From Leptotrichia sp. oral taxon 847 (lineage in GTDB: Bacteria; Fusobacteriota; Fusobacteriia; Fusobacteriales; Leptotrichiaceae), in the NCBI RefSeq assembly GCF_001553645.1, contig NZ_CP014231.1, positions 1,798,001-1,862,000 of the forward strand: DNA of 64,000 nt. Direction: 5' to 3'. How positions within the stretch are numbered: the first letter of the stretch is position 1; each line of letters begins with the position of its first letter. Positions 1 through 64,000 of the stretch are shown piece after piece. The notes under the pieces are model-generated. The model was given only the letters and a program-made list of their open reading frames with translations. It did not search any database and was not told the DNA's origin. Made by a program: the position numbers and the translations under genes.

Positions 1-19
1 AACATTTAATTTGAAAAAA

Positions 20-46
20 GAACAGCTGTTCTGGAAGGGAGTTCCA
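20..46 (+). promoter_or_regulatory. Palindrome and SD-in-loop hairpin before secF
   Basis: A perfect 12-bp palindrome (GAACAGCTGTTC, 20-31) is followed at once by TGGAA-GGGAG-TTCCA (32-46), a 5-bp stem whose loop is the secF Shine-Dalgarno. The SD would therefore be shown in a loop. A regulatory role is inference only. Confidence 0.35.
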
Positions 47-50
47 AAAA

Positions 51-1022
51 ATGACTAAATTTCGAGTGATAAAACATCAAAAATATTATTTATCATTTTC
101 AGCAATAATGGTAATATTGTCCATAATATTTCTTTTTACTATAAAATTAAATTTGGGAATAGATTTTAAAGGTGGAAATCTTATTCAATTAAAATATCCA
201 CAAAAAGTGGAACAGATAAAAGTGAATGGAACATTGAATAGTTTGATAAGTGCGATTCCACAACTAAAAACAAAAAGAGTTCAGTTTTCAGAAACAGATA
301 ATAGTGTTATAATTAGAACAAGTCAATTGACAGATGCACAAAAAAGTGAAATGTTAACACAGCTTGAAAAAAACACTGGAAAATATGAAATTACAAAAGA
401 TGACACAGTTGGAGCAGTAATTGGAAAGGAATTGACTGTAAATGCAATAAAAGCACTTTTAATTGGAAGTATATTTATTGTGATTTACATAACTATAAGA
501 TTTGAACTGGTATATGCGATTGCTGGAATTTTGGCACTGCTTCATGACGTAATTATTTCATTTGGACTTATTGCGCTTTTTAGATACGAAATTGATACTC
601 CGTTTGTTGCTGCAATTTTAACGATTTTAGGATATTCAATAAATGATACGATTGTAGTGTTTGACAGAATTCGTGAAAATGAAAAGAAAAACAAAAAAAA
701 TAGAGAAAATAAACCTTTTTCAGAAATTGTTGAAACAGGGATAAATCAAGTATTTACTCGTTCAATTTATACTTCGCTAACTACATTATTTTCAGTTATA
801 GTGTTACTTATATTCGGTGGAGACTCGCTAAAAACTTTTAGCATGACATTATTTTTAGGAATGTTGTTTGGTACTTATTCATCAATATTTGTTGCAAGTC
901 CACTAGTATATTTGATGAGAAAAATGAAAAAAAATAAAAATAATGATAAAAAACAGGAAAAATCAACTGGAACAACTAAAACAGTAAACGGATATGACGA
1001 AAAGGACAAAGTATTAGTTTAA
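51..1022 (+). CDS. secF: Protein translocase subunit SecF
   Basis: SecF works with SecD in the inner membrane, using the proton-motive force to help move proteins out of the SecYEG channel. The 323 residues have the family layout: TM1 at about 12-31, the motif GIDFKGG at 36-42, a periplasmic domain to about 125, then five more TM helices with the conserved GYSINDTIVVFDR segment at 194-206. A Lys-rich hydrophilic tail follows residue 290. SD AAGGGAG precedes the ATG. secD is expected just upstream, outside the window. The gene opens a closely spaced rightward run through position 8260. Confidence 0.97.
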   Translation: MTKFRVIKHQKYYLSFSAIMVILSIIFLFTIKLNLGIDFKGGNLIQLKYPQKVEQIKVNGTLNSLISAIPQLKTKRVQFSETDNSVIIRTSQLTDAQKSEMLTQLEKNTGKYEITKDDTVGAVIGKELTVNAIKALLIGSIFIVIYITIRFELVYAIAGILALLHDVIISFGLIALFRYEIDTPFVAAILTILGYSINDTIVVFDRIRENEKKNKKNRENKPFSEIVETGINQVFTRSIYTSLTTLFSVIVLLIFGGDSLKTFSMTLFLGMLFGTYSSIFVASPLVYLMRKMKKNKNNDKKQEKSTGTTKTVNGYDEKDKVLV

Positions 1023-1030
1023 TCATAAAA

Positions 1031-1049
1031 TAGGGGCTTTTTGCTCCTA
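1031..1049 (+). terminator. Small hairpin between secF and alr
   Basis: TAGGGGC and GCTCCTA form a 7-bp stem (one G-U) around five T. No T-tract follows, so it is a weak terminator at best and may instead be a processing or stabilising hairpin. Confidence 0.3.
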
Positions 1050-1074
1050 TAATAATTATAGAGGTGAATTTAAA

Positions 1075-2157
1075 ATGCGATGTTGGGCGGAAATAAACAT
1101 TAAAAATCTATATCACAATATAGACGAAATTGAAAAAGTGGCGCCAAAGGAAAAGATGATAGCGGTTGTGAAAGCAGATGCTTACGGACATGGAATGTTA
1201 AAAATATGTGAGTCGTTGATTGAGAAAGGAATCAAGCATTTCGCTGTTGCTACCGCGGAAGAAGCACTGAAAATAAAAGAGTTTGATGAGGATGTGAGCG
1301 TTCTTATATTAGGACCGATAGAATATGAATATATGGATAAAATTTCTGAAAAAAATATTTATTTTATGGTTACCGATTTTGAAGAAATCAGATATTTGGA
1401 AAAATCTCAGATTCCAACGAATGTTTTTTTAAAAGTAGATACAGGAATGGGAAGAGTTGGGTTTCAAAAATATGAAATTGATGAATTAATAGAAAAACTA
1501 AGAAATTGTAAATTTGTCAAACCAATTGGAATTTTTTCACATTTTTCATCTTCAGATACGGATGAAAAATATACTGAGTTTCAAGAGAAAAACTTTGAAG
1601 AAATTAGTAAAAAAATAATTTCAAAATTGCCGTCAGTTAAATATAAACATCTGTTAAATAGTTTTGGAAGCTTAAAATTAAAAAATGACAAATATGATTT
1701 TATAAGAGTGGGAATAATAATTTATGGTGGTGTTACCGACGAAGAGACAAGACCTTACAAATTTAAGCCTGTGATGTCGCTATTTGCTAAAATTAGCTAT
1801 ATTAAAACATTAAAAAATGACAGCTTTATTAGTTATGGAAATACCTACTTGGGAAAAGCAGGGCAGACTTATGCGACTGTTTCAATAGGATATGCTGACG
1901 GAGTGAGACGTGATTTGTCAAACAAAGGGTGTGTCTATTACAAAGGACATAGATGCAATATTGTGGGAAGAGTCTGCATGGATCAGCTTATAGTGCATAT
2001 TCCAGATGAGTTAGTAAATGAAGTGAAAAAAGGTGATGTAGTTGAGTTTTTTGGAGAAAATATAAGCGTTTCAGAAGTTGCAGAATTATGTAATACGATT
2101 TCATATGAAATTTTATGTGGAATCAGTCAGAGAGTTCCAAGAATTTATGTAAAATAG
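1075..2157 (+). CDS. alr: Alanine racemase
   Basis: PLP-dependent interconversion of L- and D-alanine, supplying D-Ala for peptidoglycan. The 360-residue length is typical. The PLP lysine lies in VVKADAYGHG (Lys33), and the second catalytic base is the Tyr of GYADG (Tyr273, from the partner subunit in the dimer). SD GAGGTG precedes the ATG. It lies between secF and a run of envelope genes, which fits a cell-wall and envelope locus. Confidence 0.97.
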   Translation: MRCWAEINIKNLYHNIDEIEKVAPKEKMIAVVKADAYGHGMLKICESLIEKGIKHFAVATAEEALKIKEFDEDVSVLILGPIEYEYMDKISEKNIYFMVTDFEEIRYLEKSQIPTNVFLKVDTGMGRVGFQKYEIDELIEKLRNCKFVKPIGIFSHFSSSDTDEKYTEFQEKNFEEISKKIISKLPSVKYKHLLNSFGSLKLKNDKYDFIRVGIIIYGGVTDEETRPYKFKPVMSLFAKISYIKTLKNDSFISYGNTYLGKAGQTYATVSIGYADGVRRDLSNKGCVYYKGHRCNIVGRVCMDQLIVHIPDELVNEVKKGDVVEFFGENISVSEVAELCNTISYEILCGISQRVPRIYVK

Positions 2158-2169
2158 GAGATTTTTATA

Positions 2170-2739
2170 ATGTTGGACGTAGTATTTATAATGATGTTAG
2201 TAGTATTTCTTGTATTGGGGTACGGATATGGATTTGCTTTAGGATTTTATGATATGTTTAAATGGGTATTTATTTTATATATTTCAAAATTATTATTTAA
2301 TACAGTGATTAAAAGATCTAAATCATCGTTATCTAATCAGTTGATCGTCTACATGATATTAGTGTTTTTACTGTATTTGACAATTACAATATTTTTATTT
2401 ACAAAATCAAAATTTTTGAGAAAAATAAAAATAGATAAAAAATTTGAGGGAGCAGCTGGAATGTTGTTTGCTGGTGTAAAAATGTTTTTAGTTGTACTAA
2501 TTATTTATGCTATAGTTGTAATAGGTGGAATGAAGAGTAAAAGAGTTAGAATATTGTGCGAAAAGAGTCAAGTAATACAAACTGTATCAGATTTTGCACC
2601 CGAATATGTAGATTTATTTCCTAAATTTATGCGATATTCCATTAAAAATTACACAGAAACAAAAAAAGAAAAAGAAAAAATAAAAGAAGTGCTGGATTAT
2701 TACAGAAGAAATAATAAAGACGGCAGTTTCAAATTTTAA
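2170..2739 (+). CDS. CvpA-family membrane protein
   Basis: A 189-residue protein with about four hydrophobic helices (about 3-25, 32-48, 58-77 and 98-120) and a charged C-terminal tail rich in Lys and Glu. The N-terminus (LDVVF...GYGYGFALGF) matches the start of CvpA/colicin V production family proteins. Those are inner-membrane proteins of unclear role, linked to envelope homeostasis in other bacteria. SD AGGAG follows the alr stop closely, so co-expression with alr and lptF is likely. The family call rests on the N-terminal pattern and topology only. Confidence 0.6.
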   Translation: MLDVVFIMMLVVFLVLGYGYGFALGFYDMFKWVFILYISKLLFNTVIKRSKSSLSNQLIVYMILVFLLYLTITIFLFTKSKFLRKIKIDKKFEGAAGMLFAGVKMFLVVLIIYAIVVIGGMKSKRVRILCEKSQVIQTVSDFAPEYVDLFPKFMRYSIKNYTETKKEKEKIKEVLDYYRRNNKDGSFKF

Positions 2740-2757
2740 AAAAATAAAGGAAAAAAT

Positions 2758-3861
2758 ATGAAAACGATAGATAGATATATTTATAGTTCATTACTTTTAC
2801 CGTCGCTATTTGGTATTAGTATATTTACGTTTATTATGATGCTAAATGTCGTAATGGAAGTTATGGAGAAATTATTTGCGAGTGATTTACCAGCCATGTC
2901 AATAGTGGATTATGTGTGTTATGCTATGCCTGGCGTACTTGTCCAGACTATACCGATGGGAGCGTTTTTAGGAGTGATGCTAGTTTATGGTGGACTTTCT
3001 GAAACTAATGAAATTGTTGCGATGGAAGGTTCGGGGATAGGACTTTTTAGAATAATCAGACCAGCGTTTGTTTTTGGAGTTATTCTTACAATAATTGGTT
3101 TGAGCTTAGAAATCTATGTAAATCCCAGAGCGCTCGCAAAGATTAACGCACAGACAAAGCAGATATTAGCTTCTAAACCAAATTCCTTGACGGAAGAAAA
3201 AATATTTTTGACAAATGAAGAAAAAGGATTCGGCTTTTATATTGACGAAGTAAATAATAAAACTGCAACGGCAAAACATTTTCTGTTTATAAATAAAAGA
3301 GGAGATAATCCGTATCCAATAGTATTTTTAGCAGAGAATGCAAAATTTGACCCAGGGATAATAAAATTTAAAAATGTAGACGGGTATTTGTTTCAAAAGG
3401 ATGGAAGTAGCCACGTTCAAGCAAGATATCAACAGCAGGAAATCCCAATTACTACATTTTTCAGATCAGAAAAAAAACTGAAAGAAAAAAGTAGAAAAGA
3501 GATGAATTTGAAAGAATTAAAAAAATATTATAAAACAAATATTAAAGAAAAAGATCTGGAAAAAAAGGAAAATGCACTAAAAGCACTGGTAGAAATTTAT
3601 CAAAGACTTATCGGACCTCTTGCAAGCACATTTTTATGTTGGCTTGGAGTATTGCTTTCAGTGGGGCATAAAAGAAGTGGAAGAGGAATAAGCTTTGGTG
3701 TCAGCTTGATTGTCATTTTTGGATATATTGGTTTAGCTAGTTATGCTAAAATTTTGGTTTTAAAAAATCATATTCCAGCAAATATTGCAATGTGGACACC
3801 AAATTTCGTACTTTTTTTACTTTGTATTTATTTTTCTATAAAAAAAATGAAGGGAAATTAA
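2758..3861 (+). CDS. lptF: LPS export permease LptF (YjgP/YjgQ family)
   Basis: One of two inner-membrane subunits that, with the LptB ATPase, extract lipopolysaccharide and pass it to the LptC-LptA bridge. It has 367 residues in the family arrangement: three TM helices in the first 120 residues, a periplasmic beta-jellyroll region at about 130-270, and three C-terminal TM helices. The start MKTIDRYIYSSLL is typical, and a PMGAFLG-type segment is present near residue 62. It is paired directly with lptG, and the pair shows that the organism has an outer membrane carrying LPS. The F/G assignment is by order and could be swapped. Confidence 0.88.
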   Translation: MKTIDRYIYSSLLLPSLFGISIFTFIMMLNVVMEVMEKLFASDLPAMSIVDYVCYAMPGVLVQTIPMGAFLGVMLVYGGLSETNEIVAMEGSGIGLFRIIRPAFVFGVILTIIGLSLEIYVNPRALAKINAQTKQILASKPNSLTEEKIFLTNEEKGFGFYIDEVNNKTATAKHFLFINKRGDNPYPIVFLAENAKFDPGIIKFKNVDGYLFQKDGSSHVQARYQQQEIPITTFFRSEKKLKEKSRKEMNLKELKKYYKTNIKEKDLEKKENALKALVEIYQRLIGPLASTFLCWLGVLLSVGHKRSGRGISFGVSLIVIFGYIGLASYAKILVLKNHIPANIAMWTPNFVLFLLCIYFSIKKMKGN

Positions 3862-3883
3862 GCCAGAGAAGGAGAAATATTAA

Positions 3884-4969
3884 ATGATAAATAGATTGGA
3901 TAAATATATAATTGTAAATTATATAAAAAGTTTTTTTTTGGGTATGATGATGTTCTTTTTAATATTTTTACTGGCAGAAAGTATCAATATTACAGGTTGG
4001 ATTATGGATGGGAAGTTTAAGTTTCATGATGCAATAAAATACTTAAGATATGGAATCCCTGAAATTGTAACAAATACTGCTCCATTAGGAGTGTTATTGG
4101 GAAGTCTTCTATGTATAAGTAAAATGGCAAAGCAGCTGGAAGTTACTGCAATGAAGACAAGTGGAATAAGTTTTGCAAGGGTAGTTTTATTTCCAGTAAT
4201 ATTTTCATTTTTGATAAGTGCAGGCGTATTTTGGTTAAATTATAGCTATTTAGGGAAATCGAATACAAAAAAGGAAAATTTAAAAGAACTAAAAGTTAAT
4301 GAAACAGATGTTCAAAAGTCTAAATCTGAAAGAAATTTTGTTTTTGTAAAAATTGATAAGAATACGGTTCTTTTTAGTGAATTTGCAAGTCGTGCAACAG
4401 GTGAAATGAAAGATATTATAATTATAAAGATGGAAAAGGGATTTAAAAAAATAAGAAAAATGTACACGGCAAAAAGTGCAAAAATTAATCCAAAAACAAA
4501 CAGATGGAGATTTGTTGATTTAAAAGATTATAATCTTGCAACGAATCTGACAACTCCGATAGATAACTCAAAATTGAATTTTACAGCTTCGATGGATTAT
4601 GTGCTGGCAGGTCCTGTAAAAGTAAAAAATTTGACAATGCCTGAATTACGGGAAAAAGTTGTCTATTTCACAAGGGTTGGAGCTGATTCACTGGATTTAC
4701 GAATAGAGTTTTATTATAGAATAGCTTTTTCACTGTCATCATTTGTCATGTGCTTTATTGGACTTTCGCTTGGAAGTAGGTATGTCAGAGGTGGAGCTGC
4801 GGTAAATATTGGATTATCGGTTATTATTGGATATGCTTATTATGGAGCTAGTACAATTTTACGTTCACTTGCTGTGTCTGGAACTATACCTATTTATTTA
4901 GCGTGTTTTTTACCTCTGGTAATATTTTTTGTCATAGGATTAAAATTATTTAAAGATGCTGAATATTAA
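3884..4969 (+). CDS. lptG: LPS export permease LptG (YjgP/YjgQ family)
   Basis: Second YjgP/YjgQ-type permease, 361 residues, partner of the preceding gene in the LptB2FG transporter. N-terminal TM helices lie near 10-30, 60-80 and 100-122, the periplasmic domain spans about 125-255, and the C-terminal helices lie at about 275-292, 300-325 and 330-355. The motif PLGVLLGSLL near residue 66 parallels PMGAFLGVML in the neighbour. SD AGGAG, with a 22-nt gap after lptF. The pair is expected to be co-translated. Confidence 0.87.
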   Translation: MINRLDKYIIVNYIKSFFLGMMMFFLIFLLAESINITGWIMDGKFKFHDAIKYLRYGIPEIVTNTAPLGVLLGSLLCISKMAKQLEVTAMKTSGISFARVVLFPVIFSFLISAGVFWLNYSYLGKSNTKKENLKELKVNETDVQKSKSERNFVFVKIDKNTVLFSEFASRATGEMKDIIIIKMEKGFKKIRKMYTAKSAKINPKTNRWRFVDLKDYNLATNLTTPIDNSKLNFTASMDYVLAGPVKVKNLTMPELREKVVYFTRVGADSLDLRIEFYYRIAFSLSSFVMCFIGLSLGSRYVRGGAAVNIGLSVIIGYAYYGASTILRSLAVSGTIPIYLACFLPLVIFFVIGLKLFKDAEY

Positions 4970-4988
4970 AGAATGGAAAGGATAAAAA

Positions 4989-6206
4989 ATGACGGAAAAA
5001 ATTAAAACAAAATCAGGAATAGAAATTATTTTTGATAAATTAGAAAATATTTCAACCTGTTCGGTCGGAGTTTTTGTAAAAACTGGTTCAAGAGATGAAA
5101 GTGATAATGAAGAAGGAATTTCTCATCTTTTGGAACATATGATCTTTAAAGGGACTAAAAAGAGAAATTATTTTGAAATATCGAGTGAAATTGATTATTT
5201 CGGAGCAAGTATAAATGCACATACGACAAAGGAAGAAACAGTCTTTTATATAAATGCACTGACTGAATTTTTGGGAAAATCGGTGGACATTTTGTTTGAT
5301 ATAGTTACAAATTCGATCATTGATAAGGATGAACTGGAAAAAGAAAAAGACGTGGTTATTGAAGAGATAAAAATGTACAAAGATACCCCTGATGATTTAG
5401 TTTTTGAGTTAAATTATGGAGATTGCATAAATGGTCAATACAAAAAGCCGATTATTGGGACAAAAGAAAGCGTGAAAGGATTTAGTTCTGACAAAATAAA
5501 AAAATATTACAGTGAAAGATACACAAAAGACAATATTTTTATCGTAGTCTCAGGAAATTTTGACAAGAATGAAATTGTTTCAAAAGTTGACGAATATTTT
5601 GATAAATTAGGCGAAAAAAAAGTTGATAGAAGGGATAAAATTGATTTTTCATTTAATGAAGGAAAGAGAATTGAAAAGAAAGACATTAATCAAGTAAATA
5701 TTTGCATATCTTTCGAAGGGCAAAAATATGACAGCAAAGACAAAGTTTATTTGGATATTTCTTCAAACATTATTGGAGGGTCTATGAGTTCCAGACTTTT
5801 TCAACAAATTCGGGAAAAAAATGGACTTGCTTACTCGGTTTACACTTATAATCAATACTATATTTCAGGAGGAGTTTTGTCGACTTACATTGGGACAAAT
5901 GTTCAAAATTATGAAAAGGCAATAGAGATTACATTAAATGAATTTGAGAAATTGAGAGAAAATGGTATTTCTCAAGAAGAGCTGCAAAAGGCTAAAAATA
6001 AATATGTGAGTAAAATTGCGTTTTCATTTGAAAATCCTCGTGCAAGAATGAGTATTCTTGGAAGTTATTATTCCCGTAAAAATAAAATTTTGAAGCCTCA
6101 AAAATTAAAAGATGAAATAAATAGTGTAAAGTTAGAAGATATAAATAAATTTTTAAAAAATCAATACATCAAAAAAAATATTACAATTTTAGGAAATATA
6201 AAATAA
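4989..6206 (+). CDS. M16 family zinc metallopeptidase
   Basis: A pitrilysin/processing-peptidase-like protein of 405 residues. The inverted zinc motif HxxEH is intact (His46, Glu49, His50), with the downstream acidic ligand in VVIEEI (Glu125/126). The C-terminal half keeps the family pattern GGSMSSRLFQQIREKNGLAYS. The substrate is unknown. In other bacteria such single-chain M16 proteins (YmxG/PqqL types) degrade peptides or process exported proteins. It starts 19 nt after lptG in the same transcription run. Confidence 0.92.
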   Translation: MTEKIKTKSGIEIIFDKLENISTCSVGVFVKTGSRDESDNEEGISHLLEHMIFKGTKKRNYFEISSEIDYFGASINAHTTKEETVFYINALTEFLGKSVDILFDIVTNSIIDKDELEKEKDVVIEEIKMYKDTPDDLVFELNYGDCINGQYKKPIIGTKESVKGFSSDKIKKYYSERYTKDNIFIVVSGNFDKNEIVSKVDEYFDKLGEKKVDRRDKIDFSFNEGKRIEKKDINQVNICISFEGQKYDSKDKVYLDISSNIIGGSMSSRLFQQIREKNGLAYSVYTYNQYYISGGVLSTYIGTNVQNYEKAIEITLNEFEKLRENGISQEELQKAKNKYVSKIAFSFENPRARMSILGSYYSRKNKILKPQKLKDEINSVKLEDINKFLKNQYIKKNITILGNIK

Positions 6207-6221
6207 AATTAGGAGATGAAA

Positions 6222-7325
6222 ATGTTACAAAATCAGAGATTATTAGAACAGATAAAAAGTAGTTTTTCTCAAATGGACAAAACAATTTTACTAATAACGT
6301 ATGCACTTGTAACACTTAGTACAATATTTGTATACAGTGCGACAAGAAAAGGTGGATTTGTTGGGAAAAATATTATGTGGATTACAATAGGGACAATTTT
6401 AGTAATTATTATATCGTTTATTGATTATAGGGAAGTAAAAAAATATACTGGTCATATATATGGGATATGTGTAGTTCTTTTGCTTGTTGTAAGGTTTTTA
6501 GGAAAGAAGACATTGGGAGCACAGCGTTGGATCTCACTTGGACCTTTCCAGTTGCAGCCTTCAGAATTTGTGAAAATTGCAATTATCATAATGATTGCAT
6601 GTAGGATTGCAAAAGAATATAAAGATGGAATTAATAATTTAGCAGATATTGTAACAGCGATTTTACCTGTTTCACCGCTTATTCTTTTGATTTTGATTCA
6701 GCCAGATTTGGGAACAACTTTAATTACGGTTTCAGCTTATATATTTATGATATTTTTGTATGGCGCGAACATGAAGCCAATTTGGATAATTGGAACAGTT
6801 ATTTTGCTTTCTGTTTATCCAGTATATAGATTTGTACTTAGCGAATATCAGAAATCAAGAGTGGAAGCATTTTTAAATCCAGAAAAAGACATCAAAAAAA
6901 GTGGTTGGCACGTTACTCAGTCTAAAATTTCAGTTGGAGCGGGAGGAGTTCTTGGAAAAGGAGTTTTACAAGGAAGTCAAAGCCGATTAGAATTTTTGCC
7001 AGAAGCACAGACAGATTTTATTTTCTCGGTGTTATCTGAAGAATTGGGATTTGCAGGTTCGGTAATGACTTTATTATTGTATTTTGGACTTATATTCAGG
7101 ACGATGAGAATAACTCGGGTCATTCACGATGAATTTGGGAAATTGATTCTCTATGGAATTTCAGGAGTATTTTTTATGCACGTAATTGTAAATGTCGGAA
7201 TGACAATAGGACTTGTGCCAGTTACAGGAAAACCGTTGCTTTTTATGAGTTATGGAGGAAGTTCGTTTCTTGCAGCTTTTGTAATGATAGGATTAGTTGA
7301 AAGTGTAAAAATTCATGCAGATTAG
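6222..7325 (+). CDS. rodA: RodA/FtsW-type peptidoglycan glycosyltransferase (SEDS)
   Basis: A polytopic SEDS protein that polymerises glycan strands with a partner class B PBP. There are about ten hydrophobic helices. Family signatures include GAQRWISLGPFQLQPSEFVK in the first half and MSYGGSS near the C-terminus. I place the start at the second ATG (6222): AGGAG at 6211-6215 abuts the earlier ATG (6216) but is 6 nt from this one. RodA is preferred over FtsW because no division genes are nearby and the N-terminus resembles RodA; this is not certain. Confidence 0.85.
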   Translation: MLQNQRLLEQIKSSFSQMDKTILLITYALVTLSTIFVYSATRKGGFVGKNIMWITIGTILVIIISFIDYREVKKYTGHIYGICVVLLLVVRFLGKKTLGAQRWISLGPFQLQPSEFVKIAIIIMIACRIAKEYKDGINNLADIVTAILPVSPLILLILIQPDLGTTLITVSAYIFMIFLYGANMKPIWIIGTVILLSVYPVYRFVLSEYQKSRVEAFLNPEKDIKKSGWHVTQSKISVGAGGVLGKGVLQGSQSRLEFLPEAQTDFIFSVLSEELGFAGSVMTLLLYFGLIFRTMRITRVIHDEFGKLILYGISGVFFMHVIVNVGMTIGLVPVTGKPLLFMSYGGSSFLAAFVMIGLVESVKIHAD

Positions 7326-7334
7326 GAGAAAAAT

Positions 7335-8260
7335 TTGGAAGAAAAAAAAGTGGTTGTAAATTCTGAAATGGAAAATATGCGGCTTGATAGATACTTGCGT
7401 AAACAGTTTAAAAATGAATCTCTTAGTAAAATTTTTGCAGCTATTAGAAATGGAGATGTGAAAGTTAATGCCAAAAAATCTAAAGAAAATTATAGACTTT
7501 CTTTGGGCGATGTTCTGACAATAAAAATATTAAAAACTTCTGAAAACAATGAAAATAATTTTGAAAAAATTAAAATAAAAAAAGAAGACATGGAAAAATA
7601 TAAAAAAATGATAATTTATGAAAATGAAGATTTTTTTATTGTAAATAAGAAGGAAAAAATAGCGATGCATAAAGGAACAGGACACAAGTACGGTCTTTCT
7701 GAAGTTTTTAAAAAAATTTATGAAAATGAAAATATAAATTTTTCTAATCGCTTGGATTATGATACATCTGGACTCATAATTGGCTGCAAAAATTTGAAAT
7801 TCTTACGATATATTTCAGAAAAAATTAGAAATAATGAAGTTAAGAAAAAATATTTTGCGATTGTTCAAAATAATAATAGAAATGTTGAAAATCTAAAAAA
7901 GGAAAATAAATTAAATTTTAAAATCGAAAATTATTTAACAACGACAAAAAACGGAGTAGTTGTAAGTAGTAGTCCAATTTCAAAGGATTCCAAAAAGAGC
8001 ATCACATATTTTAAAGAAAAAGAGCTTGCACATTTAAAAAATTCTGAGCTATTAAAAAATAAAAAAATATAGTTTTGGATATTGATTTGGTAACTGGAAG
8101 AAAGCATCAGATAAGAGCACAGCTTGCAAGTGTAAGTATGCCAATAATTGGGGATTCTAAGTACGGTAAAAAAGGAGATAGATTTTATTTGTGCTGTTAT
8201 TTTGTTTCTTTCGACAACTACAAATTTTCAATAGAAAATGAAATTTTTAATGGGATCTAG
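7335..8260 (+). pseudogene. RluA-family rRNA pseudouridine synthase, frameshifted
   Basis: Uridine-to-pseudouridine isomerase of the RluA/RluD type. Frame 1 (TTG start 7335, SD AGGAG) encodes an S4-like domain (about 15-60) and the catalytic loop NRLDYDTSG with Asp141. It then runs into TAG at 8070-8072. The rest (VTGRKHQIRAQLAS...IGDSKYG) continues in another frame to 8260. The break lies in seven A at 8061-8067. One extra A restores a continuous protein. Either the gene is truly broken, an A was lost in sequencing, or slippage rescues it. The other two poly-A cases in this window favour the last two options. Confidence 0.8.
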
Positions 8261-8274
8261 AAAGAAATTTTCTA

Positions 8275-8303
8275 TTTTCACAAATTAAGAAAGTTTATAT
8301 AAT
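8275..8303 (+). promoter_or_regulatory. Possible accDA promoter
   Basis: TTTTCA (8275-8280) and TATAAT (8298-8303) are 17 nt apart. The -10 is perfect and the -35 matches 4 of 6. The site is 126 nt upstream of the accD ATG in an otherwise AT-only gap. No FapR or FabT operator is recognisable here. Confidence 0.4.
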
Positions 8304-8429
8304 ATGATTTAATAATATTAAAAAAAGTTTTTTCTAATTAAAATAAGGTATCATTTTTATTGTAACGTATGTTATATGTTGTAATTTCAAATAAAATCAA
8401 TAAAAAATCAATATGTGAGAGGTAAAAAA

Positions 8430-9280
8430 ATGGGATTATTTTCGAGTAGAAAATCAAAAAAAAGTATGTGACACTTACATCCAAATCAAAATTAACACTT
8501 GACATCGTCGATAACAACAAATGGCAAAAATGCAAATGTTGTAATGAAATTATTTACAATGAAGATTTAAAAAACAATTTAAATATTTGTCCAAAATGTG
8601 GAAATTATTTTAGGCTTACGGCATTTGAGCGAATCGAACTTTTAATTGACCACAATACATTTTTTGAAGAAGATATGACAGTTCATTCAAAAAATATTTT
8701 AGATTTTTCAGGGTACGAAGAAAAGTTGGAAGTGGCAAGAGAGAAAAGTAGAATGCTTGACGGAGTAATTAGTGGAATTGGTAAAATAAATGGGATAGAA
8801 GTCAGCATCGCAGCAATGGAATTTAATTTTATGGGTGGTAGTATGGGTTCTGTCGTCGGAGAAAAAATAACTCGTGCGTTGGAACGTGGACTTGAGGAAA
8901 AAATACCAGTTGTAATTGTCTCAAGCTCTGGTGGTGCTAGAATGCAGGAAGGAATTATTTCACTTATGCAAATGGCAAAAACTTCTGGTGCGGTAAAAAG
9001 GTTAAATGAAGCGGGAATTCCTTTTATTTCAGTTCCAGTTGATCCAACTACAGGTGGAGTTACAGCGTCATTTGCAATGCTTGGAGATGTGATTGTAACC
9101 GAGCCAAATGCATTAATCGCATTTGCGGGACCTAGGGTAATTGAACAGACGGTCAATCAAAAATTACCAAAAGGATTTCAAAGAGCAGAGTTTTTATTAG
9201 AACACGGAATGGTGGATGTTATTTCTGAAAGAAAAGATCTGAAAGAAACAATCTATAGAATAATTGAAAAATTAATATAA
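8430..9280 (+). CDS. accD: Acetyl-CoA carboxylase carboxyltransferase subunit beta (start-proximal frameshift)
   Basis: Beta subunit of the carboxyltransferase that makes malonyl-CoA with AccA. The zinc ribbon (two CxxC pairs in KCKCCN and CPKC) and the crotonase-fold core (GGSMGSVVGEK, SSGGARMQEG) are complete. The natural start appears to be ATG 8430 with SD GAGAGG, but that frame meets TGA after 13 codons. The conserved frame is open only from GTG 8468, which has no SD. One extra A in the eight-A tract 8456-8463 would join them cleanly. As the gene should be essential, an undercalled base or slippage is likelier than loss of function. accA follows directly. Confidence 0.9.
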
Positions 9281-9316
9281 TTTAATAAGTTTTATTAAGA
9301 TTAGAGAGGAAAAAAT

Positions 9317-10267
9317 ATGAGTAGTTTAAAAGATGAAATAAAAGAATTAGAAAATAACATAGCAGAATTAAAAGATTTTTCCAAAGAAAAAAACATTGAC
9401 TTTTCGTCTCAAATTTCTGAATTGGAAAAGCAGTTGGAAGAAAAATATAAAAATTTTGAGGAAAATGATATGGATGCGTGGGCTAGAATTCAAATTTCAA
9501 GAAATCCGCAAAGACCATATACGCTTGATTACATAAATGAATTGTCACAGGATTTTGTTGAACTTCACGGGGATAGATTATCCAAAGATGATCATGCAAT
9601 TGTTGGAGGACTATCTACTACAGTGGATGGTCACAAGATTATGATAATTGGACATCAAAAAGGTAGAGACATAGATTCAAATATTTATAGAAATTTTGGA
9701 ATGGCAAGTCCAGAAGGATATAGAAAGGCGCTAAGACTAATGAGAATGGCCGAAAGATTTAAACTTCCAATTTTGACACTGATAGATACAGCTGGAGCCT
9801 ATCCGGGAATTGAAGCCGAAGAAAAAGGTCAGGGAGAGGCAATCGCTAAAAATTTGGCTGAAATGTTTGGATTAAAAGTACCTATTGTATCTGTTGTCAT
9901 TGGAGAAGGAGGAAGCGGGGGTGCACTTGGAATAGGAGTTGCAGATTCTGTACTTATGCTTGAAAATAGTGTATATTCCGTTATTTCGCCGGAAGGATGT
10001 GCTTCAATACTTTTCAATGATGCTTCAAAAGCTCCAGAAGCTGCCAAAAATTTAAAAATGGATGCGATAAGTCTAAAAAATTTAGGAATTATTGATGGGA
10101 TAATTAAGGAGCCACTAGGTGGTGCTCACAGAGATTTTGAAAAAACAGTAGAAAATTTAAGAATGGCTGTTTCGGAAGAATTTAAAAAAATAGATAAATT
10201 TTCTATCGAGGAATTACTTGAAAGAAGATATGAAAAATTTAGAAAAATGGGAGAGTTTTTTGAGTAA
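9317..10267 (+). CDS. accA: Acetyl-CoA carboxylase carboxyltransferase subunit alpha
   Basis: Partner of AccD; together they move the carboxyl group from carboxybiotin to acetyl-CoA for fatty-acid synthesis. The 316 residues match the family length. There is an N-terminal coiled region (1-45), then a crotonase-fold core with TLIDTAGAYPGIEAEEKGQGEAI and GEGGSGGALGIG, and the usual C-terminal GGAHRD segment. SD AGAGAGG. It lies 36 nt downstream of accD as a two-gene operon. The biotin carrier and carboxylase subunits (accB, accC) are not in this window. Confidence 0.97.
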   Translation: MSSLKDEIKELENNIAELKDFSKEKNIDFSSQISELEKQLEEKYKNFEENDMDAWARIQISRNPQRPYTLDYINELSQDFVELHGDRLSKDDHAIVGGLSTTVDGHKIMIIGHQKGRDIDSNIYRNFGMASPEGYRKALRLMRMAERFKLPILTLIDTAGAYPGIEAEEKGQGEAIAKNLAEMFGLKVPIVSVVIGEGGSGGALGIGVADSVLMLENSVYSVISPEGCASILFNDASKAPEAAKNLKMDAISLKNLGIIDGIIKEPLGGAHRDFEKTVENLRMAVSEEFKKIDKFSIEELLERRYEKFRKMGEFFE

Positions 10268-10359
10268 CTGGATTAAAAAATCTATAATTTAAAAAATAAA
10301 AATAATTTTAAATTTTAAAATACGTTATTTCAAGAATTACACGATACTACAAACAAAAG

Positions 10360-10430
10360 TTTTTGTAAAATTTAGTAACAATTTTGACATATCTATGTAG
10401 TGATTTACTTTTTTCTATATTTTACAAAAA
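10360..10430. promoter_or_regulatory. 12-bp inverted repeat flanking a TTGACA element upstream of cinA
   Basis: TTTTTGTAAAAT (10360-10371) and its exact reverse complement (10419-10430) enclose 47 bp holding TTGACA at 10384-10389. The likely -10 is poor (TACTTT, 16 nt on). This may be an operator pair or simply AT-rich symmetry. It lies in the 188-bp gap before cinA. Confidence 0.35.
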
Positions 10431-10455
10431 TGAATAATAAAAAATGGGAGAAATA

Positions 10456-11220
10456 ATGAAAGCAGAAATTATTTGCGTTGGGACAGAATTACTTGTCGGA
10501 GATATTGTTAATACAAATTCACAATATATATCTAAAAAATTTACAGATACAGGAATAGACTTATATTATCAAACAACAGTTGGAGATAATTATGAAAGAT
10601 TAAAAGAATGTCTTGATATAGCGTTTAACAGAGTGGATTTAGTCATTACAACAGGTGGACTTGGACCTACAATTGACGATATTACGAAGGAAGTGGTCGC
10701 CGATTATTTTGGCGTTGAATTGGAGATGATAGAAAGATACTATGATCTGATTGTGAAAAGATATAGTGAACGAGGATTTTTTGAAGTTGCAAGTGGCGGA
10801 GAAAAAGAAGCTTCAATTTTAAAAGGCTCAGTACTTTTGGAAAACGAAGTTGGACTTGCACCAGGATGCTTTTTTGAAAAAAATGGTAAAAAAATAATAA
10901 TTTTACCTGGACCTCCAAAAGAAATGACTCCGATGTTTGACAATTATGTATTGCCACTTTTAAAACAATATTCAAGTTCAGTTTTACTTATGAAAACTTT
11001 GGAAATAAAAGGTGTACCGGAAGGAAAAATTGATGATAGACTAAAAGATTATTTTCAGATGGTTAATCCGTCAGTTGCGCCATACGCCAAAGAAAAATGT
11101 GTTCACGTGAGAATTGCTGTAAAAGGAAAAAGAGAAAAAGAAGAGGTCTTATGGGAAAAAGTGGACAAAATAGTAGATGAAATAAAGGATATTTATCCAC
11201 AGGCAACGGAAATAAAATAA
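10456..11220 (+). CDS. CinA N-terminal-type protein (molybdopterin-binding fold, no PncC domain)
   Basis: A 254-residue protein with the CinA start CVGTELLVGDIVNTNSQY and TTGGLGPTIDD of the MoCF-biosynthesis fold (about 1-170), plus the following small alpha/beta region. Standard CinA is about 410 residues, with a C-terminal nicotinamide-nucleotide amidase domain. That domain is absent here, and no continuation is visible in another frame after 11220. In full-length CinA the N-terminal part carries ADP-ribose/NMN-related pyrophosphatase activity; whether this short form acts alone is unknown. The start is ATG 10456, 5 nt after GGGAG, not the ATG at 10444. Confidence 0.88.
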   Translation: MKAEIICVGTELLVGDIVNTNSQYISKKFTDTGIDLYYQTTVGDNYERLKECLDIAFNRVDLVITTGGLGPTIDDITKEVVADYFGVELEMIERYYDLIVKRYSERGFFEVASGGEKEASILKGSVLLENEVGLAPGCFFEKNGKKIIILPGPPKEMTPMFDNYVLPLLKQYSSSVLLMKTLEIKGVPEGKIDDRLKDYFQMVNPSVAPYAKEKCVHVRIAVKGKREKEEVLWEKVDKIVDEIKDIYPQATEIK

Positions 11221-11284
11221 TAAATTTATAAAAATAGAAGTAGAGAAAGTTAATAAATATAATATTTTTTGTAAAGAATAAAAG

Positions 11285-11319
11285 AAAGGAGTGTATGGTA
11301 TTTACCATACAAGAAAAAA
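11285..11319 (+). promoter_or_regulatory. Shine-Dalgarno plus spacer hairpin (copy 1)
   Basis: SD AAAGGAG (11285-11291), 1 nt, then GTATGGTA (11293-11300) paired with TACCATAC (11303-11310), then exactly 9 nt to ATG 11320. Without folding the SD is 28 nt from the ATG. With folding the effective spacing is 10 nt. The same geometry recurs before argJ and before the TPR gene. Confidence 0.75.
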
Positions 11320-11703
11320 ATGTTTTGTACATTAATTTGCTGTATGGATGGGAGATTTATTCACATTCTTAATGAATATATAAGAAACAATTACAAATAT
11401 AAATATGTGGATACAATTACAGATGCAGGACCTGTAAATAAAATTATTACACATGAAAATTATTTAAAATCTGTGGAAGACAAAACTGTGATGATTTCAG
11501 TCAACAAACACAAATCAGATCACATATTTATTGCTGGACATAGTGATTGTGCTGGATGTCCGATAGATGACGAAACTCAAAAAAATTATATAATTCAAGC
11601 TACAGAAAAAATGCACTTAGATTTGCCGCATGAATCAGTAACGGGACTGTTTGTTTATGAAAATGGAAAAATTGAGATCTTGTCGGATTTCAAAAAAAGT
11701 TAA
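11320..11703 (+). CDS. Small carbonic-anhydrase-like protein
   Basis: A 127-residue protein with the beta-carbonic-anhydrase zinc layout in reduced form: CMDGR (Cys8, Asp10, Arg12) and GHSDCAGC (His74, Cys77, extra Cys80). It matches the short putative carbonic anhydrase family (Pro_CA_2 type), which is half the length of classical beta enzymes. CO2 hydration activity is not proven for this group. The start is well supported because the family begins MFCT...CMDGR. That start lies 28 nt from its SD, with a hairpin between. A bidirectional terminator follows. Confidence 0.75.
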   Translation: MFCTLICCMDGRFIHILNEYIRNNYKYKYVDTITDAGPVNKIITHENYLKSVEDKTVMISVNKHKSDHIFIAGHSDCAGCPIDDETQKNYIIQATEKMHLDLPHESVTGLFVYENGKIEILSDFKKS

Positions 11704-11728
11704 GAATTTAAAAATTGAAAAATAAAAA

Positions 11729-11760
11729 CCCATTTAAAATTATTCTAAATGGGATTTTTA
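11729..11760. terminator. Bidirectional intrinsic terminator
   Basis: CCCATTTA (11729-11736) pairs with TAAATGGG (11746-11753), with T-rich sequence on the right and A-rich on the left. It lies between two convergent genes and can serve both. Confidence 0.85.
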
Positions 11761-11768
11761 TTAAAAAA

Positions 11769-12470
11769 TTAATAATGATGTTTTGCGTTTAACATTTTTT
11801 CAGCATTTTTATAATTTGGCATATACTTTTCCACATAGTTATAAAATCCTTTAGCGTGGTTAGGGTATTTTAAATGAGCAAGTTCGTGTAAAATTACATA
11901 TTCAATTTCAAATGGAGTATGCTTTATAAGTTCCACATTTAAAGTTACATATTTTTTTATGTAATTACAAAATCCCCATTTTTTGTTTAAAGGCTTTATT
12001 GAAAATTTTTTTACGTCTTCATTTAAAATTTTTATCCATTTTTCCAAGAGTTTAGGAAAAATTTTTTTTGCATTTTCAAAATACCACTTTTCCAAAATTT
12101 TCTTTTTTTCATCTGAATTATTAAAAATACTACTATTAACCATCAAAATAATTTCATTTTTTTTATCATTATTTAAAGCTACTCGATTAACATTTCCAAT
12201 TTTTACAGTTAAAATGTATTTTTGTCCCAAAAATTTGTGGGTTTCACCTGTGGTGTATTTAGGTTCTTTTTGTTCTTCTTTTATTTTTTCGAGTTTTTTT
12301 AGGACATTTTTTATCCAGTTTTCTTTTGAAATTAGGAAGTTTTTTATATAGTCGCTGTGTAAATTTTCTGGAGCGGAAATATAAATTTCCATATTTGGTT
12401 TTATTCTCAAATTTATGTTTTTAACTTTTTTTCTATGAACTTCATACCCTAATATTTTTTCAGTTTTCAT
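11769..12470 (-). CDS. YgjP/DUF45-type metallopeptidase (SprT-like)
   Basis: A 233-residue protein whose C-terminal half holds the zincin motif HELAH (His195, Glu196, His199) with the third ligand in YPNHAKGF (His205). The N-terminal half has the usual beta-rich YgjP region. These proteins are predicted zinc-dependent proteases of unknown substrate, often encoded near DNA-repair or housekeeping genes. The gene ends 3 nt before the cca gene and was probably transcribed from the same leftward operon. The active site appears intact. Confidence 0.85.
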   Translation of the reverse strand: MKTEKILGYEVHRKKVKNINLRIKPNMEIYISAPENLHSDYIKNFLISKENWIKNVLKKLEKIKEEQKEPKYTTGETHKFLGQKYILTVKIGNVNRVALNNDKKNEIILMVNSSIFNNSDEKKKILEKWYFENAKKIFPKLLEKWIKILNEDVKKFSIKPLNKKWGFCNYIKKYVTLNVELIKHTPFEIEYVILHELAHLKYPNHAKGFYNYVEKYMPNYKNAEKMLNAKHHY

Positions 12471-12473
12471 AAT

Positions 12474-14243
12474 TTAATTGTCTAAACTTTCTAAATTTTT
12501 TTGCTGCAAAATTTTATTGGAATTTTCTAAAACTTCCTTTTGCAGGCGGTAAGTTATTGTTTTTAGTGCTTCTTCAAAAGAGCACCATTTATATGCTTCG
12601 ATTTCGTTTTTGTCGATAACTACTTCTTCATTGTCCGTTGCTCCAATAAAAAACGTGACTTTTTTTATTGTAGTTTCGTTTGGAATATATTTTATTTCAT
12701 ATTTTTTGTCAGAGACAATATTTATTTTAATTCCAGTTTCTTCCAAAACTTCTCTTTTAGCTGTCTCAATTTGAGTTTCATATTTTTCAATATGTCCTTT
12801 TGGAAATCCCCAATTTCCGTTAAACATTTTTACAATTAAAAATTTTTTTATTTTATTGTTAAAAACAATGGCGCCACAAGAATTTTCATATTTAAAATTT
12901 TGACACAAATTATATTTTTTTGCCAAATATTTTATTAGTTCCTCTTTTTCATTTTTTAATTCGTCTGAAAGAACAAGTTCGTACAATTCATTTTTTATTT
13001 TTCCGATTTCTCTATTTTCAAATTTTAAATTTATCAAGTCAATTCCTGTCAAATCTAAATCTTTTATACTTGGAATATTCCCTTGTTTTTTCAAATTTTC
13101 AATTCTATTAAAAAAATCATCTAAAATTTTTTGATTTTCTTCTTTTGATTTTATATTTTTAGAATTTAAATCGGCAGAAAGTAAATTAAATAGCCGCTTT
13201 AAATTTTTCTCTTCAAAATTAATTATTAATTTTTTTAAAGCTTTATCAGAAACTTCCTGATAGATTAACATGTGATTTAAAATAATTTTTTTTACTGAAT
13301 TTATGAATTCTTTTGGTGCTCTCAATTCTCGCAGCTCTTCTTCAGCAATTAGGGCACTTTCTTTTTCGTGTCCATAAAAATGAAATATCCCTTTTGCGTC
13401 AATACTTTTTGTATTAATTTTTCCCAAATCGTGAAAAAGTGCTGCAAATCTCGTAATTAAATCTTTGTCGCAAAGGTTCACAACTTTAATTATATGATGG
13501 AACAAATCATCGGTATGGTATGGATTATTTTGGTCAAAGTTGTAAGTATAGCGAAATTCGGGAATTATAAATTCTAAAATTTTTAAAGATTTCATTTTTT
13601 TTAGAGCCTTCACAGCATATGGAGCAATCAAAATTTGACTTAATTCATCAAAAATTCTCTCGTGAGAAATTTTATTTAAAAATTTTCTTTTTTCGCAAAT
13701 TGCTTCAGCAGTCTTTTTATCAAGATTAAAGCCTAATTTTGCCATAAATCTGAAAGCTCTTAAAATTCTTAGCGCATCTTCTTCGATTCTCAATTTTGGA
13801 TTTCCAACAAATCTTATAGTTTTAGTTTTTAAATCCTTTAATCCGTCGAAAAGGTCAATAATTCCAGTTTTTTCACTGTATGCCATCGCATTTATCGTAA
13901 AATCCCGACGGGACAGATCATCTTCAATTTTTTTTACAAATTTAATTTCTTTTGGGTATCTGCTGTTATAAACTCCAGTTTCACGACGAAATTTTGCAAT
14001 TTCATAATCTACGCCATTTAAATGAATCATTAAAATTCCAAAGTGAGCGCCGACTTCTTTTGGTGAATAATCGGAAAAAATCACCTTTAGAGCTGAATAT
14101 TCAATATCAGTAGCAAAATCGAAATCTCCAGGATCACGATGTAAGATTAAATCTCGTAGTGCTCCTCCAACAAGAAATCCACTTCCATTTGCATTTAACT
14201 TTTGCATTATAAATTTTATGTCGTCACTAAAATTAAATTGCAT
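12474..14243 (-). CDS. cca: CCA-adding tRNA nucleotidyltransferase fused to a NUDIX hydrolase
   Basis: At 589 residues it is about 130 longer than ordinary CCA enzymes. The head is a class II nucleotidyltransferase (VGGALRD 25-31, DFDFATD 40-46, SRRDFTINAMA 111-121). It is followed by an HD domain (HH 249-250, HD 271-272, HE 292-293). From about 453 to the end lies a complete NUDIX domain with the box GX5EX7REVLEETGI at 483-505. The tRNA 3'-end repair part is intact. The NUDIX part could hydrolyse a nucleotide by-product or a capped substrate; this is inference. Start and SD (AGGATATGTTAG region) are ordinary. Confidence 0.93.
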   Translation of the reverse strand: MQFNFSDDIKFIMQKLNANGSGFLVGGALRDLILHRDPGDFDFATDIEYSALKVIFSDYSPKEVGAHFGILMIHLNGVDYEIAKFRRETGVYNSRYPKEIKFVKKIEDDLSRRDFTINAMAYSEKTGIIDLFDGLKDLKTKTIRFVGNPKLRIEEDALRILRAFRFMAKLGFNLDKKTAEAICEKRKFLNKISHERIFDELSQILIAPYAVKALKKMKSLKILEFIIPEFRYTYNFDQNNPYHTDDLFHHIIKVVNLCDKDLITRFAALFHDLGKINTKSIDAKGIFHFYGHEKESALIAEEELRELRAPKEFINSVKKIILNHMLIYQEVSDKALKKLIINFEEKNLKRLFNLLSADLNSKNIKSKEENQKILDDFFNRIENLKKQGNIPSIKDLDLTGIDLINLKFENREIGKIKNELYELVLSDELKNEKEELIKYLAKKYNLCQNFKYENSCGAIVFNNKIKKFLIVKMFNGNWGFPKGHIEKYETQIETAKREVLEETGIKINIVSDKKYEIKYIPNETTIKKVTFFIGATDNEEVVIDKNEIEAYKWCSFEEALKTITYRLQKEVLENSNKILQQKNLESLDN

Positions 14244-14270
14244 ACTAACATATCCTTTCTGTTCTATTAA

Positions 14271-15599
14271 TTAATCACCGTCATATTTTTTTATTTTTTT
14301 AAATTTTGCTATATAAAATCCGTCTAAATATTCATTTTCATAAGAAATATAAATGCCGCCAAATTCATCTTTTAAAACTTTGACATTTTCTGGAATTACA
14401 ACTTCTTCAATTTTTAAATTTTTATATTTTTCCAAAAAATATTTAACATTATTAGTATTTTCATTTTTGGAAAAAGTACAAGTGCTGTAAACAATTTCTC
14501 CATCATTTTTTAAGGAATTAAATGCACTTTCGAAAATTTTCTTTTGAATTTTTTTTAGATTTTTAAAATCGCCTGATTCTAATTCATATATTTTTTCAGG
14601 CTTTTTTCGGAGTACTCCAAGTCCACTGCAAGGCATATCTAAAAGAATTTTGTCAAATTTTTTATTCAAATTTTCAATTTTTGTGGCATCATTTAACTTC
14701 ACTTCAAAATTTTGATATGCATATCTATTTTTTAAATCTTGCAGAATTTTAATCTTATGCTCGTGAATGTCAGTAGAAATAAGTAATTTTGGATTAAAAA
14801 GCTGTAAAATCGCAAGTGATTTTCCGCCTGGAGCGCTGCAAGCATCTAGAACAATGTCATTTTGAGAGGCTTTGAGGTTTTTTACTGCCAAATACGAAGA
14901 AGCATCTTGAATTACTATTTCTCCATTTTTAAAACTTTCAGTTTCAAAAATATTTGCATTGGATAAATAATAAACTTCTCCGACTGAAAATAAAATCTGA
15001 GTATCAATTTTGTTTAATAAATTTTCAAATGTTTCTTTTGTAAATTTATTTTTGTCGTATCTCACAGAAAGATAACTTCTCTTTTTATAAGATTTCATAA
15101 TTTCTAGATAATCATCTGGAAAATCCAACTTTAACTTATTTACAAACCACTGTGGGTATGAGTAAATTATGCTCTCTTTTTTAGTTGGTAAAATTTCTTT
15201 GTCAAAATTTTCTTTATTTTTTAAAATATTTTGCAAAGTTGCATTTATGAATCCTACTTGGTGTGAATTAATTATTTTTGCAATTTCTCCTGCTTCAAAT
15301 ACAACTCCCGAATTGTCGGAGTTCATAAAAAAAAGTTGCGCTACAGAAATTCTCAAAAGCTGTTTTATTTTTCTTTTTTTTATATTTTTAGTACATTTTT
15401 CAATTAGATAATCAACATAAATTAAATTTTTTATCACAATATTTATAATATTAGTAATAAACAATTTTTCTTTTTTAGAATATTTATTCTTTGTAAAGTA
15501 GTAGTTAAGTTGAATATTACTATATTTTTTTTCATATAAAATATCATCTAAAAGATTTACTATATCAAGTTTTATATTATTTTTTTTTGTTTTAATCAA
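14271..15599 (-). CDS. rsmB: 16S rRNA (cytosine-C5) methyltransferase RsmB/Sun
   Basis: SAM-dependent methylation of C967 (E. coli numbering) of 16S rRNA. It has 442 residues: an NusB-like RNA-binding region (about 1-130), then a Rossmann methyltransferase with DACSAPGGK (252-260), the DMPCSG motif (Cys324) and the STCTFSKNEN motif (Cys374), the two cysteines used in m5C catalysis. The start is TTG at 15599 with AAGGAAA upstream; no better in-frame ATG is visible. It lies between cca and scrB on the minus strand. Confidence 0.93.
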   Translation of the reverse strand: MIKTKKNNIKLDIVNLLDDILYEKKYSNIQLNYYFTKNKYSKKEKLFITNIINIVIKNLIYVDYLIEKCTKNIKKRKIKQLLRISVAQLFFMNSDNSGVVFEAGEIAKIINSHQVGFINATLQNILKNKENFDKEILPTKKESIIYSYPQWFVNKLKLDFPDDYLEIMKSYKKRSYLSVRYDKNKFTKETFENLLNKIDTQILFSVGEVYYLSNANIFETESFKNGEIVIQDASSYLAVKNLKASQNDIVLDACSAPGGKSLAILQLFNPKLLISTDIHEHKIKILQDLKNRYAYQNFEVKLNDATKIENLNKKFDKILLDMPCSGLGVLRKKPEKIYELESGDFKNLKKIQKKIFESAFNSLKNDGEIVYSTCTFSKNENTNNVKYFLEKYKNLKIEEVVIPENVKVLKDEFGGIYISYENEYLDGFYIAKFKKIKKYDGD

Positions 15600-15642
15600 T
15601 GTTTTTATTTCCTTACTGTTTATATTTCATATTATATTTTTT

Positions 15643-17103
15643 CTATTTCCATTCCCATTTTTCAAGTTTTACTTTCGTTTCATTTGGGGCAAAAACAATA
15701 ATTTTATCAGCATTTTCTGAAGGGAAAATTCTTGAAGAAAACACTTCTTCCCCATTATTTACAAAAATTTCTACAGAAGAATTATCGACAAAAATTCTAA
15801 GTTCTAAATCTTTTCTATCGTCTAAAAAAACTTTTCTTACGCTTTTGTCAGCTTGTGCTCCGCAACTTCTGTCAAGAACTAACTTTTTAGCTTTAAAGTC
15901 AAATTTTACAACAGTTTCACTATCTTTTCCAACTCTCAATTTTAATCCAAAGTCTGAAGAAATATCACTAAATTTGGCAATTAATTCGTAAGTTTTCCCT
16001 TTTCCAATTTCTTTTTCTCCTTTAACCAAACCTTCAAATTCAGTTTTTTTACCTCTTATCGAAACCATTTCAGAAATCGGCTCTTGATAAAGCTTTCCAT
16101 CTCTCACTTTTAACTCTCTTGGCAAAGTCAAGCAATGTATCCATTCATTCTTAACTGTGGGAAAATCTTCGTTTTCAGGAACTCCCATCCATCCCACAAC
16201 AATTCTTCTTCCTTTGTCATCTTCCATTGATTGTGGTGCGTAAAAATCGTGTCCTCTATCAATTTCCACAAATTCTGAACTAATTTCAAATTCTGGTTTT
16301 TCGTAATTTAATTTTCCAAAAAAATATCCTGTCTGATATTTATTGTTGTATAAATCTCCTTGTGGTTCCAATCCTTGTGGCGAAACTACCAATAAATCGA
16401 CAATTTTTCCAGTTTTTTCATCTTTTAACTGAAAATAATCTGGGCATTCCCACATAAATCCAAAGTCTTTTAATTTTCCGTGATTAGCTCCAGCAATTTC
16501 GCCTTTAAATTTCCAATCTTTTATATTTTCTGAAGAATAAAGTACAACTTTTCCTTCCAATTTTTCACTTTGAATTCCAAGAACTGCATAATATTTTCCA
16601 TCTTTTTCCCAAATTTTGGGATCTCTTATATGTCTTGTATATCCATCTGGCTGATTTATTATGCTTGGCTCCCATCTGTCAAAATGTTCACCATCTTCTG
16701 AAACAGCAATACATTGATAAGATTCTCTGTTTCCTTTTTCATCTTTTACATTTCCAGTGTAAAATAAATAAAGTTTTCCGTCAATCACAATTCCACTTCC
16801 AGAATATACTCCGTTTTTCGAATACCAAGTATCAGGTCTTAGCGCAGTTTCGCATCTTTCCCAATGCAACAAATCATGGCTTACGCTGTGAGCCCAAGTT
16901 TTGTTTTTATGTTCCGTACTAAGTGGATTCCATTGATAAAACATATGGTATTTGCCTTTAAATTGAGAAAATCCGTTGGGATCATTTATAAGTCCCACAA
17001 TTCCTTGAATATGATATTTTTGTCGCCAGAAGTCACTGTCAACAACATCCTTATTTTTTAAAATAGCTTTTTCTTCATCTTCTTTCACTTGTTTAAAATC
17101 CAT
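15643..17103 (-). CDS. scrB: Sucrose-6-phosphate hydrolase (GH32)
   Basis: Cytoplasmic beta-fructosidase that splits sucrose-6-phosphate delivered by a PTS. It has 486 residues with the GH32 triad in place: NDPNG nucleophile region (Asp41), RDP (160-162) and the ECPDYF acid/base (Glu219). A C-terminal beta-sandwich follows from about residue 330. I set the start at ATG 17103 after GTGGGA. The frame is open further upstream, but the extra 22 residues would overlap the promoter. No PTS transporter gene is adjacent. It is divergent from a LysR regulator, which may control it. Confidence 0.93.
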   Translation of the reverse strand: MDFKQVKEDEEKAILKNKDVVDSDFWRQKYHIQGIVGLINDPNGFSQFKGKYHMFYQWNPLSTEHKNKTWAHSVSHDLLHWERCETALRPDTWYSKNGVYSGSGIVIDGKLYLFYTGNVKDEKGNRESYQCIAVSEDGEHFDRWEPSIINQPDGYTRHIRDPKIWEKDGKYYAVLGIQSEKLEGKVVLYSSENIKDWKFKGEIAGANHGKLKDFGFMWECPDYFQLKDEKTGKIVDLLVVSPQGLEPQGDLYNNKYQTGYFFGKLNYEKPEFEISSEFVEIDRGHDFYAPQSMEDDKGRRIVVGWMGVPENEDFPTVKNEWIHCLTLPRELKVRDGKLYQEPISEMVSIRGKKTEFEGLVKGEKEIGKGKTYELIAKFSDISSDFGLKLRVGKDSETVVKFDFKAKKLVLDRSCGAQADKSVRKVFLDDRKDLELRIFVDNSSVEIFVNNGEEVFSSRIFPSENADKIIVFAPNETKVKLEKWEWK

Positions 17104-17140
17104 AATATTTCCCACTTTCACTAATAAAGTCATATTTAAT

Positions 17141-17169
17141 ATTTTACCACATTTTATTTGTTTTTCCAA
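17141..17169 (-). promoter_or_regulatory. scrB promoter
   Basis: Reading leftward, TTGGAA (17164-17169) is 17 nt from TAAAAT (17141-17146), preceded by TGTGG (TG-extended). It lies 38 nt upstream of the scrB ATG. Confidence 0.65.
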
Positions 17170-17209
17170 ATTTTAATAATTAAAGGGACAGTGTAAAAAT
17201 TTTATTAGG

Positions 17210-17238
17210 TGGACAAAAAATAAAAAATAAGTTATAAT
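17210..17238 (+). promoter_or_regulatory. LysR-gene promoter
   Basis: TGGACA (17210-17215), 17 nt, TATAAT (17233-17238). The -35 faces the scrB -35 across 40 bp. In between, TAATAA (17174-17179) and TTATTA (17202-17207) form a weak inverted repeat that could be a LysR site. Confidence 0.65.
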
Positions 17239-17270
17239 ATAAACAAAATATATGATTGGAGAAAGTTTGA

Positions 17271-18188
17271 ATGGATATACATCATTTGAAAATTTTTTTT
17301 GAGGCGTGTCGGGAAAAAAGTTTTACAAAAGCAGCAAAAAAACTGTATATTAGTCAATCAGCGGTGTCTATACAAATAAAAAAATTGGAAACAAAATTAA
17401 ATATACAACTTATAGAGAGAAATTCAAAAAATTTTAAGTTGACATTTGCGGGAAAAGAATTGTATCGAATGTCAAAAGATATTTTTGATAAAATTTTGAG
17501 AATGGAGACAGAAATGCAAAGAATTGCCTATTATGGCAAGGGAAAAATATCAATTGGAGCGACTCACAATATTGGAGAGCCGGTTCTACCTAAAATAATG
17601 GTTGAATTTAAAAAAAAATATCCTGAAATAGAGTTTGATTTGTATATAAAAAATAGAGAATCACTTATGCGCCATTTGAAAGAGGGAACAGTTGATGTTG
17701 CTTTGATGGAAGAATATTTTATTGAAGACAAGGAGCTTAAAATCATTGAAACTGAAGAATATCCATTTGTAGTTATAGCAGGAACCCAGATTTCCAGTTA
17801 TGAGGAACTAAAAAATTTAAAATTATTAAAGCGAGATACGATTCTTACAAACAAATATTTAGATTTATTTGAAAAAATTATAGGTTTTAATTTAGAAAAT
17901 CGCATTATAATTAACGGAAGTATTGAAACAATGAAAAGTATGATAGAAAGCGGAATAGGCTTTGCAGTTTTACCATATTACTGTGTTTATGAAGAAATAC
18001 TTCGTGGCTCGTTAAAAATTGTTCATAGCTTTGAAAAATGGGAAGAAAAATTTCAAATTGTATATATAAAAGAAAATGGTGAAAAAGAAGGAATAGAAAA
18101 GTTTGTAAATTTTGTAAAAGATTATAAAATTAATAGAAATTATTCTGAAGAAAAAGTAAATGATTTGATATTCAAAAATGTTGAATAA
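17271..18188 (+). CDS. LysR-family transcriptional regulator
   Basis: 305 residues. The winged helix-turn-helix fills the first 60 (LKIFFEACREKSFTKAAKKLYISQSAVSIQIKKLE), and a type-2 periplasmic-binding effector domain spans about 88-295. It is transcribed away from scrB, with both promoters in a 167-bp gap, the usual LysR layout for control of the divergent gene. A role in sucrose use is therefore plausible, but the effector domain also resembles CysL/CbbR-type members and no ligand can be read from sequence. Confidence 0.9.
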   Translation: MDIHHLKIFFEACREKSFTKAAKKLYISQSAVSIQIKKLETKLNIQLIERNSKNFKLTFAGKELYRMSKDIFDKILRMETEMQRIAYYGKGKISIGATHNIGEPVLPKIMVEFKKKYPEIEFDLYIKNRESLMRHLKEGTVDVALMEEYFIEDKELKIIETEEYPFVVIAGTQISSYEELKNLKLLKRDTILTNKYLDLFEKIIGFNLENRIIINGSIETMKSMIESGIGFAVLPYYCVYEEILRGSLKIVHSFEKWEEKFQIVYIKENGEKEGIEKFVNFVKDYKINRNYSEEKVNDLIFKNVE

Positions 18189-18391
18189 ATAAAAATAATA
18201 AAATTTATCTTGTCGATTGCACAAATATTGTTCTATAAATTTTTTAGATGAAAAATTTTTAATATAATGCAATATGTGATTGTTAGAATAAATTGTTTAA
18301 TATAATTTATTTAAGAAGTTTTCTGCTTTTAACTTAGTGGGAATAGTTATAGTTCACTTTTTAAGGTAGATTTTAAATTTGGAGGTAAAAA

Positions 18392-18976
18392 ATGTTAAAA
18401 GAAAATATAAGAAATTCGTATTTGACTGCTTACGAAACTGTCAAAAACTTTGTGGAAAATGACGAAAACATTGAAAAAACAACTAAAATTTCAGAAGAAT
18501 TGGCAGCTGCTTACAGAGATGGGAAAAAGTCGTTAATTGCTGGAAATGGTGGAAGTAATTGCGATGCCATGCATTTTGCAGAAGAATTTACAGGAAGATT
18601 TAGAAGTGATAGACGTGCTTTGCCATCAATTAGTATAAGCGATAGTTCACACATCACTTGTGTTGGAAATGATTTTGGATTTAATTTTATTTTTGCAAAA
18701 GGAGTGGAAGCCTTTGGTCAAAAAGGAGATTTTTTCTTCGGAATCTCAACTTCAGGAAATTCTCAAAATATAATTGAAGCGATGAAAGTGGCAAAAGAAA
18801 AAGGTTTAAAAACAGTTGCACTTTTGGGAAAAAACGGCGGGAAATTAAAAGGTTTTTGTGATTATGAATTTATTATTCCAGGAGAAACTTCTGACAGAAT
18901 TCAAGAAGTTCATATGATGATTTTACACATCATTATTGAAGGAGTGGAAAGAATTTTATTTCCAGAAAATTATTAA
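18392..18976 (+). CDS. gmhA: Phosphoheptose isomerase (SIS domain)
   Basis: Converts sedoheptulose-7-phosphate to D-glycero-D-manno-heptose-7-phosphate, the first step to ADP-heptose for the LPS inner core. It has 194 residues with the SIS fold: GNGGSNCDAMHFAEEFTGRF near 51-70 and GISTSGNSQNI near 117-127. His61 and the acidic residues of the EEFTGRF helix match the GmhA active site. SD GGAGG. It supports a heptose-bearing LPS, consistent with lptF/lptG. It stands alone, 203 bp after the LysR gene, with no heptose-pathway partners in view. Confidence 0.9.
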   Translation: MLKENIRNSYLTAYETVKNFVENDENIEKTTKISEELAAAYRDGKKSLIAGNGGSNCDAMHFAEEFTGRFRSDRRALPSISISDSSHITCVGNDFGFNFIFAKGVEAFGQKGDFFFGISTSGNSQNIIEAMKVAKEKGLKTVALLGKNGGKLKGFCDYEFIIPGETSDRIQEVHMMILHIIIEGVERILFPENY

Positions 18977-19059
18977 TAAATTTATTTAGTCAATTTATTT
19001 TTTTATTTAAAGCATAAATAAAATATATGTATTTATATAAAACTTATATATTTAAATTA
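18977..19059. other. AT-rich gap upstream of the arg leader promoter
   Basis: Together with the leader below, this forms a 369-bp stretch without an ordinary gene. This part holds no ORF. It contains CATAAATA...TATTTATA symmetry at about 19013-19036 that loosely resembles an ArgR (ARG) box, too degenerate to call. Confidence 0.3.
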
Positions 19060-19088
19060 TTGAAATTTTGTGATAAATATGGTATATT
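19060..19088 (+). promoter_or_regulatory. Promoter of the arginine leader transcript
   Basis: TTGAAA (19060-19065), 17-nt spacer, TATATT (19083-19088). The predicted start of transcription near 19095 gives about 35 nt before the leader ATG. Confidence 0.75.
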
Positions 19089-19128
19089 AATGTTGTAAAA
19101 TAAATTAAATGGAATGGAGTGAAATATT

Positions 19129-19209
19129 ATGAAATTAGTTAGAAGGATAAGGGAAAGAAAAATAATGACAATTTATTCGTGCAATCCTTTATCATTGCTA
19201 ATTTTTTAA
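19129..19209 (+). CDS. Arginine-codon leader peptide (26 aa)
   Basis: A 26-codon ORF with a good SD (GGAG 19116-19119, 9-nt spacing) that begins MKLVRRIRERK. Four of its first ten codons are Arg (AGA, AGG, AGG, AGA at residues 5, 6, 8 and 10), and AGG looks uncommon in neighbouring genes. The stop (19207-19209) overlaps the antiterminator arm. Its length, position after a promoter and before an intrinsic terminator, and proximity to argC make it a leader peptide for ribosome-mediated attenuation. Function is inferred from architecture; no homologue is recognised. Confidence 0.72.
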   Translation: MKLVRRIRERKIMTIYSCNPLSLLIF

Positions 19210-19265
19210 TATTTTTTAGGAATATAATATAAAAGTCAGCAATTTTGAAGTTGCTGGCTTTTTTT
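19181..19265 (+). promoter_or_regulatory. Transcription attenuator: pause hairpin, antiterminator and terminator 1
   Basis: Terminator: 19234-19242 pairs with 19251-19259 (9 bp, one G-U), with an 8-nt loop and seven T. Antiterminator: 19194-19206 pairs with 19231-19243 (12 of 13 positions, one wobble), using the same 5' arm. Protector hairpin: GCAAT 19181-19185 pairs with ATTGC 19194-19198. These are the mutually exclusive 1:2, 2:3 and 3:4 pairings of a classical attenuator. A ribosome stalled at the Arg codons leaves arm 2 free, so the antiterminator forms. A ribosome at the stop codon covers arm 2, so the terminator forms. Confidence 0.72.
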
Positions 19266-19292
19266 CCTTTAATTTAAAAATATTTAAAGAAA

Positions 19293-19317
19293 AAGGCCTA
19301 AAAACTAGGCTTTTTTT
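19293..19317 (+). terminator. Second intrinsic terminator before argC
   Basis: AAGGCCTA (19293-19300) pairs with TAGGCTTT (19306-19313) and is followed by T to 19317. It lies 28 nt upstream of the argC ATG, so the transcript must pass two terminators. A second alternative pairing exists (19213-19220 with 19297-19304, 8 bp) but is low-complexity. Confidence 0.7.
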
Positions 19318-19345
19318 ATTTAAAAAAAAGTAGGAGGAGAAAGAG

Positions 19346-20395
19346 ATGATAAAAGCAGGAATTGTAGGAGCAACAGGGTATGCAGGACAGCAGTTATTAT
19401 GGATTTTAAACAATCACAAAGAAGTGAAAGTGGAATTTATTTCATCGCATTCATTTACAGGAGAGAATATTGGAAATATTTATAAAAATTATAAAAAATA
19501 TTTTGAAAAAAAATTGATTTCGTTGGAAGAAATTAAAGAAAATCTGGATAAAATAGATGTACTATTTTTAGCACTACCTCATGGAATGTCAGAAAAGATA
19601 ACAAAATCAGCGCTTGAAAACAATGTAAAAGTCATAGATTTGGGAGCAGATTTTAGATTAGATGATTCAGAAATTTATGAAAAATGGTATAAAGTGAAAC
19701 ATAATTATCCAGAAATCAATAAAAATGCGGTTTATGGTCTTCCAGAACTTTATAAGGAAAAAATTAAAAATACGAAAGTTGTGGCGTCTCCTGGATGTTA
19801 TCCGACTTCAGCAATTTTGGGAGTGGCACCATTATTAAAAAATGAACTTATTGATACGAAAAAAATTGTTGTTGACTCAAAGTCAGGAGTTTCGGGAGCT
19901 GGAAGAAATGCTAAATTGGATTTGATTTATGCTGAAGTAAATGAAAATTTTAAGGCTTATAATGTTTTGAAGCATAGACATACATCTGAAATAAAGCAAG
20001 AGATGGATAAATTAGCGAATGGGAATATTAATTTAGTATTTACTCCGCATTTGTTGCCGATAAATAGAGGGATTCTTTCGACAATTTATTTGGATGTGAA
20101 AGATGAGTTTAAGGAAAGTTTGACAGAAAAAAAAATCTATGAGATTTATAATGAATTTTATAAAAATGAGTATTTTGTGAGAGTTACAAAAGATTTGCCA
20201 GAGATAAAAAATGTGAAAAATAGTAATATTTGCGAGATTGGGGTTCGATATGACAAGGAATTTGGGAACATCGTTGTCGTGTCGGCGATTGATAATTTAA
20301 TAAAAGGTGCTGGTGGACAGGCGGTTCAGAGTATGAACATTTTATTTGGATTTGAGGAAAGTGAAGGATTAGAATTTTTGTCGATGTATTTATAA
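19346..20395 (+). CDS. argC: N-acetyl-gamma-glutamyl-phosphate reductase
   Basis: Third step of arginine synthesis: NADPH-dependent reduction of N-acetylglutamyl phosphate to the semialdehyde. It has 349 residues with the Rossmann start GIVGATGYAGQQL (GxTGYAG at 8-14) and the catalytic cysteine in SPGCYPTS (Cys151). SD GGAGGAG. It is first gene of the arg cluster and lies directly behind the leader attenuator, so its transcription should respond to arginyl-tRNA supply if that model holds. Confidence 0.97.
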   Translation: MIKAGIVGATGYAGQQLLWILNNHKEVKVEFISSHSFTGENIGNIYKNYKKYFEKKLISLEEIKENLDKIDVLFLALPHGMSEKITKSALENNVKVIDLGADFRLDDSEIYEKWYKVKHNYPEINKNAVYGLPELYKEKIKNTKVVASPGCYPTSAILGVAPLLKNELIDTKKIVVDSKSGVSGAGRNAKLDLIYAEVNENFKAYNVLKHRHTSEIKQEMDKLANGNINLVFTPHLLPINRGILSTIYLDVKDEFKESLTEKKIYEIYNEFYKNEYFVRVTKDLPEIKNVKNSNICEIGVRYDKEFGNIVVVSAIDNLIKGAGGQAVQSMNILFGFEESEGLEFLSMYL

Positions 20396-20445
20396 AAATA
20401 TTTTGTTAATAAGATTTTATTAATAGGATTTTACAGATAAAAAAG

Positions 20446-20509
20446 AAAGGAGCGTGTGATTTATAATTTTTAGAAAATAATTGAAAATTATTTATCATAC
20501 AAAAGTTAT
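20446..20509 (+). promoter_or_regulatory. Shine-Dalgarno plus spacer hairpin (copy 2)
   Basis: SD AAAGGAG (20446-20452), 1 nt, then a hairpin closed by G20454-C20500: 7 bp (GTGTGAT/ATCATAC, one G-U), a TT/TT internal loop, 8 bp, and a 13-nt loop. Exactly 9 nt follow before ATG 20510. In linear form the SD is 57 nt from the start; folded it is 10 nt. Confidence 0.8.
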
Positions 20510-21730
20510 ATGAAAATAATAGAGAATGGTACGATTACTGACGTTAAAGGGATTAAAGCGACTGGAATATCGGCAAAATTGAAAAAGAGCGGGAAAAAAG
20601 ATATGGCTTTGATTTATAGTGAAGAAAAGGCGGTTTCAGCTGCAGTTTTTACAAAAAATTTGGCAAAGGCTGCACCAATCATTTTGGATATCAAACATAT
20701 AAAAAATGAGAATACACAGGCGATTGTGGTAAATAGTGGGAATGCAAATTCTTGCACGGGAAATACTGGACTTGCGAATGCTAAAAAAATGACTGAGCTA
20801 GTTGCGAATAAATTGGGACTTAAAGCTGAGGAAGTTTTAGTTCAATCAACTGGGATTATTGGAGTTCAGCTTGATATGGAAAAAATTGAGAATGGGATTG
20901 AGAAAGTTGTGGAAAACTTGTCGGAAGATGGCGGAATTGATGCGGCTACTGCGATTATGACGACTGACACTTTTGTCAAGCAGATTTGCTTGGAAATTGA
21001 GATTGATGGGAAAAAGGCGAAAGTGGCTGGAATGTGCAAGGGTTCTGGAATGATTCATCCGAATATGGCGACAATGCTTTCATTTGCTGTAACTGATGTG
21101 AATATTGAAAAATTACTGTTGCAAAAAATGTTTTCTGAAATTGCTGACAACACTTTCAATATGATTTCAGTCGATGGAGATACGAGCACAAATGATATGG
21201 CTTGTGTTTTAGCGAATGGACTTGCAGGAAACGAGAAGATTGTTAATGAAGATTCGGTTGGATATGATGAGTTTAAAAAGGCATTGTATAAAGTGAATGA
21301 AGAATTGGCAAAATTGATCGCAAAAGATGGAGAAGGTGCGACAAAATTGATTCAAGTTACAACAAATGGAGCGAAAATGCTGGAAGATGCGAAAAAAGTT
21401 TCAAAATCAGTTATCACTTCAAGTCTTTTCAAAGCGGCAGTTTTTGGTGGCGACCCAAACTGGGGAAGAATTTTGTGTGCGGTTGGATATTCAGAAGCTG
21501 ATTTGATGATTGACAAGGTTAATATTTTCTTAAAAGATGGAAATGATATGGTTCAAGTTGCAAAAAATGGGATGGCACAGGATTTTGATGTTCCAAAAGC
21601 TGAGAAAATTTTAAAGTCTGAGACAGTTGAAATAATTATTGAATTAAATGATGGGGAGTTTGAAGCGACTGCTTGGGGATGTGATTTGAGTTATGATTAT
21701 GTGAAAATTAATGCGGAGTATCATACTTAA
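20510..21730 (+). CDS. argJ: Bifunctional ornithine acetyltransferase/N-acetylglutamate synthase
   Basis: Transfers the acetyl group from N-acetylornithine to glutamate, recycling it; in bifunctional forms it also uses acetyl-CoA. It has 406 residues with the autoproteolysis site NMATML (cleavage Ala187/Thr188, Thr being the nucleophile) and GDPNWGR in the beta chain. The start agrees with the usual family N-terminus. The only SD is 57 nt upstream behind a hairpin. The presence of argJ means the cyclic acetyl pathway is used. Whether it is mono- or bifunctional cannot be read here; no argA/argE is seen. Confidence 0.96.
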   Translation: MKIIENGTITDVKGIKATGISAKLKKSGKKDMALIYSEEKAVSAAVFTKNLAKAAPIILDIKHIKNENTQAIVVNSGNANSCTGNTGLANAKKMTELVANKLGLKAEEVLVQSTGIIGVQLDMEKIENGIEKVVENLSEDGGIDAATAIMTTDTFVKQICLEIEIDGKKAKVAGMCKGSGMIHPNMATMLSFAVTDVNIEKLLLQKMFSEIADNTFNMISVDGDTSTNDMACVLANGLAGNEKIVNEDSVGYDEFKKALYKVNEELAKLIAKDGEGATKLIQVTTNGAKMLEDAKKVSKSVITSSLFKAAVFGGDPNWGRILCAVGYSEADLMIDKVNIFLKDGNDMVQVAKNGMAQDFDVPKAEKILKSETVEIIIELNDGEFEATAWGCDLSYDYVKINAEYHT

Positions 21731-21874
21731 TAATTTTTAAAATAAAATTTATGATTTTAAGAATTATTTGTTAGTAAGTTTTTCAAGATAAATTTTTAAA
21801 AGAATTATTTATAAAATTAAATTTTTGAAAAATTAAAAAAGAAGAAAAATTTTAATAATGAAGAAAGGGAAAAT

Positions 21875-22762
21875 ATGATTTCAAATTTAGATAAAGCAAA
21901 AATTTTGGTAAAGGCATTGCCGTTTATAAAAAAGTATCATAGTAAAACGATTGTGATTAAATATGGTGGAAGTGCGATGGTTAATCCTGTTGCACGTGAG
22001 CAGTTTATTCAAGATGTAGTTCTTATGAAATATGTTGGGATAAATCCTGTGATTGTGCACGGTGGAGGGCCTGAGATAAACGAGATGCTTCAAAAAATTG
22101 GGAAAGAGAGCAAATTTGTTGCAGGAAATCGTGTGACTGATGAAGAAACAATGGAGATTGTGGAAATGGTGTTATCTGGGAAAGTCAATAAAGGAATTGT
22201 GTCAGACATCAATAAATATGGTGGGAAAGCTGTTGGTCTAAGTGGAAAAGACGGAAATATGGTGTTTGTTGAGAAGAAGTTTGTTGAAGTTAATGGAGAA
22301 AAGGTTGATATCGGATTTGTCGGAGAGATTAAGGAAATTAATACGGAAGTTATAAAATTGTTGGAGATAAATGATGCAATTCCTGTGATTTCATCGATTG
22401 GAGTAGACAAAAATGGTAAGACATATAATATTAATGCGGATTATGTGGCAGGTGCGATTGCTGGGAAATTACAGGCAGATAGATTGATATTTTTGACAGA
22501 TGTTGATGGAATTTTGCTTGATTACAATGATAAACAGACACTTATTGATGAAATTGATGTGGAAAATGTGAACGATTTAATCGAGCGAGGAATTATTAGT
22601 GGTGGAATGTTGCCAAAAGTTACAACTTGCTTGAATGCGATTGAAAATGGCGTGGAAAATGTTGTTATTCTAAATGGAAAATTGGAACATTCTGTGATTC
22701 TTGAGTTGTTTACAGTCGAAGGAGCTGGAACACTTATAAAAAAGGATAATTCTATTGACTAA
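21875..22762 (+). CDS. argB: Acetylglutamate kinase
   Basis: ATP-dependent phosphorylation of N-acetylglutamate, the second committed step and the usual point of arginine feedback. It has 295 residues of the amino-acid kinase fold: IKYGGSAM near 28-35, VHGGGPEI near 61-68, and the C-terminal nucleotide region VDGILLD. An N-terminal extension helix (SNLDKAKILVKALPFIKKY) is present, the feature linked to hexameric, arginine-inhibited enzymes. SD GAAAGGG. A 144-nt AT-rich gap separates it from argJ. Confidence 0.96.
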   Translation: MISNLDKAKILVKALPFIKKYHSKTIVIKYGGSAMVNPVAREQFIQDVVLMKYVGINPVIVHGGGPEINEMLQKIGKESKFVAGNRVTDEETMEIVEMVLSGKVNKGIVSDINKYGGKAVGLSGKDGNMVFVEKKFVEVNGEKVDIGFVGEIKEINTEVIKLLEINDAIPVISSIGVDKNGKTYNINADYVAGAIAGKLQADRLIFLTDVDGILLDYNDKQTLIDEIDVENVNDLIERGIISGGMLPKVTTCLNAIENGVENVVILNGKLEHSVILELFTVEGAGTLIKKDNSID

Positions 22763-22814
22763 AAACAGTATTTAAAAGGAGTAATAGAAACGAATGAAAT
22801 AAAAAAATATAGTG

Positions 22815-22870
22815 AGAGGAGTGTCTGATATTTTATATAATTATTTATATATTTATTATACGAGAATATT
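22815..22870 (+). promoter_or_regulatory. Shine-Dalgarno plus spacer hairpin (copy 3)
   Basis: SD AGAGGAG (22815-22821), 1 nt, then a hairpin closed by G22823-C22861: lower stem of eight positions (one C-T mismatch, one G-U), a 3x2 internal loop, a 7-bp upper stem (22834-22840 with 22845-22851) and a 4-nt loop. Exactly 9 nt then lead to ATG 22871. Confidence 0.75.
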
Positions 22871-23709
22871 ATGAAAAAAAGATGTATTTTATTTTTATTA
22901 GGATTAATAATTTCAATAAATGGTCTAGCAGAAACAAATATGGAGTTGGCAAAAAAATATTATGAAAAAGGAGATTATACACAAGCAATTAAATATTATA
23001 AATTAGTTGAGAAGGAAAATAGCGATGATTCAGAGTCTGCAATATTTAGGTTAGGATATATTTACCAGAAGCAAAAAAATTATGATGACGCTGAAAAATA
23101 TTACAAAATATTAGCGGATAAAGGATACACAACAGCAATGATTAATTTATCAAATGTTTATAAAGAAAAAAAAGATTTTGGAAATATGGAATTATATCTT
23201 AGGGCAGCGGCAGATAAAGGGAATTTAGATGCTATGTATAATTTAGGAAATTGGTATGGAAAATCAGGATTATTTTCTAAAGCAGAAGCATATTTAAAAA
23301 CAGCGAGTGAAAATGGACATTTAAAAGCGACTTATAATTTGGCACTTTTATATTCTAGAGCAGGTTCAAAATATTATTCTCAAAGTGAAAAATATTTTAA
23401 ATTGGCTAGTGAAAAAGGTCTTATAGAAGCAACAAACAATTTAGGAATACTTTATAAAAATAAAAAAAGTATGCTGAAGCTGAAAAATATTTAAAAAACG
23501 CATTAGAAATATTAATTCAAAAACCTGATTATAAAAGTGATACTGAAAATTTAGAAGGTCTTATAAATGATAATTTAGGTGATTTATATAAAGAAATGAA
23601 AAAATACGATGAATCGGAAAAATATTATAAACAAGCGATAAAAACTAAATTTAAAAAAGCAGAAGAAGATTTACAGGATTTATATAAACTGATGAAAAAT
23701 AAAAAATAA
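22871..23709 (+). pseudogene. Secreted TPR/Sel1-like repeat protein, frameshifted
   Basis: A signal peptide (residues 1-20, ending NGLA) is followed by tetratricopeptide-type repeats (AKKYYEKGDYTQAIKYYKL, AEKYYKILADKGYTTAMINL and further copies). The first frame ends at 23494 after NKKSMLKLKNI. One A added to the seven-A tract 23462-23468 restores NKKKYAEAEKYLK and a continuous repeat protein of about 279 residues to TAA 23707-23709. It may be periplasmic or outer-membrane associated; the partner is unknown. It is inserted between argB and argD, apparently unrelated to arginine synthesis. Translation is expected to start through the hairpin-spaced SD. Confidence 0.75.
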
Positions 23710-23724
23710 AGGAGAAAATTAAAA

Positions 23725-24912
23725 ATGTTATTAAATGTGTATAGCCGTTATAATAAAATATTTGAAAAAGGAAAAGGGATGTATATTTACGACAATGAAG
23801 GAAATGAATACTTAGACTTTGTATCAGGAATTTCGGTAAATTGCTTGGGACATGCAAGTCCCGTGATTACAAAGGCTTTGACGGAGCAGAGTCAAAAACT
23901 GGTGCATATTTCTAATTTGTATTACAGTCAGCCACAATTGGATTTAGCGAATAAACTTACTGAAAATAGTGAAATGGAGAGAGTTTTTTTTACAAATAGT
24001 GGAACTGAAGCGATTGAGTTGGCTTTAAAAATTGCTCGAAAATATGGGAATAATTTGTCGTACGATAAAACTGGAAATAAAATTGCTGATAAGACAGAAA
24101 TAATCTATATGAAAAATTCGTTTCATGGAAGAAGTACTGGAGCGTTGGCAGTTACTGGTCAGCCGAAGTATCAAAAACCATTTGAGCCGTTGATGAAAAA
24201 TGTTACTGAGTGCAATTTTAATGATGTTAAAGATTTAAAAGCTAAAGTAAGCAAAAAAACTGCTGCTATTATTTTGGAGCCAATTCAAGGAGAAAGTGGA
24301 CTTGAGAGTGCTACGCCTGAATTTATGGAACCTATAAAAGAATTGAGCAAAAAATATGATACACTCGTAATTTTTGATGAAATCCAATGTGGAATGGGAA
24401 GAACTGGGAAATTATTCGCATATGAAAATTTTGATTTAGTTCCAGATATAGTTACAATTGCGAAATCACTTGGTGGCGGAGTTCCAATCGGAGCTTGTCT
24501 GACAAAAGGGAAAGCAAATGATGTGCTGGTTCCTGGCGACCACGGTTCAACTTATGGTGGAAATCCTTTGGTTTGTGCCGTTGCAAATGCTGTTTTACAC
24601 GAATTAATTGACAACAAATTAATTGAAAAAAATGTTGTGGAAAAAGGCCAGTATTCTGTGGAAAAATTGGAAAAATTAAAAGTAAAATTCGATTTTATCG
24701 AAGAAATTCGTGGAAAAGGACTTCTTTTGGGAATAAAATTTGATGAGAAAAAAGTTTTGGCAAAAGATGTTGTTTCAAAAGCACTAGAAAATGGGTTGTT
24801 GCTAGTTGGAGCTGGAAATAATGTTGTGAGATTTTTTCCGCCGTTTAATGTGACAGATGGGGAAATTGACAAAGCTATTTCGATTTTGGAAAAAGTTTTG
24901 AAAAAATTCTAA
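23725..24912 (+). CDS. argD: Acetylornithine aminotransferase
   Basis: PLP-dependent class III aminotransferase, 395 residues, converting N-acetylglutamate semialdehyde to N-acetylornithine. Key features are SGTEAIELALK (near 92-102), FDEIQCGMGRTG (217-228, with Asp218 contacting the PLP ring nitrogen) and the Schiff-base lysine in TIAKSLGGG (Lys247). SD AAGGAG lies 16 nt after the TPR stop. It fits between argB and argF in the pathway. Confidence 0.96.
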   Translation: MLLNVYSRYNKIFEKGKGMYIYDNEGNEYLDFVSGISVNCLGHASPVITKALTEQSQKLVHISNLYYSQPQLDLANKLTENSEMERVFFTNSGTEAIELALKIARKYGNNLSYDKTGNKIADKTEIIYMKNSFHGRSTGALAVTGQPKYQKPFEPLMKNVTECNFNDVKDLKAKVSKKTAAIILEPIQGESGLESATPEFMEPIKELSKKYDTLVIFDEIQCGMGRTGKLFAYENFDLVPDIVTIAKSLGGGVPIGACLTKGKANDVLVPGDHGSTYGGNPLVCAVANAVLHELIDNKLIEKNVVEKGQYSVEKLEKLKVKFDFIEEIRGKGLLLGIKFDEKKVLAKDVVSKALENGLLLVGAGNNVVRFFPPFNVTDGEIDKAISILEKVLKKF

Positions 24913-24951
24913 TTTTAGGAATTTTTTATAATTCAATTTTTTGATTTAACG

Positions 24952-24971
24952 AAAATCAATTCTGATTTTTT
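24952..24971 (+). terminator. Weak terminator after argD
   Basis: AAAATCA (24952-24958) pairs with TGATTTT (24963-24969), followed by T to 24971. The stem is AT-rich and short, so efficiency is doubtful. The rest of the 238-bp gap to the next gene shows nothing further. Confidence 0.4.
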
Positions 24972-25150
24972 CATAATATTTGTTTCATTAAATTTTCAAT
25001 TTTTAAAATAATATAATTTTCGAGTAATCCTATTTTTAAAAGACAAAAGTTTTTGAAAAAAATTTCTTCTTATAATTGTAAATTAGAAATTATTAAGGTA
25101 AAATTATACTAAAAAGAGCAAAAAAATTTAGAGTTAAAGGGGAGACTTTT

Positions 25151-25693
25151 ATGAAAATTTTTAGAAAAATTGCAATCCTTTTTATTTTAGCTAGTTTGAC
25201 GAATTTCAGTGCGTCAAATATCGAAGGGAAAATCACTCAGATTAGGAAGGATTTTGCAAGTACTAATGCTGTAAAAGATTATGTGATTAAGGAAGTTGAA
25301 GATTCGGAGCAGAGTACAGATGGCGGCGTTGTGAAGTATTATTTTCAAAATGGAGTTGTTAAAAAAATTGTGGTTGAACATTTTGGGGAAAGTTGGAATA
25401 GTTTGACGGAATATTATGTAAAAAATGGAAAAGTTTATTTTATTTTTGATAAGACTGAAAAATATAATGTGCCATATTATGTGGATTCTAAATGGTATAA
25501 AGAAAATAAGATAAAAAATGGAGAAGTCTTTGATAAAAGAAAGTCGAAATTTTCTGAAAAACGATACTATTTTGATGAAAATGAAAAATTGATTCGGTAT
25601 ATTGGTGAGAATAAAAAAATTGTTGAAAATGGACAAAAATTGAGGGAAATTGAAAAAAATGTGTTGAATGAGTATTACAGAATAAAAAAATAA
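25151..25693 (+). CDS. Secreted protein of unknown function
   Basis: 180 residues with a clear signal peptide (KIFRKIAILFILASLTNFSAS, cleavage near 21). The mature part is Lys- and Tyr-rich, with several YYF/YYV strands (about 70-160) and alternating charged strands that suggest a beta-rich fold such as the MORN-like or toxin-antidote repeats seen in fusobacterial surface proteins. I do not recognise a family. SD AAAGGGGAG. It lies between argD and argF. Confidence 0.7.
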   Translation: MKIFRKIAILFILASLTNFSASNIEGKITQIRKDFASTNAVKDYVIKEVEDSEQSTDGGVVKYYFQNGVVKKIVVEHFGESWNSLTEYYVKNGKVYFIFDKTEKYNVPYYVDSKWYKENKIKNGEVFDKRKSKFSEKRYYFDENEKLIRYIGENKKIVENGQKLREIEKNVLNEYYRIKK

Positions 25694-25737
25694 CATAGCT
25701 AGTTATAAAAGTAAAAATTGTAAAAATTGAATAATAG

Positions 25738-25757
25738 CAAGGGGTCTTGGCCCCTTG
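25738..25757 (+). other. GC-rich hairpin upstream of argF
   Basis: CAAGGGG and CCCCTTG form a perfect 7-bp stem around TCTTGG, unusually GC-rich for this DNA. No T-tract follows. It lies 31 nt before the argF ATG. It could be a processing site or a decayed terminator. Confidence 0.45.
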
Positions 25758-25788
25758 TCGTGGAATAATAAAAATTAAGGAGAATTTT

Positions 25789-26790
25789 ATGATAAAAGGA
25801 AAATCATTTTTGAAATTATTAGATTTTAGTAAAGGCGAAATTCAATATTTAATTGATTTGGCTAAAAAGTTAAAAAAAGATAAGAAAAAGGGAATTGAGA
25901 AAAAAACATTGATTGGGAAAAATATTGCGTTGATTTTTGAAAAAACATCTACTAGAACGAGATGTGCCTTTGAAGTAGCCGCTTATGATCAAGGTGCAAA
26001 TGTTACTTATCTTGGACCTTCAACTTCACAGATTGGAGATAAGGAATCAATGGAAGATACGGCGAAAGTACTGGGAAGATTTTATGATGGAATTGAATAT
26101 CGAGGATACGGTCAAGAATTGGTCGAAACTTTGGCTAAGTATTCAGGTGTGCCTGTGTGGAACGGACTTACAACAGAGTTTCATCCAACGCAAGTTCTCG
26201 CAGATTTTTTGACAATCTTGGAAAAAAAAGGAAGATTAAAAGGAATAAAATTTGCATTTTTAGGTGATGGAAAAAACAATATGGCAAATTCTTTAATGAT
26301 CGGTGCTGCCAAGTTTGGAATGGATTTTAGAATTGTTTGTCCGAAAGAATATTTTCCTGAAGAAAAATTAGTTGAAGAAGCTAGAAAAATTGCCAAAAAA
26401 ACTAGTGGAAAAATTTTGCTGACAGAAGATAGAATTGAAGGGGTGAAAGATGCCGATGTCGTTTATACTGATGTTTGGGTATCAATGGGAGAGCCAAAAG
26501 AAATTTGGAAAGAAAGAATTGATAAATTGTTTCCATATCAAGTAAATTCTGATTTAGTAAAGCATTGTGCAAACGATTACTTGTTCATGCACTGTTTACC
26601 AGCGTTTCATGATTTAAATACGAAAGTTGCGAAAAACATTGAAAAAGAATATGGCTTGAAAGAAATGGAAGTTACTGACGAAGTTTTCAGAAGTAAAAAT
26701 TCTGTTGTGTTTGATGAGGCGGAAAATCGTATGCATACGATAAAGGCTGTGATGGTGGCGACATTGGGAGATAGAGAATATCCGATGTAA
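25789..26790 (+). CDS. argF: Ornithine carbamoyltransferase
   Basis: Condenses ornithine with carbamoyl phosphate to citrulline. It has 333 residues with the carbamoyl-phosphate loop STRTR (54-58), HPTQ near 125-128, and HCLPAFHD near the ornithine site. The start ATG 25789 follows AAGGAG; an upstream extension in frame has no SD. Placement after argD supports the anabolic enzyme, although catabolic arcB homologues are close in sequence. argG and argH are not in the window. Confidence 0.93.
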
Positions 26791-26960
26791 TTTAAGAAAA
26801 AATGTATCTGATATATCGAAAAAATGCAGTGGTTATTTTATATTGACCTTAAATAAAATGGAATTTAAGAGTCAAATGAATAAATCGGAGTTTTATTTAG
26901 AACTACAAAAAAGAGAATTATCAAAAAAAATAATGCTTTTTTCAAAATTTATAAAGAAAT

Positions 26961-27479
26961 ATGGTAAGAGACTCAATTGTTCCAAAGTTACATGCAGTTT
27001 TAGTAATTGGGTATACGAATGAATGGAGTTTACCTAAAACTAAAACACCATATGTAGAATTGCAAGGATTGGTTTCTGTTCCAAGTTATAATGCTGTAAC
27101 AAATGATTATAGCAGAAATTATGATATATTTTATCGTTCAATTTCAAAAGAAGACTATAAAATATTGAAAAATACAGGTAATTTAAAAGGAACAGGAGAA
27201 ACGTCAACATCACCTAATTTAGGATTTACAGAGGATTATACTGGAATTCAACTGAAATTTTATACAAAACAAGGAACTATAGGCGAAATGGAAAAAATAG
27301 GAATAAGATCAAAAGGTAATGTTGTTAAAGATAAATATCCTGATATGCCAATGCCTGAAAAAAGTCCTGGCCGGGGATATAAATTTGTACGTTTTAAAGA
27401 AGAAATGAATAAAGTAACTAGAAAAAAGGTAATAAATATACAATTAGGAAAAGGATTAGAGATTTTTAATAAAAATTAA
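26961..27479 (+). CDS. Orphan polymorphic-toxin C-terminal domain (ART-like)
   Basis: 172 residues with no signal or trafficking domain and no recognisable SD; a stop codon lies just upstream in frame. The core FYRSISKEDYKILKNTG...GTGETSTSP...FTEDYTG and the end INIQLGKGLEIFN resemble domains found at the C-termini of Rhs/CDI-type polymorphic toxins. YR and STS fit the R-S-E pattern of ADP-ribosyltransferase-like toxins. It is probably a displaced toxin tip left after recombination, followed directly by an immunity-like gene. Activity and expression are uncertain. Confidence 0.5.
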   Translation: MVRDSIVPKLHAVLVIGYTNEWSLPKTKTPYVELQGLVSVPSYNAVTNDYSRNYDIFYRSISKEDYKILKNTGNLKGTGETSTSPNLGFTEDYTGIQLKFYTKQGTIGEMEKIGIRSKGNVVKDKYPDMPMPEKSPGRGYKFVRFKEEMNKVTRKKVINIQLGKGLEIFNKN

Positions 27480-27513
27480 AAAAAATATGAGATGATAAAG
27501 GAAAATAAATAAA

Positions 27514-28056
27514 ATGAATTTAGAAAATAAAAAGAAATTAGATAAATTATTAAATATGATGGAAGAATATTGGGGAGAAAAAATAACTAAAGAAGAATTG
27601 GTTAATGAATCTTTTTTTTCAAGAGAAGAAAAAATTAATTTATTAAATGAGGGATTTAAAGAAGCATTTTTTGATAAATCTGGAGAAAAAATTGATTATT
27701 TAATAAGTGCTGTCGGAGTATATGAATTAGATTCAGAATTTGTTAAGACTTTTTGTAAATTATCAAAAGAAGAATGGCATGATGAGCATGAAACAATAGC
27801 TTCAATTTTTCAATGGATACATTTACCCCAAACAATAGACTGTATATATGAACTAGCAACTTCAAATTTTGAAAAATACCGTTGGGATGATAATTTTGCA
27901 CTGGTTAGAAAATGCTGCTTTGCTTTGGGAGACATAAACACTCCTAAGGCGAAAGAAAAATTGGAATTATTATTACAAAGTGAAGAAGAGACTATAAGAG
28001 AACATGCAATGGAACAGCTGAACAGATGTGACTTTACAAATAAGGATGTCGAATGA
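27514..28056 (+). CDS. HEAT-like repeat protein, probable immunity protein
   Basis: 180 acidic residues, mostly helical. The C-terminal half shows HEAT-type helices (LVRKCCFALGDINTPKAKEKLELLL, EEETIREHAMEQLNRC). Its place 34 nt after an orphan toxin domain makes an immunity role likely, since HEAT/ankyrin-type proteins are common among such immunity genes. Its stop overlaps the ATG of an upstream-extended DUF4291 frame, suggesting coupling. The specific partner is inferred only from adjacency. Confidence 0.5.
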   Translation: MNLENKKKLDKLLNMMEEYWGEKITKEELVNESFFSREEKINLLNEGFKEAFFDKSGEKIDYLISAVGVYELDSEFVKTFCKLSKEEWHDEHETIASIFQWIHLPQTIDCIYELATSNFEKYRWDDNFALVRKCCFALGDINTPKAKEKLELLLQSEEETIREHAMEQLNRCDFTNKDVE

Positions 28057-28067
28057 AAGGATTAATT

Positions 28068-28358
28068 ATGAAAAAAGAAGAGGAAAGAAATATTTATGCA
28101 GTATTTGATGATAAAACAATAAGAGTTTATCAGGCATATAACAATGAAATAGCAGACGAGGCTTTGAAGTTAGGAAGGTTTGGAAGTAAGTTCAGTTTAA
28201 ACAGAATGACTTGGATAAAGCCGTCATTTCTTTGGATGATGTATCGTTTAAATTTTATTTATGGTTTAAATACTTGTTTTGGCTTGTTTTCATTTTTCCA
28301 AAAAAAGTCAAAAACTTTAAATTTTAAATATTTTCACAAAAAAACAGTACCTTTTTAG
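28068..28358 (+). pseudogene. DUF4291 gene, 3' part lost at the prophage boundary
   Basis: The first 60 or so residues (IYAVFDDKTIRVYQAYN...ALKLGRFGSKFSLNRMTWIKPSFLWMMYR) are typical of DUF4291, a roughly 190-residue family of unknown function. After WMMYR (near 28250) the sequence changes to unrelated hydrophobic and Lys-rich residues and ends. The phage integrase begins immediately beyond, so the prophage very likely integrated inside this gene and its end should lie at the far attachment site. Start 28068 is chosen for SD AAAGG, 7 nt upstream. Confidence 0.65.
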
Positions 28359-28367
28359 TACTGTTTT
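28341..28367. terminator. Bidirectional terminator at the left end of the prophage
   Basis: AAAACAGTAC (28341-28350) pairs with GTACTGTTTT (28358-28367), a 10-bp stem with a 7-nt loop and A/T flanks on both sides. It abuts the integrase stop codon and separates host and phage transcription. Confidence 0.85.
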
Positions 28368-29417
28368 CTATAAGTTGTTTAGTATATCTTTGATTAAATC
28401 ATCGTCTTCTTTTAGAACGTGTGAATATATATCTAAAGTAGTTGATACTCTTTCGTGCCCTAATCTTCTTGAAAGTGATACTATATTAACACCTTTTGAT
28501 AATAAAAAAGTTGCATGAGAATGTCTTAAATCGTGAACTCTGATTTTTTTCAAGTTGGCTTTCCGAGAATAGACGTTCACATCGTTTTGAAATTTAGACT
28601 TTGTAAACCCCTCAAATAGTCTAGTTTTTGACGTAGGCTTATACAATACTTTGATGTAGTCTTGTATAATGTCTATAACAAATTTAGGACAATCAATAGT
28701 TCTTTTGGACTTAGGAGTTTTTGGGGTTGATATGACATCAGTTCTTTTTATTCTCTGGAAAGTTTTATTTATTCTTATTTTACATTTCTCAAAATCTATA
28801 TCTGATATTGTTAATGCTAACATCTCCCCTATTCTCATACCTGTGTAGAACAGTATATTGAATCCAACCACGGCTTCTTTTTTATGTTTGATTGCTTCTA
28901 TAAATTGTTTAAATTCGTCTAACGTCCATATGTTCATTTCTCCAGCGTTCTTTTTTCCAATTCTCCCAGCCGCTGAACAAGGATTTTTATTTAAATTATA
29001 AAATTTAACTGCATAATTTAATATAGCAACAAGTTGTTCGTGAATAGCCCTTAGATACGTTTGAGCAAGATTCCCTTTTATTAGTTCATTTTGCCATTTT
29101 CTAACCAGTAAGGGAGTTATTTCTTTTATCTTATATTTTTTAAAAAACGGTAATATTTTTTTATCAAAAATATATGTTTTACTTTCTATCGTGCTTGGTT
29201 TTAATCTATTTTTTTGATCATCCATATAAGATTTATATAGATTTTCAAATGTTATCTCAGTATCGGATACGAAAGAATTTATGTAATTTCTTTCATATTC
29301 CATTGCTTCTTGTTTTTTGCTAAATCCCATTTTTTTAACTTTTTTAGAAATTCCGTTTTCTTTTACATAAAAAGAAACATACCATTTTTTGCTTTTTTTA
29401 TCTTTATATGCTGGCAT
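28368..29417 (-). CDS. Phage integrase (tyrosine recombinase)
   Basis: 349 residues in the lambda-type layout: an AP2-like arm-binding N-terminus (1-45, YKDKKSKKWYVSFY), a SAM-like core-binding domain (about 52-150) and a catalytic domain with Arg195 (GMRIGE), HDLRHSHATF (His295, Arg298), Gly-His321 and Tyr331 (LDIYSH). All catalytic residues are present. Start ATG 29417 lies 9 nt after AGGAAA; the GTG at 29426 overlaps the upstream small ORF. The gene is at the left edge of the prophage, reading outward. Confidence 0.95.
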   Translation of the reverse strand: MPAYKDKKSKKWYVSFYVKENGISKKVKKMGFSKKQEAMEYERNYINSFVSDTEITFENLYKSYMDDQKNRLKPSTIESKTYIFDKKILPFFKKYKIKEITPLLVRKWQNELIKGNLAQTYLRAIHEQLVAILNYAVKFYNLNKNPCSAAGRIGKKNAGEMNIWTLDEFKQFIEAIKHKKEAVVGFNILFYTGMRIGEMLALTISDIDFEKCKIRINKTFQRIKRTDVISTPKTPKSKRTIDCPKFVIDIIQDYIKVLYKPTSKTRLFEGFTKSKFQNDVNVYSRKANLKKIRVHDLRHSHATFLLSKGVNIVSLSRRLGHERVSTTLDIYSHVLKEDDDLIKDILNNL

Positions 29418-29422
29418 AAAAA

Positions 29423-29599
29423 TCACTTTCCTATATTGTAACGTTCATTGAAGTATTTGGCATTTACTTTTCCTTGTTGTGTTAAAAATCCTTTTTCTTT
29501 CAACTCTCCGTTCAATTTTCTTATAATCTTATATGCCTTACCTTCTTTAACTCCAATTATTTTCATAATATCTTGACATTCATAAAACCATTTTTTCAT
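29423..29599 (-). CDS. Small HTH protein, possible excisionase
   Basis: 58 residues, MKKWFYECQDIMKIIGVKEGKAYKIIRKLN..., a short winged-helix-like protein of the type found beside integrases in Gram-positive and fusobacterial mobile elements. SD GGAGG. Its end overlaps the integrase ribosome-binding region, so the two are probably translated together. A role in excision (Xis) is inferred from size and position. Confidence 0.65.
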   Translation of the reverse strand: MKKWFYECQDIMKIIGVKEGKAYKIIRKLNGELKEKGFLTQQGKVNAKYFNERYNIGK

Positions 29600-29789
29600 C
29601 ATTCCTCCATTCTGTCATATCAAAGTAATTCGATATGACACAATCTTCTAAAATATGTTTAGCAGTTTCTTCAAATGTTGAACTACTAAAACTTTCATCT
29701 TCTATTTCTTCTCTGTCAATATAAACTTTTGCTATATATCTTATTTCATTTTCAATTTTGATTTTGTGTATTTCGGCGTGTTTAATCAT
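29580..29789 (-). CDS. Small phage protein
   Basis: 69 residues starting MIKHAEIHKIKIENEI after GGAGAA. A beta-rich first half is followed by an acidic helix (FEETAKHILEDCVISN). No family recognised. It overlaps both its neighbours by a few bases in the leftward early operon. Confidence 0.55.
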   Translation of the reverse strand: MIKHAEIHKIKIENEIRYIAKVYIDREEIEDESFSSSTFEETAKHILEDCVISNYFDMTEWRNDEKMVL

Positions 29790-30156
29790 TGTTATTCTCC
29801 AATAGTTCAAGGTTTTCGTAAATATTCCCCAAAACCTCAATATCTTTTGCCCAACTCTCTAATCCTGCATAACTGGTGCTCCTTAATTGTTTTCCCTCGA
29901 ATCCAGAATCAAACCAAACTACTAAGTATCTTATATTTTTATCTCCTACATGGTAAATATCCCCTTCATAAATTTCTTTGCCGTTTTTATCTTTTACTCC
30001 TGTATATTGCATTAATTCCAAATTTTGCATTCTGAAAAAATGATATGTTCCATTTTCTTTAACTGCTATTTCTTTATTTTCTAAACTTAATGATGAAATT
30101 TTTACTATTTTCTCGTTTATTTTGTCCCAAGCTCTAAATTTTATTTCTCTACTCAT
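29782..30156 (-). CDS. YopX-family phage protein
   Basis: 124 residues beginning MSREIKFRAWD, the hallmark of the YopX domain, with MQYTGVKDKNGKEIYEGDI in the middle, the family's most conserved block. YopX proteins occur in many prophages and have no established function. Start ATG 30156 lies 6 nt after AGAGGG, in preference to earlier in-frame codons. Confidence 0.88.
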   Translation of the reverse strand: MSREIKFRAWDKINEKIVKISSLSLENKEIAVKENGTYHFFRMQNLELMQYTGVKDKNGKEIYEGDIYHVGDKNIRYLVVWFDSGFEGKQLRSTSYAGLESWAKDIEVLGNIYENLELLENNND

Positions 30157-30643
30157 TATCATCCCTCTTTTCATGCCATTCAAGGCTACATTTTTTCATA
30201 TACTTTGCATATTCTAATGCTTCTTCTTCTGTTTCAAAATAATTCCCAAAACAATATCTTGCTTCATCTTCATAATAATCCCTATCACCAACAATAGAAA
30301 TCCTACAGTAATCATCTATATAAAAATACTCTTCCCCCGTTTTCGCTCTCCAACGTTTCTTAATACCGTATTTTTCGTTTATCGCTCTTACTTTTTCTTC
30401 TATTAATTCTTTTTCTTCTGATGTACAAAACTGAATATCCTCATCTTCTTTTTTAGAAGAACCTCTTATAAATAATTTATCCTGAATTGTATAAAATTCT
30501 GGAGAACGAAAAGATTCAACATTCAATTCTTCATCTAAAAATTCCTCTCTCTCAAGTACTTCTTCGTTCTGTTTTGTAATTTTCCAAGCCCATTTATCCC
30601 AAACAGGCTTAAATTCTATTTCTAACACACTTTCTCTTTCCAT
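30149..30643 (-). CDS. Phage protein with C-terminal GNYFxTxEEA motif
   Basis: 164 acidic residues. The C-terminal 60 (EYFYIDDYCRISI...YCFGNYFETEEEALEYAKYM) form a small module that recurs in phage proteins, including the interrupted gene at 33518-33889. The N-terminus is unassigned. SD AGGGAG. It overlaps the YopX gene by 8 bp. Confidence 0.6.
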   Translation of the reverse strand: MERESVLEIEFKPVWDKWAWKITKQNEEVLEREEFLDEELNVESFRSPEFYTIQDKLFIRGSSKKEDEDIQFCTSEEKELIEEKVRAINEKYGIKKRWRAKTGEEYFYIDDYCRISIVGDRDYYEDEARYCFGNYFETEEEALEYAKYMKKCSLEWHEKRDDNE

Positions 30644-30655
30644 TTTTATTCTCCC

Positions 30656-31255
30656 TTATTTTATTTTTAATTTGTAACATTCTTCTTTTTCAAAATCTCC
30701 AAATACTTCCTGAAATGGCTTTTTATCAATGCTCACTTCACTTATCTGTAATTTTTCTTTCAAACTGTCAGGAAGTTGTGAGTATTCCTCAAAACTAAGC
30801 TGAAATGGCTTAAATTTATATATTTGATATTCACTAGGCACATCTTCCAGATTTGGTTTTATTTCACGAGTACTTTTTCTCAAAAAAATTATTCTTCCGC
30901 TTTCTGTCTGCACCCCGTTTGATTGTCCTGTTTCAATACCGCAACTTCGCATTGTTTCGGCAACGTTTTTTGAAAATCTATCAAACCCTTTTGAATAAAA
31001 TTGTTTCAAATTTTTCAATCTTTCAATTTCTCTGTCGATTGCTCCGACAATTTTGTTTGCTCCAGTCCCTTGTCCTAAATAATTTATAAATTTATTATAA
31101 ATTTGAACAATCGTATCTCCTTCGTTCTCAATTTCTACTGCCAACATCTCCCTTGTATCTTTTAATGTCTGCTCGTCAATTTCGTCTTCTAAAAATGCTC
31201 TTTCAATATTTTTTCCTGCTGCACTCAACGGATATAAATTTAATTCTCTACTCAT
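30656..31255 (-). CDS. Siphovirus Gp157-like protein
   Basis: 199 residues, helical N-terminal half with alternating Glu/Lys (IDREIERLKNLKQFYSKGFDRFSK) and a beta-rich middle carrying GRIIFLRKST. This matches the Gp157 family, which is commonly encoded next to SSB and ERF or RecT genes. The role is unknown; in Streptococcus phages it has been linked to phage resistance. SD AGGAG. Confidence 0.8.
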   Translation of the reverse strand: MSRELNLYPLSAAGKNIERAFLEDEIDEQTLKDTREMLAVEIENEGDTIVQIYNKFINYLGQGTGANKIVGAIDREIERLKNLKQFYSKGFDRFSKNVAETMRSCGIETGQSNGVQTESGRIIFLRKSTREIKPNLEDVPSEYQIYKFKPFQLSFEEYSQLPDSLKEKLQISEVSIDKKPFQEVFGDFEKEECYKLKIK

Positions 31256-31318
31256 TTTATTTTCTCCTATCTCTATTTTTATAATTTATAATTTTTTTAT
31301 TTATTTCTATAATTGCTA

Positions 31319-31684
31319 TCAAAAAGGAAAACTTTCGTCCTCATCAGAATCATAATGATTTCTGTTATTATTTTGACTGTTGCCACTGTTTTTGCTGTCA
31401 ATAAATTCAAATCTGCTTACTAAAACATCAGTTGTATAAACGGTTTGACCGTTCCTTTCGTAACTTCCTGTTCTAATACTTCCTTGAACTAGAATTCTTT
31501 GACCTTTTTTGAAATACTCAGCTATTGTTTCAGCTGTTTTTTCCCAAGCAACACAGTTTATAAAGTCAGCTCCTTCTCCGATTCTGTTTACTGCTATTGC
31601 AAATCTTGTAAATGCTTTTCCGTTTTTGCTGTAATTTAACTCTACATCTCTTGTTAATCTTCCCATCAATATCACACTATTCAT
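31319..31684 (-). CDS. ssb: Single-stranded DNA-binding protein
   Basis: 121 residues: an OB-fold (MNSVILMGRLTRDVELNYSKNGKAFTRFAIAV, FINCVAWEKTAETIAEYFKKGQRILVQG), then an Asn/Ser-rich linker and the acidic tip DEDESFPF, which is the usual docking tail for replication and repair partners. This is the phage copy, next to the ERF annealase. Confidence 0.95.
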   Translation of the reverse strand: MNSVILMGRLTRDVELNYSKNGKAFTRFAIAVNRIGEGADFINCVAWEKTAETIAEYFKKGQRILVQGSIRTGSYERNGQTVYTTDVLVSRFEFIDSKNSGNSQNNNRNHYDSDEDESFPF

Positions 31685-31690
31685 ATTTTT

Positions 31691-32275
31691 TTATTCTCCT
31701 TTTTCTCTTTTTAATATTCCACGTGCTAAGTTGCTCACTTCCTCATCAGTTAAATCTTTTATTGATTCGGCTTTATTTATTTCCAAAAAATTATCTATCA
31801 ACTGCTGATATTTTTGAGTATGTTTTGCTATGTAATCTTCCATATTTTTTCTTTTTTCCTCAGCAGTAGCGGCTTTTTTTGTATGTTGTTTCTTATCTTT
31901 GTTAATTGTTGCATTTATTTCATCATCTTCAATGATTTCTAAAGCATTTAAGTAGCAATATCTTTTTAAGTATGTGTGTGTCGAGCCTATCATTTGCAAA
32001 GCATTTTGACCTTTCAACGTTATTTCCGCTTTAGGTGATTCAAAAACCACAAGTTCGTCTATTTTTTCGGCATTAATTATAGTTAAAGTTGCCTTTTCTT
32101 CTAACAAATCAAATTTTGAAAAAAGTTTTAATTTGCTAAAGATAGTGTTTACTTCTGGTAAAAAATCTTTTAAATCATAATATTTAAAATTAGCAAATTT
32201 ATTAAATCCGCTTTTTTTTAAGTTCATCTCTTGCAATTCAATTCTTGCTTGTTGTATTTTTTCGTAAATATTCAT
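31691..32275 (-). CDS. ERF-family single-strand annealing protein
   Basis: 194 residues of the Essential Recombination Function superfamily. The typical helix GSTHTYLKRYCYLNALEI follows a beta-rich core (FKYYDLKDFLPEVNTIFSKLKL...). These proteins anneal complementary strands during phage recombination and work with an SSB, here encoded immediately downstream. A Lys/Glu-rich C-terminal helical region is divergent. SD AAAGGA. Confidence 0.85.
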   Translation of the reverse strand: MNIYEKIQQARIELQEMNLKKSGFNKFANFKYYDLKDFLPEVNTIFSKLKLFSKFDLLEEKATLTIINAEKIDELVVFESPKAEITLKGQNALQMIGSTHTYLKRYCYLNALEIIEDDEINATINKDKKQHTKKAATAEEKRKNMEDYIAKHTQKYQQLIDNFLEINKAESIKDLTDEEVSNLARGILKREKGE

Positions 32276-32279
32276 ATCT

Positions 32280-32546
32280 TTATCCTTTCATTTCTTTCAA
32301 TTTTTCTATTAAATTATCTAATTTTTCAACGCAATCGTCTTTGTCCAAATATAAATAACTTTCATTTAATTTTTTTCTTCCTTCTCCAGTTTCTCTCCAA
32401 TGTTCCCACCCTCTTTCATAAGTGTGAACACAAATTTCATTTGTGTGACCAGAAAACTCAACAAAAATTGTATTTTTCTCTCTCGAATTAATCTCAAGAG
32501 CTAAATCCATTATTTTCATTACTTTTTCCTTAATTTCTTTTTTCAT
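32280..32546 (-). CDS. Hypothetical phage protein
   Basis: 88 residues, acidic, with a central beta segment (NTIFVEFSGHTNEICVHTYERGW) between helices. No family recognised. Only a weak SD, overlapping the end of the upstream gene, which suggests translational coupling within the leftward operon. Confidence 0.55.
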   Translation of the reverse strand: MKKEIKEKVMKIMDLALEINSREKNTIFVEFSGHTNEICVHTYERGWEHWRETGEGRKKLNESYLYLDKDDCVEKLDNLIEKLKEMKG

Positions 32547-33314
32547 TTATCCACTAATCCTTTCGTATTTTTTTCTAGCTTTTAACGCTTCTTTTCTGCT
32601 ATATCCTACCCATTTAATTTCTATTCCAGCTTCTTCAAATTCTAACAAACTTAAAGCTTCTTCTTCGTGATTAACTTCCCCACCTTCCACGATGACCTCT
32701 TCCATTTCTACGAATTTTTTATCTGTTTTTGTTATCAAAGTTTTGATATACATTCTATTTTTTTTATCAAAATCTTTTATTTTGTTGCAAATTTGTGCTT
32801 TAAATATGTTATAGTATGCAAATATTACAAGTATCTGTTTTAGCGCATTTTCTGTTTCTTTGTATCTAGTTTTTAGATATTTATCAAATTTAATTTTTAA
32901 ATTTATTAATTCTTTTTGATAAATTTTTGAAAATTCGACGACTACAAATTCATTTTTAAAGTCTTTTATTTTTCGCTGATTTGGATTTTGCAAATCTTCA
33001 TAATCATATTCCTCTATGAGTCTTGTCAATGTCCTGAAACTTCGTTGTATGATGTCCTCAAGTTCAAAGCTGCACCATAAAGTTTGTTCTTCCGGCAGTT
33101 TTGATATTTTAGTATCACCTTTTACAAGATTTTTGTCTGTGATGTTTGGAATACTGAAGTAGTTTCTATAATATTTACACAAATTTGACAACGCCATCAT
33201 CGAGAAAACTTTTGTCTTTTCGTTTTCATCTAGCACAAATTTTGTGTAATCCATTGCTTTTTCAGTTATTTCCTCTTTAAACTTTTTCTTTTTAATTTTT
33301 CTCAAACTACTCAT
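32547..33314 (-). CDS. Hypothetical phage protein
   Basis: 255 residues, mainly helical and Lys/Glu-rich, without a signal peptide. It contains a possible cysteine pair only by chance and no nucleotide-binding motif. Its position between a small membrane protein and the recombination genes suggests an early DNA-metabolism role. SD GGAG. I do not recognise the family. Confidence 0.6.
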   Translation of the reverse strand: MSSLRKIKKKKFKEEITEKAMDYTKFVLDENEKTKVFSMMALSNLCKYYRNYFSIPNITDKNLVKGDTKISKLPEEQTLWCSFELEDIIQRSFRTLTRLIEEYDYEDLQNPNQRKIKDFKNEFVVVEFSKIYQKELINLKIKFDKYLKTRYKETENALKQILVIFAYYNIFKAQICNKIKDFDKKNRMYIKTLITKTDKKFVEMEEVIVEGGEVNHEEEALSLLEFEEAGIEIKWVGYSRKEALKARKKYERISG

Positions 33315-33323
33315 AATTTTCTC

Positions 33324-33521
33324 CTACTTTCTCAACATCTCTTTAATCATTTCTGGAAAGAACCAAAATAACATTATACACAATATTGGCATAAACGTTT
33401 CTCCACCGCCAATTACTCCTAAAAAATATCCTCTTTCTATCGCAGCATATTTATAAGCTGCAATAGTTAATGTGATAGTCAAAATCACTTTTACAGTATT
33501 TTTAAATATTCTCTTTTTCAT
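33324..33521 (-). CDS. Small phage membrane protein
   Basis: 65 residues with two hydrophobic helices (about 8-27 and 38-57) and basic ends. SD GGAGG. Its ATG overlaps, in ATGA form, the second stop codon of the interrupted gene upstream. Confidence 0.6.
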   Translation of the reverse strand: MKKRIFKNTVKVILTITLTIAAYKYAAIERGYFLGVIGGGETFMPILCIMLFWFFPEMIKEMLRK

Positions 33522-33889
33522 TTTTCCTCCTGTTTTCCTTTATTTTCTATCAAATCAGTTCTTAGCTTCATTAATACAAAAAATGCTTCCGCCTTAGTTT
33601 TAAAATAATTTCCTTCTTCTTTTCACTCTTTATCTGATGTTCTGTCTTTATCCACAGTTGAAGAAATAACAAATCTATTTTTGTGAAGATTAATAAACCA
33701 GTAAAGATTTTTATAGTCTTCTGAATAAATAAGGCTTGATTCATCATCTAAAATAATACGTATAATACCTAGCATGCCATGTAAACTTTGCACTTCAGGA
33801 TCTTTAAAAGTTTTTCCTTGTCTCATTAACAAATCAACTTCTCTGTGAAGTATTTCTTCCATTTTTCTAATTTGTTCTTCTGTTTTCAT
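33518..33889 (-). pseudogene. Phage protein interrupted by an in-frame TGA
   Basis: The first 88 codons (MKTEEQIRKMEEILHREVD...) end at TGA 33623-33625. The same frame then continues for 34 codons through GNYFKTKAEAFFVLMKLR, the conserved tail module also seen in the gene at 30149, to a TGA at 33518-33520 that overlaps the next ATG. The natural end is therefore the second stop, and the first TGA is internal. A single TGG-to-TGA change or read-through would explain it. Function unknown. Confidence 0.65.
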
Positions 33890-33898
33890 AAATTCCTC

Positions 33899-34690
33899 CT
33901 AAAATAAATTTAATTGTTTCACTTTTTCCTCTTTTAACATTTCTGTAGTCGCTTTTTTATAAAATTCCTTTTCCACTTCAAATCCATAACTGTTTCTTTT
34001 TAGTTCTTTTGCCGCTCTTAATGTGCTGCCGCTTCCTGCGACTGGATCAATTACTGTATCATTAATATCCGTAAATATTTTAATTAGTGTTTTTAACAGA
34101 TTCACTGGCTTTTGTGTCGGATGTACTTTTGGGTATATTGCTTTTGGATCAGGCTTCCATTCAAACCAGTTTTTTATCATTTTGCCATTATTATTGAATT
34201 TTGGTAATTTATTTCTGTAAAATACTAGTGCATATTCTGTTGCTCCAACTATTTTCATATTAGCCTTTAACACCTGCGAACTGCTATGCTTTATAAACAC
34301 TAACGGATAATAGTTGTTAAATCCGTGCATTTTAGCATACTTTACTAACGTGCTGATTTGTTGGAATGCACAGAATATTATCATTGCTGGTGCTTTTCCT
34401 TTTTCCTTTGGTTCCTTTATCAGAAGTTTTGAGCAAAAGTGCATATATTCAGCAAGGTTAAAGTTCACATCAGTTTTGAAAAAACTTGAGTTTGCCTTTT
34501 TGCTTTCGCCTTTTTTGTTATCTCCGTCAACATACCACTCTGGACTGCTTGCAAAAGCATTATTTCCTAAATTATATGGAATATCTGCTATTACAAGCTG
34601 TGCCTTTTTAGGTATGTGATATTTTTTATAGTTTTGAAAATTATCATTATATAGTTCACATTTTATTTTTTTAACATATTCTCCGTCCAT
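33899..34690 (-). CDS. Phage DNA methyltransferase (N6-adenine/N4-cytosine type)
   Basis: 263 residues with motif IV as DIPYN (DPPY variant, near 35-39), the conserved HPTQKPVNLLKTL segment and motif I DPVAGSGSTLRAAKEL near 215-230, which is the beta-class order. No restriction partner is adjacent, so it is an orphan, probably protecting phage DNA or altering methylation of the host. SD GGAGG. Confidence 0.88.
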   Translation of the reverse strand: MDGEYVKKIKCELYNDNFQNYKKYHIPKKAQLVIADIPYNLGNNAFASSPEWYVDGDNKKGESKKANSSFFKTDVNFNLAEYMHFCSKLLIKEPKEKGKAPAMIIFCAFQQISTLVKYAKMHGFNNYYPLVFIKHSSSQVLKANMKIVGATEYALVFYRNKLPKFNNNGKMIKNWFEWKPDPKAIYPKVHPTQKPVNLLKTLIKIFTDINDTVIDPVAGSGSTLRAAKELKRNSYGFEVEKEFYKKATTEMLKEEKVKQLNLF

Positions 34691-35007
34691 ATTCCTCCTA
34701 TTTTTTTATCTCAAATCAGCAATTTAGACTAGCTTAAATGCTTTTTGATAAGCTCTTTTGTTACTCAGATATGTTCTTTATACTGATTTTAAGATTATTT
34801 TATATTGACTTAATTGTGGTGCCTGCGAAAAATTGTAATAAAATATAATAAAACAACATATATTGGAGAATATAACTAATATAACTATATACCAGAAAGG
34901 AAACGCCTTGTGCGGTGTATATAGTCAAAAACAAGCACCACGATTAAATCAATACCGATATTTAGGTATAAAAAAATCACAGATATAAAATCTGTGATTA
35001 ACAATCG
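34691..35007. other. 317-bp gap with paired segments, possible structured RNA
   Basis: No ORF with an SD. It contains long-range complementary arms (GTGGTGC 34816-34822 with GCACCAC 34935-34941) enclosing an 8-bp stem (CTATATAC 34885-34892 with GTATATAG 34917-34924) and an inner AAGG/CCTT hairpin. TATAAT at 34844-34849 has no good -35. The strand is not determinable. Confidence 0.4.
34970..34998 (-). terminator. Intrinsic terminator of the DUF2335 operon
   Basis: ATCTGTGAT and ATCACAGAT form a 9-bp stem with a 5-nt loop. Read leftward it is followed by a run of T (34970-34976 as A on the plus strand). It lies 10 nt after the stop of the minus-strand gene at 35008. Confidence 0.88.
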
Positions 35008-35442
35008 TTATTCATCTTTTTTAGATTTGATATAGATTCCAAAACCTGTACCGCCAAGAAAACCTACAAATATTTTTAAAATATCAATCAGTATTTCTTT
35101 GTTACCAGTAAGCAAACACAGCGCAACTAGTATCAAGAAAAATATCATACTTAAGATAGAAACAATAAATATTTTTTTATCTCTATCTCTTGTGATTTCA
35201 GTTGAATTTTTTATCATCAAAAGTTCTTTTTGGTAATCTTTTGCTTCCTGATCAATATAATTATTGATAAGTTTCTCTTTATCTTCCTTTGATAAATTTC
35301 TTAATACTTCTTGCGGTAAAGGACCTGAAAATTCACTACGGCTCATTTGTGTCTGAGTTAATTGCGCCATTATCTCAGGGATGTTTTCAGGAATGCTTTC
35401 TGTCTCTTTTTTATTGGCTATATTCTTTTTATTATCTGACAT
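35008..35442 (-). CDS. DUF2335-type membrane protein
   Basis: 144 residues. The block SEFSGPLPQEVLRNL (near 36-50) is the DUF2335 signature, followed by a charged helix and two C-terminal TM helices (about 91-112 and 120-138). It is encoded in a two-gene unit that ends in a strong terminator, beside the lysogeny region. That is a common place for genes expressed from the prophage, such as superinfection-exclusion factors; such a role is inference. Confidence 0.7.
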   Translation of the reverse strand: MSDNKKNIANKKETESIPENIPEIMAQLTQTQMSRSEFSGPLPQEVLRNLSKEDKEKLINNYIDQEAKDYQKELLMIKNSTEITRDRDKKIFIVSILSMIFFLILVALCLLTGNKEILIDILKIFVGFLGGTGFGIYIKSKKDE

Positions 35443-35659
35443 TATTTAGCACCTCTTTAAAGGTATTTTGAAATTTGTTTCTAGTTCTATTTTCATATTT
35501 GTTCACAACTTTTAAAGTAGAAGTTTCAATGTCAACAATAACTTTAAATACAGAGAAACCAATTTTTTTGTTTAATTTTCTTGTCAATTCACTAACTCTA
35601 ATGTACTCATCTAAAAAAGATTTTGTGTATAACCGTACTTTTCGTTCATAAATTGCCAT
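35432..35659 (-). CDS. Small basic phage protein
   Basis: 75 residues, MAIYERKVRLYTKSFLDEYIRVSEL..., basic, with a VIVDIETSTLKVV strand pair. SD GGAGG. It overlaps the DUF2335 gene by 11 bp. No family recognised. Confidence 0.6.
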   Translation of the reverse strand: MAIYERKVRLYTKSFLDEYIRVSELTRKLNKKIGFSVFKVIVDIETSTLKVVNKYENRTRNKFQNTFKEVLNNVR

Positions 35660-35813
35660 TTTCTTTCCTCCATATATGCTACATAATAATTATACCAAAA
35701 AAGAGTATGAAAAACAATTATTAATCACAAATTATTTTATTGCCATTGTCCAAGATAACTAATATCTTATCCAAACTCACTAACTATCGCTAATGAGCTT
35801 GTTAAAACATCAA

Positions 35814-35924
35814 TTACTTTTTAAACATTTTTTTTATTTTATTGATAATTTTCTTCGCTTCTTTTTCTCTTACTTTGCTACTATTATCATTCACCAACGC
35901 TAGTGCTTCAAATTTATGCTTCAT
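35814..35924 (-). CDS. Very small phage protein (36 aa)
   Basis: MKHKFEALALVNDNSS followed by a Lys-rich helix. SD GGAGG with good spacing. Its start overlaps the end of the next upstream gene. It lies first after the acidic protein in the leftward early operon, probably a real small protein. Confidence 0.5.
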   Translation of the reverse strand: MKHKFEALALVNDNSSKVREKEAKKIINKIKKMFKK

Positions 35925-36246
35925 TTTCTTTACCTCCTACTTTCTTCATCTCAAAATAATTTATTCTCGTTTCCCCTGTGTCATACCAGTCAATTCCACC
36001 ATTGCAGTCTTTATAAGGTACACTGACTTCCTCTTCCTCTTCAAAGCTGTAATTCTCGAAACATTTTTTTATAACTTTCTGTTCTTTCGAATCCCATCCA
36101 TTTTCTGCAAATTCTTCAAGAGTTTGTTCAAGCTGTTCATCAGTAAATTCAATTGTACCTTCGTCGTAATTTTTGATGAGAGCACCGTTTGAAATCTGTC
36201 TCTGTATTTCGTCAGAGACAATATCTTTTATTTCTTCTTCTGTCAT
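35914..36246 (-). CDS. Acidic phage protein, first gene of the leftward operon
   Basis: 110 residues beginning MTEEEIKDIVSDEIQRQ, strongly acidic, with a C-terminal part CNGGIDWYDTGETRINYFEM. Unknown family. Start ATG 36246 is chosen at 8 nt from AGGAG. The promoter-operator at 36358-36386 drives it. Confidence 0.6.
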   Translation of the reverse strand: MTEEEIKDIVSDEIQRQISNGALIKNYDEGTIEFTDEQLEQTLEEFAENGWDSKEQKVIKKCFENYSFEEEEEVSVPYKDCNGGIDWYDTGETRINYFEMKKVGGKENEA

Positions 36247-36266
36247 TTTCATCACTCCTATTGTTA

Positions 36267-36308
36267 TTGTAACTTTAATTAAATTTTGTATCTAAAATTT
36301 AATTACAA
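36267..36308. promoter_or_regulatory. Operator-like sites OL2/OL3
   Basis: TTGTATC-N9-ATTACAA (36286-36308) matches the operator at 36359. A partial site (TTGTAAC-N9-ATTTTGT, 36267-36289) overlaps it. They lie between the leftward promoter and its first gene. Confidence 0.6.
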
Positions 36309-36357
36309 GTTTTTTCAAAAAAAAATAAAATTATTTGTTTTTCCTATTTACAAACAT

Positions 36358-36386
36358 ATTGTAACTTATTTTTAGTTACAAGTCAA
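36358..36386 (-). promoter_or_regulatory. Leftward early promoter PL with operator OL1
   Basis: On the minus strand, TTGACT (36381-36386), 17 nt, TACAAT (36358-36363). The operator TTGTAAC-N9-GTTACAA (36359-36381) fills the spacer and overlaps both elements. The sequence is nearly identical to the rightward promoter at 38570. Confidence 0.8.
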
Positions 36387-36481
36387 GTATTTTTTTGAAT
36401 TTTTTTAAATTTTTTCTAGGAAGTACGAAAAAATGTGGTAAAATAATAATGTAAACTAATGAACGAAGGGAAGTTGAATCC

Positions 36482-36940
36482 ATGAGTTATCAAATAGAAA
36501 AATTTTTGACAGAATTTTTGAATAAGAAAAATATGACTTTAACAGAATTTTCAAAAAAAATGGAAGTTACACATGTTTATGTATCCAACATAAAAAACGG
36601 TAAAAAAACAGCTTCCAAGAAATTTGTTGAAAACTTAATAAAGAAATTTCCAGAGTGTGCAAAAAAAGAGGAAGAATTAATAGCTATGTTAGAAAAAGAT
36701 AAAAAAATTGAAAAATTAAAAAAATTAGAAAAACAAAGAAGGGAAACAATTGGCAAAAGCGAAGAACTTGACAGGATTTCAAGATTAAACAAGAGGGAGA
36801 GAGTACAACTAGATGAAGTTATGAATAGTGCAGCCTACTTTTTTAACGATAACAGTGTAAGCGACGAAGATAAGAAAAAATTATACGATAGTTTACAAGA
36901 ACTTTTTTTTGATGCTAAAATGAAAAATAAGAGGAAATAG
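36482..36940 (+). CDS. Phage repressor, XRE-family HTH
   Basis: 152 residues: an N-terminal helix-turn-helix (about 17-55, LTEFSKKMEVTHVYVSNIKNGKK), then a long charged coiled region and a C-terminal helical tail. It is divergent from the leftward early operon and next to an ImmA-type peptidase, the usual repressor-protease pair (ImmR/ImmA) of lysogenic elements. It has no Ser/Lys LexA-type cleavage domain, so induction would need ImmA. The TTGTAAC inverted repeats around it are the likely binding sites. Confidence 0.85.
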   Translation: MSYQIEKFLTEFLNKKNMTLTEFSKKMEVTHVYVSNIKNGKKTASKKFVENLIKKFPECAKKEEELIAMLEKDKKIEKLKKLEKQRRETIGKSEELDRISRLNKRERVQLDEVMNSAAYFFNDNSVSDEDKKKLYDSLQELFFDAKMKNKRK

Positions 36941-36949
36941 AGGATTCGT

Positions 36950-37369
36950 ATGAAGAAACATAAAAATATGAAGCGTAGAGTAAAGAACTTAATAGAAAAA
37001 TACAATACGAGCAATCCGTATTTATTGTGCAAAAAATTAAATATTGAAATAAAGTACAGTTGCTTTAAAGATATAAAAGGTTTTTTCAGAAGGATATTAA
37101 GAAGAAAATATATTGTCATAAATGAAAATTTGGATGAATATTCACGTTTAGTTGTTCTGTGCCATGAGTTAGGACACGCACTCTATCATAGTTCAAAAAA
37201 TACACTTCTTTTGAAAAATAATTTTCTGTGTTATGCTCCGGAATTAGAAAACGAAGCAAATGAATTTGCTGTAGAATTGATGAGGTATCAAGAAGAAGTT
37301 AGCTATGAAACTGCTAGAAATTGTGATTTGGGATTGCAGGTATTGGAAGAGATGAAAAAATATAAATAA
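36950..37369 (+). CDS. ImmA/IrrE-family metallopeptidase
   Basis: 139 residues with the zinc motif HELGH (His72, Glu73, His76) in LVVLCHELGHALYHS and the downstream ENEANEFAVELM helix supplying the third ligand. In ICEBs1, ImmA cleaves the adjacent repressor to start induction. Here the gene starts 9 nt after the repressor stop, fitting the same role. Confidence 0.93.
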   Translation: MKKHKNMKRRVKNLIEKYNTSNPYLLCKKLNIEIKYSCFKDIKGFFRRILRRKYIVINENLDEYSRLVVLCHELGHALYHSSKNTLLLKNNFLCYAPELENEANEFAVELMRYQEEVSYETARNCDLGLQVLEEMKKYK

Positions 37370-37420
37370 AATTTAGGGGTTAATTTTGGTTTCAAAACAT
37401 AAAAAGATGGAGGAATCAAA

Positions 37421-37606
37421 ATGAAAAAATTATTTGTAATTTTAACATTAGCATTTGTTAGTGCTAACACATTCACAGAAACATTACATTTTAAAAATTG
37501 TAAGGAAGCTAGATCAAAAGGCTATAAAAATATCAAAAAGGGTGAGCCTGGATATGCAAGACATTTAGACAGGGACAGAGATGGAATCGCTTGTGAAAGT
37601 AAATAA
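37421..37606 (+). CDS. Secreted excalibur calcium-binding domain protein
   Basis: 61 residues: a signal peptide (MKKLFVILTLAFVSANTFT) and one excalibur domain (KNCKEARSKGY...HLDRDRDGIACE) with the calcium loop DRDRDG and paired cysteines. It is a stand-alone extracellular mini-protein. It follows the ImmA gene and is probably expressed in the lysogen, which marks it as cargo. Confidence 0.85.
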   Translation: MKKLFVILTLAFVSANTFTETLHFKNCKEARSKGYKNIKKGEPGYARHLDRDRDGIACESK

Positions 37607-38036
37607 ATTTTTAAAAACAGGAAATGGCAAAAAAATTATTCATATATTTTTATCAATATTTGCTGGTTCGATAATTTATATATTATTTCGAGAAAAAAAT
37701 CTGTTAATGTTTAAATGGTTTAAATTTTTGAAATTGGATTTTATAATAAATTTTTTGAGAGATAATTTTTATAAATACAGAATATATATTCCCAAAAGTG
37801 TCTTATTTTCTTTACCTGACGCTTTCTGGGTATATTCATTTACAATGTTTTTAAGTATTTATTTTAAAAATAGAATTATACTTTCATCAATATTTGTTGG
37901 AAGTATAATAACAGAAATATCACAACTTTGGTTTGTAACTGGAACATTTGATATATATGATGTTATATATATGTTTCTATTGTATTTAATTGCAATGTAT
38001 TTTATAAAAAAATTTGAGGAGGAAGAAAAAATATGA
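37581..38036 (+). CDS. Membrane protein, unknown
   Basis: 151 residues with about four hydrophobic helices (20-36, 70-95, 100-118 and 125-145). It overlaps the end of the excalibur gene by 26 bp, with no SD other than purines in the coding sequence, so translational coupling is likely. The pattern FSLPDAFWVYSFT...EISQLWFVTGTFDIYDV resembles VanZ/DUF2809-like small membrane proteins, without a firm match. Confidence 0.6.
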   Translation: MESLVKVNKFLKTGNGKKIIHIFLSIFAGSIIYILFREKNLLMFKWFKFLKLDFIINFLRDNFYKYRIYIPKSVLFSLPDAFWVYSFTMFLSIYFKNRIILSSIFVGSIITEISQLWFVTGTFDIYDVIYMFLLYLIAMYFIKKFEEEEKI

Positions 38037-38503
38037 AAAAGAAAATAGGTTTATTGATTGGATGTGCTTTGTTTGTAATTTTAGCAGTTGGAAGTGTTGG
38101 GGGTAATGATTCAAAATCAGATTCAAATTCTGGCACAAATAATGCAAGTACTGAGAAAAAGGCGGTTACGTATGAAAAAATAACGGCTAAACAATTAGTT
38201 AGTGATTTGGAAGGAAATGCTTTAAAAGCTGCTCAAGCTCATAAGGGTAAAGATTATGAAATTACAGGAGTTTTAGGTAATATTGACGCACAAGGAGACT
38301 ATGTAACGATCGAACCTTCAGGTGATGACCTTACACTTACAGGAGTTCAGGCATTTGTAAAAAATGATGATCAAAAAAAAGCGATTGCTGAACTTTCTAA
38401 AGGCGATAAAATAACTGTAAAGGGTAAAGTTAAAGACGTTGGAGAGGTTATGGGATATTCAGTTGATATTGCTGAAATATCTAAAGCTACAAGTAAAAAA
38501 TAA
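38033..38503 (+). CDS. Secreted OB-fold (tRNA_anti-like) protein
   Basis: 156 residues: a hydrophobic N-terminus (5-25, possibly a signal anchor), a Ser/Asn linker (28-50), then an OB-fold (YEITGVLGNIDAQGDYVTIEPSG...GDKITVKGKVKDVG) as in the tRNA_anti-like family of exported proteins. Its ATGA overlaps the previous stop. It is the last gene of the repressor operon before a terminator. Function unknown. Confidence 0.7.
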   Translation: MKKKIGLLIGCALFVILAVGSVGGNDSKSDSNSGTNNASTEKKAVTYEKITAKQLVSDLEGNALKAAQAHKGKDYEITGVLGNIDAQGDYVTIEPSGDDLTLTGVQAFVKNDDQKKAIAELSKGDKITVKGKVKDVGEVMGYSVDIAEISKATSKK

Positions 38504-38512
38504 TAAATTTAT

Positions 38513-38539
38513 AAAGAAGCTGGGAAATGCTTCTTTTTT
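38513..38539 (+). terminator. Terminator of the repressor operon
   Basis: AAAGAAGC (38513-38520) pairs with GCTTCTTT (38529-38536), and T continues to 38539. Confidence 0.85.
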
Positions 38540-38569
38540 GTTGCTTTTTGTAAAAATTTAAAAAAACAC

Positions 38570-38598
38570 TTGACTTGTAACTAAAAATAAATTACAAT
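38570..38598 (+). promoter_or_regulatory. Rightward promoter PR with operator OR1
   Basis: TTGACT (38570-38575), 17 nt, TACAAT (38593-38598). The operator TTGTAAC-N9-ATTACAA (38575-38597) overlaps both. SD AGGAGG for the Cro-like gene follows. Confidence 0.82.
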
Positions 38599-38616
38599 AT
38601 ATAGGAGGTGAGAATA

Positions 38617-38850
38617 ATGACAATGAGCGAATATCATAAAAATGTTTATGCAAATATAGAATTTGCAAGGAATCAAAAAGGTTTAAGCAAAGGAGAGTTA
38701 GCTAATAAAATTGGAATATCAAAGTCAGCGTTATCTTTTGTTTTGAATAGATTAAAAAACGGAAAAACTATAAATACTAAAACTCTTGAAAAGTGGGCAG
38801 TTGCTTTAAATGTACCTTTCTCATTTTTTTTTGAAGTTAAATGTAACTAA
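38617..38850 (+). CDS. Cro-like XRE-family HTH protein
   Basis: 77 residues, nearly all helix-turn-helix (FARNQKGLSKGELANKIGISKSALSFVLNRLKNGK). It is the first gene behind PR, the place of Cro. ATG 38617 lies 8 nt after AGGAGG. Its last codons (TGT AAC TAA) form part of the next operator, OR2. Confidence 0.85.
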   Translation: MTMSEYHKNVYANIEFARNQKGLSKGELANKIGISKSALSFVLNRLKNGKTINTKTLEKWAVALNVPFSFFFEVKCN

Positions 38851-38863
38851 AAATAAATTACAG
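38841..38863. promoter_or_regulatory. Operator OR2
   Basis: ATGTAAC-TAAAAATAA-ATTACAG repeats the 9-nt spacer and core of OR1 exactly, straddling the stop codon of the Cro-like gene. Confidence 0.7.
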
Positions 38864-38889
38864 AAAAATATTGAGAGAGGAGGTGTGAG

Positions 38890-39138
38890 ATGAAATACGG
38901 AATAGACAAATGCAATTTTATATTCGTGTTATGTGCTTATCAGGCATTTAAAGTGATAAAAAAGGGAGTGAATGTTCAAAATATATTAATAGGCATCGGA
39001 TATATAACGGTTGCTACAGTATATTTTAAATACGAAAGCAAAATAAAAAAGGTAATATATAAAATACTGCCTTTTCTAATATTTTATGTTTTATTTGGAG
39101 TTCTTTTTGAAAGTTTTATCGTAACCTTTTTTGAATAA
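38890..39138 (+). CDS. Small phage membrane protein
   Basis: 82 residues with about three hydrophobic segments (8-25, 35-52 and 58-80). SD GGAGG. No family recognised; early rightward operon. Confidence 0.6.
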   Translation: MKYGIDKCNFIFVLCAYQAFKVIKKGVNVQNILIGIGYITVATVYFKYESKIKKVIYKILPFLIFYVLFGVLFESFIVTFFE

Positions 39139-39241
39139 ATAAAATAAAAATATTTTTGTTAAGTCAAACAATCTTTCGGATAATAAATCTGATAAAAAAA
39201 AGAAAGCAAGAAAATTTAAAAATAAAGTTAGGAGGCACGAG

Positions 39242-39418
39242 ATGAACGAGAAAATAAATTCTTATGATTATAATGACAGAATTGACAAAGTAAGAAAACT
39301 TACAAAAGAATTTAGAGAAATTATAGAGAAAAAATTCCCAGAAATAACGGAAATAGATGTTGAATTAATAACCGAAACACTGGGAATTGAATTGAAACAT
39401 TATTTTAGGAAATTTTAA
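39242..39418 (+). CDS. Small phage protein (58 aa)
   Basis: MNEKINSYDYNDRIDKVRKL..., charged and helical. SD AGGAGG with 6-nt spacing. Ends next to the convergent YjcQ-like gene. Confidence 0.55.
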   Translation: MNEKINSYDYNDRIDKVRKLTKEFREIIEKKFPEITEIDVELITETLGIELKHYFRKF

Positions 39419-39419
39419 A

Positions 39420-39743
39420 TTACATACCAGGAAACCATTCTTTGGCTTCTTTAAGCATTTTGTAGGCTTTTTTCATAGCGGTATTATTTTCTAAAAAATC
39501 CATACCTTCTAAAGTTAATCTAGGATTATTGATACCGATATGTATATGACCGCTTATTGAAGTTATTGTTGAAATACCTGTTATATAATTTTTTTCTTTG
39601 AGTTGTTCTAACATTAAAATTAGTCTTCTTTCGGAAATGCCTAATTTTTTTAAGTTTAGAGTTTCATCAAAATTAAAATTATTTTCTTCGTAAGCAACAT
39701 CAATGGCTTTTAATATTCTAAAAATAGTTGTATCTAAAGACAT
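39420..39743 (-). CDS. YjcQ-like phage protein
   Basis: 107 residues of winged-helix type: ILKAIDVAYEENNF...LGISERRLILMLEQLKEKNYITG, then NNPRLTLEGMDFLENNTAMKKA, the usual YjcQ pattern. It is read against its neighbours, so it has its own promoter. Likely a phage regulator, function unknown. Confidence 0.75.
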   Translation of the reverse strand: MSLDTTIFRILKAIDVAYEENNFNFDETLNLKKLGISERRLILMLEQLKEKNYITGISTITSISGHIHIGINNPRLTLEGMDFLENNTAMKKAYKMLKEAKEWFPGM

Positions 39744-39834
39744 TAAGTAACACCTCCTTTCTTGTGAATTTAATTTTATTTGGTGATATTATTATAACTC
39801 AAAAGGGGGTAAAAATGAAATAAGGAGGTTAGAA

Positions 39835-40050
39835 ATGCAAACAAGAGGTACAAATCCTAAGCCGACAACTTCCAAACCGTCGAATCCGATGGTGCAACGA
39901 TTATATATTGAACCAGAAAAAAATATAAAAAGAATACATGATATAAGTCTAAAAGTTTTGAAGATAATTGAAGATGAAAGAGTAACTGAAGATGAGTTTT
40001 ATATAATAGAAAAAATGATAAAAAATGAGTTTAAAAGATTAAAAGAATAA
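39835..40050 (+). CDS. Hypothetical phage protein
   Basis: 71 residues: a Pro/Thr/Ser-rich N-terminus (1-20) and an amphipathic helical C-terminus. SD AAGGAGG. Divergent from the YjcQ-like gene. Confidence 0.55.
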   Translation: MQTRGTNPKPTTSKPSNPMVQRLYIEPEKNIKRIHDISLKVLKIIEDERVTEDEFYIIEKMIKNEFKRLKE

Positions 40051-40160
40051 AGCAAAAAAAGCACTCCGAAGAGCGCTAACAAAAATTTATAAAATACTAT
40101 ATTTTGTGTTAATTATAACATAAATTGTTAAAAAACACAAGATGTAGGGAGAGGGAAGAG

Positions 40161-41051
40161 ATGAGATTTTCAACATATTTAAACAATGCGAAATGCATGG
40201 AGTGGCAAATAAAAGCTACTCAAGGGATTTTATTTTCTTTGCTTTACGAGGCACCTGCTTGGGCAAAAGAAGAAATTATTGAGAATAAAACATATTATTT
40301 TGTATCAAGAAATTTGATATTAGATGAACTGCCAATGTTTTTTGAAAAGTCTGATACTGTTTACAGAAATTTGAAAGCACTACAAGAAAAAGGACTTATT
40401 GAATATATTAAACAAGGTAAAAGGGATTTAATAAGAATTACTGCAAAAGGTAAAACTTGGAATGAATTTAAAGAAAATAACTCGGAAAAAAATCCGTCTT
40501 TTGAAGAAAACTCGGAAAAAAATCCGAGCAAATTCGGAAAAAAATCCGAAAAACAAGAAAATAACTCGGAAAAAAATCCGACAAATAATAATACTATATA
40601 TAATTATAATAATACTAATATATTAAATAATAATATACATGTGAAAAATGAATTTTCACAATCGTGCGAAAAAATAAAAAACAAATGGATAAAAATTGCT
40701 TACGAATTTGATTTATCAGGTAAACAATTAAAAATAACTGACAAGCGAAAGAGAGCTATTAACAATTTGCTAAAAGAGTATTCGCTGGAAGAAATGTTAC
40801 GGGCTATGGGAAAAATCCGTACATCTAATTTCTTGCAAGGAAACAATAAAACAGGGTGGCAAATATCATTCGACTGGTTTACTAACAAATCGAATTTTTT
40901 AAAAGTGCTTGAAGGAAATTATGACGATAAAGCAGGTATTAATAATTCTGAAAAAGAAAAAAAATCCAAAAATTATCAAGAAAAAGACTTTGTTGGAGTA
41001 ACTAACGAAAGCATTGCAAATTTATTAGGAGGATTGACGGGAAATGAATAA
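40161..41051 (+). CDS. Phage replication initiator (winged-helix N-terminus, DnaD-like C-terminus)
   Basis: 296 residues. The N-terminal 100 are a winged helix (ATQGILFSLLYEAP...FFEKSDTVYRNLKALQEKGLIEYIKQGKRDLIRI). The middle is low-complexity, repeating SEKNP, and is encoded by DNA iterons. The C-terminal 100 (RAINNLLKEYSLEEMLRAMGKIRTSNFLQG...ISFDWFTNKSNFLKVLEGNY) look like a primosome or DnaD-like domain. ATG 40161 follows AGGGAGAGGG. It is expected to bind the iterons within its own gene and recruit the helicase loader encoded next. Confidence 0.82.
   Translation: MRFSTYLNNAKCMEWQIKATQGILFSLLYEAPAWAKEEIIENKTYYFVSRNLILDELPMFFEKSDTVYRNLKALQEKGLIEYIKQGKRDLIRITAKGKTWNEFKENNSEKNPSFEENSEKNPSKFGKKSEKQENNSEKNPTNNNTIYNYNNTNILNNNIHVKNEFSQSCEKIKNKWIKIAYEFDLSGKQLKITDKRKRAINNLLKEYSLEEMLRAMGKIRTSNFLQGNNKTGWQISFDWFTNKSNFLKVLEGNYDDKAGINNSEKEKKSKNYQEKDFVGVTNESIANLLGGLTGNE
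40479..40580. repeat. Four 18-bp iterons, putative phage origin
   Basis: AACTCGGAAAAAAATCCG occurs at 40479-40496, 40509-40526 and 40563-40580, with one near copy (AATTCGG...) at 40531-40548. Each holds the inverted repeat CGGA/TCCG. A 60-bp block of almost pure A/T follows (40581-40640). Iterons plus an AT-rich element inside the initiator gene match the lambdoid O-gene origin layout. Confidence 0.75.
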
Positions 41052-41673
41052 TCAAGAATTTAACGAAGTATTTAAACTGCTTTTAGCAGCTTATCCAAAC
41101 ACAAAAGACAAGGAAAGTGTCGCAACTATTTATTTTTTGACAATTGCAAATGAGTTGACTAAAAAAGAATTTGCAGAAGCAGTTGTTAAAATCTTAAAAA
41201 CGAGAAAAAGCGGATTTATACCACAACCAGCTGAAATTTTAGAAGTTGCTAAAAAAACTGCTAACATCGAACATCAAGTGATTTTAGCAAAAAAAATGTT
41301 GATTGAAGGGGTTAGAAAAGTCGGCAGTTCAGGAATGGTGGCTTTTGAGGACAAAGGTCTTCACGCTGTAATTGATTTCCTTGGTTGGCGTAGAATTTGC
41401 ACAATGGACAAAGTTGAATTTGATAATTTTTTAAATTTTCAGTTTGACGGAATTTACAAGGATTTTTTAGAAAATCCATACAAAACAAAAAATTATTACA
41501 CAGGTACATACAAAATTATTGGGCAAACACAACCAAAGCTCGTTACTTATGCAAGTGTTGGTGTAAAAAATACTAAAAATCTTAAATTTGTTAAACTAGA
41601 ATATAAGCCACAAAATGAAGTTAGAGCAGTTGATTTTAGTGAACTTAGAGAAAAAATGCTGATAGGAGGATAA
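41044..41673 (+). CDS. Helicase-loader-like phage protein
   Basis: 209 residues. The N-terminal half (EVFKLLLAAYPNTKDKESVATIYFLTIANELTKKEFAEAVVKILKTRKSGFIPQPAEIL) matches the G39P-type replicative helicase loader/inhibitor fold. The C-terminal half continues with a compact region found in similar phage proteins (GLHAVIDFLGWRRI). It overlaps the initiator gene by 8 bp. Confidence 0.7.
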   Translation: MNNQEFNEVFKLLLAAYPNTKDKESVATIYFLTIANELTKKEFAEAVVKILKTRKSGFIPQPAEILEVAKKTANIEHQVILAKKMLIEGVRKVGSSGMVAFEDKGLHAVIDFLGWRRICTMDKVEFDNFLNFQFDGIYKDFLENPYKTKNYYTGTYKIIGQTQPKLVTYASVGVKNTKNLKFVKLEYKPQNEVRAVDFSELREKMLIGG

Positions 41674-41679
41674 ATAGAA

Positions 41680-41880
41680 ATGACAAAAGAACGATTGAAA
41701 TTGATGAAGCAAATCAGTTCTGAAACGGCGAAAAAAGTCGAAGAAAAAGTTGTAAATATAACGAATTTTGAAATTGATTTTTTTGTTGAGCATTTGAGAA
41801 ATGAATTAAAAAAAATGAGACATGGAGGAATAAATGCTAAAAGAAAATGTAAAAGCGAAAGTAATAGTGATAGATTTTGA
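41680..41880 (+). CDS. Small phage protein
   Basis: 66 residues, a charged helix (MKQISSETAKKVEEKVVN) and a basic tail. SD AGGAGG. Its end overlaps the next gene by 47 bp in another frame. Unknown. Confidence 0.5.
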   Translation: MTKERLKLMKQISSETAKKVEEKVVNITNFEIDFFVEHLRNELKKMRHGGINAKRKCKSESNSDRF

Positions 41881-42085
41881 AAATAAAAAAGGTTGGAAAT
41901 TGTATCACAATGAGGACTTGTATGGAAACACAGAGATTGCAGATGACAGATTCTGGAACGATGTGCAGGAAGGGTATTACAAGTTCGGCAAGGGCACAAC
42001 TTTAATTGCTGATATTAAATGCCCCTGGAGAATAGAAGAGCCTTTAAAAATTTTGAAAGTACATGAGGTGATTTACAGTGATTAA
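41834..42085 (+). CDS. Hypothetical phage protein
   Basis: 83 residues, beta-rich, MLKENVKAKVIVIDFENKKGWKLY...FGKGTTLIADIKCPWRIEEP. SD GGAGG. Common style for early phage genes, no family recognised. Confidence 0.6.
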   Translation: MLKENVKAKVIVIDFENKKGWKLYHNEDLYGNTEIADDRFWNDVQEGYYKFGKGTTLIADIKCPWRIEEPLKILKVHEVIYSD

Positions 42086-42428
42086 GCTGGAATTATCCAC
42101 AATGCCGCCATCTGTAAATTCTTTATGGATAAATAAACCGAGTGGAAGATACAAGTCCAAAAGGGGCAAAATCTTTGAAAATTTAGCTTGTGGCGAACTT
42201 AAAAAGCAATTTAGGTATAAACCTTTGGCTAACAGTTTGAAAGTCCGCATAAGGCTTTATTTCAAAGATAAGAGAAAAAGGGATATAGATAACTACAATA
42301 AGGCGATTTTGGATTCAATGACTAAAATTATTTATGAAGATGATTCGCAGATTGAAGAACTAAATGTTAAAAAATTAGTTGGCTGTGGATTTAATAAAGT
42401 AGAAATTGAAGTGGAGGGAATTAAATAA
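42078..42428 (+). CDS. RusA-type Holliday junction resolvase
   Basis: 116 residues with PPSVNSLWIN at the start and the catalytic block RDIDNYNKAILDSMTKIIYEDDSQI, which carries the three conserved aspartates. GTG start after GAGGTG. Resolves branched DNA during phage replication and packaging. Confidence 0.92.
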   Translation: MIKLELSTMPPSVNSLWINKPSGRYKSKRGKIFENLACGELKKQFRYKPLANSLKVRIRLYFKDKRKRDIDNYNKAILDSMTKIIYEDDSQIEELNVKKLVGCGFNKVEIEVEGIK

Positions 42429-42652
42429 TGGATAAAATATTATATCTTGTATCATTTAAATATGGAGATAGATTTGGTGATACAAATTCTGGAAATTGCA
42501 CGGTTTTTATTAAAAAAGGGGACTATTCGGAAAGCGAAGTTCTCGAAATGTTTATTGAAGGCATAAAAACGAATTTTGGTTTTGAAAACGAAGAAATAGT
42601 GATAACAAATATAATTAACTTGGAAAAAATAAGAAGGGAACTGGAAGAATAA
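42428..42652 (+). CDS. Hypothetical phage protein
   Basis: 74 acidic residues with an alternating strand/helix pattern. It overlaps its neighbours by one base at each end, so it is tightly coupled. SD GGAGGG. Unknown family. Confidence 0.55.
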   Translation: MDKILYLVSFKYGDRFGDTNSGNCTVFIKKGDYSESEVLEMFIEGIKTNFGFENEEIVITNIINLEKIRRELEE

Positions 42653-43122
42653 TGGAACAATGGAACAAATTGGTTGGATCAGTAAAAGAATTTTATATTG
42701 CATTTGGGCAGCAGGAATTTTTGGAAAAAGAAATGACTGACGAGAGAATGAAGTTAAGAGAAAAATTATTTGAAGAAGAATTAAAAGAATATGAGGTGGC
42801 AGAAAAAAATAATAACAAGGTTGAAATGCTGGATGCAGTATGCGACATGTGTTATATCTTAATAGGGACATTGTTAGAAAAATGTAAAGGCGATGTTAAG
42901 GCTGTTACAAATATGATTTATTTTGGATGTGATGATAAAAGCGAATTTATTTTTGAAAAAGTCTTTAAAAATGAATTTAATGATATTTTTGTAAGAGCAT
43001 TCGAGGAAGTCCACAGAAGCAATATGTCAAAACTGGAAAATGGGAAAGCAATTTTCAGGGAAGATGGAAAAATATTGAAAGGTAAAAATTATTTTAGACC
43101 AAATCTGGAAAATTTTTTTTAA
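42652..43122 (+). CDS. MazG-like nucleotide pyrophosphohydrolase
   Basis: 156 residues with EEELKEYEVAEKNNNKVEMLDAVCDMCYILIGTL, the ExxE...DxxxD helical metal site of all-alpha NTP pyrophosphohydrolases (PRA-PH/MazG superfamily). The C-terminal VHRSNMSKLENGKAIFREDGKILKGKNY is the typical phage version. It may adjust nucleotide pools or degrade ppGpp-like signals in the infected cell. Confidence 0.82.
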   Translation: MEQWNKLVGSVKEFYIAFGQQEFLEKEMTDERMKLREKLFEEELKEYEVAEKNNNKVEMLDAVCDMCYILIGTLLEKCKGDVKAVTNMIYFGCDDKSEFIFEKVFKNEFNDIFVRAFEEVHRSNMSKLENGKAIFREDGKILKGKNYFRPNLENFF

Positions 43123-43175
43123 TAACTTATGTATACACAAGTTAAAGTGCATAAAAAAAATTAGGAGGAATATTA

Positions 43176-43790
43176 ATGAATGAATTAATGAACATAGAAA
43201 GCAGAAACACATTGACAAGTTTGGAAGTAGCACAAATAGTAGGAAAAGAACATAAAAATATTTTAGCTGATATTAGAGATGAAATCAGTAAATTAGGAGA
43301 GGAAAGAGGTCGGCTAATTTTTCAGCCAACCACCTATATAGATAATTTTAACAGAAGTCAACCGATGTTTCTTTTGAATTACAAAGGAGTGCTGCAACTT
43401 GGGGCAAGATATAATGCTGAAACAAGATTTAGACTTATTGAAAAGATTGAACAACTTCAAAAACCAATGACAATAGAAGATATGATCATATTGCAGGCAA
43501 ATGAAATGAAGAGTGTTAAACATAGAATTGACGTTGTAGAAAACAAAGTTGACAATGAGATAAGAATAGACCATACGGAACAAAGAAAATTGCAGAAAAC
43601 AATAGCAACAAGAGTTTATCAAAGACTAGATGTGATAGATGCTGACAGAAATTTAATGTTTCCAGCAATTTACAGAGATTTAAAGGACAGGTTTGGAGTT
43701 GCAAGTTATCGTGATATTAAGAGAAAAGACTTAACCGAGGCATTGGCATATGTACAGAACTGGATAGAAAAAGCGGAATTGAGGAACTGA
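43176..43790 (+). CDS. Rha family phage regulatory protein
   Basis: 204 residues: an N-terminal Rha domain (LTSLEVAQIVGKEHKNILADIRDE...YIDNFNRSQPMFLLNYKGVLQLGARY) and a C-terminal ORF6C-like domain (RKLQKTIATRVYQRLDVIDADRNLMFPAIYRDLKDRFGVASYRDIKR). Rha proteins are temperate-phage regulators that interfere with growth in certain host backgrounds. SD AGGAGG. Confidence 0.9.
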   Translation: MNELMNIESRNTLTSLEVAQIVGKEHKNILADIRDEISKLGEERGRLIFQPTTYIDNFNRSQPMFLLNYKGVLQLGARYNAETRFRLIEKIEQLQKPMTIEDMIILQANEMKSVKHRIDVVENKVDNEIRIDHTEQRKLQKTIATRVYQRLDVIDADRNLMFPAIYRDLKDRFGVASYRDIKRKDLTEALAYVQNWIEKAELRN

Positions 43791-43913
43791 TATGGAAGAG
43801 ATTGATTAAATTAATAAAAGGACAATGACAACTGAATAATAACTGTGATAAATAATTTTGAAATTTTTAGATTTTTAGGTATAATAAATATTATCAGAAA
43901 CAGGAGGTAATTA

Positions 43914-45761
43914 ATGAAATATAAGAAATTTAGAATAAGAAATTATAAGGCGATTAAAGATCTAACAATAGAATTGGATAATCAAAATTTGGTTCCAATA
44001 ATAGGTTTAAATGAAACGGGAAAGAGCTCTATCTTACAAGCAATATTTGCATTTGATTGCTTTAATGACAAGCAATATAGTGGCGAGTTTATAAATTATG
44101 ACTATATAAAAAATAAATTCGAAAATAAACAAAATCCTATTATCGAAGCCGAAATAGAAAATATAAATAAAAACGATTTGATAGAGAACGCAATAGGATA
44201 TATAATTACGCAAAAAGAAGATTATTTTATTTCTAACAGCCGATACAAAGATAATAGTGAATTTAAAAAGCATCAATATTTAAATTTTATTCGAGATAAA
44301 TTATTGAATTTTATGGAAAATGTATTTTTTAATATAAAAGAAAATAATTTAAAAATCGCAAGAGAATTTTCAATTACTCAAAATGGTATGTACAATAATA
44401 GATATTTAATTTCACAATTAAAAATCAAGGAGTTTAATGAAACAATATCAGTAAATGGTTATTCAATCGAAGAGCTCTTATTTTATATACCAAAAGAAGA
44501 AATAGAACAATTAATAGGAGAATCAATTTTAAAATATTTACCTCATATAGTATATATTGATGATTTTAAAGATGCGATTCCAAATAGAATCAAAGAAAAC
44601 GATGATTGGTATTTGTACATCAAGGAAATATTTTCTAGAAATAAAATGAATGTAAATGACTTTTTGAATAGCACTTTATCAGATAAAGGGACAATGCTGG
44701 AAGATATAAAATATGAACTTAATGAAAATCTAGCCAATTTATGGGATAAAATGCACGAAAACAGAATAAAAGAAGAATTTAAAACTATAGAAATTGATTT
44801 AAAATACGGAGATAAAGAATTTCAATTTTTAATAAATGATTTGAGAGAAAAAAGAGAAAACGGAAGACCAAGAACAGTGGTATTTCCAGTAAATATGCGT
44901 TCTAAAGGATTTCAGTGGTTTTTCAATTTTTTCATTAAAATGAAATATAATTGGAAACATATAAGTGATGAAAATTATGGGAGTATAATTTTATTGGATG
45001 AGCCAGGAGTATATTTACATACAACTTTTCAGTCAGAATTAGTAAAAATATTGAAAGAATTATCGTTAGAAAACAAAATATTCTATACAACACATTTAGA
45101 AAATATGGTTAATCCAAAAGTAATAAAAATAAATCAAGTTCATATAGCAAAAAGAAAAAATGAAAAAGTGATATTAGAAAGAATCACTAAAATTGAAGAC
45201 AATAAAAATTTAGGAGAAATGACACCGATAATAAATGCTTTAAAAATAGATAATTTTCCATTATTACATTTTAATGAAAAAATTATAATAACAGAAGGGA
45301 TGACAGATAAAATATTTCTAGAGATGCTAAAAGAAATTGAATTGCTGGATACCAATATAAAGATTATTCCTGGTGTAGGAGTTACAAATCTTAGTATTTT
45401 AATAGGTTTATTTAGTGGAATAACAGATAATTATACTGTAATTTTTGATAATGATGATGAAGGAAGAAAATTTTTTGAAAAATATAAAAATGAATATGGT
45501 GAAAGAGAAAGCAAGAAATGGATATTGCATAAATCAAGGGATAAAGAAAAAAAAGATATTGTATTAGAGAGTTATTACAGTCCCAAAATAAAAGAAATTT
45601 TAGAAAAATATCCAAATGGAATAAAGACAGGATTAATAGAGTTTTATTACTATGCAACATCCGAAGAAAAAGAAATATTTTATAAAGAATTAAAAGATTT
45701 AAATAGAAAAGGAGAGGATATCCATATTCTTATAAATCAAATAAAATCAAAATTGAAGTAA
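43914..45761 (+). CDS. OLD-family ATP-dependent TOPRIM nuclease
   Basis: 615 residues. The SMC/RecF-like ATPase head begins with FRIRNYKAIKDL and Walker A GLNETGKSS (31-39), with LLDEP (Walker B) at 360-364 and TTH at 392-394. The TOPRIM nuclease domain follows, with ITEGMTD (459-465) and DNDDEGR (512-518). This is the OLD layout. No UvrD-like helicase is adjacent, so it is a stand-alone (class 1-like) member rather than a Gabija pair. It has its own SD (GGAGG) and terminator. It is probably a prophage-borne defence gene against other phages. Confidence 0.85.
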   Translation: MKYKKFRIRNYKAIKDLTIELDNQNLVPIIGLNETGKSSILQAIFAFDCFNDKQYSGEFINYDYIKNKFENKQNPIIEAEIENINKNDLIENAIGYIITQKEDYFISNSRYKDNSEFKKHQYLNFIRDKLLNFMENVFFNIKENNLKIAREFSITQNGMYNNRYLISQLKIKEFNETISVNGYSIEELLFYIPKEEIEQLIGESILKYLPHIVYIDDFKDAIPNRIKENDDWYLYIKEIFSRNKMNVNDFLNSTLSDKGTMLEDIKYELNENLANLWDKMHENRIKEEFKTIEIDLKYGDKEFQFLINDLREKRENGRPRTVVFPVNMRSKGFQWFFNFFIKMKYNWKHISDENYGSIILLDEPGVYLHTTFQSELVKILKELSLENKIFYTTHLENMVNPKVIKINQVHIAKRKNEKVILERITKIEDNKNLGEMTPIINALKIDNFPLLHFNEKIIITEGMTDKIFLEMLKEIELLDTNIKIIPGVGVTNLSILIGLFSGITDNYTVIFDNDDEGRKFFEKYKNEYGERESKKWILHKSRDKEKKDIVLESYYSPKIKEILEKYPNGIKTGLIEFYYYATSEEKEIFYKELKDLNRKGEDIHILINQIKSKLK

Positions 45762-45768
45762 ATTGAAG

Positions 45769-45799
45769 TCACAGTTATTAATTTAGCTGTGATTTTTTT
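45769..45799 (+). terminator. Terminator after the OLD gene
   Basis: TCACAGTTA (45769-45777) pairs with TAGCTGTGA (45784-45792, one G-U), followed by seven T. Confidence 0.85.
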
Positions 45800-45918
45800 A
45801 TGCAAACAGCAAATAAAATATAAAAATAGTAAAATTTATATAATAAGAACGATAAAAATGTATCATAAGTGTGAAAAAACACTAAAATTATATTTTAAAG
45901 TTTTAAAATGGAGGGAAA

Positions 45919-46107
45919 ATGGAAAATAAAATAAATAAAATTACGAGAAAGAAAATAAGTTTTGTAAAAAGGAAATTAAGAGAAGGTGAACATTTATCAG
46001 AAAGTGAAATATTTTTTTGTCAGTATAATCCGAAATATTTTGAAAATATAAAATTCATAAGAAGGAAAGGATTAAAAAATGGCAGACGCTCAAATTTTAA
46101 AAGATGA
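45919..46107 (+). CDS. Small basic phage protein
   Basis: 62 residues, MENKINKITRKKISFVKRKLREGEHLSESEIFF..., strongly basic, ending in RRSNFKR. SD GGAGGG. It overlaps the HNH gene by 29 bp. Unknown. Confidence 0.55.
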   Translation: MENKINKITRKKISFVKRKLREGEHLSESEIFFCQYNPKYFENIKFIRRKGLKNGRRSNFKR

Positions 46108-46840
46108 GTTAGTGGTAACAATAGCTGTTGAAAAAATTTATCCTGGTCTGAAAGAACGTCTTGAAGAGCATTTAAAAAAACTCAAAATTAGAGTTATTCC
46201 GATCAAAAAACTTACAAAAGCACAAAACGGATTAATTCATGTGCTTTTAAAACAGTTTGCAGATGAGCTTGGATGGACAATGCAGGATATGAAAGAATAT
46301 CAAAAAGAACAATTTGCATTAAGTAAAGATTTAGAAAAGTTTTCGACAGCAAGTTGTGATATAGAAACGGCAAGCGATTTTATAGCGTTTATAATAGAAC
46401 AGGCTCTAGAAAATGAAATAAATTTATATATACTTGGAAAACACGATAAAAGATATAAACATATACTGGAAATTGACAATATAACACAAAGATATGTGAT
46501 TGCCTGCTTGAGAAAAAGAGTTTGCTGTATCTGCGGAAAAGAGCATAATGAGTACAACGAAATACAGCTGGATCATTACGATACTGTAGCAAATACTGTC
46601 GGAACTTATGAAAATGATGACGGATTACACGGTAGGTTTTTACCTTTGTGCAGCTATCATCATTTTGAAAAACATTCAAAAAGTTTAAAAGAATTTGAAG
46701 AGGAGTATCATATAGAAGGCGTTTATCTGAATCCCCAATTAGTTTATGATTTATTACCAGTTTATAAAAATCATTTTAAATTATTTAGAAAAAGGCTTAA
46801 AGATGGGTATTATAGGGGGATTATTAAGGAGGTGGAATAA
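46079..46840 (+). CDS. Phage HNH-type nuclease (HNHc_6-like)
   Basis: 253 residues. The C-terminal third carries a zinc-backed HNH site: CCICGKEH, QLDHYDTV, then LCSYHHFEKH (about 158-203). The helical N-terminal part (LTKAQNGLIHVLLKQFADELGWTMQDMKEYQKE) is the usual companion in this phage family. It is likely an early endonuclease in replication or packaging, distinct from the small HNH that partners terminase. Confidence 0.8.
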   Translation: MADAQILKDELVVTIAVEKIYPGLKERLEEHLKKLKIRVIPIKKLTKAQNGLIHVLLKQFADELGWTMQDMKEYQKEQFALSKDLEKFSTASCDIETASDFIAFIIEQALENEINLYILGKHDKRYKHILEIDNITQRYVIACLRKRVCCICGKEHNEYNEIQLDHYDTVANTVGTYENDDGLHGRFLPLCSYHHFEKHSKSLKEFEEEYHIEGVYLNPQLVYDLLPVYKNHFKLFRKRLKDGYYRGIIKEVE

Positions 46841-47061
46841 TGGAAATAATAATAAGAATCATAAACACTTTAATCACAGCAACAGCTACTTTAATGCTGG
46901 TAAGATACATCTATGGATTAGTTATCGTATTTAAAGATAAAGTAAGAACATTTAAATTCAACATAAGCAATTTGATAGTGCTTTTAATTGCTATGATTGT
47001 AAATCTATCCATGATTTATGGATTGATTTGGATTATAAAGTTTTTTGCGATTAGAGTATAA
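46840..47061 (+). CDS. Small phage membrane protein
   Basis: 73 residues with two hydrophobic helices (4-28 and 43-70). SD AAGGAGG; the start overlaps the HNH stop by one base. Holin-like in shape, but far from lysis genes, so not assigned. Confidence 0.6.
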   Translation: MEIIIRIINTLITATATLMLVRYIYGLVIVFKDKVRTFKFNISNLIVLLIAMIVNLSMIYGLIWIIKFFAIRV

Positions 47062-47079
47062 AAAAACAACGGAGGTAAT

Positions 47080-47379
47080 ATGAAAATTTATTATAAAAAA
47101 ATGGATGAATATGAGTTTAAAAAACTAAAAAGATTAAGAAAATCAGCGAAGAGAAAATTAGAAAAAATTGAAGAAAAAATAAACAAAGAAGAACATATAA
47201 GAGCAACTATGATAACAATTGAAGCAACGAAAAAATCAGAAATTGCTAGGATTAAAGAAATGTTATATGAATCTGATAAAAAGAACACGTTTTTGGATAT
47301 GGAACACGAAGAATATGAGGATAAATTGAAAGAAGTTCTTCGAGAATATTTAGAGTTTTTAGAAGAAAGTTATTTATAA
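47080..47379 (+). CDS. Coiled-coil phage protein
   Basis: 99 residues, almost entirely charged helix (KKLKRLRKSAKRKLEKIEEKINKEEH). SD GGAGG. Unknown. Confidence 0.6.
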   Translation: MKIYYKKMDEYEFKKLKRLRKSAKRKLEKIEEKINKEEHIRATMITIEATKKSEIARIKEMLYESDKKNTFLDMEHEEYEDKLKEVLREYLEFLEESYL

Positions 47380-47425
47380 AAGACTTGAAAATATTGATAA
47401 AATAAGGTATAATAAGGAGGTAAAG

Positions 47426-47617
47426 TTGAACGAAAGAAAAGAACTTACACAAGAAGATATTAACGAACTTTTAAAGGACAAAGAAGTTTTGTATTTGTTG
47501 CAAGATCTAAAAACAGCAAAAACTTTTGAGGATAATATCAAAATTACTTTGTACATAAAAAAAGGTGAAATAAAAGATAAAGAATATAAAACAAAAAAAT
47601 ATCATAGGGGCAAATAA
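47426..47617 (+). CDS. Small phage protein, TTG start
   Basis: 63 residues, MNERKELTQEDINELLKDKEVLYLL..., helical. TTG start after AAGGAGG. It is preceded by a TATAAT-like element at 47409, so it may have its own promoter. Unknown. Confidence 0.5.
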   Translation: MNERKELTQEDINELLKDKEVLYLLQDLKTAKTFEDNIKITLYIKKGEIKDKEYKTKKYHRGK

Positions 47618-47630
47618 ACCTCAGATGAGT

Positions 47631-47685
47631 GAGCCACTGAATAGATAGATTAGAAATAGTCTATTTGTTTGGTGGCTCTTTTTTT
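47631..47685 (+). terminator. Terminator between early and packaging modules
   Basis: GAGCCAC (47631-47637) pairs with GTGGCTC (47672-47678). A second inner stem is formed by AATAGA 47640-47645 and TCTATT 47660-47665. Seven T follow. It separates early genes from the packaging and structural block. Confidence 0.85.
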
Positions 47686-47713
47686 GTCTAAGAATCAAAG
47701 AAAGGGGGGCAAG

Positions 47714-48247
47714 ATGAAGATTGAGAAAATAAATATTAACGAAATAATAGAATATTCTGGAAATGCAAAAGAACATCCAGAATGGCAAATTGAACAGATT
47801 AAAAACAGTATTCAAGAATTTGGATTCAATGATCTGATTGCAATTGATGAAAAAGGCATAATAATCGAAGGACACGGAAGATATTTGGCTTTAAAAGAAT
47901 TAGGTTATACAAAAATAGAAATAATTAGATTAAATCATTTAACGGAGGAGCAAAAAGCAGCTTATGCTATAGCGCATAATAAACTTACAATGAACACTGA
48001 ATTTGATATTGAAAAGTTGCAGTACGAATTGAATAAGTTGGAAGTAAATGATTTTGATTTAAGTATGCTTGGTTTTGAACAGTCTGAACTTGATGAGATT
48101 TTGCAAGAGGAAATGGAAGAGCTAGAAATTGAAGATGAAGATACAGATGATACGGAAGTCAAACGTACTAAATTAATTTGTCTCTGCTGTCAGCATATAG
48201 CATTAAAGAGCGAATTCAAGGAGGTAATGGATGGCGAAGATACATAA
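47714..48247 (+). CDS. ParB-like nuclease domain protein
   Basis: 177 residues from ATG 47714 (SD AAAGGGGGG). The ParB/Srx core is KININEIIEYSGNAKEHPEWQIEQIKNSIQEFGF...GIIIEGHGRYLALKELGY. The C-terminus ends in an acidic stretch and a Cys-rich tail. In phages it typically precedes a DNA methyltransferase and terminase, as here. DNA-binding or ATP/CTP-related activity is possible; the role is unproven. Confidence 0.85.
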   Translation: MKIEKININEIIEYSGNAKEHPEWQIEQIKNSIQEFGFNDLIAIDEKGIIIEGHGRYLALKELGYTKIEIIRLNHLTEEQKAAYAIAHNKLTMNTEFDIEKLQYELNKLEVNDFDLSMLGFEQSELDEILQEEMEELEIEDEDTDDTEVKRTKLICLCCQHIALKSEFKEVMDGEDT

Positions 48248-49031
48248 TGACAAATACTATACTCCTGATTCGGTTGTGCAAAAAGTTATTAAAGTTTTGG
48301 AAAAAGATGTGATGTCTATAAAGGAATTCTCAAGGATTATAGAGCCAAGTGCAGGTGCTGGAGCATTTCTTAAAAGACTTCCTAATAGTGCGATTGGGTA
48401 TGATATAGAGCCACAAAGTGAAAATATCATAAAAGGCGATTATCTTAAACAGAATATTCCGTATACGAAAAACAGCCTTGTAATTGGGAATCCACCTTTT
48501 GGAAGCAGTGGAAATTTACATACAGAGTTTATAAAGAAAAGTATGGAACACTCTGACTATGTAGCATTCGTACTTCCAGGCGATATGTATAAGAAAGATA
48601 AGTTTGAAAATATAGAACTGTATAAATCATATATGTTGCCAGCAGTCAAATACAGCGGAGTTAAGTTAAGATGCTGTTTCAATATTTATCGCAAAAGAAA
48701 AGGTAAGTTAAAAGAAAAAAATATCAAAGATGTTGAAATTTTAACATTTTCAAAAACTAAGAGCACTACAAAACAGCAGGAATTGCATTGGTTAAATATA
48801 AAGTCTGATTTCAGATTCATAGCATTTGGAACAATAAGATTGTTGAAAAGTACAGATAAAAGAGTTCGTGCAAAAGAAATAAAAATAATCTTAAAGAAAA
48901 AAGTTAATTTAAAACCAGCCTTGGGAAAATATTTAAAGAACAGATCTAAAGTTGCAGTGTCAACTCCGAATGTAAGCAAAAAAGAAATCGTTGAGTTAAT
49001 ATATGATAATTTTCCACAATTAAGGGAATAA
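48231..49031 (+). CDS. N6-adenine DNA methyltransferase-like protein
   Basis: 266 residues: motif I PSAGAGAFL near 40-48, DIEPQS (motif II) and the catalytic GNPPFG near 84-89 (NPPF). The C-terminal half is basic and may bind DNA. Orphan, with no restriction gene. It overlaps the ParB-like gene by 17 bp. It may protect phage DNA; it is the second methyltransferase of the prophage. Confidence 0.85.
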   Translation: MAKIHNDKYYTPDSVVQKVIKVLEKDVMSIKEFSRIIEPSAGAGAFLKRLPNSAIGYDIEPQSENIIKGDYLKQNIPYTKNSLVIGNPPFGSSGNLHTEFIKKSMEHSDYVAFVLPGDMYKKDKFENIELYKSYMLPAVKYSGVKLRCCFNIYRKRKGKLKEKNIKDVEILTFSKTKSTTKQQELHWLNIKSDFRFIAFGTIRLLKSTDKRVRAKEIKIILKKKVNLKPALGKYLKNRSKVAVSTPNVSKKEIVELIYDNFPQLRE

Positions 49032-49033
49032 AT

Positions 49034-49753
49034 ATGACTAAAAAATTGCTACTGAACGAATGGGAAGAACTTGGAGGAGAAAATGCTGCAAAAGGGACTT
49101 TGAAGAAACTGGCTGATAAATATGGTGTTCCCGGAGGAACTGTAAGGCGTTGGAAAAGTGAATATTTAAAAAAAAATAAAGCGAACGTTCACAGCAAAAA
49201 ACGAACGAACGCTGAACGTTCAAGTAAACGTGATATTCAAATAAAAAAGGATATTCTCAACGATGTCCCAAGAGAAGAAGTGATGGCGAAAAATGGCATA
49301 AGCGAACGAACATATTCAAGAAAAGAAAAAAGTATAAGACAACTTCGCTTAGAAAAGACAGAAAAACAATTGGATGAAATAATTGAGAAAGTTTATGCGG
49401 ATATGAGCGATATGCTGAAAAATATTGAAATTTCAAAACGTAACTTGGTAATAAGAATGGCTAAGGAAATTTCAAAAGATGATTCGCTAGATGTAAAAAG
49501 ACTTCAAGTAATTGATAAAGCATATATTGCTATAAAAAAAATGGGAAATGATTTAATGCGGACTGGTAAGATGTTGACTGCTTACGAAGTGCTTGAGATT
49601 GATAAACAGCTTGCCGAGGAAGCGTTACAAAAAGAAAAATTAGAAATCGAAAAAGCTAAAATCAAAAAAGATGATGATAAGGATTCAGAAAAAGAAAAAG
49701 AAGTAATTCAGCTGCTAAGAAACATAACTAAAAAGGTGGAAAATAATGAATAA
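49034..49753 (+). CDS. Terminase small subunit
   Basis: 239 residues. It has an N-terminal HTH (TLKKLADKYGVPGGTVRRWKSEY), a second HTH-like segment (VPREEVMAKNGISERTYSRKEK), then long helices for oligomerisation and a charged tail. It directly precedes and overlaps the large subunit. Recognises phage DNA for packaging. Confidence 0.8.
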   Translation: MTKKLLLNEWEELGGENAAKGTLKKLADKYGVPGGTVRRWKSEYLKKNKANVHSKKRTNAERSSKRDIQIKKDILNDVPREEVMAKNGISERTYSRKEKSIRQLRLEKTEKQLDEIIEKVYADMSDMLKNIEISKRNLVIRMAKEISKDDSLDVKRLQVIDKAYIAIKKMGNDLMRTGKMLTAYEVLEIDKQLAEEALQKEKLEIEKAKIKKDDDKDSEKEKEVIQLLRNITKKVENNE

Positions 49754-50948
49754 TTTAACTCCAAAGCAATATGAAGTGCTAGAAATATTTAATAAAGAAC
49801 AGCCGAGAATAACAATTTTAACAGGAGCAAAAAGAAGTGGAAAAACATTTTTAAATAATTTCCTGATGTTATCACATATAGCAACATTAGCTAATCAAAA
49901 TTTTAATTTTATCATAATTGGAGCAACAAGCGGAAGTATTTGGCGGAACGTTTTAAATGACTGGGAAGTTATGTTGGGAAAACAATTTAAGCCAAAAAAA
50001 GATGGAAGTTTTAAATTATTTGGAAACAATATTTATTTATTCGGTGGAGAAAAGGCAGACAGTTGGAAGAAGATGAGAGGGATGACTTCTCACGGGACTT
50101 ATATAAATGAGGCAACAGCATTACATCAAACTTTTATTACTGAAGCATTTTCAAGGACTTCAGGGGAAGGTGCAAAGATATTTATTGATACCAATCCTGA
50201 TAATCCAGCGCATTTTGTTAAAAAGGATTATATCGACAACGCTGGAGATAGATTGGAAAATGGCAAATTAAATATTCTAGTTAGCAATTTCAAATTAGAC
50301 GATAACATTTTTCTCAATAAGGAATATGTGGATTCTATCAAAAAGACAACTCCACGAGGAGCAACTTACGATAGAGATGTTTTAGGATTGTGGGTTGCAC
50401 AGGAAGGTGTTGTGTTTGCTGATTTTTCTGAAAAAGAAAATGTGATTAATAATATAGAAAATATCGAAATAAAAGAGTATTACATCGGAGTTGACTGGGG
50501 ATTTGAGCATTATGGAACATTGGTAGTTATTGGAGTGGATTTTGAAGATAATTATTATATTGTCGAAGTAATAGCAAAGCAACATAAATATTTTGATTAT
50601 TGGAAAATGCTAATTTTACAGAAATATAAAGAATATAGGGCCTCAAGAGTATTTTGTGATAGTGCTAGAGCTGAATACGTACAAGGACTTTTGGATTTTG
50701 GAATAAATGCAGAAAATGCTAAAAAAGATGTAAAAGAAGGTATTGATTTAGTTGGGGCTATGTATAAAAGGAATAAGCTAAAAATTACAAAGAAAGCCTT
50801 CAAAGGAAAGTTTGAGAGTGAGATATACTCGTATGTTTGGGGTAAAAATGATGAACCGCTTAAAGAAAATGACGATGTAATGGATGCGATAAGATATATT
50901 TTGTATAGCTTGAAAAAAGATGAAGGCGGAATTGCTTATTTATATTAG
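49746..50948 (+). CDS. Terminase large subunit (PBSX/SPP1 type)
   Basis: 400 residues: an ATPase with Walker A GAKRSGKTF near 27-35, the acidic Walker B region GTYINEATAL, and an RNase H-like nuclease with GVDWGFEHYG and DSARAEY plus the closing DDVMDAIRY. Drives DNA into the prohead. Confidence 0.95.
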   Translation: MNNLTPKQYEVLEIFNKEQPRITILTGAKRSGKTFLNNFLMLSHIATLANQNFNFIIIGATSGSIWRNVLNDWEVMLGKQFKPKKDGSFKLFGNNIYLFGGEKADSWKKMRGMTSHGTYINEATALHQTFITEAFSRTSGEGAKIFIDTNPDNPAHFVKKDYIDNAGDRLENGKLNILVSNFKLDDNIFLNKEYVDSIKKTTPRGATYDRDVLGLWVAQEGVVFADFSEKENVINNIENIEIKEYYIGVDWGFEHYGTLVVIGVDFEDNYYIVEVIAKQHKYFDYWKMLILQKYKEYRASRVFCDSARAEYVQGLLDFGINAENAKKDVKEGIDLVGAMYKRNKLKITKKAFKGKFESEIYSYVWGKNDEPLKENDDVMDAIRYILYSLKKDEGGIAYLY

Positions 50949-50960
50949 AAAGGAGGGCTA

Positions 50961-52193
50961 ATGAATAAAGAAGAAAGAACGAGAGTAAAAACTTATTATG
51001 ACAGAGAACAATATAGTAAATCCAATTTGGGTAAGAATATGCCGGGATTGTTTGAAGGAACGGTTGAAATTTTTAATCCGATTAGAGATATTGTTAAGGC
51101 CCTTTCAAATACAGCTTTAAAAGATTTAGACATAGATAACGATAAATTGAAAGAAATTTGGGAAATTAATCAAATGACAACATTTAGTAAAAAGATAGCT
51201 AAAGAGATGTACTTAAATGAAGAAGTATTCGTTGAGGTTATATTAACACCTGATGAGCAGATTAGGTATCTTTTGCATAGTGTAGATGACATCGAATACG
51301 TTGAAGTGTTCGGGGAGATAAAAAGGTTTAAGGTCGAAGGAGAACAAATTTACTACGACGAAAATGGCGAAGAACAAAGCAGGGAATATTCAAGAGAGTA
51401 TATAAAACTCGATAATGGAACTGTTAAAAGGGTTGAGAAAATAGAAGGGGATGTTATTGAAACACCTTTTATTTTAGAAAAGATACCTGTTTCGAGATTC
51501 AAGAATGATAGCAATATTATCGAAGCCTTGAACATTATAGATAAAATCAATGAAACAGAATGTTATATTGGGAAAATCTTTGGAATACATGGTGATCCGT
51601 TACTGCATGCAGATAACATTAAGCAATTTGCAGACGTAAATACAAGTAATTCTAAAATTAAGAAAAATGCACAACTCTTAGAAGAAGCAAGATACAAGAG
51701 AAAGAGAATCATTAACACTTATAATACAAAAGATTTACAGGCTAATTTTAAATATATCGAGTTGACAAATCCACTTATTAGTGAAATGCAAAATGATATA
51801 GCGAGGTTAGAAAAGAGATTATCTAATTTGTTTCCAGAGTATCTTTTGGTAGATACGACAACACAAAATGTTAGCGAAGAAACTTATTTGTTAAAAAACA
51901 ATGGGCTTAAGACTAAAGTCGCGAGTTTTAGAGAAGATTTTATAAAAAGTTTGCTGGAATTAGACAAAATAGCGTTGGAATTATCAGGAAGTTCTGAGGA
52001 ATTAACTGAAACAAGTTACACATATTTTGATACTTTTTTAGAAAACGAAAAGAGTGCCAAATTAACAACTTTATCATTAGCTCTTGATGTAATAAACAAA
52101 GCAAAAGATGTTGATGAGGAGTATAAACTTAAAGATTTAATAAATAAAATAACGGACGACACTTTACAAGATTTGAGTGGTTTGTATGATTAA
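50961..52193 (+). CDS. Portal protein (SPP1 gp6-like)
   Basis: 410 residues, placed between terminase and the MuF protein. The N-terminal wing spans to about 190. Long stem and crown helices follow (LISEMQNDIARLEKRLSNLFPEYLL), and the region TQNVSEETYLLKNNGLKTKVASFREDF is typical of Gp6-type portals. It forms the dodecameric ring at the head vertex. SD AAAGGAGG. Confidence 0.82.
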   Translation: MNKEERTRVKTYYDREQYSKSNLGKNMPGLFEGTVEIFNPIRDIVKALSNTALKDLDIDNDKLKEIWEINQMTTFSKKIAKEMYLNEEVFVEVILTPDEQIRYLLHSVDDIEYVEVFGEIKRFKVEGEQIYYDENGEEQSREYSREYIKLDNGTVKRVEKIEGDVIETPFILEKIPVSRFKNDSNIIEALNIIDKINETECYIGKIFGIHGDPLLHADNIKQFADVNTSNSKIKKNAQLLEEARYKRKRIINTYNTKDLQANFKYIELTNPLISEMQNDIARLEKRLSNLFPEYLLVDTTTQNVSEETYLLKNNGLKTKVASFREDFIKSLLELDKIALELSGSSEELTETSYTYFDTFLENEKSAKLTTLSLALDVINKAKDVDEEYKLKDLINKITDDTLQDLSGLYD

Positions 52194-52761
52194 GATAAAT
52201 TTTGAATGGAATCATAGAGTTGAAAAAAGATTATTTATTTTTTTAAAAAAGATAGCTTTTTCGATTTTTAACGATAAAAAAATAAATGTTAATTATTCAA
52301 ATTTGTTAAAGATATTTATTAATTATAGTGTGAATTTTGAAAAAGAGTATAAAAACAAAAAGAATATTGATATCGAAAAGCATTTAGAATTAGCAAAAAA
52401 ACAAATAAAAGAAATTAAAGAATGGCAGAATAATTTAAATAATTATGTTGAAAATAATAAACAAAAATCAAATTTAAAGGATATATTAAAAAATAATGTA
52501 AAATTCAGAGCAAGAAACATGCTTGGAAATTACTATAAAGATTTTTTAAAAGAAATAATCGCTGGAGAAAGTGAATATTTCGAATGGAATACAATGGGAG
52601 ATGAAAGAGTTAGACCAACGCACGAAGCAAGAGATGGAAAAATTTATAACTGGGATAATGTTGAAATAGTCCCTGGAGAAGAGCCGGGTTGTAGATGCTG
52701 GGCTACTGTTTATTTCCCTGATTCGCAAGAGGAAATTAATGACATAAATCAAAATTCTTGA
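52186..52761 (+). CDS. MuF/SPP1 gp7-like head morphogenesis protein
   Basis: 191 residues. Helical N-terminus; the C-terminal MuF domain has GDERVRPTHEARDGKIYNWDNV and PGEEPGCRCWATVYFP, the conserved signature. ATG 52186 overlaps the end of the portal gene. It is a minor head protein carried in the virion. No toxin domain is fused to this one. Confidence 0.9.
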   Translation: MIKINFEWNHRVEKRLFIFLKKIAFSIFNDKKINVNYSNLLKIFINYSVNFEKEYKNKKNIDIEKHLELAKKQIKEIKEWQNNLNNYVENNKQKSNLKDILKNNVKFRARNMLGNYYKDFLKEIIAGESEYFEWNTMGDERVRPTHEARDGKIYNWDNVEIVPGEEPGCRCWATVYFPDSQEEINDINQNS

Positions 52762-52770
52762 GAGTTGAAG

Positions 52771-52853
52771 TATTATAAATCATTTATGAGTTATTTGATG
52801 TCAAATCTCAAAAATTTTATAGAGTATCAATATTCTAAATCATTTATGAGTTA
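52771..52853. repeat. Pair of 23-bp near-identical direct repeats
   Basis: Segments at 52771-52793 and 52831-52853 differ at one base and share TAAATCATTTATGAGTTA. The start points are 60 bp apart, in the only gap between head genes. Each contains the symmetric TAAATCATTTA. Confidence 0.7.
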
Positions 52854-52879
52854 GAACAAATAATCTAAAGGAGTGAAAA

Positions 52880-53500
52880 ATGTTTTTAGGACAGGATTTG
52901 TTAAAAAGAATGAAATTAAATTATGACACTACAACAGAAACAACAGGTGGTGTAGGAGCAGGTAATACTGGTGAAAATAATGGGACACAATCAAATGGTG
53001 AAGCTAATGAAACAATAGAAAACTTAAAGACCCAAATTGAAAAGATAACAAATGATACTAATAAAGAAATTAATTCTTTAAAATCACAATTAGGTCATGC
53101 AAACAAGCAAATTGAAGATTATCAAAAAAATGGGAAAAGTGCTGAGGAACTAGCAAAAATGGAAAAAGAAAAATTAGAACAAGAACTCGCTGAAGCTAAA
53201 AAACAATTGAATTTAACAGTATTGAGAACTAAAAAAGGTGAGTTAGTTGCACAATTGAAAATTAGTCCACAGTTTGCTGATTTAGTACAAATTACACCAG
53301 ATATGACGCTTGAGAAATTAGAAACAGCTGTTAAAGATGTAGCAGCAAAAGAAAAAGAGTTTACAACAGAATTTTTGAAAAAGAACTCTATAACAAACGG
53401 AGGTTTTAATTCAAAAGATAAGAAAAAAAACGAAAAAGATTTTGTTGATAGAATGATTGAAAAAAATAAAAATAACGAAACAGATCTTACAAAATTTTAG
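52880..53500 (+). CDS. Head scaffolding protein
   Basis: 206 residues: a Gly/Asn/Thr-rich N-terminus, a coiled coil (about 50-125), and a basic C-terminus. This is the shape and position (before decoration and capsid) of phage scaffolds (minor structural GP20 type). Removed before DNA filling. SD AAAGGAG. Confidence 0.8.
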   Translation: MFLGQDLLKRMKLNYDTTTETTGGVGAGNTGENNGTQSNGEANETIENLKTQIEKITNDTNKEINSLKSQLGHANKQIEDYQKNGKSAEELAKMEKEKLEQELAEAKKQLNLTVLRTKKGELVAQLKISPQFADLVQITPDMTLEKLETAVKDVAAKEKEFTTEFLKKNSITNGGFNSKDKKKNEKDFVDRMIEKNKNNETDLTKF

Positions 53501-53509
53501 GAGGTTGGG

Positions 53510-53902
53510 ATGTTAAAAAGAACGGTGATGCACAAGGAAAAGTTAAATGTGCAAATTAAAATATTAAAATCTGATTTTGCTAACTATATTTACAAAGATA
53601 AAAATACAAACAAAGAATATTTGTTAGCTGGAGCTTTGGTTAAAGCAAAAAATGGTGAAGATTTAAGAGAAACAGGGGCCTTTGTAATACCGAGTGGAAC
53701 TGGTACTAGAGCCGATGGTGTGTTAGTCCATGATGTTGAATTTAAATACTACAACGACAATGAACAAGCGACAGTTGCAATCGAAGGTGTGGCTTATTTG
53801 GATAAATTAATCGAGGTAGGGAAAGAATACACTGCACCAGTCACAATAACAAAAGCGGAATTACCAGAAGGTGTGACTTATATTTATAAGGATAGAAAAT
53901 AG
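53510..53902 (+). CDS. Head decoration protein (gpD-like)
   Basis: 130 residues, beta-rich, with a lambda gpD/Psu-like segment (GAFVIPSGTGTRADGVLVHDVEF...ATVAIEGVAYLDKLIEV). It lies directly before the major capsid gene, as in lambda-like head clusters. Stabilises the expanded capsid. Confidence 0.75.
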   Translation: MLKRTVMHKEKLNVQIKILKSDFANYIYKDKNTNKEYLLAGALVKAKNGEDLRETGAFVIPSGTGTRADGVLVHDVEFKYYNDNEQATVAIEGVAYLDKLIEVGKEYTAPVTITKAELPEGVTYIYKDRK

Positions 53903-53911
53903 GAGGTTGAA

Positions 53912-54967
53912 ATGGCAATAAGTTTAACGGATTTATTAAATGCGAAAAGTTTAAATAAGTATTATGCAGGAGTGAAGGGCACTACTTTAGTAGAAGCAAT
54001 GTTTCCAGCTGGGTTCTCAAATAATTTTGATGTAAATGTTTTTGGGAGTTTAGATGGTGGAACAGTTGAAGTATTGCAAAGCAGTCAGCTAGATGCAGAT
54101 GTAATGTTTAGAGATTGGGATTTGAAAACAGTAACTAAAGGGGATAAACAATTTTTCAGAGAAGCCATGACATTAGATGAAAAGCGTAGAAAAGAGTTGT
54201 TGGAAATTTTAAACACTGGGAATCAAACGGTAATTGATAATTATTCAAAACAAATTTTTGATAAGTTTGCAGGAGCAAAAGGATTTTTGGCAAGTCCTCG
54301 AGCAATCGCATCTTATGCAGCAGCTCAATTTTTATCAACAGCAAAAGTTACATTTCCAAATGAAAATGGTGGCGGTCAAACGATTAATTATAAATTAGCT
54401 GACAAATATAAAGAAACGTTGGCTGGGACTAATATTTGGAGTACAGCGACTGCTAAACCGCTTGAAGATTTAGAGAGATGGAAAGAAATTGCTGAAGAAG
54501 ACGGCGGAACGGTTGAAATTGCTTTGATGTCAAAAGCTACTTTTAATCTGTTGAAAAAACACGATACAGTAAAGGCATTATTTAAAAATACAATTGTTAC
54601 AGTTACACCAGCGTTGGTTAAAGCAACAATTGAAGAAGTAATTGGAATGACTATATTAGTTTGGAATGAAAAAATAAAAGTTGGGAAAACAACGAGAAAT
54701 GTATTCCCTGATAATGTAGTAACATTAATTCCAAATGGTCAATTAGGGGTAATGGAATATGGGCCTACTCCAACAAAAACTGATGAATTGTTCGGAATGT
54801 TAGGAGATAGAGAAGTAGTTGATATTGCTGGAACATTCTCGACTGTTGAGGTTGTAGCAGAATCAAAATCAGCTGGAGTTGTAAATAATGTGAATGTAGT
54901 CATTGAGGACTTAGTAGCCCTAAATCCATCTATTATGGATAGCATGTTTATAGCAACGGTAGGGTAG
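53912..54967 (+). CDS. Major capsid protein (gpE family)
   Basis: 351 residues. It has an N-terminal arm, MFRDWDLKTVTKGDKQFFREAM region, then the E-type capsid body with FPDNVVTLIPNGQLGVMEYGPTPT near 268-291. It resembles the lambda gpE/HK97-fold family (capsid protein E). SD AGGAGG. Confidence 0.88.
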   Translation: MAISLTDLLNAKSLNKYYAGVKGTTLVEAMFPAGFSNNFDVNVFGSLDGGTVEVLQSSQLDADVMFRDWDLKTVTKGDKQFFREAMTLDEKRRKELLEILNTGNQTVIDNYSKQIFDKFAGAKGFLASPRAIASYAAAQFLSTAKVTFPNENGGGQTINYKLADKYKETLAGTNIWSTATAKPLEDLERWKEIAEEDGGTVEIALMSKATFNLLKKHDTVKALFKNTIVTVTPALVKATIEEVIGMTILVWNEKIKVGKTTRNVFPDNVVTLIPNGQLGVMEYGPTPTKTDELFGMLGDREVVDIAGTFSTVEVVAESKSAGVVNNVNVVIEDLVALNPSIMDSMFIATVG

Positions 54968-54976
54968 GTGAATCAG

Positions 54977-55150
54977 ATGGCAAAAGAAGACAAAAAGAAT
55001 GATATGAAAGCTATTGTTGCCGCGATAGCTTTAACGCCTTTAAGATACAATGATGTTAGGTACGAAACAGGCGATAAAATAGAATTGTCAGAATCAGAGT
55101 TTGAGGTTTTAAAAGAAGGTAAACTTGTAAAAAGAAGAGTTGAAGAATAA
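54977..55150 (+). CDS. Small head-neck protein
   Basis: 57 residues, MAKEDKKNDMKAIVAAI...LRYNDVRYETGDKIELSESEFEVLKEGKLVK, a short SH3-like pattern common after capsid genes. ATG 54977 is preferred to GTG 54968, with SD AGGTG upstream. Confidence 0.6.
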   Translation: MAKEDKKNDMKAIVAAIALTPLRYNDVRYETGDKIELSESEFEVLKEGKLVKRRVEE

Positions 55151-55461
55151 TGTCTGAAGAACTTTTGGAAGAGATAAAAAAGTATATTCCTGAAACTTCT
55201 GATTATGATTTACAGATAGTTGAGCAATTTTATAAAGTTGCTGAAGAAAAACATAGTACAGAAAGAGAGAAGTTGCTCAAGATATTTTTGTTCGGTTATT
55301 TATTAACTTCGTTAAATGATTTTGATTTTACGAAAGTCCAAATTTCAAATATTGTTGTCGAAGAAGCAAATGGAAATAATCCTTATCTTAGGATGTATCA
55401 GCAATTATTAAAAACTCTTGATGTTGAAGAAAATGAAAGTGTAACTATATCAATATTTTAA
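55150..55461 (+). CDS. Head-tail connector-like protein
   Basis: 103 helical acidic residues (EEIKKYIPETSDYDLQIVEQFYKVAEEKH). Position fits a gp6/DUF4054-like adaptor that joins portal to tail. No strong motif. It overlaps the previous stop (TAATG). Confidence 0.55.
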   Translation: MSEELLEEIKKYIPETSDYDLQIVEQFYKVAEEKHSTEREKLLKIFLFGYLLTSLNDFDFTKVQISNIVVEEANGNNPYLRMYQQLLKTLDVEENESVTISIF

Positions 55462-55471
55462 AGGAGTTGAA

Positions 55472-55753
55472 ATGTTTAATTTTAAAAATAAAGAAAAAGA
55501 AGAAATATTACTTGTTGAGTTGAATCATATACTTTTAAATGTTGGTGACAATGAATTAGATTTGACTCAACGAAGAGTAAATATTGCAAAACAGGAGATA
55601 GAAAAAAGAAAATTAAAAATAGAGATTATAAATTTAGGTGATAAAGATGCCTTGCAAACTAACAGTGAAACAGAAACCAAAAAACAAAAATTTGGAGAAG
55701 TTGTTGGCAATGAATCCTCAAAAGATAGAAGTGGGAACGGTAACGAATTATAG
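55472..55753 (+). CDS. Hypothetical structural-region protein
   Basis: 93 residues, MFNFKNKEKEEILLVELNHILLNV..., with a low-complexity Ser/Asn/Lys tail. SD AAAGGAG. Its last 107 bp overlap the next gene in another frame, which is unusual for this genome. Confidence 0.5.
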   Translation: MFNFKNKEKEEILLVELNHILLNVGDNELDLTQRRVNIAKQEIEKRKLKIEIINLGDKDALQTNSETETKKQKFGEVVGNESSKDRSGNGNEL

Positions 55754-56126
55754 TGTCAAAGATGGATTTGATGCCTTTGGATTATCAAATGTATTGGATA
55801 GTGGTTCAAGTCGTGGAGTTCCTGGATGGAATTATAATCAAAAAGCTTTTGAACAATTTAATCCAATGGCTGCTAGATACTTTAAAGAAGGAGTTGCAAG
55901 GATTATAAACGGAAGTTTTGATGTTGCAGCAATGACGAATAAAATTGGAACTGAAGCTAGTACAAGATATAAATCAATGATTGAAAGGATAAAAAGCCCT
56001 CCAAACAGTCCTGTGACAATCGCAAGAAAAGGATTTAATAATCCAATGATTGAAACTGGGCATTTTAAGAGCAATATTGCGGCTAAAATTAACGGGGGGA
56101 GAATTGTTGGCAGGGGTGGTGGATAA
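55647..56126 (+). CDS. Phage virion morphogenesis (gp10-like) protein
   Basis: 159 residues from ATG 55647. The C-terminal NSPVTIARKGFNNPMIETGHFKSNIAAKI matches the virion-morphogenesis/HK97 gp10-like neck proteins, where the NPLIDTG...M type block is conserved. SD AGGTG. Confidence 0.7.
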   Translation: MPCKLTVKQKPKNKNLEKLLAMNPQKIEVGTVTNYSVKDGFDAFGLSNVLDSGSSRGVPGWNYNQKAFEQFNPMAARYFKEGVARIINGSFDVAAMTNKIGTEASTRYKSMIERIKSPPNSPVTIARKGFNNPMIETGHFKSNIAAKINGGRIVGRGGG

Positions 56127-56506
56127 TGGATAGGAAAACAAAATCAGCTATTAAAAAAACTTTGAAAGTTATAGAAAAACTGTCAGATGACGTGATTGTG
56201 TATTCAGAAAATTCTGAGATCGAATTCGACGAAATGGGCAATCCTATTCAAAACAAAATAGAAAAGACGGTAAAAATGGCTATACTGACACCTAAACATA
56301 ATTCATCATTTCCACAAAGTATGGACGGGAGTTTTTTATCGAATAAAAAAGAGGGATATTATATTTTGAATGATAATCAGGATTTTAAAGTATCGGAAGG
56401 TATAAAAATAAAGCATAAAGATGTGATTTACAGGGTTGTGAATATCGAGGAAAATTATGGGGAATTTTTGAGAATGGAGCTGAACATAGATGACAAGCGA
56501 AATTAG
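56126..56506 (+). CDS. Head-tail joining region protein
   Basis: 126 residues, beta-rich, with KEGYYILNDNQDFKVSEGIKIKHKDVIYRVVNIEENYGEF, resembling head closure (stopper) proteins. Assigned by position only. Confidence 0.5.
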   Translation: MDRKTKSAIKKTLKVIEKLSDDVIVYSENSEIEFDEMGNPIQNKIEKTVKMAILTPKHNSSFPQSMDGSFLSNKKEGYYILNDNQDFKVSEGIKIKHKDVIYRVVNIEENYGEFLRMELNIDDKRN

Positions 56507-56954
56507 AAAAGAAGTTGTGAATGATATTAAGGAATTTTGTAAAAAATTTGGCATAAATCAAGTTATTAACGAGGAAAAACGTGATGAGATTTCAGCTGAA
56601 CAATATGAAAAACTTAAATTTCCGCTTGTTTTCTATAATTTGTATATTGAAGATGCAAGAAGCCCTATTCCTTTTGGAAACGATAAATATTGTTATGATG
56701 AGGAAATACAGGCACTTTTGACTTTGGAATCACGAGAGAAGCATAATGATTTTGATATGCTTTACATGTTTTTGGCAAATACAGACGCAACAAATGATTA
56801 CTTTGATGACAGAAAACATCAAAGGAAGATACGGAAAGTATACAAGATACAGGAAACGCCTTTTAATTTTATGGGCAGAAAATATTATAAACAAGTTCTG
56901 CAATTTAGCTATTTTGCAGAGCATTATATAAATAAAGATTTTAAGGAGGAATAA
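56490..56954 (+). CDS. Tail terminator-like protein
   Basis: 154 residues with PLVFYNLYIEDARSPIPFGNDKY and alternating strands. Position before the sheath suggests the tail terminator. Overlaps the previous gene by 17 bp. Confidence 0.5.
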   Translation: MTSEIRKEVVNDIKEFCKKFGINQVINEEKRDEISAEQYEKLKFPLVFYNLYIEDARSPIPFGNDKYCYDEEIQALLTLESREKHNDFDMLYMFLANTDATNDYFDDRKHQRKIRKVYKIQETPFNFMGRKYYKQVLQFSYFAEHYINKDFKEE

Positions 56955-57250
56955 TGAAAATATTTATAAGCCAACCAATGAGAAATAAGAGCCACGCTAA
57001 CATAGAGCAGGAAAGAGAAAAGATAGTTAGCCGTTTGAAAGAAGAATATGGGGAAATAGAGATTATAGACTCAGTTTTTCCGATGATACCAGGCAAAAGA
57101 AATAGTTCCTTGCGATACTTAGCGAAGTCGCTGGAATTAATGTGCAATGCAGATATAGTAGTTTTTGCACAAGGCTATGAATATGCTAGAGGGTGTAAAA
57201 TTGAATATGAATGTGCTGTTAAGTATGGATTGGCGGTAAAAATTTTATAA
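56954..57250 (+). CDS. DUF4406-type (nucleoside deoxyribosyltransferase-like) protein
   Basis: 98 residues: MKIFISQPMRNKS (Rossmann-like start), LRYLAKSLELMCNADIVVFAQGYEYARGCKIEYECAVKYGL. This is the DUF4406 pattern, related to nucleoside 2-deoxyribosyltransferases, with the acidic CKIEYECA segment at the active-site position. It is an odd guest among tail genes and probably a cargo (moron) gene. SD AAGGAGG. Confidence 0.8.
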   Translation: MKIFISQPMRNKSHANIEQEREKIVSRLKEEYGEIEIIDSVFPMIPGKRNSSLRYLAKSLELMCNADIVVFAQGYEYARGCKIEYECAVKYGLAVKIL

Positions 57251-57397
57251 AAAATTCACTTTCTAAGATTTACAGGTGCAAAGGAGCAAACAAAAAAACA
57301 TTGACGCACAGTATAAAATAAATACGAATAATAGATTAAAGATAAAAAAGGAATTGTTAAGACAAATAAGTTTATACAAAAAAATTAAGGAGGAATA

Positions 57398-58557
57398 ATG
57401 GCAATACAGAGAAATGATTTAAATACTTTGAATAATGTACAAATTAAGTCAGAAAATAACAGAGCATTTTATGCTGATGTTAGAAGTTTGATGTTTTTTA
57501 CAAAAGATTTTGCAATATCGCCAACATTTATTACAGAACCTGGCGATTTATTGGAATTAAACATCAGCGGATTAAATGAAAATCATAATTTTTATAAATT
57601 AATAGCTAGTGCATATTCGCAAGCGTATACACCGTTAAATGTAGTTGTTTACGGAAATAATACGGCAGCAACATTTACAGAGCTTATGAATACATACATA
57701 GACCACGAGAATGCTTTTGAAGTCACTAACTGGATTACTAATATGGATATTGTTTCTGAGAAAACATATATTAACGGTATAGTATCTTATGCAAAAACTG
57801 ATAAGGATAAACAATTTTTTATAGCTGTTGATTATGAAAAAGTAGGAAGTGCAGCTGAAGCTGTAAAATTGCAAACAGAAAATAACGTGAATAACGTTGC
57901 GTTTGTAATCGAAGGAGCTAAAAATTTAGCTAAAGGAAATTGGCTTACAGGGGCCTTGGCTGGTGGAACAATAGGATATAAAGATTTAGGAAGTTATATT
58001 GTCCATTCGACTCAAATAACTGGTTTTGTCCAAGAAAATTTTACAAAAACTGAGCAAAAATCTTTTTGGGACGCTGGATTAAATTACTTATCTAAACCAA
58101 CTCAAGGTTATTTTCATATTGTAAATGGACTTAATTCTGATAATAAAACATTTATCGAATTGAAATTAATTGAAATTTGGTTGAGAGATGGTTGAGAGAT
58201 GGTTTAAAAAAAGATTTAACAATATTCCAGGTAAGAAAAGACAAAATACCTTTGAATGATATTGGTAGATTAATGATTGAATCAATCATAAGAGAACGTT
58301 GCAGACAAGGAGCGAATGCTGGGATGTTTATGGTTGATAGTAATGGAAGTTATTTCGGGACAATAACTCAAAAGGATAAAAATGGTAATGAGTTTAGTAT
58401 AAAATTAGGGCATTTGACAGTTGATGAACTAACACAAGAATCGATTAGAGAAGGTAAGTTTAAATTTGATTTAAGAGTGACTTATTTAAACGGTGCAAGA
58501 AATGTGGCATTAACAGGAACAATTACAACAGACGGAGAAATTGTATTCGATAAATAA
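57398..58557 (+). pseudogene. Contractile tail sheath-like protein (DUF3383), split by an 11-bp tandem duplication
   Basis: Frame 1 runs from ATG 57398 (SD AAGGAGG) to TGA near 58195 and ends EIWLRDG. The remainder (WLRDGLKKDLTIFQVRKDKIPLNDIGRLMIESIIRERC...) is in another frame to 58557. TGGTTGAGAGA occurs twice in tandem (58178-58188 and 58189-58199). Removing one copy rejoins WLRDGLKKDL into a continuous protein of about 382 residues, the expected sheath length. As read, the sheath should not be made and the phage would be tail-defective, unless the tract is variable or misassembled. Confidence 0.7.
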
Positions 58558-58572
58558 AGGGGGTAAATATAA

Positions 58573-59004
58573 ATGTCAACAAAACAATATAATGTGGATA
58601 ACGTCAAAATTGTATTAACTGCTGCAGGTATTCCTTATGCAATTACTTGCAGACATGAAGATGGTTTTGAGGATGATCCAAACACAGAAAGCTCGAGCTC
58701 AACAATTGCGAGTTGTGGGCAAAAGGTTGTTAACGTATCAGTCGACGAGAGTGTATCTATCACATTAAGTCTGCTATACGGAAGTAGCGAGCACAGAACA
58801 ATGGAAAGATTGCATAAATTGTGGAAAGGAAACAAAGGGTTATTTCCAATGTTTATGGTAATAACTGATACAAATACAAATGAAACTTATATATATAATG
58901 GTGTTTCATTTAAGAAAAAAGCTGCATTAAAATATGCAAACGAAAGTGGAACTGAAGCTAGAGCGTGGGAGTTTGAAGCGGAAAGCAGAGAACTTGTAAT
59001 TTAA
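58573..59004 (+). CDS. Tail tube-like protein (DUF3277 type)
   Basis: 143 residues, beta-rich, with SSSTIASCGQKVVNVSVDESVSITLSLLYGSSEH and FEAESRELVI. Size and place between sheath and tail chaperone fit the tube subunit of a contractile tail. SD AGGGGG. Confidence 0.7.
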   Translation: MSTKQYNVDNVKIVLTAAGIPYAITCRHEDGFEDDPNTESSSSTIASCGQKVVNVSVDESVSITLSLLYGSSEHRTMERLHKLWKGNKGLFPMFMVITDTNTNETYIYNGVSFKKKAALKYANESGTEARAWEFEAESRELVI

Positions 59005-59012
59005 TTGGAGAA

Positions 59013-59051
59013 AAAAGACAACTAATATGAAAAATATAATAGTTGTCTTTT
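59013..59051 (+). terminator. Long hairpin after the tail tube gene
   Basis: AAAAGACAACTA (59013-59024) pairs perfectly with TAGTTGTCTTTT (59040-59051), 12 bp with a 15-nt loop. It may reduce read-through, so the abundant tube and capsid mRNA exceeds that of the tape measure. Confidence 0.7.
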
Positions 59052-59074
59052 ATACAAAATATAAGGAGAAAAAA

Positions 59075-59575
59075 ATGGATTTAGAGAGAAAATACACTGA
59101 AGCAGAAAAAGAAGCTATCAATATGTCAAGAGAAATGGCAGGACTAGGACCGTTGGAGCAAGAAGAAAAAAATGAAACAATAGGAGCAGCGGAGGTAAAA
59201 ACTGTTGAGCCCCAAATAGTTGCTGAAACGGCCGAAGAAATAAAAGAAAGAAGAAATAAAAATGAGAGAAGGAGAATAAAACAGCAAGGAGGATTAAGAC
59301 CAAAACAGATATTTAAATACACTTTGATTAGCTGGGATGGGAAACCGAAAGATGTGGGTTGCACATATCCGACTACAAGACAAGCGTCGAAATATTCAAA
59401 AATGGATTTTGATCCTGTTACTGGGAAAGGAGTACTTAATTTTGGTGATATAGTCGATTGTTTTTATAATGATGACCTGTTGCCACGGTTTGACTTTGAG
59501 GACTTTCCATCAAGTGAAATTATTGGATTAGGTGTGTTTTTATCGGAAGTGGTAAGAAATCCCTTCCTTAAATAA
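59075..59575 (+). CDS. Tail assembly chaperone (G-like)
   Basis: 166 residues from ATG 59075 (SD AAGGAG). Acidic and basic helical N-terminus, then a compact domain ending GVFLSEVVRNPFLK. It lies just before the tape measure gene, where the G/GT chaperone pair is found in nearly all tailed phages. Its 3' end overlaps a second open frame suited to translational frameshifting. Confidence 0.7.
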   Translation: MDLERKYTEAEKEAINMSREMAGLGPLEQEEKNETIGAAEVKTVEPQIVAETAEEIKERRNKNERRRIKQQGGLRPKQIFKYTLISWDGKPKDVGCTYPTTRQASKYSKMDFDPVTGKGVLNFGDIVDCFYNDDLLPRFDFEDFPSSEIIGLGVFLSEVVRNPFLK

Positions 59576-59840
59576 GAATCCAGCATTTTTTCATGAAGGG
59601 AAAATATATTTTAATAAAGATGAAATGCTAAAAGATATAACTGAAATTGAAAATTTAGCATTTCAGTTAGAAATAAATGAGAATTTTAAAAGTTTTAATT
59701 CTTTTGTTTTTTTAAAAAGATATAACGAAAATAAAATCTCTGAAAAAGAGTTCGAAACTTTTTTGAAAATGTGCTTTTATGATACAGAAATTCAAAAAGC
59801 AAAAGAAAGAGAACGGAAAAAGATTAAGAAAGGAAGATAA
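59556..59840 (+). CDS. Frameshift extension of the tail chaperone (T-like)
   Basis: Frame open from 59556 to TAA 59838-59840, about 94 codons, EIPSLNKNPAFFHEGKYIFNKDEMLKDITEIENL... It has no SD of its own near the first ATG (59625). It joins the upstream frame by a +1 shift in AAT CCC TTC CTT AAA TAA (59558-59575). CCC-T is a known +1-prone sequence in phage genes. The tape measure ATG follows immediately. Confidence 0.6.
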   Translation, partial: EIPSLNKNPAFFHEGKIYFNKDEMLKDITEIENLAFQLEINENFKSFNSFVFLKRYNENKISEKEFETFLKMCFYDTEIQKAKERERKKIKKGR

Positions 59841-62800
59841 ATGGCTAGTGGAGTAGGAGTTACTTATGAGTTAGAGTTTGTTATTAAAGATAAAAACGCA
59901 AAGCAATGGATACAATCAATGCAAAAAGAAGCTGAAAAACTAGCTAAAACATTAGACAAAGTTAGTTTAAATAATTTTAATAAGCAAATACAGAATATGC
60001 AAAAGCATTTGCAAGCACAAGGGGATAAACTTAAATCTCAAATGAAAACGGCTCAAGAAATGATGAAAACGCTTGGAACTGGTAAAACTGTAAAAAGTGG
60101 GTTGGATAATGTAAAAAAAGAAACACAAGAGGCTAAAAAGAAAATGGATGATTTGAATAAAGCTAAAGAAGCAGTTGGAAAGTCGGTTAAGAATCCTCTT
60201 GGAAACGTGGCTAAAGGTGCTGACAGTGCAATGAAAAAAGTTAAAGGGCTTTTAAATAAAGTTCGTGATGGAGCATTGTATAAGGCAGGAAGTTTTATTA
60301 CACAAGCTGGAATGGAAGCGTTGCAGGAATATGGACAAACTGATTATGAATTACGTGGCGCTTCTGCCAAAACAGGTGGATATGGTGTTGATTTAAAAGA
60401 GTATAGGCGACTAACTAAAAAAGTTGGAGGAGATACAAAATTTAATAACTTAGATGTTGCACAAGCTATTAATTCAGGAGCAACTTTAGGAATTAAAAAA
60501 GACGAAATGAAACAAATAATTCCAGCAGCTGCAAATTTAGCGCAAGCGTTCAATTCAGACATAACACCAGCTCTTGAAATGGTTAAAATGCACATGAACT
60601 CTTATCAGTTATCTGCGAAAGAGGTCCAAAAAGTTACTGATATGATAGCTGTTACATCAAAAAATACAGCGGCTGATTTGCCAAGATTGGCTGAAGGATT
60701 TAAATACGTCGGAGCGTCCGGAAAAGCGTTAGGAGTACCACTTGAAACTGTTTATGCTATGTTAGGTAAAATGAATGATAACGGATTAACAGGGTCAACA
60801 GCAGGTACTGGATTAAATCAAATGTTTGAAAGTTTGAAAGATTTAAAAAAACGTGGAAAACTTGAAGATTTAATTGGTAAGGTTACAGATGAAAAAGGTA
60901 ATTTACAAGATATGGTTTCGATTGTTGAAAGATTAAAAGGTGTAACTGACAAAATGGGTAACGCGGATAAAGCTGGAGTATTAAAAGCTATATTCGGAGT
61001 ACAAGGAGGTAGAGCCGCCAATACGCTATTGAATGGAAGTATAGAAGACTTGAAAAAGCTTCAAAATGAAATAAAAAATAGTAGTGGGGTAGCTAAGCAA
61101 TTGAGTGACTTTATGATGCAAGGAAGTGCAGGAGCGGTTGAAACTTTAATGGGAACAATGTCAAGTACGTTTGCAGCGGTATTTGACTCATTAGAGCCTT
61201 TATTAGTTCCTGTTGCAGGGTTATTCATGGGAATAGCTGAAGCAATTGGACAGGTAGCAGAAAAAGCGCCTTGGCTATTGCAATTAGTTTCTATTTTGGG
61301 AGCTTTAGTAATTGGAGAAATGGTATTTAATAAAATGAAATCAAGCATTGGGCCTTTCATTTCTGGGATAAAAGAAGCTATTGCAAGTGTTAGCTTATTA
61401 AAAATAGTTCTTTACGGACTATTGGCGATTGGTTTAGTAGTTATATTTAATATGTTTAAGCAATGGCAAGATTATTTGCAACAAAATGCTGACGTAAACA
61501 AAGTGTGGACGGCTACATTACAAAGTTTAGGGAGTGCATTAGGAGCAATCAGCGACTTGATAATGGCTGTTGTAGGTGCGTTATTTGGATTTAGTACAAA
61601 ATCAAAAGATGCAAAGGATAAAACGCAAATTTGGGGAATGACAGCTGATGAAGTTAAGCAAAAATTGGAATCTTTCAAAGAAAAAGTTGATGCATTTGCT
61701 CAAAAAGTGCAAGAGATGACTAAATGGGTAGAGCAAAATAAAGAAACAGTGAGACTTTGGGGAACTGTATTTTTAGGATTAGCAGCTGGAATTGGAATTT
61801 TATGGGCTTTAGTTGCAGCGCAATCAGCCTTTAATGCAGTAGCTGCCTTAAATCCATATGTTTTAATTGCAACAGCTATAATTGCAGCAATAATGGCAAT
61901 AGTAGCTGTGATAATGTATTTGTGGAACACAAACGAAGGATTCAGAAATGCAATAATAACAGCTTGGAATGCAATTGCTCAATGCTGGTCTTTTGTAAGT
62001 TCTGTATTTTCAGGAATGGTAGGTGGCATTATTAATTGGATGACACAATTGTGGGCACAAAGCGAAGTGTTTAGGGAACTTATAACTACCACTTGGAACC
62101 TTATTGCAGCGATTTTTCAATTGGTCGGAGCTATAATTAGCGGAATTGTTATGGCAATTATTAATGCTGTATCGAGTTTTATTGGAGCGATAATAAATGC
62201 TTATAATACAAATTCAACTTTTCATGCAGTTGTGTCAGCTGCTTGGAGTGCAATAGGGGCGTTAATTCCTGCTGTAATTGGAATGATAGTTGGAGGTCCA
62301 GTTGGAATGTTTATAGGCGCATTAGTAAGTTTATACGCTCATAATCAAACTGCGAGAAATTTAATAAATGCAGCCTGGAACGCAATTAAATCAGCTGTAT
62401 CATCAGCAATATCAGCAATAATAAGTAGGATTCAATCCGCTATATCTGCTGTGCAAGGGTTAATAAATGCTTTTCAATCGGCTAGTAAATTAGATTGGGA
62501 CGGAATAAAAGCTGGTGGAGCACAATTTGTAGGAGGAATCAAAGGGATTGTTACAGGTAAACACGCGGTAGGAACTAATAATTTTCAAGCACAAGGTGGC
62601 GGAGGAATGACTACTATCGACGAGCACGGAGATGAAGCTATTTGGTTACCTAATGGTTCTATGATTGCGAGAAATACAACAACTAATGATATACTGAACA
62701 ATTTAAAATCTATTAAAGCTAATACTCGTGGTGGGTTGAAAGAAAGTGGGACAGTCGTTACAAATAATAATCATTTTGTATTTAATGTTAGTGGAAATGA

Positions 62801-62852
62801 TGAAACACTAAATGAATTAAAAAATGAACTTGAAAAATTAGGAATAGTTTAG
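59841..62852 (+). CDS. Tail tape measure protein
   Basis: 1003 residues. An N-terminal coiled region (1-150) is followed by the TP901-type core (ASAKTGGYGVDLKEYRRLTKKVGGDTKFNNLDVAQAI...GLTGSTAGTGLNQMFESLKDL). Then come long hydrophobic stretches (about 450-560 and 635-845) with repeated TW/AW and NTNxxF segments, and a C-terminal globular tip. It sets tail length and is carried in the tube. SD AAAGGAAG. Confidence 0.93.
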   Translation: MASGVGVTYELEFVIKDKNAKQWIQSMQKEAEKLAKTLDKVSLNNFNKQIQNMQKHLQAQGDKLKSQMKTAQEMMKTLGTGKTVKSGLDNVKKETQEAKKKMDDLNKAKEAVGKSVKNPLGNVAKGADSAMKKVKGLLNKVRDGALYKAGSFITQAGMEALQEYGQTDYELRGASAKTGGYGVDLKEYRRLTKKVGGDTKFNNLDVAQAINSGATLGIKKDEMKQIIPAAANLAQAFNSDITPALEMVKMHMNSYQLSAKEVQKVTDMIAVTSKNTAADLPRLAEGFKYVGASGKALGVPLETVYAMLGKMNDNGLTGSTAGTGLNQMFESLKDLKKRGKLEDLIGKVTDEKGNLQDMVSIVERLKGVTDKMGNADKAGVLKAIFGVQGGRAANTLLNGSIEDLKKLQNEIKNSSGVAKQLSDFMMQGSAGAVETLMGTMSSTFAAVFDSLEPLLVPVAGLFMGIAEAIGQVAEKAPWLLQLVSILGALVIGEMVFNKMKSSIGPFISGIKEAIASVSLLKIVLYGLLAIGLVVIFNMFKQWQDYLQQNADVNKVWTATLQSLGSALGAISDLIMAVVGALFGFSTKSKDAKDKTQIWGMTADEVKQKLESFKEKVDAFAQKVQEMTKWVEQNKETVRLWGTVFLGLAAGIGILWALVAAQSAFNAVAALNPYVLIATAIIAAIMAIVAVIMYLWNTNEGFRNAIITAWNAIAQCWSFVSSVFSGMVGGIINWMTQLWAQSEVFRELITTTWNLIAAIFQLVGAIISGIVMAIINAVSSFIGAIINAYNTNSTFHAVVSAAWSAIGALIPAVIGMIVGGPVGMFIGALVSLYAHNQTARNLINAAWNAIKSAVSSAISAIISRIQSAISAVQGLINAFQSASKLDWDGIKAGGAQFVGGIKGIVTGKHAVGTNNFQAQGGGGMTTIDEHGDEAIWLPNGSMIARNTTTNDILNNLKSIKANTRGGLKESGTVVTNNNHFVFNVSGNDETLNELKNELEKLGIV

Positions 62853-62862
62853 GAGGTATAGA

Positions 62863-63456
62863 ATGCAAGTATTAGATTTTTTAAAAAAAGCAATCGTAGG
62901 GTTTGAAGCACAAAAAGATAGACTTGAAAAAATGTATTTAAAATATTTTGGCATAAAACCTAATGGATTTTTAGGAACTATACCTCTTTTAGTAATTTCG
63001 ACTGATTATAGTCAAGACAATGAAATAACAGGCTACAAATCGTATTTAAAAGATAATTTTAATGAAAATATGTTTGTAAATCCGTATACATTAAAAATTG
63101 AGGTGATTTTACACGGCAAAGAGTGGAAAGATGAACTTGAGAAATTAGTTAAAGAATCAAAAAAAAGGAATTACACAACATTTATGTATACTAAATTCGA
63201 TAAGGTGTATGCTCCACTCGCAATAACTAGTGTCAGTTACTCAGAAAATTATCAAAATTATACTAGCATAAAAGTTTCAATAAATTTAAAAGAAGTAAAT
63301 TTGTTAAAATTTACTACAACTGACGGAAAGACTACAACGAGTGCTTATGATCCAGGAACTAATACCCAAAATCGAGAAATGTCTGAAGTTTCAATGAGCG
63401 AATCAATGAAAGGTGGACTTGGAGATGATCCTAGAACAGGAGATATTAAAGCATGA
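62863..63456 (+). CDS. Baseplate or tail-tip protein
   Basis: 197 residues. The N-terminal domain (FLGTIPLLVISTDYSQDNEITGYKSYLKDNFNENMFVNPYTLKIEVILHG) resembles the Dit-like N-terminal domain of phage tail proteins. The C-terminus is Ser/Thr/Gly-rich. It directly follows the tape measure gene. SD AGGAGG. Confidence 0.65.
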   Translation: MQVLDFLKKAIVGFEAQKDRLEKMYLKYFGIKPNGFLGTIPLLVISTDYSQDNEITGYKSYLKDNFNENMFVNPYTLKIEVILHGKEWKDELEKLVKESKKRNYTTFMYTKFDKVYAPLAITSVSYSENYQNYTSIKVSINLKEVNLLKFTTTDGKTTTSAYDPGTNTQNREMSEVSMSESMKGGLGDDPRTGDIKA

Positions 63457-63788
63457 GAAAATTATATAGTTTTGATATTTTATATAAGAAAAATAAAAAA
63501 AGTAGTTATAGAATTTTATTAGGCGATGGAGAAAAAACGTTGTTAGTTACATTGGAAATTTACAATATAAAAGAACTTTGGTATTTAGATATAAAAACTG
63601 ATAATGAAAATTTACATATGGGTCAGAGAATTAATGCATACGAAGATTTGTTCTTATTGTGCAGAAGACGATATAAAGAATTTCCAAATGTCAAAATGAT
63701 AGCTTTGCCAATCAATTTGAATGGCTTTGATGTTGAGTTTACAACAGAAACAGCTGGAATATTACAGGATATTATGGTGGTGGTTTAA
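63453..63788 (+). CDS. Baseplate plug-like protein (Pam3 gp18 type)
   Basis: 111 residues, beta-rich: YRILLGDGEKTLLVTLEIYNIKELWYLDIKT...GQRINAYEDLFLLCRR...LNGFDVEFTTETAG. This is the small plug protein pattern described for the contractile cyanophage Pam3 and found in many myophages. It supports a contractile tail. It overlaps the previous gene by 4 bp. Confidence 0.7.
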   Translation: MRKLYSFDILYKKNKKSSYRILLGDGEKTLLVTLEIYNIKELWYLDIKTDNENLHMGQRINAYEDLFLLCRRRYKEFPNVKMIALPINLNGFDVEFTTETAGILQDIMVVV

Positions 63789-64000
63789 TGGCTGAGAACA
63801 TAGGAAATGCAAAAAATAACGGAGTAAATAATAATAATTACTATATTTTGTGGGACAGATATGCAAAAGTAACTTTTAAAGTAAAAAATGGAGATGAAAC
63901 AGAGGAGATCGAATTTGAAAGATTTCAAGTTGAAAATGGAGTTGATTATTCGCCAGATTTCGAGATACAAACTGAATTTGATATAACAGAAAGCACTAAT
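63788..64000 (+). CDS. Baseplate protein, partial (runs off the window)
   Basis: ATG 63788 overlaps the preceding stop. The visible 71 codons (MAENIGNAKNNGVNNNNYYILWDRYAKVTFKV...) form strands and include VENGVDYSPDFEIQTEFDI. It is probably the baseplate hub that normally follows the plug. The 3' end is not in the window. Confidence 0.65.
   Translation, partial: MAENIGNAKNNGVNNNNYYILWDRYAKVTFKVKNGDETEEIEFERFQVENGVDYSPDFEIQTEFDITESTN

Follow-up and report, generated by a model that had tools for sequence, protein, structure and literature searches.

The stretch of DNA analyzed here, which we call the window, comprises 64 kb of the 2.19 Mb, single-contig genome of Leptotrichia sp. oral taxon 847. 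It carries an argC-J-B-D-F cluster, whose argC gene has its nearest named relatives in a Leptotrichiaceae MAG and in Leptotrichia sp. oral taxon 879. Two genes within the cluster (22871-23494 and 25151-25693) have no NCBIfam match; one of them has TPR-like repeats. The intergenic region in front of argC lies downstream of a co-oriented gmhA-like gene. It contains a conserved promoter and, between this and the cluster, a short leader ORF with arginine codons near its start (Table 1).

Table 1. Features of the argC upstream region and of the arg cluster, in window positions.
Feature	Position	Strand	Details
Promoter	19060..19088	+	sigma-70-type; -35 TTGAAA, 17-nt spacer, extended -10 (TG) TATATT; from sequence and alignment
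Shine-Dalgarno sequence of leader ORF	19116..19119	+	GGAG, 9 nt 5' of ATG; SD-like sites also in relatives
Leader peptide ORF	19129..19209	+	MKLVRRIRERKIMTIYSCNPLSLLIF; 26 codons, MKLVRRIRERK...; Arg codons 5, 6, 8, 10
Region 1	19131..19154	+	start-codon helix strand 19131-19139 (with 19197-19205) and Arg-codon strand 19146-19154 (with 19185-19193)
Region 2	19185..19206	+	partner of region 1 in two segments, 19185-19193 and 19197-19205; alternative pairing of 19194-19206 with region 3
Region 3	19231..19243	+	5' arm of terminator 1, or antiterminator strand opposite region 2; from folding and alignment
Terminator 1	19231..19262	+	14 bp, tetraloop, U7 tract
Region 4	19256..19265	+	terminator 1, 3' arm with U tract; possible pairing with 19289-19298
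Region 5	19289..19298	+	possible pairing with region 4; shares positions with 5' arm of terminator 2
Terminator 2	19292..19314	+	9 bp, U tract; directly 5' of argC ribosome-binding site
argC	19346..20395	+	predicted first regulated gene; NCBIfam TIGR01850, 435 bits (cut-off 233.6)
argJ, argB, TPR-like gene, argD, unnamed gene, argF	20510..26790	+	argJ, argB, argD and argF over NCBIfam cut-off

An earlier sequence-only reading of this DNA had pointed to the promoter hexamers and their spacing, and to the leader ORF with its Shine-Dalgarno (SD) sequence and four arginine codons among the first ten. Both are present as described, the promoter with an extended -10 TG in addition. In 17 aligned sequences the promoter columns ATTGA and TGnTATAnT are near-invariant, and every aligned Leptotrichiaceae-type locus keeps the promoter in the same position. 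An AT-rich block 5' of the -35 hexamer (AAAACTTATATATTTAA; 19030-19064) is kept in relatives as well and may be an UP element or some operator.

The arginine codons of the leader are, in order, AGA, AGG, AGG and AGA. Because arginine accounts for 2.75% of the codons in fourteen neighbouring ORFs, four arginine codons within nine would be expected by chance with a probability of about 6e-5. Among the plus-strand ORFs of 10-60 codons in the window, the leader is the only one that combines an SD sequence with four arginine codons in the first ten. The minus strand has one such ORF. When the intergenic region was simulated 5000 times with a first-order Markov model, one sequence had a comparable arginine-rich ORF with SD sequence.

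The arrangement extends far beyond this genome. In a sample of 96 Fusobacteriales genomes, 31 have a full-length argC match, and leaders with arginine codons precede argC in 26 of these, in ten genera. An automatic filter (a short ORF with at least three arginine codons near its start) detected 23 of them; L019, L034 and L039, where the corresponding position holds an ORF containing two AGG codons, were added. The five loci without a leader are L035, L043, L045, L046 and G094, and in L035, L043 and L046 argC follows closely 3' of another gene. Start codon, SD sequence and arginine codons are kept in every clade despite diverging RNA sequence. Fourteen family genomes, all of them argC-bearing, contain a single copy each of the ORF motif AGRAGGATAAGGGA, and a covariance model of the leader matches once in each of 18 of the 96 genomes, namely the 17 family genomes with full-length argC and G051, always at the argC locus. 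Comparable ORFs in front of argG were found at only 2 of 43 loci, neither of them shared with relatives, and none beyond chance. The argG gene lies apart from the arg cluster (G000:C1:461206, which is L092, and other loci), and the argG loci scanned have no Rfam match. Twelve argC loci from other phyla have no arginine leader save chance-like ORFs (one Chloroflexi locus).

AGG makes up 40 of the 62 arginine codons in the leaders (65%), and every leader contains at least two. By comparison, AGG accounts for 33/161 arginine codons (20%) in argC of these leader-bearing genomes and for 5/131 (3.8%) in the genes of the window. The natural reading is that AGG, a rare arginine codon, would be the conserved control codon and the leader a rare-codon sensor, with the caveat on codon choice that the 1:2 RNA pairing described below also fixes the AGG codons of Leptotrichiaceae. 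Rare control codons have a precedent in the leucine codons of E. coli leuL.

RNA folding places the coding part of the leader itself, including the start-codon region and the arginine codons, in an 18-bp stem formed by regions 1 and 2 (1:2 stem). In a sequence-only alignment of 18 Leptotrichiaceae-type leaders, 87% of the cells in the 1:2 stem and the terminators are paired, compared with at most 52% for slid versions, and 13 pairs are changed on both sides. Within the start-codon helix, 4 of 9 pairs show double changes (G-U to U-A, A-U to U-A, G-C to A-U and A-U to G-C), although this is coding sequence. Across nine clades, pairing of region 1 with region 2 of its own clade gives -18.1 kcal/mol, as opposed to -13.9 kcal/mol when the partners are swapped, with none of 2000 permutations reaching that value. 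The leader start also pairs with a stretch 3' of the arginine codons in L036, L039 and L040, which belong to other genera. By these comparisons, the predicted 1:2 stem that holds the control codons is conserved, and its covariation is clear. The pairing 19181-19185:19194-19198 is a 5-bp alternative found in the closest relatives only, and we reject it as the main 1:2 stem.

When a ribosome is placed on the arginine codons, the rest of the nascent RNA folds into 19194-19199:19238-19243 and 19201-19206:19231-19236, the antiterminator formed by regions 2 and 3 (2:3). Terminator 1 folds instead if the ribosome is positioned at the stop codon. Stalled-ribosome folds yield the 2:3 pairing in nearly all clades, while L016 has a different optimum, and 61% of the 2:3 cells on the alignment are paired in the register of the window. 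In the cross-clade test with nine clades, 61 of 2000 permutations were as good as the 2:3 pairing and one of three control pairings reached a similar 62 of 2000, so that covariation argues only modestly for the antiterminator, less strongly than the comparisons argue for the leader, the 1:2 stem and the terminators. For the arms of terminator 1, compared within their own clade and swapped between the nine clades, 0 of 2000 permutations were as good. The U tract of this terminator is interrupted in L002-type and L028-type leaders, where it may therefore be weaker. L036-L038, L040, L042 and L044 (genera g19, g24 and g25) share a conserved element of AAAGATT, a small hairpin and ATGAGTATAcAAAA, located 3' of the leader and 5' of terminator 1, where the putative 2:3 stem would have its loop. 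It is possibly a pause signal or a spacer, and has no Rfam match in L036, L040 or L044.

The sequence-only reading had proposed three mutually exclusive pairings. Its antiterminator (19194-19206:19231-19243) and terminator 1 are possible as described, but the first stem, 19181-19185:19194-19198, is a minor one. Covariation is clear for the revised 1:2 stem and modest for 2:3; the arginine codons are conserved upstream of argC in close relatives. The view that the leader stop codon sits on the antiterminator arm at a conserved position does not hold: the stop (19207-19209) abuts the arm, and its position differs in L017, L020 and L022. In L022, a Leptotrichia species, the stop ends the leader after 13 codons and the RNA further 3' is kept. 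A ribosome at this early stop would not mask region 2, which counts against the attenuator model.

Terminator 2 had no place in the earlier account. Two tandem terminators lie 3' of all leaders tested (24 sequences), with little common sequence between distant genera, and argC loci without a leader have no comparable terminators. In Leptotrichia-type leaders, region 4 can pair with region 5 (4:5): in 7 of 7 leaders, at most 2.3% of shuffles show complementarity as good. In the window, L016, L018, L019, L002 and L022, the 4:5 fold equals or exceeds that of terminator 2 in stability. The pairing would also be available before terminator 2 during transcription. On the alignment, 81% of the 4:5 cells are paired, but the A and U tracts raise slid versions to as much as 68%. 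In the shuffle test, the 4:5 pairing is not significant in L027, L028, L031, L034, L036 and L039. As significance is confined to Leptotrichia-type leaders, we propose a 4:5 coupling between the terminators solely for the lineage to which the window belongs, and it does not account for how terminator 2 is overcome elsewhere. Other upstream partners of terminator 2 were sought outside Leptotrichia; region 2 offers candidates in L027, L036 and L039, none of them clearly beyond shuffles, and they were rejected. L040, L042 and L044 have a leader, two terminators, a second arginine leader and a third terminator, apparently a double attenuator, with the paired leader ORFs at -456/-192, -450/-189 and about -540/-258, respectively, upstream of argC.

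The arginine repressor ArgR (PF01316) has no match over the cut-off in the 96 genomes of the order, whereas 9 of 14 control genomes match. A scan of the window and ten other arg loci against Rfam found no family at gathering score, the T-box included, and a T-box or other Rfam family was rejected as the identity of the leader for this reason.

Together, the comparisons speak strongly for a ribosome-mediated transcription attenuator that very probably senses charged arginyl-tRNA, above all the AGG-reading isoacceptor. The sequence-only reading had proposed an arginine attenuator, and this proposal gains support from the arginine codons and alternative pairings kept in close relatives, from the same layout in divergent sequence before argC in ten genera, and from an order in which ArgR is undetectable. 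The best reading of the sequences is that the attenuator, with its tandem terminator, stands in for ArgR.

We infer the following course of events. When arginine is plentiful, the ribosome would pass the arginine codons to the end of the ORF and mask region 2, or would be released, so that the 1:2 stem re-forms. Region 3 would then pair with region 4 as terminator 1, terminator 2 would also fold, and transcription would end before argC. When arginine is short, the ribosome would stall on codons 5-10 for want of charged tRNA-Arg and cover region 1, and the freed region 2 would pair with region 3, preventing terminator 1. In Leptotrichia, the released region 4 would go on to pair with region 5, preventing terminator 2 as well, and RNA polymerase would reach argC. 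Such a domino, in which 2:3 frees region 4 and 4:5 disarms terminator 2, would widen the regulatory range if true. The full proposal, an order-wide arginine attenuator that replaces ArgR in Fusobacteriales together with a Leptotrichia domino in which one stalled ribosome disarms two serial terminators, is tentative, and we lean slightly against its holding in every part.

Short arginine-rich peptides next to an arginine gene could also be arrest peptides that sense free arginine or ornithine in the ribosome tunnel, as SpeFL and the fungal arginine attenuator peptide do, rather than counters of charged tRNA, and arginine- or ornithine-responsive upstream ORFs are indeed known (PMC6386406; PMC11550727). 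We consider this improbable, as the leader peptides of different genera have little in common except their arginine codons, with no conserved nascent-peptide sequence. The peptide tail PLS was considered as an arrest motif and rejected, because L022 and L027 retain the segment at the RNA level although their reading frame is lost or ends sooner.

The leader RNA could instead be a riboswitch or a protein-bound attenuator, with translation of the ORF of little import. Its strongly conserved blocks, GATAAGGG and CCYTTRTC, and its long 1:2 stem would fit such an RNA. This is quite improbable, however, given that it is the start codon, SD sequence and arginine codons that persist in every clade while the RNA diverges, that the Rfam scan gave no match at gathering score, and that, in the manner of classical attenuators, the coding sequence makes up the stem. 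It is highly improbable that the terminators merely end transcription from the gmhA-like gene and that the ORF is there by chance. The intergenic region does lie 3' of this gene on the same strand, but a conserved promoter intervenes, and the terminators go with the leader, which is present at 26 of 31 argC loci and without which argC loci lack them.

Arginine synthesis is a textbook case of repressor control. If the attenuator reading is true, much of a bacterial order would control this pathway by attenuation, with a rare-codon sensor and two serial terminators, and the system would open two questions to experiment: the reason for rare codons in attenuators, and a possible widening of the response by serial terminators. 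Gene regulation has received little study in these bacteria of the mouth and gut. The earlier statement that no leader-peptide arginine attenuator is known in fusobacteria agrees with the open-access literature, which yields none there and no leader attenuator before bacterial arginine-synthesis genes in general; subscription papers were outside its scope, so that absence is not proven. The main text of a motif survey that includes Leptotrichia buccalis does not mention arginine.

The trp, his, leu, thr and ilv operons have classical ribosome-mediated attenuators. The argC leader resembles them in having codons for the amino acid of the pathway, predicted 1:2, 2:3 and 3:4 pairings that would exclude one another and a terminator before the first gene, but differs in that arginine would be sensed, in its occurrence in Fusobacteriota, in the two serial terminators per leader and in the position of the leader start codon inside the 1:2 stem. 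Classical attenuators are known in Actinobacteria, where a comparative study found no RNA regulation of arginine operons and cited T-boxes elsewhere (PMC1262725). Those arginine T-box leaders respond at the RNA level to uncharged tRNA-Arg, as the argC leader would, but without a leader peptide. Repression of arg operons by ArgR/AhrC serves the same physiological task, but through a protein repressor, which is undetectable in Fusobacteriales. In the fungal arginine attenuator peptide of arg-2/CPA1 (PMC11550727), an upstream ORF lowers the expression of arginine-synthesis genes under plentiful arginine, as the argC leader would; this system is eukaryotic and translational, and depends on a conserved nascent peptide and free arginine. 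In the orf34 leader of Salmonella speF (PMC6386406), ribosome pausing at arginine codons of a short upstream ORF alters mRNA folding, much as we propose here. It acts on an ornithine decarboxylase through Rho, RNase G and translation, whereas the argC leader would act through an intrinsic terminator placed before arginine-synthesis genes.
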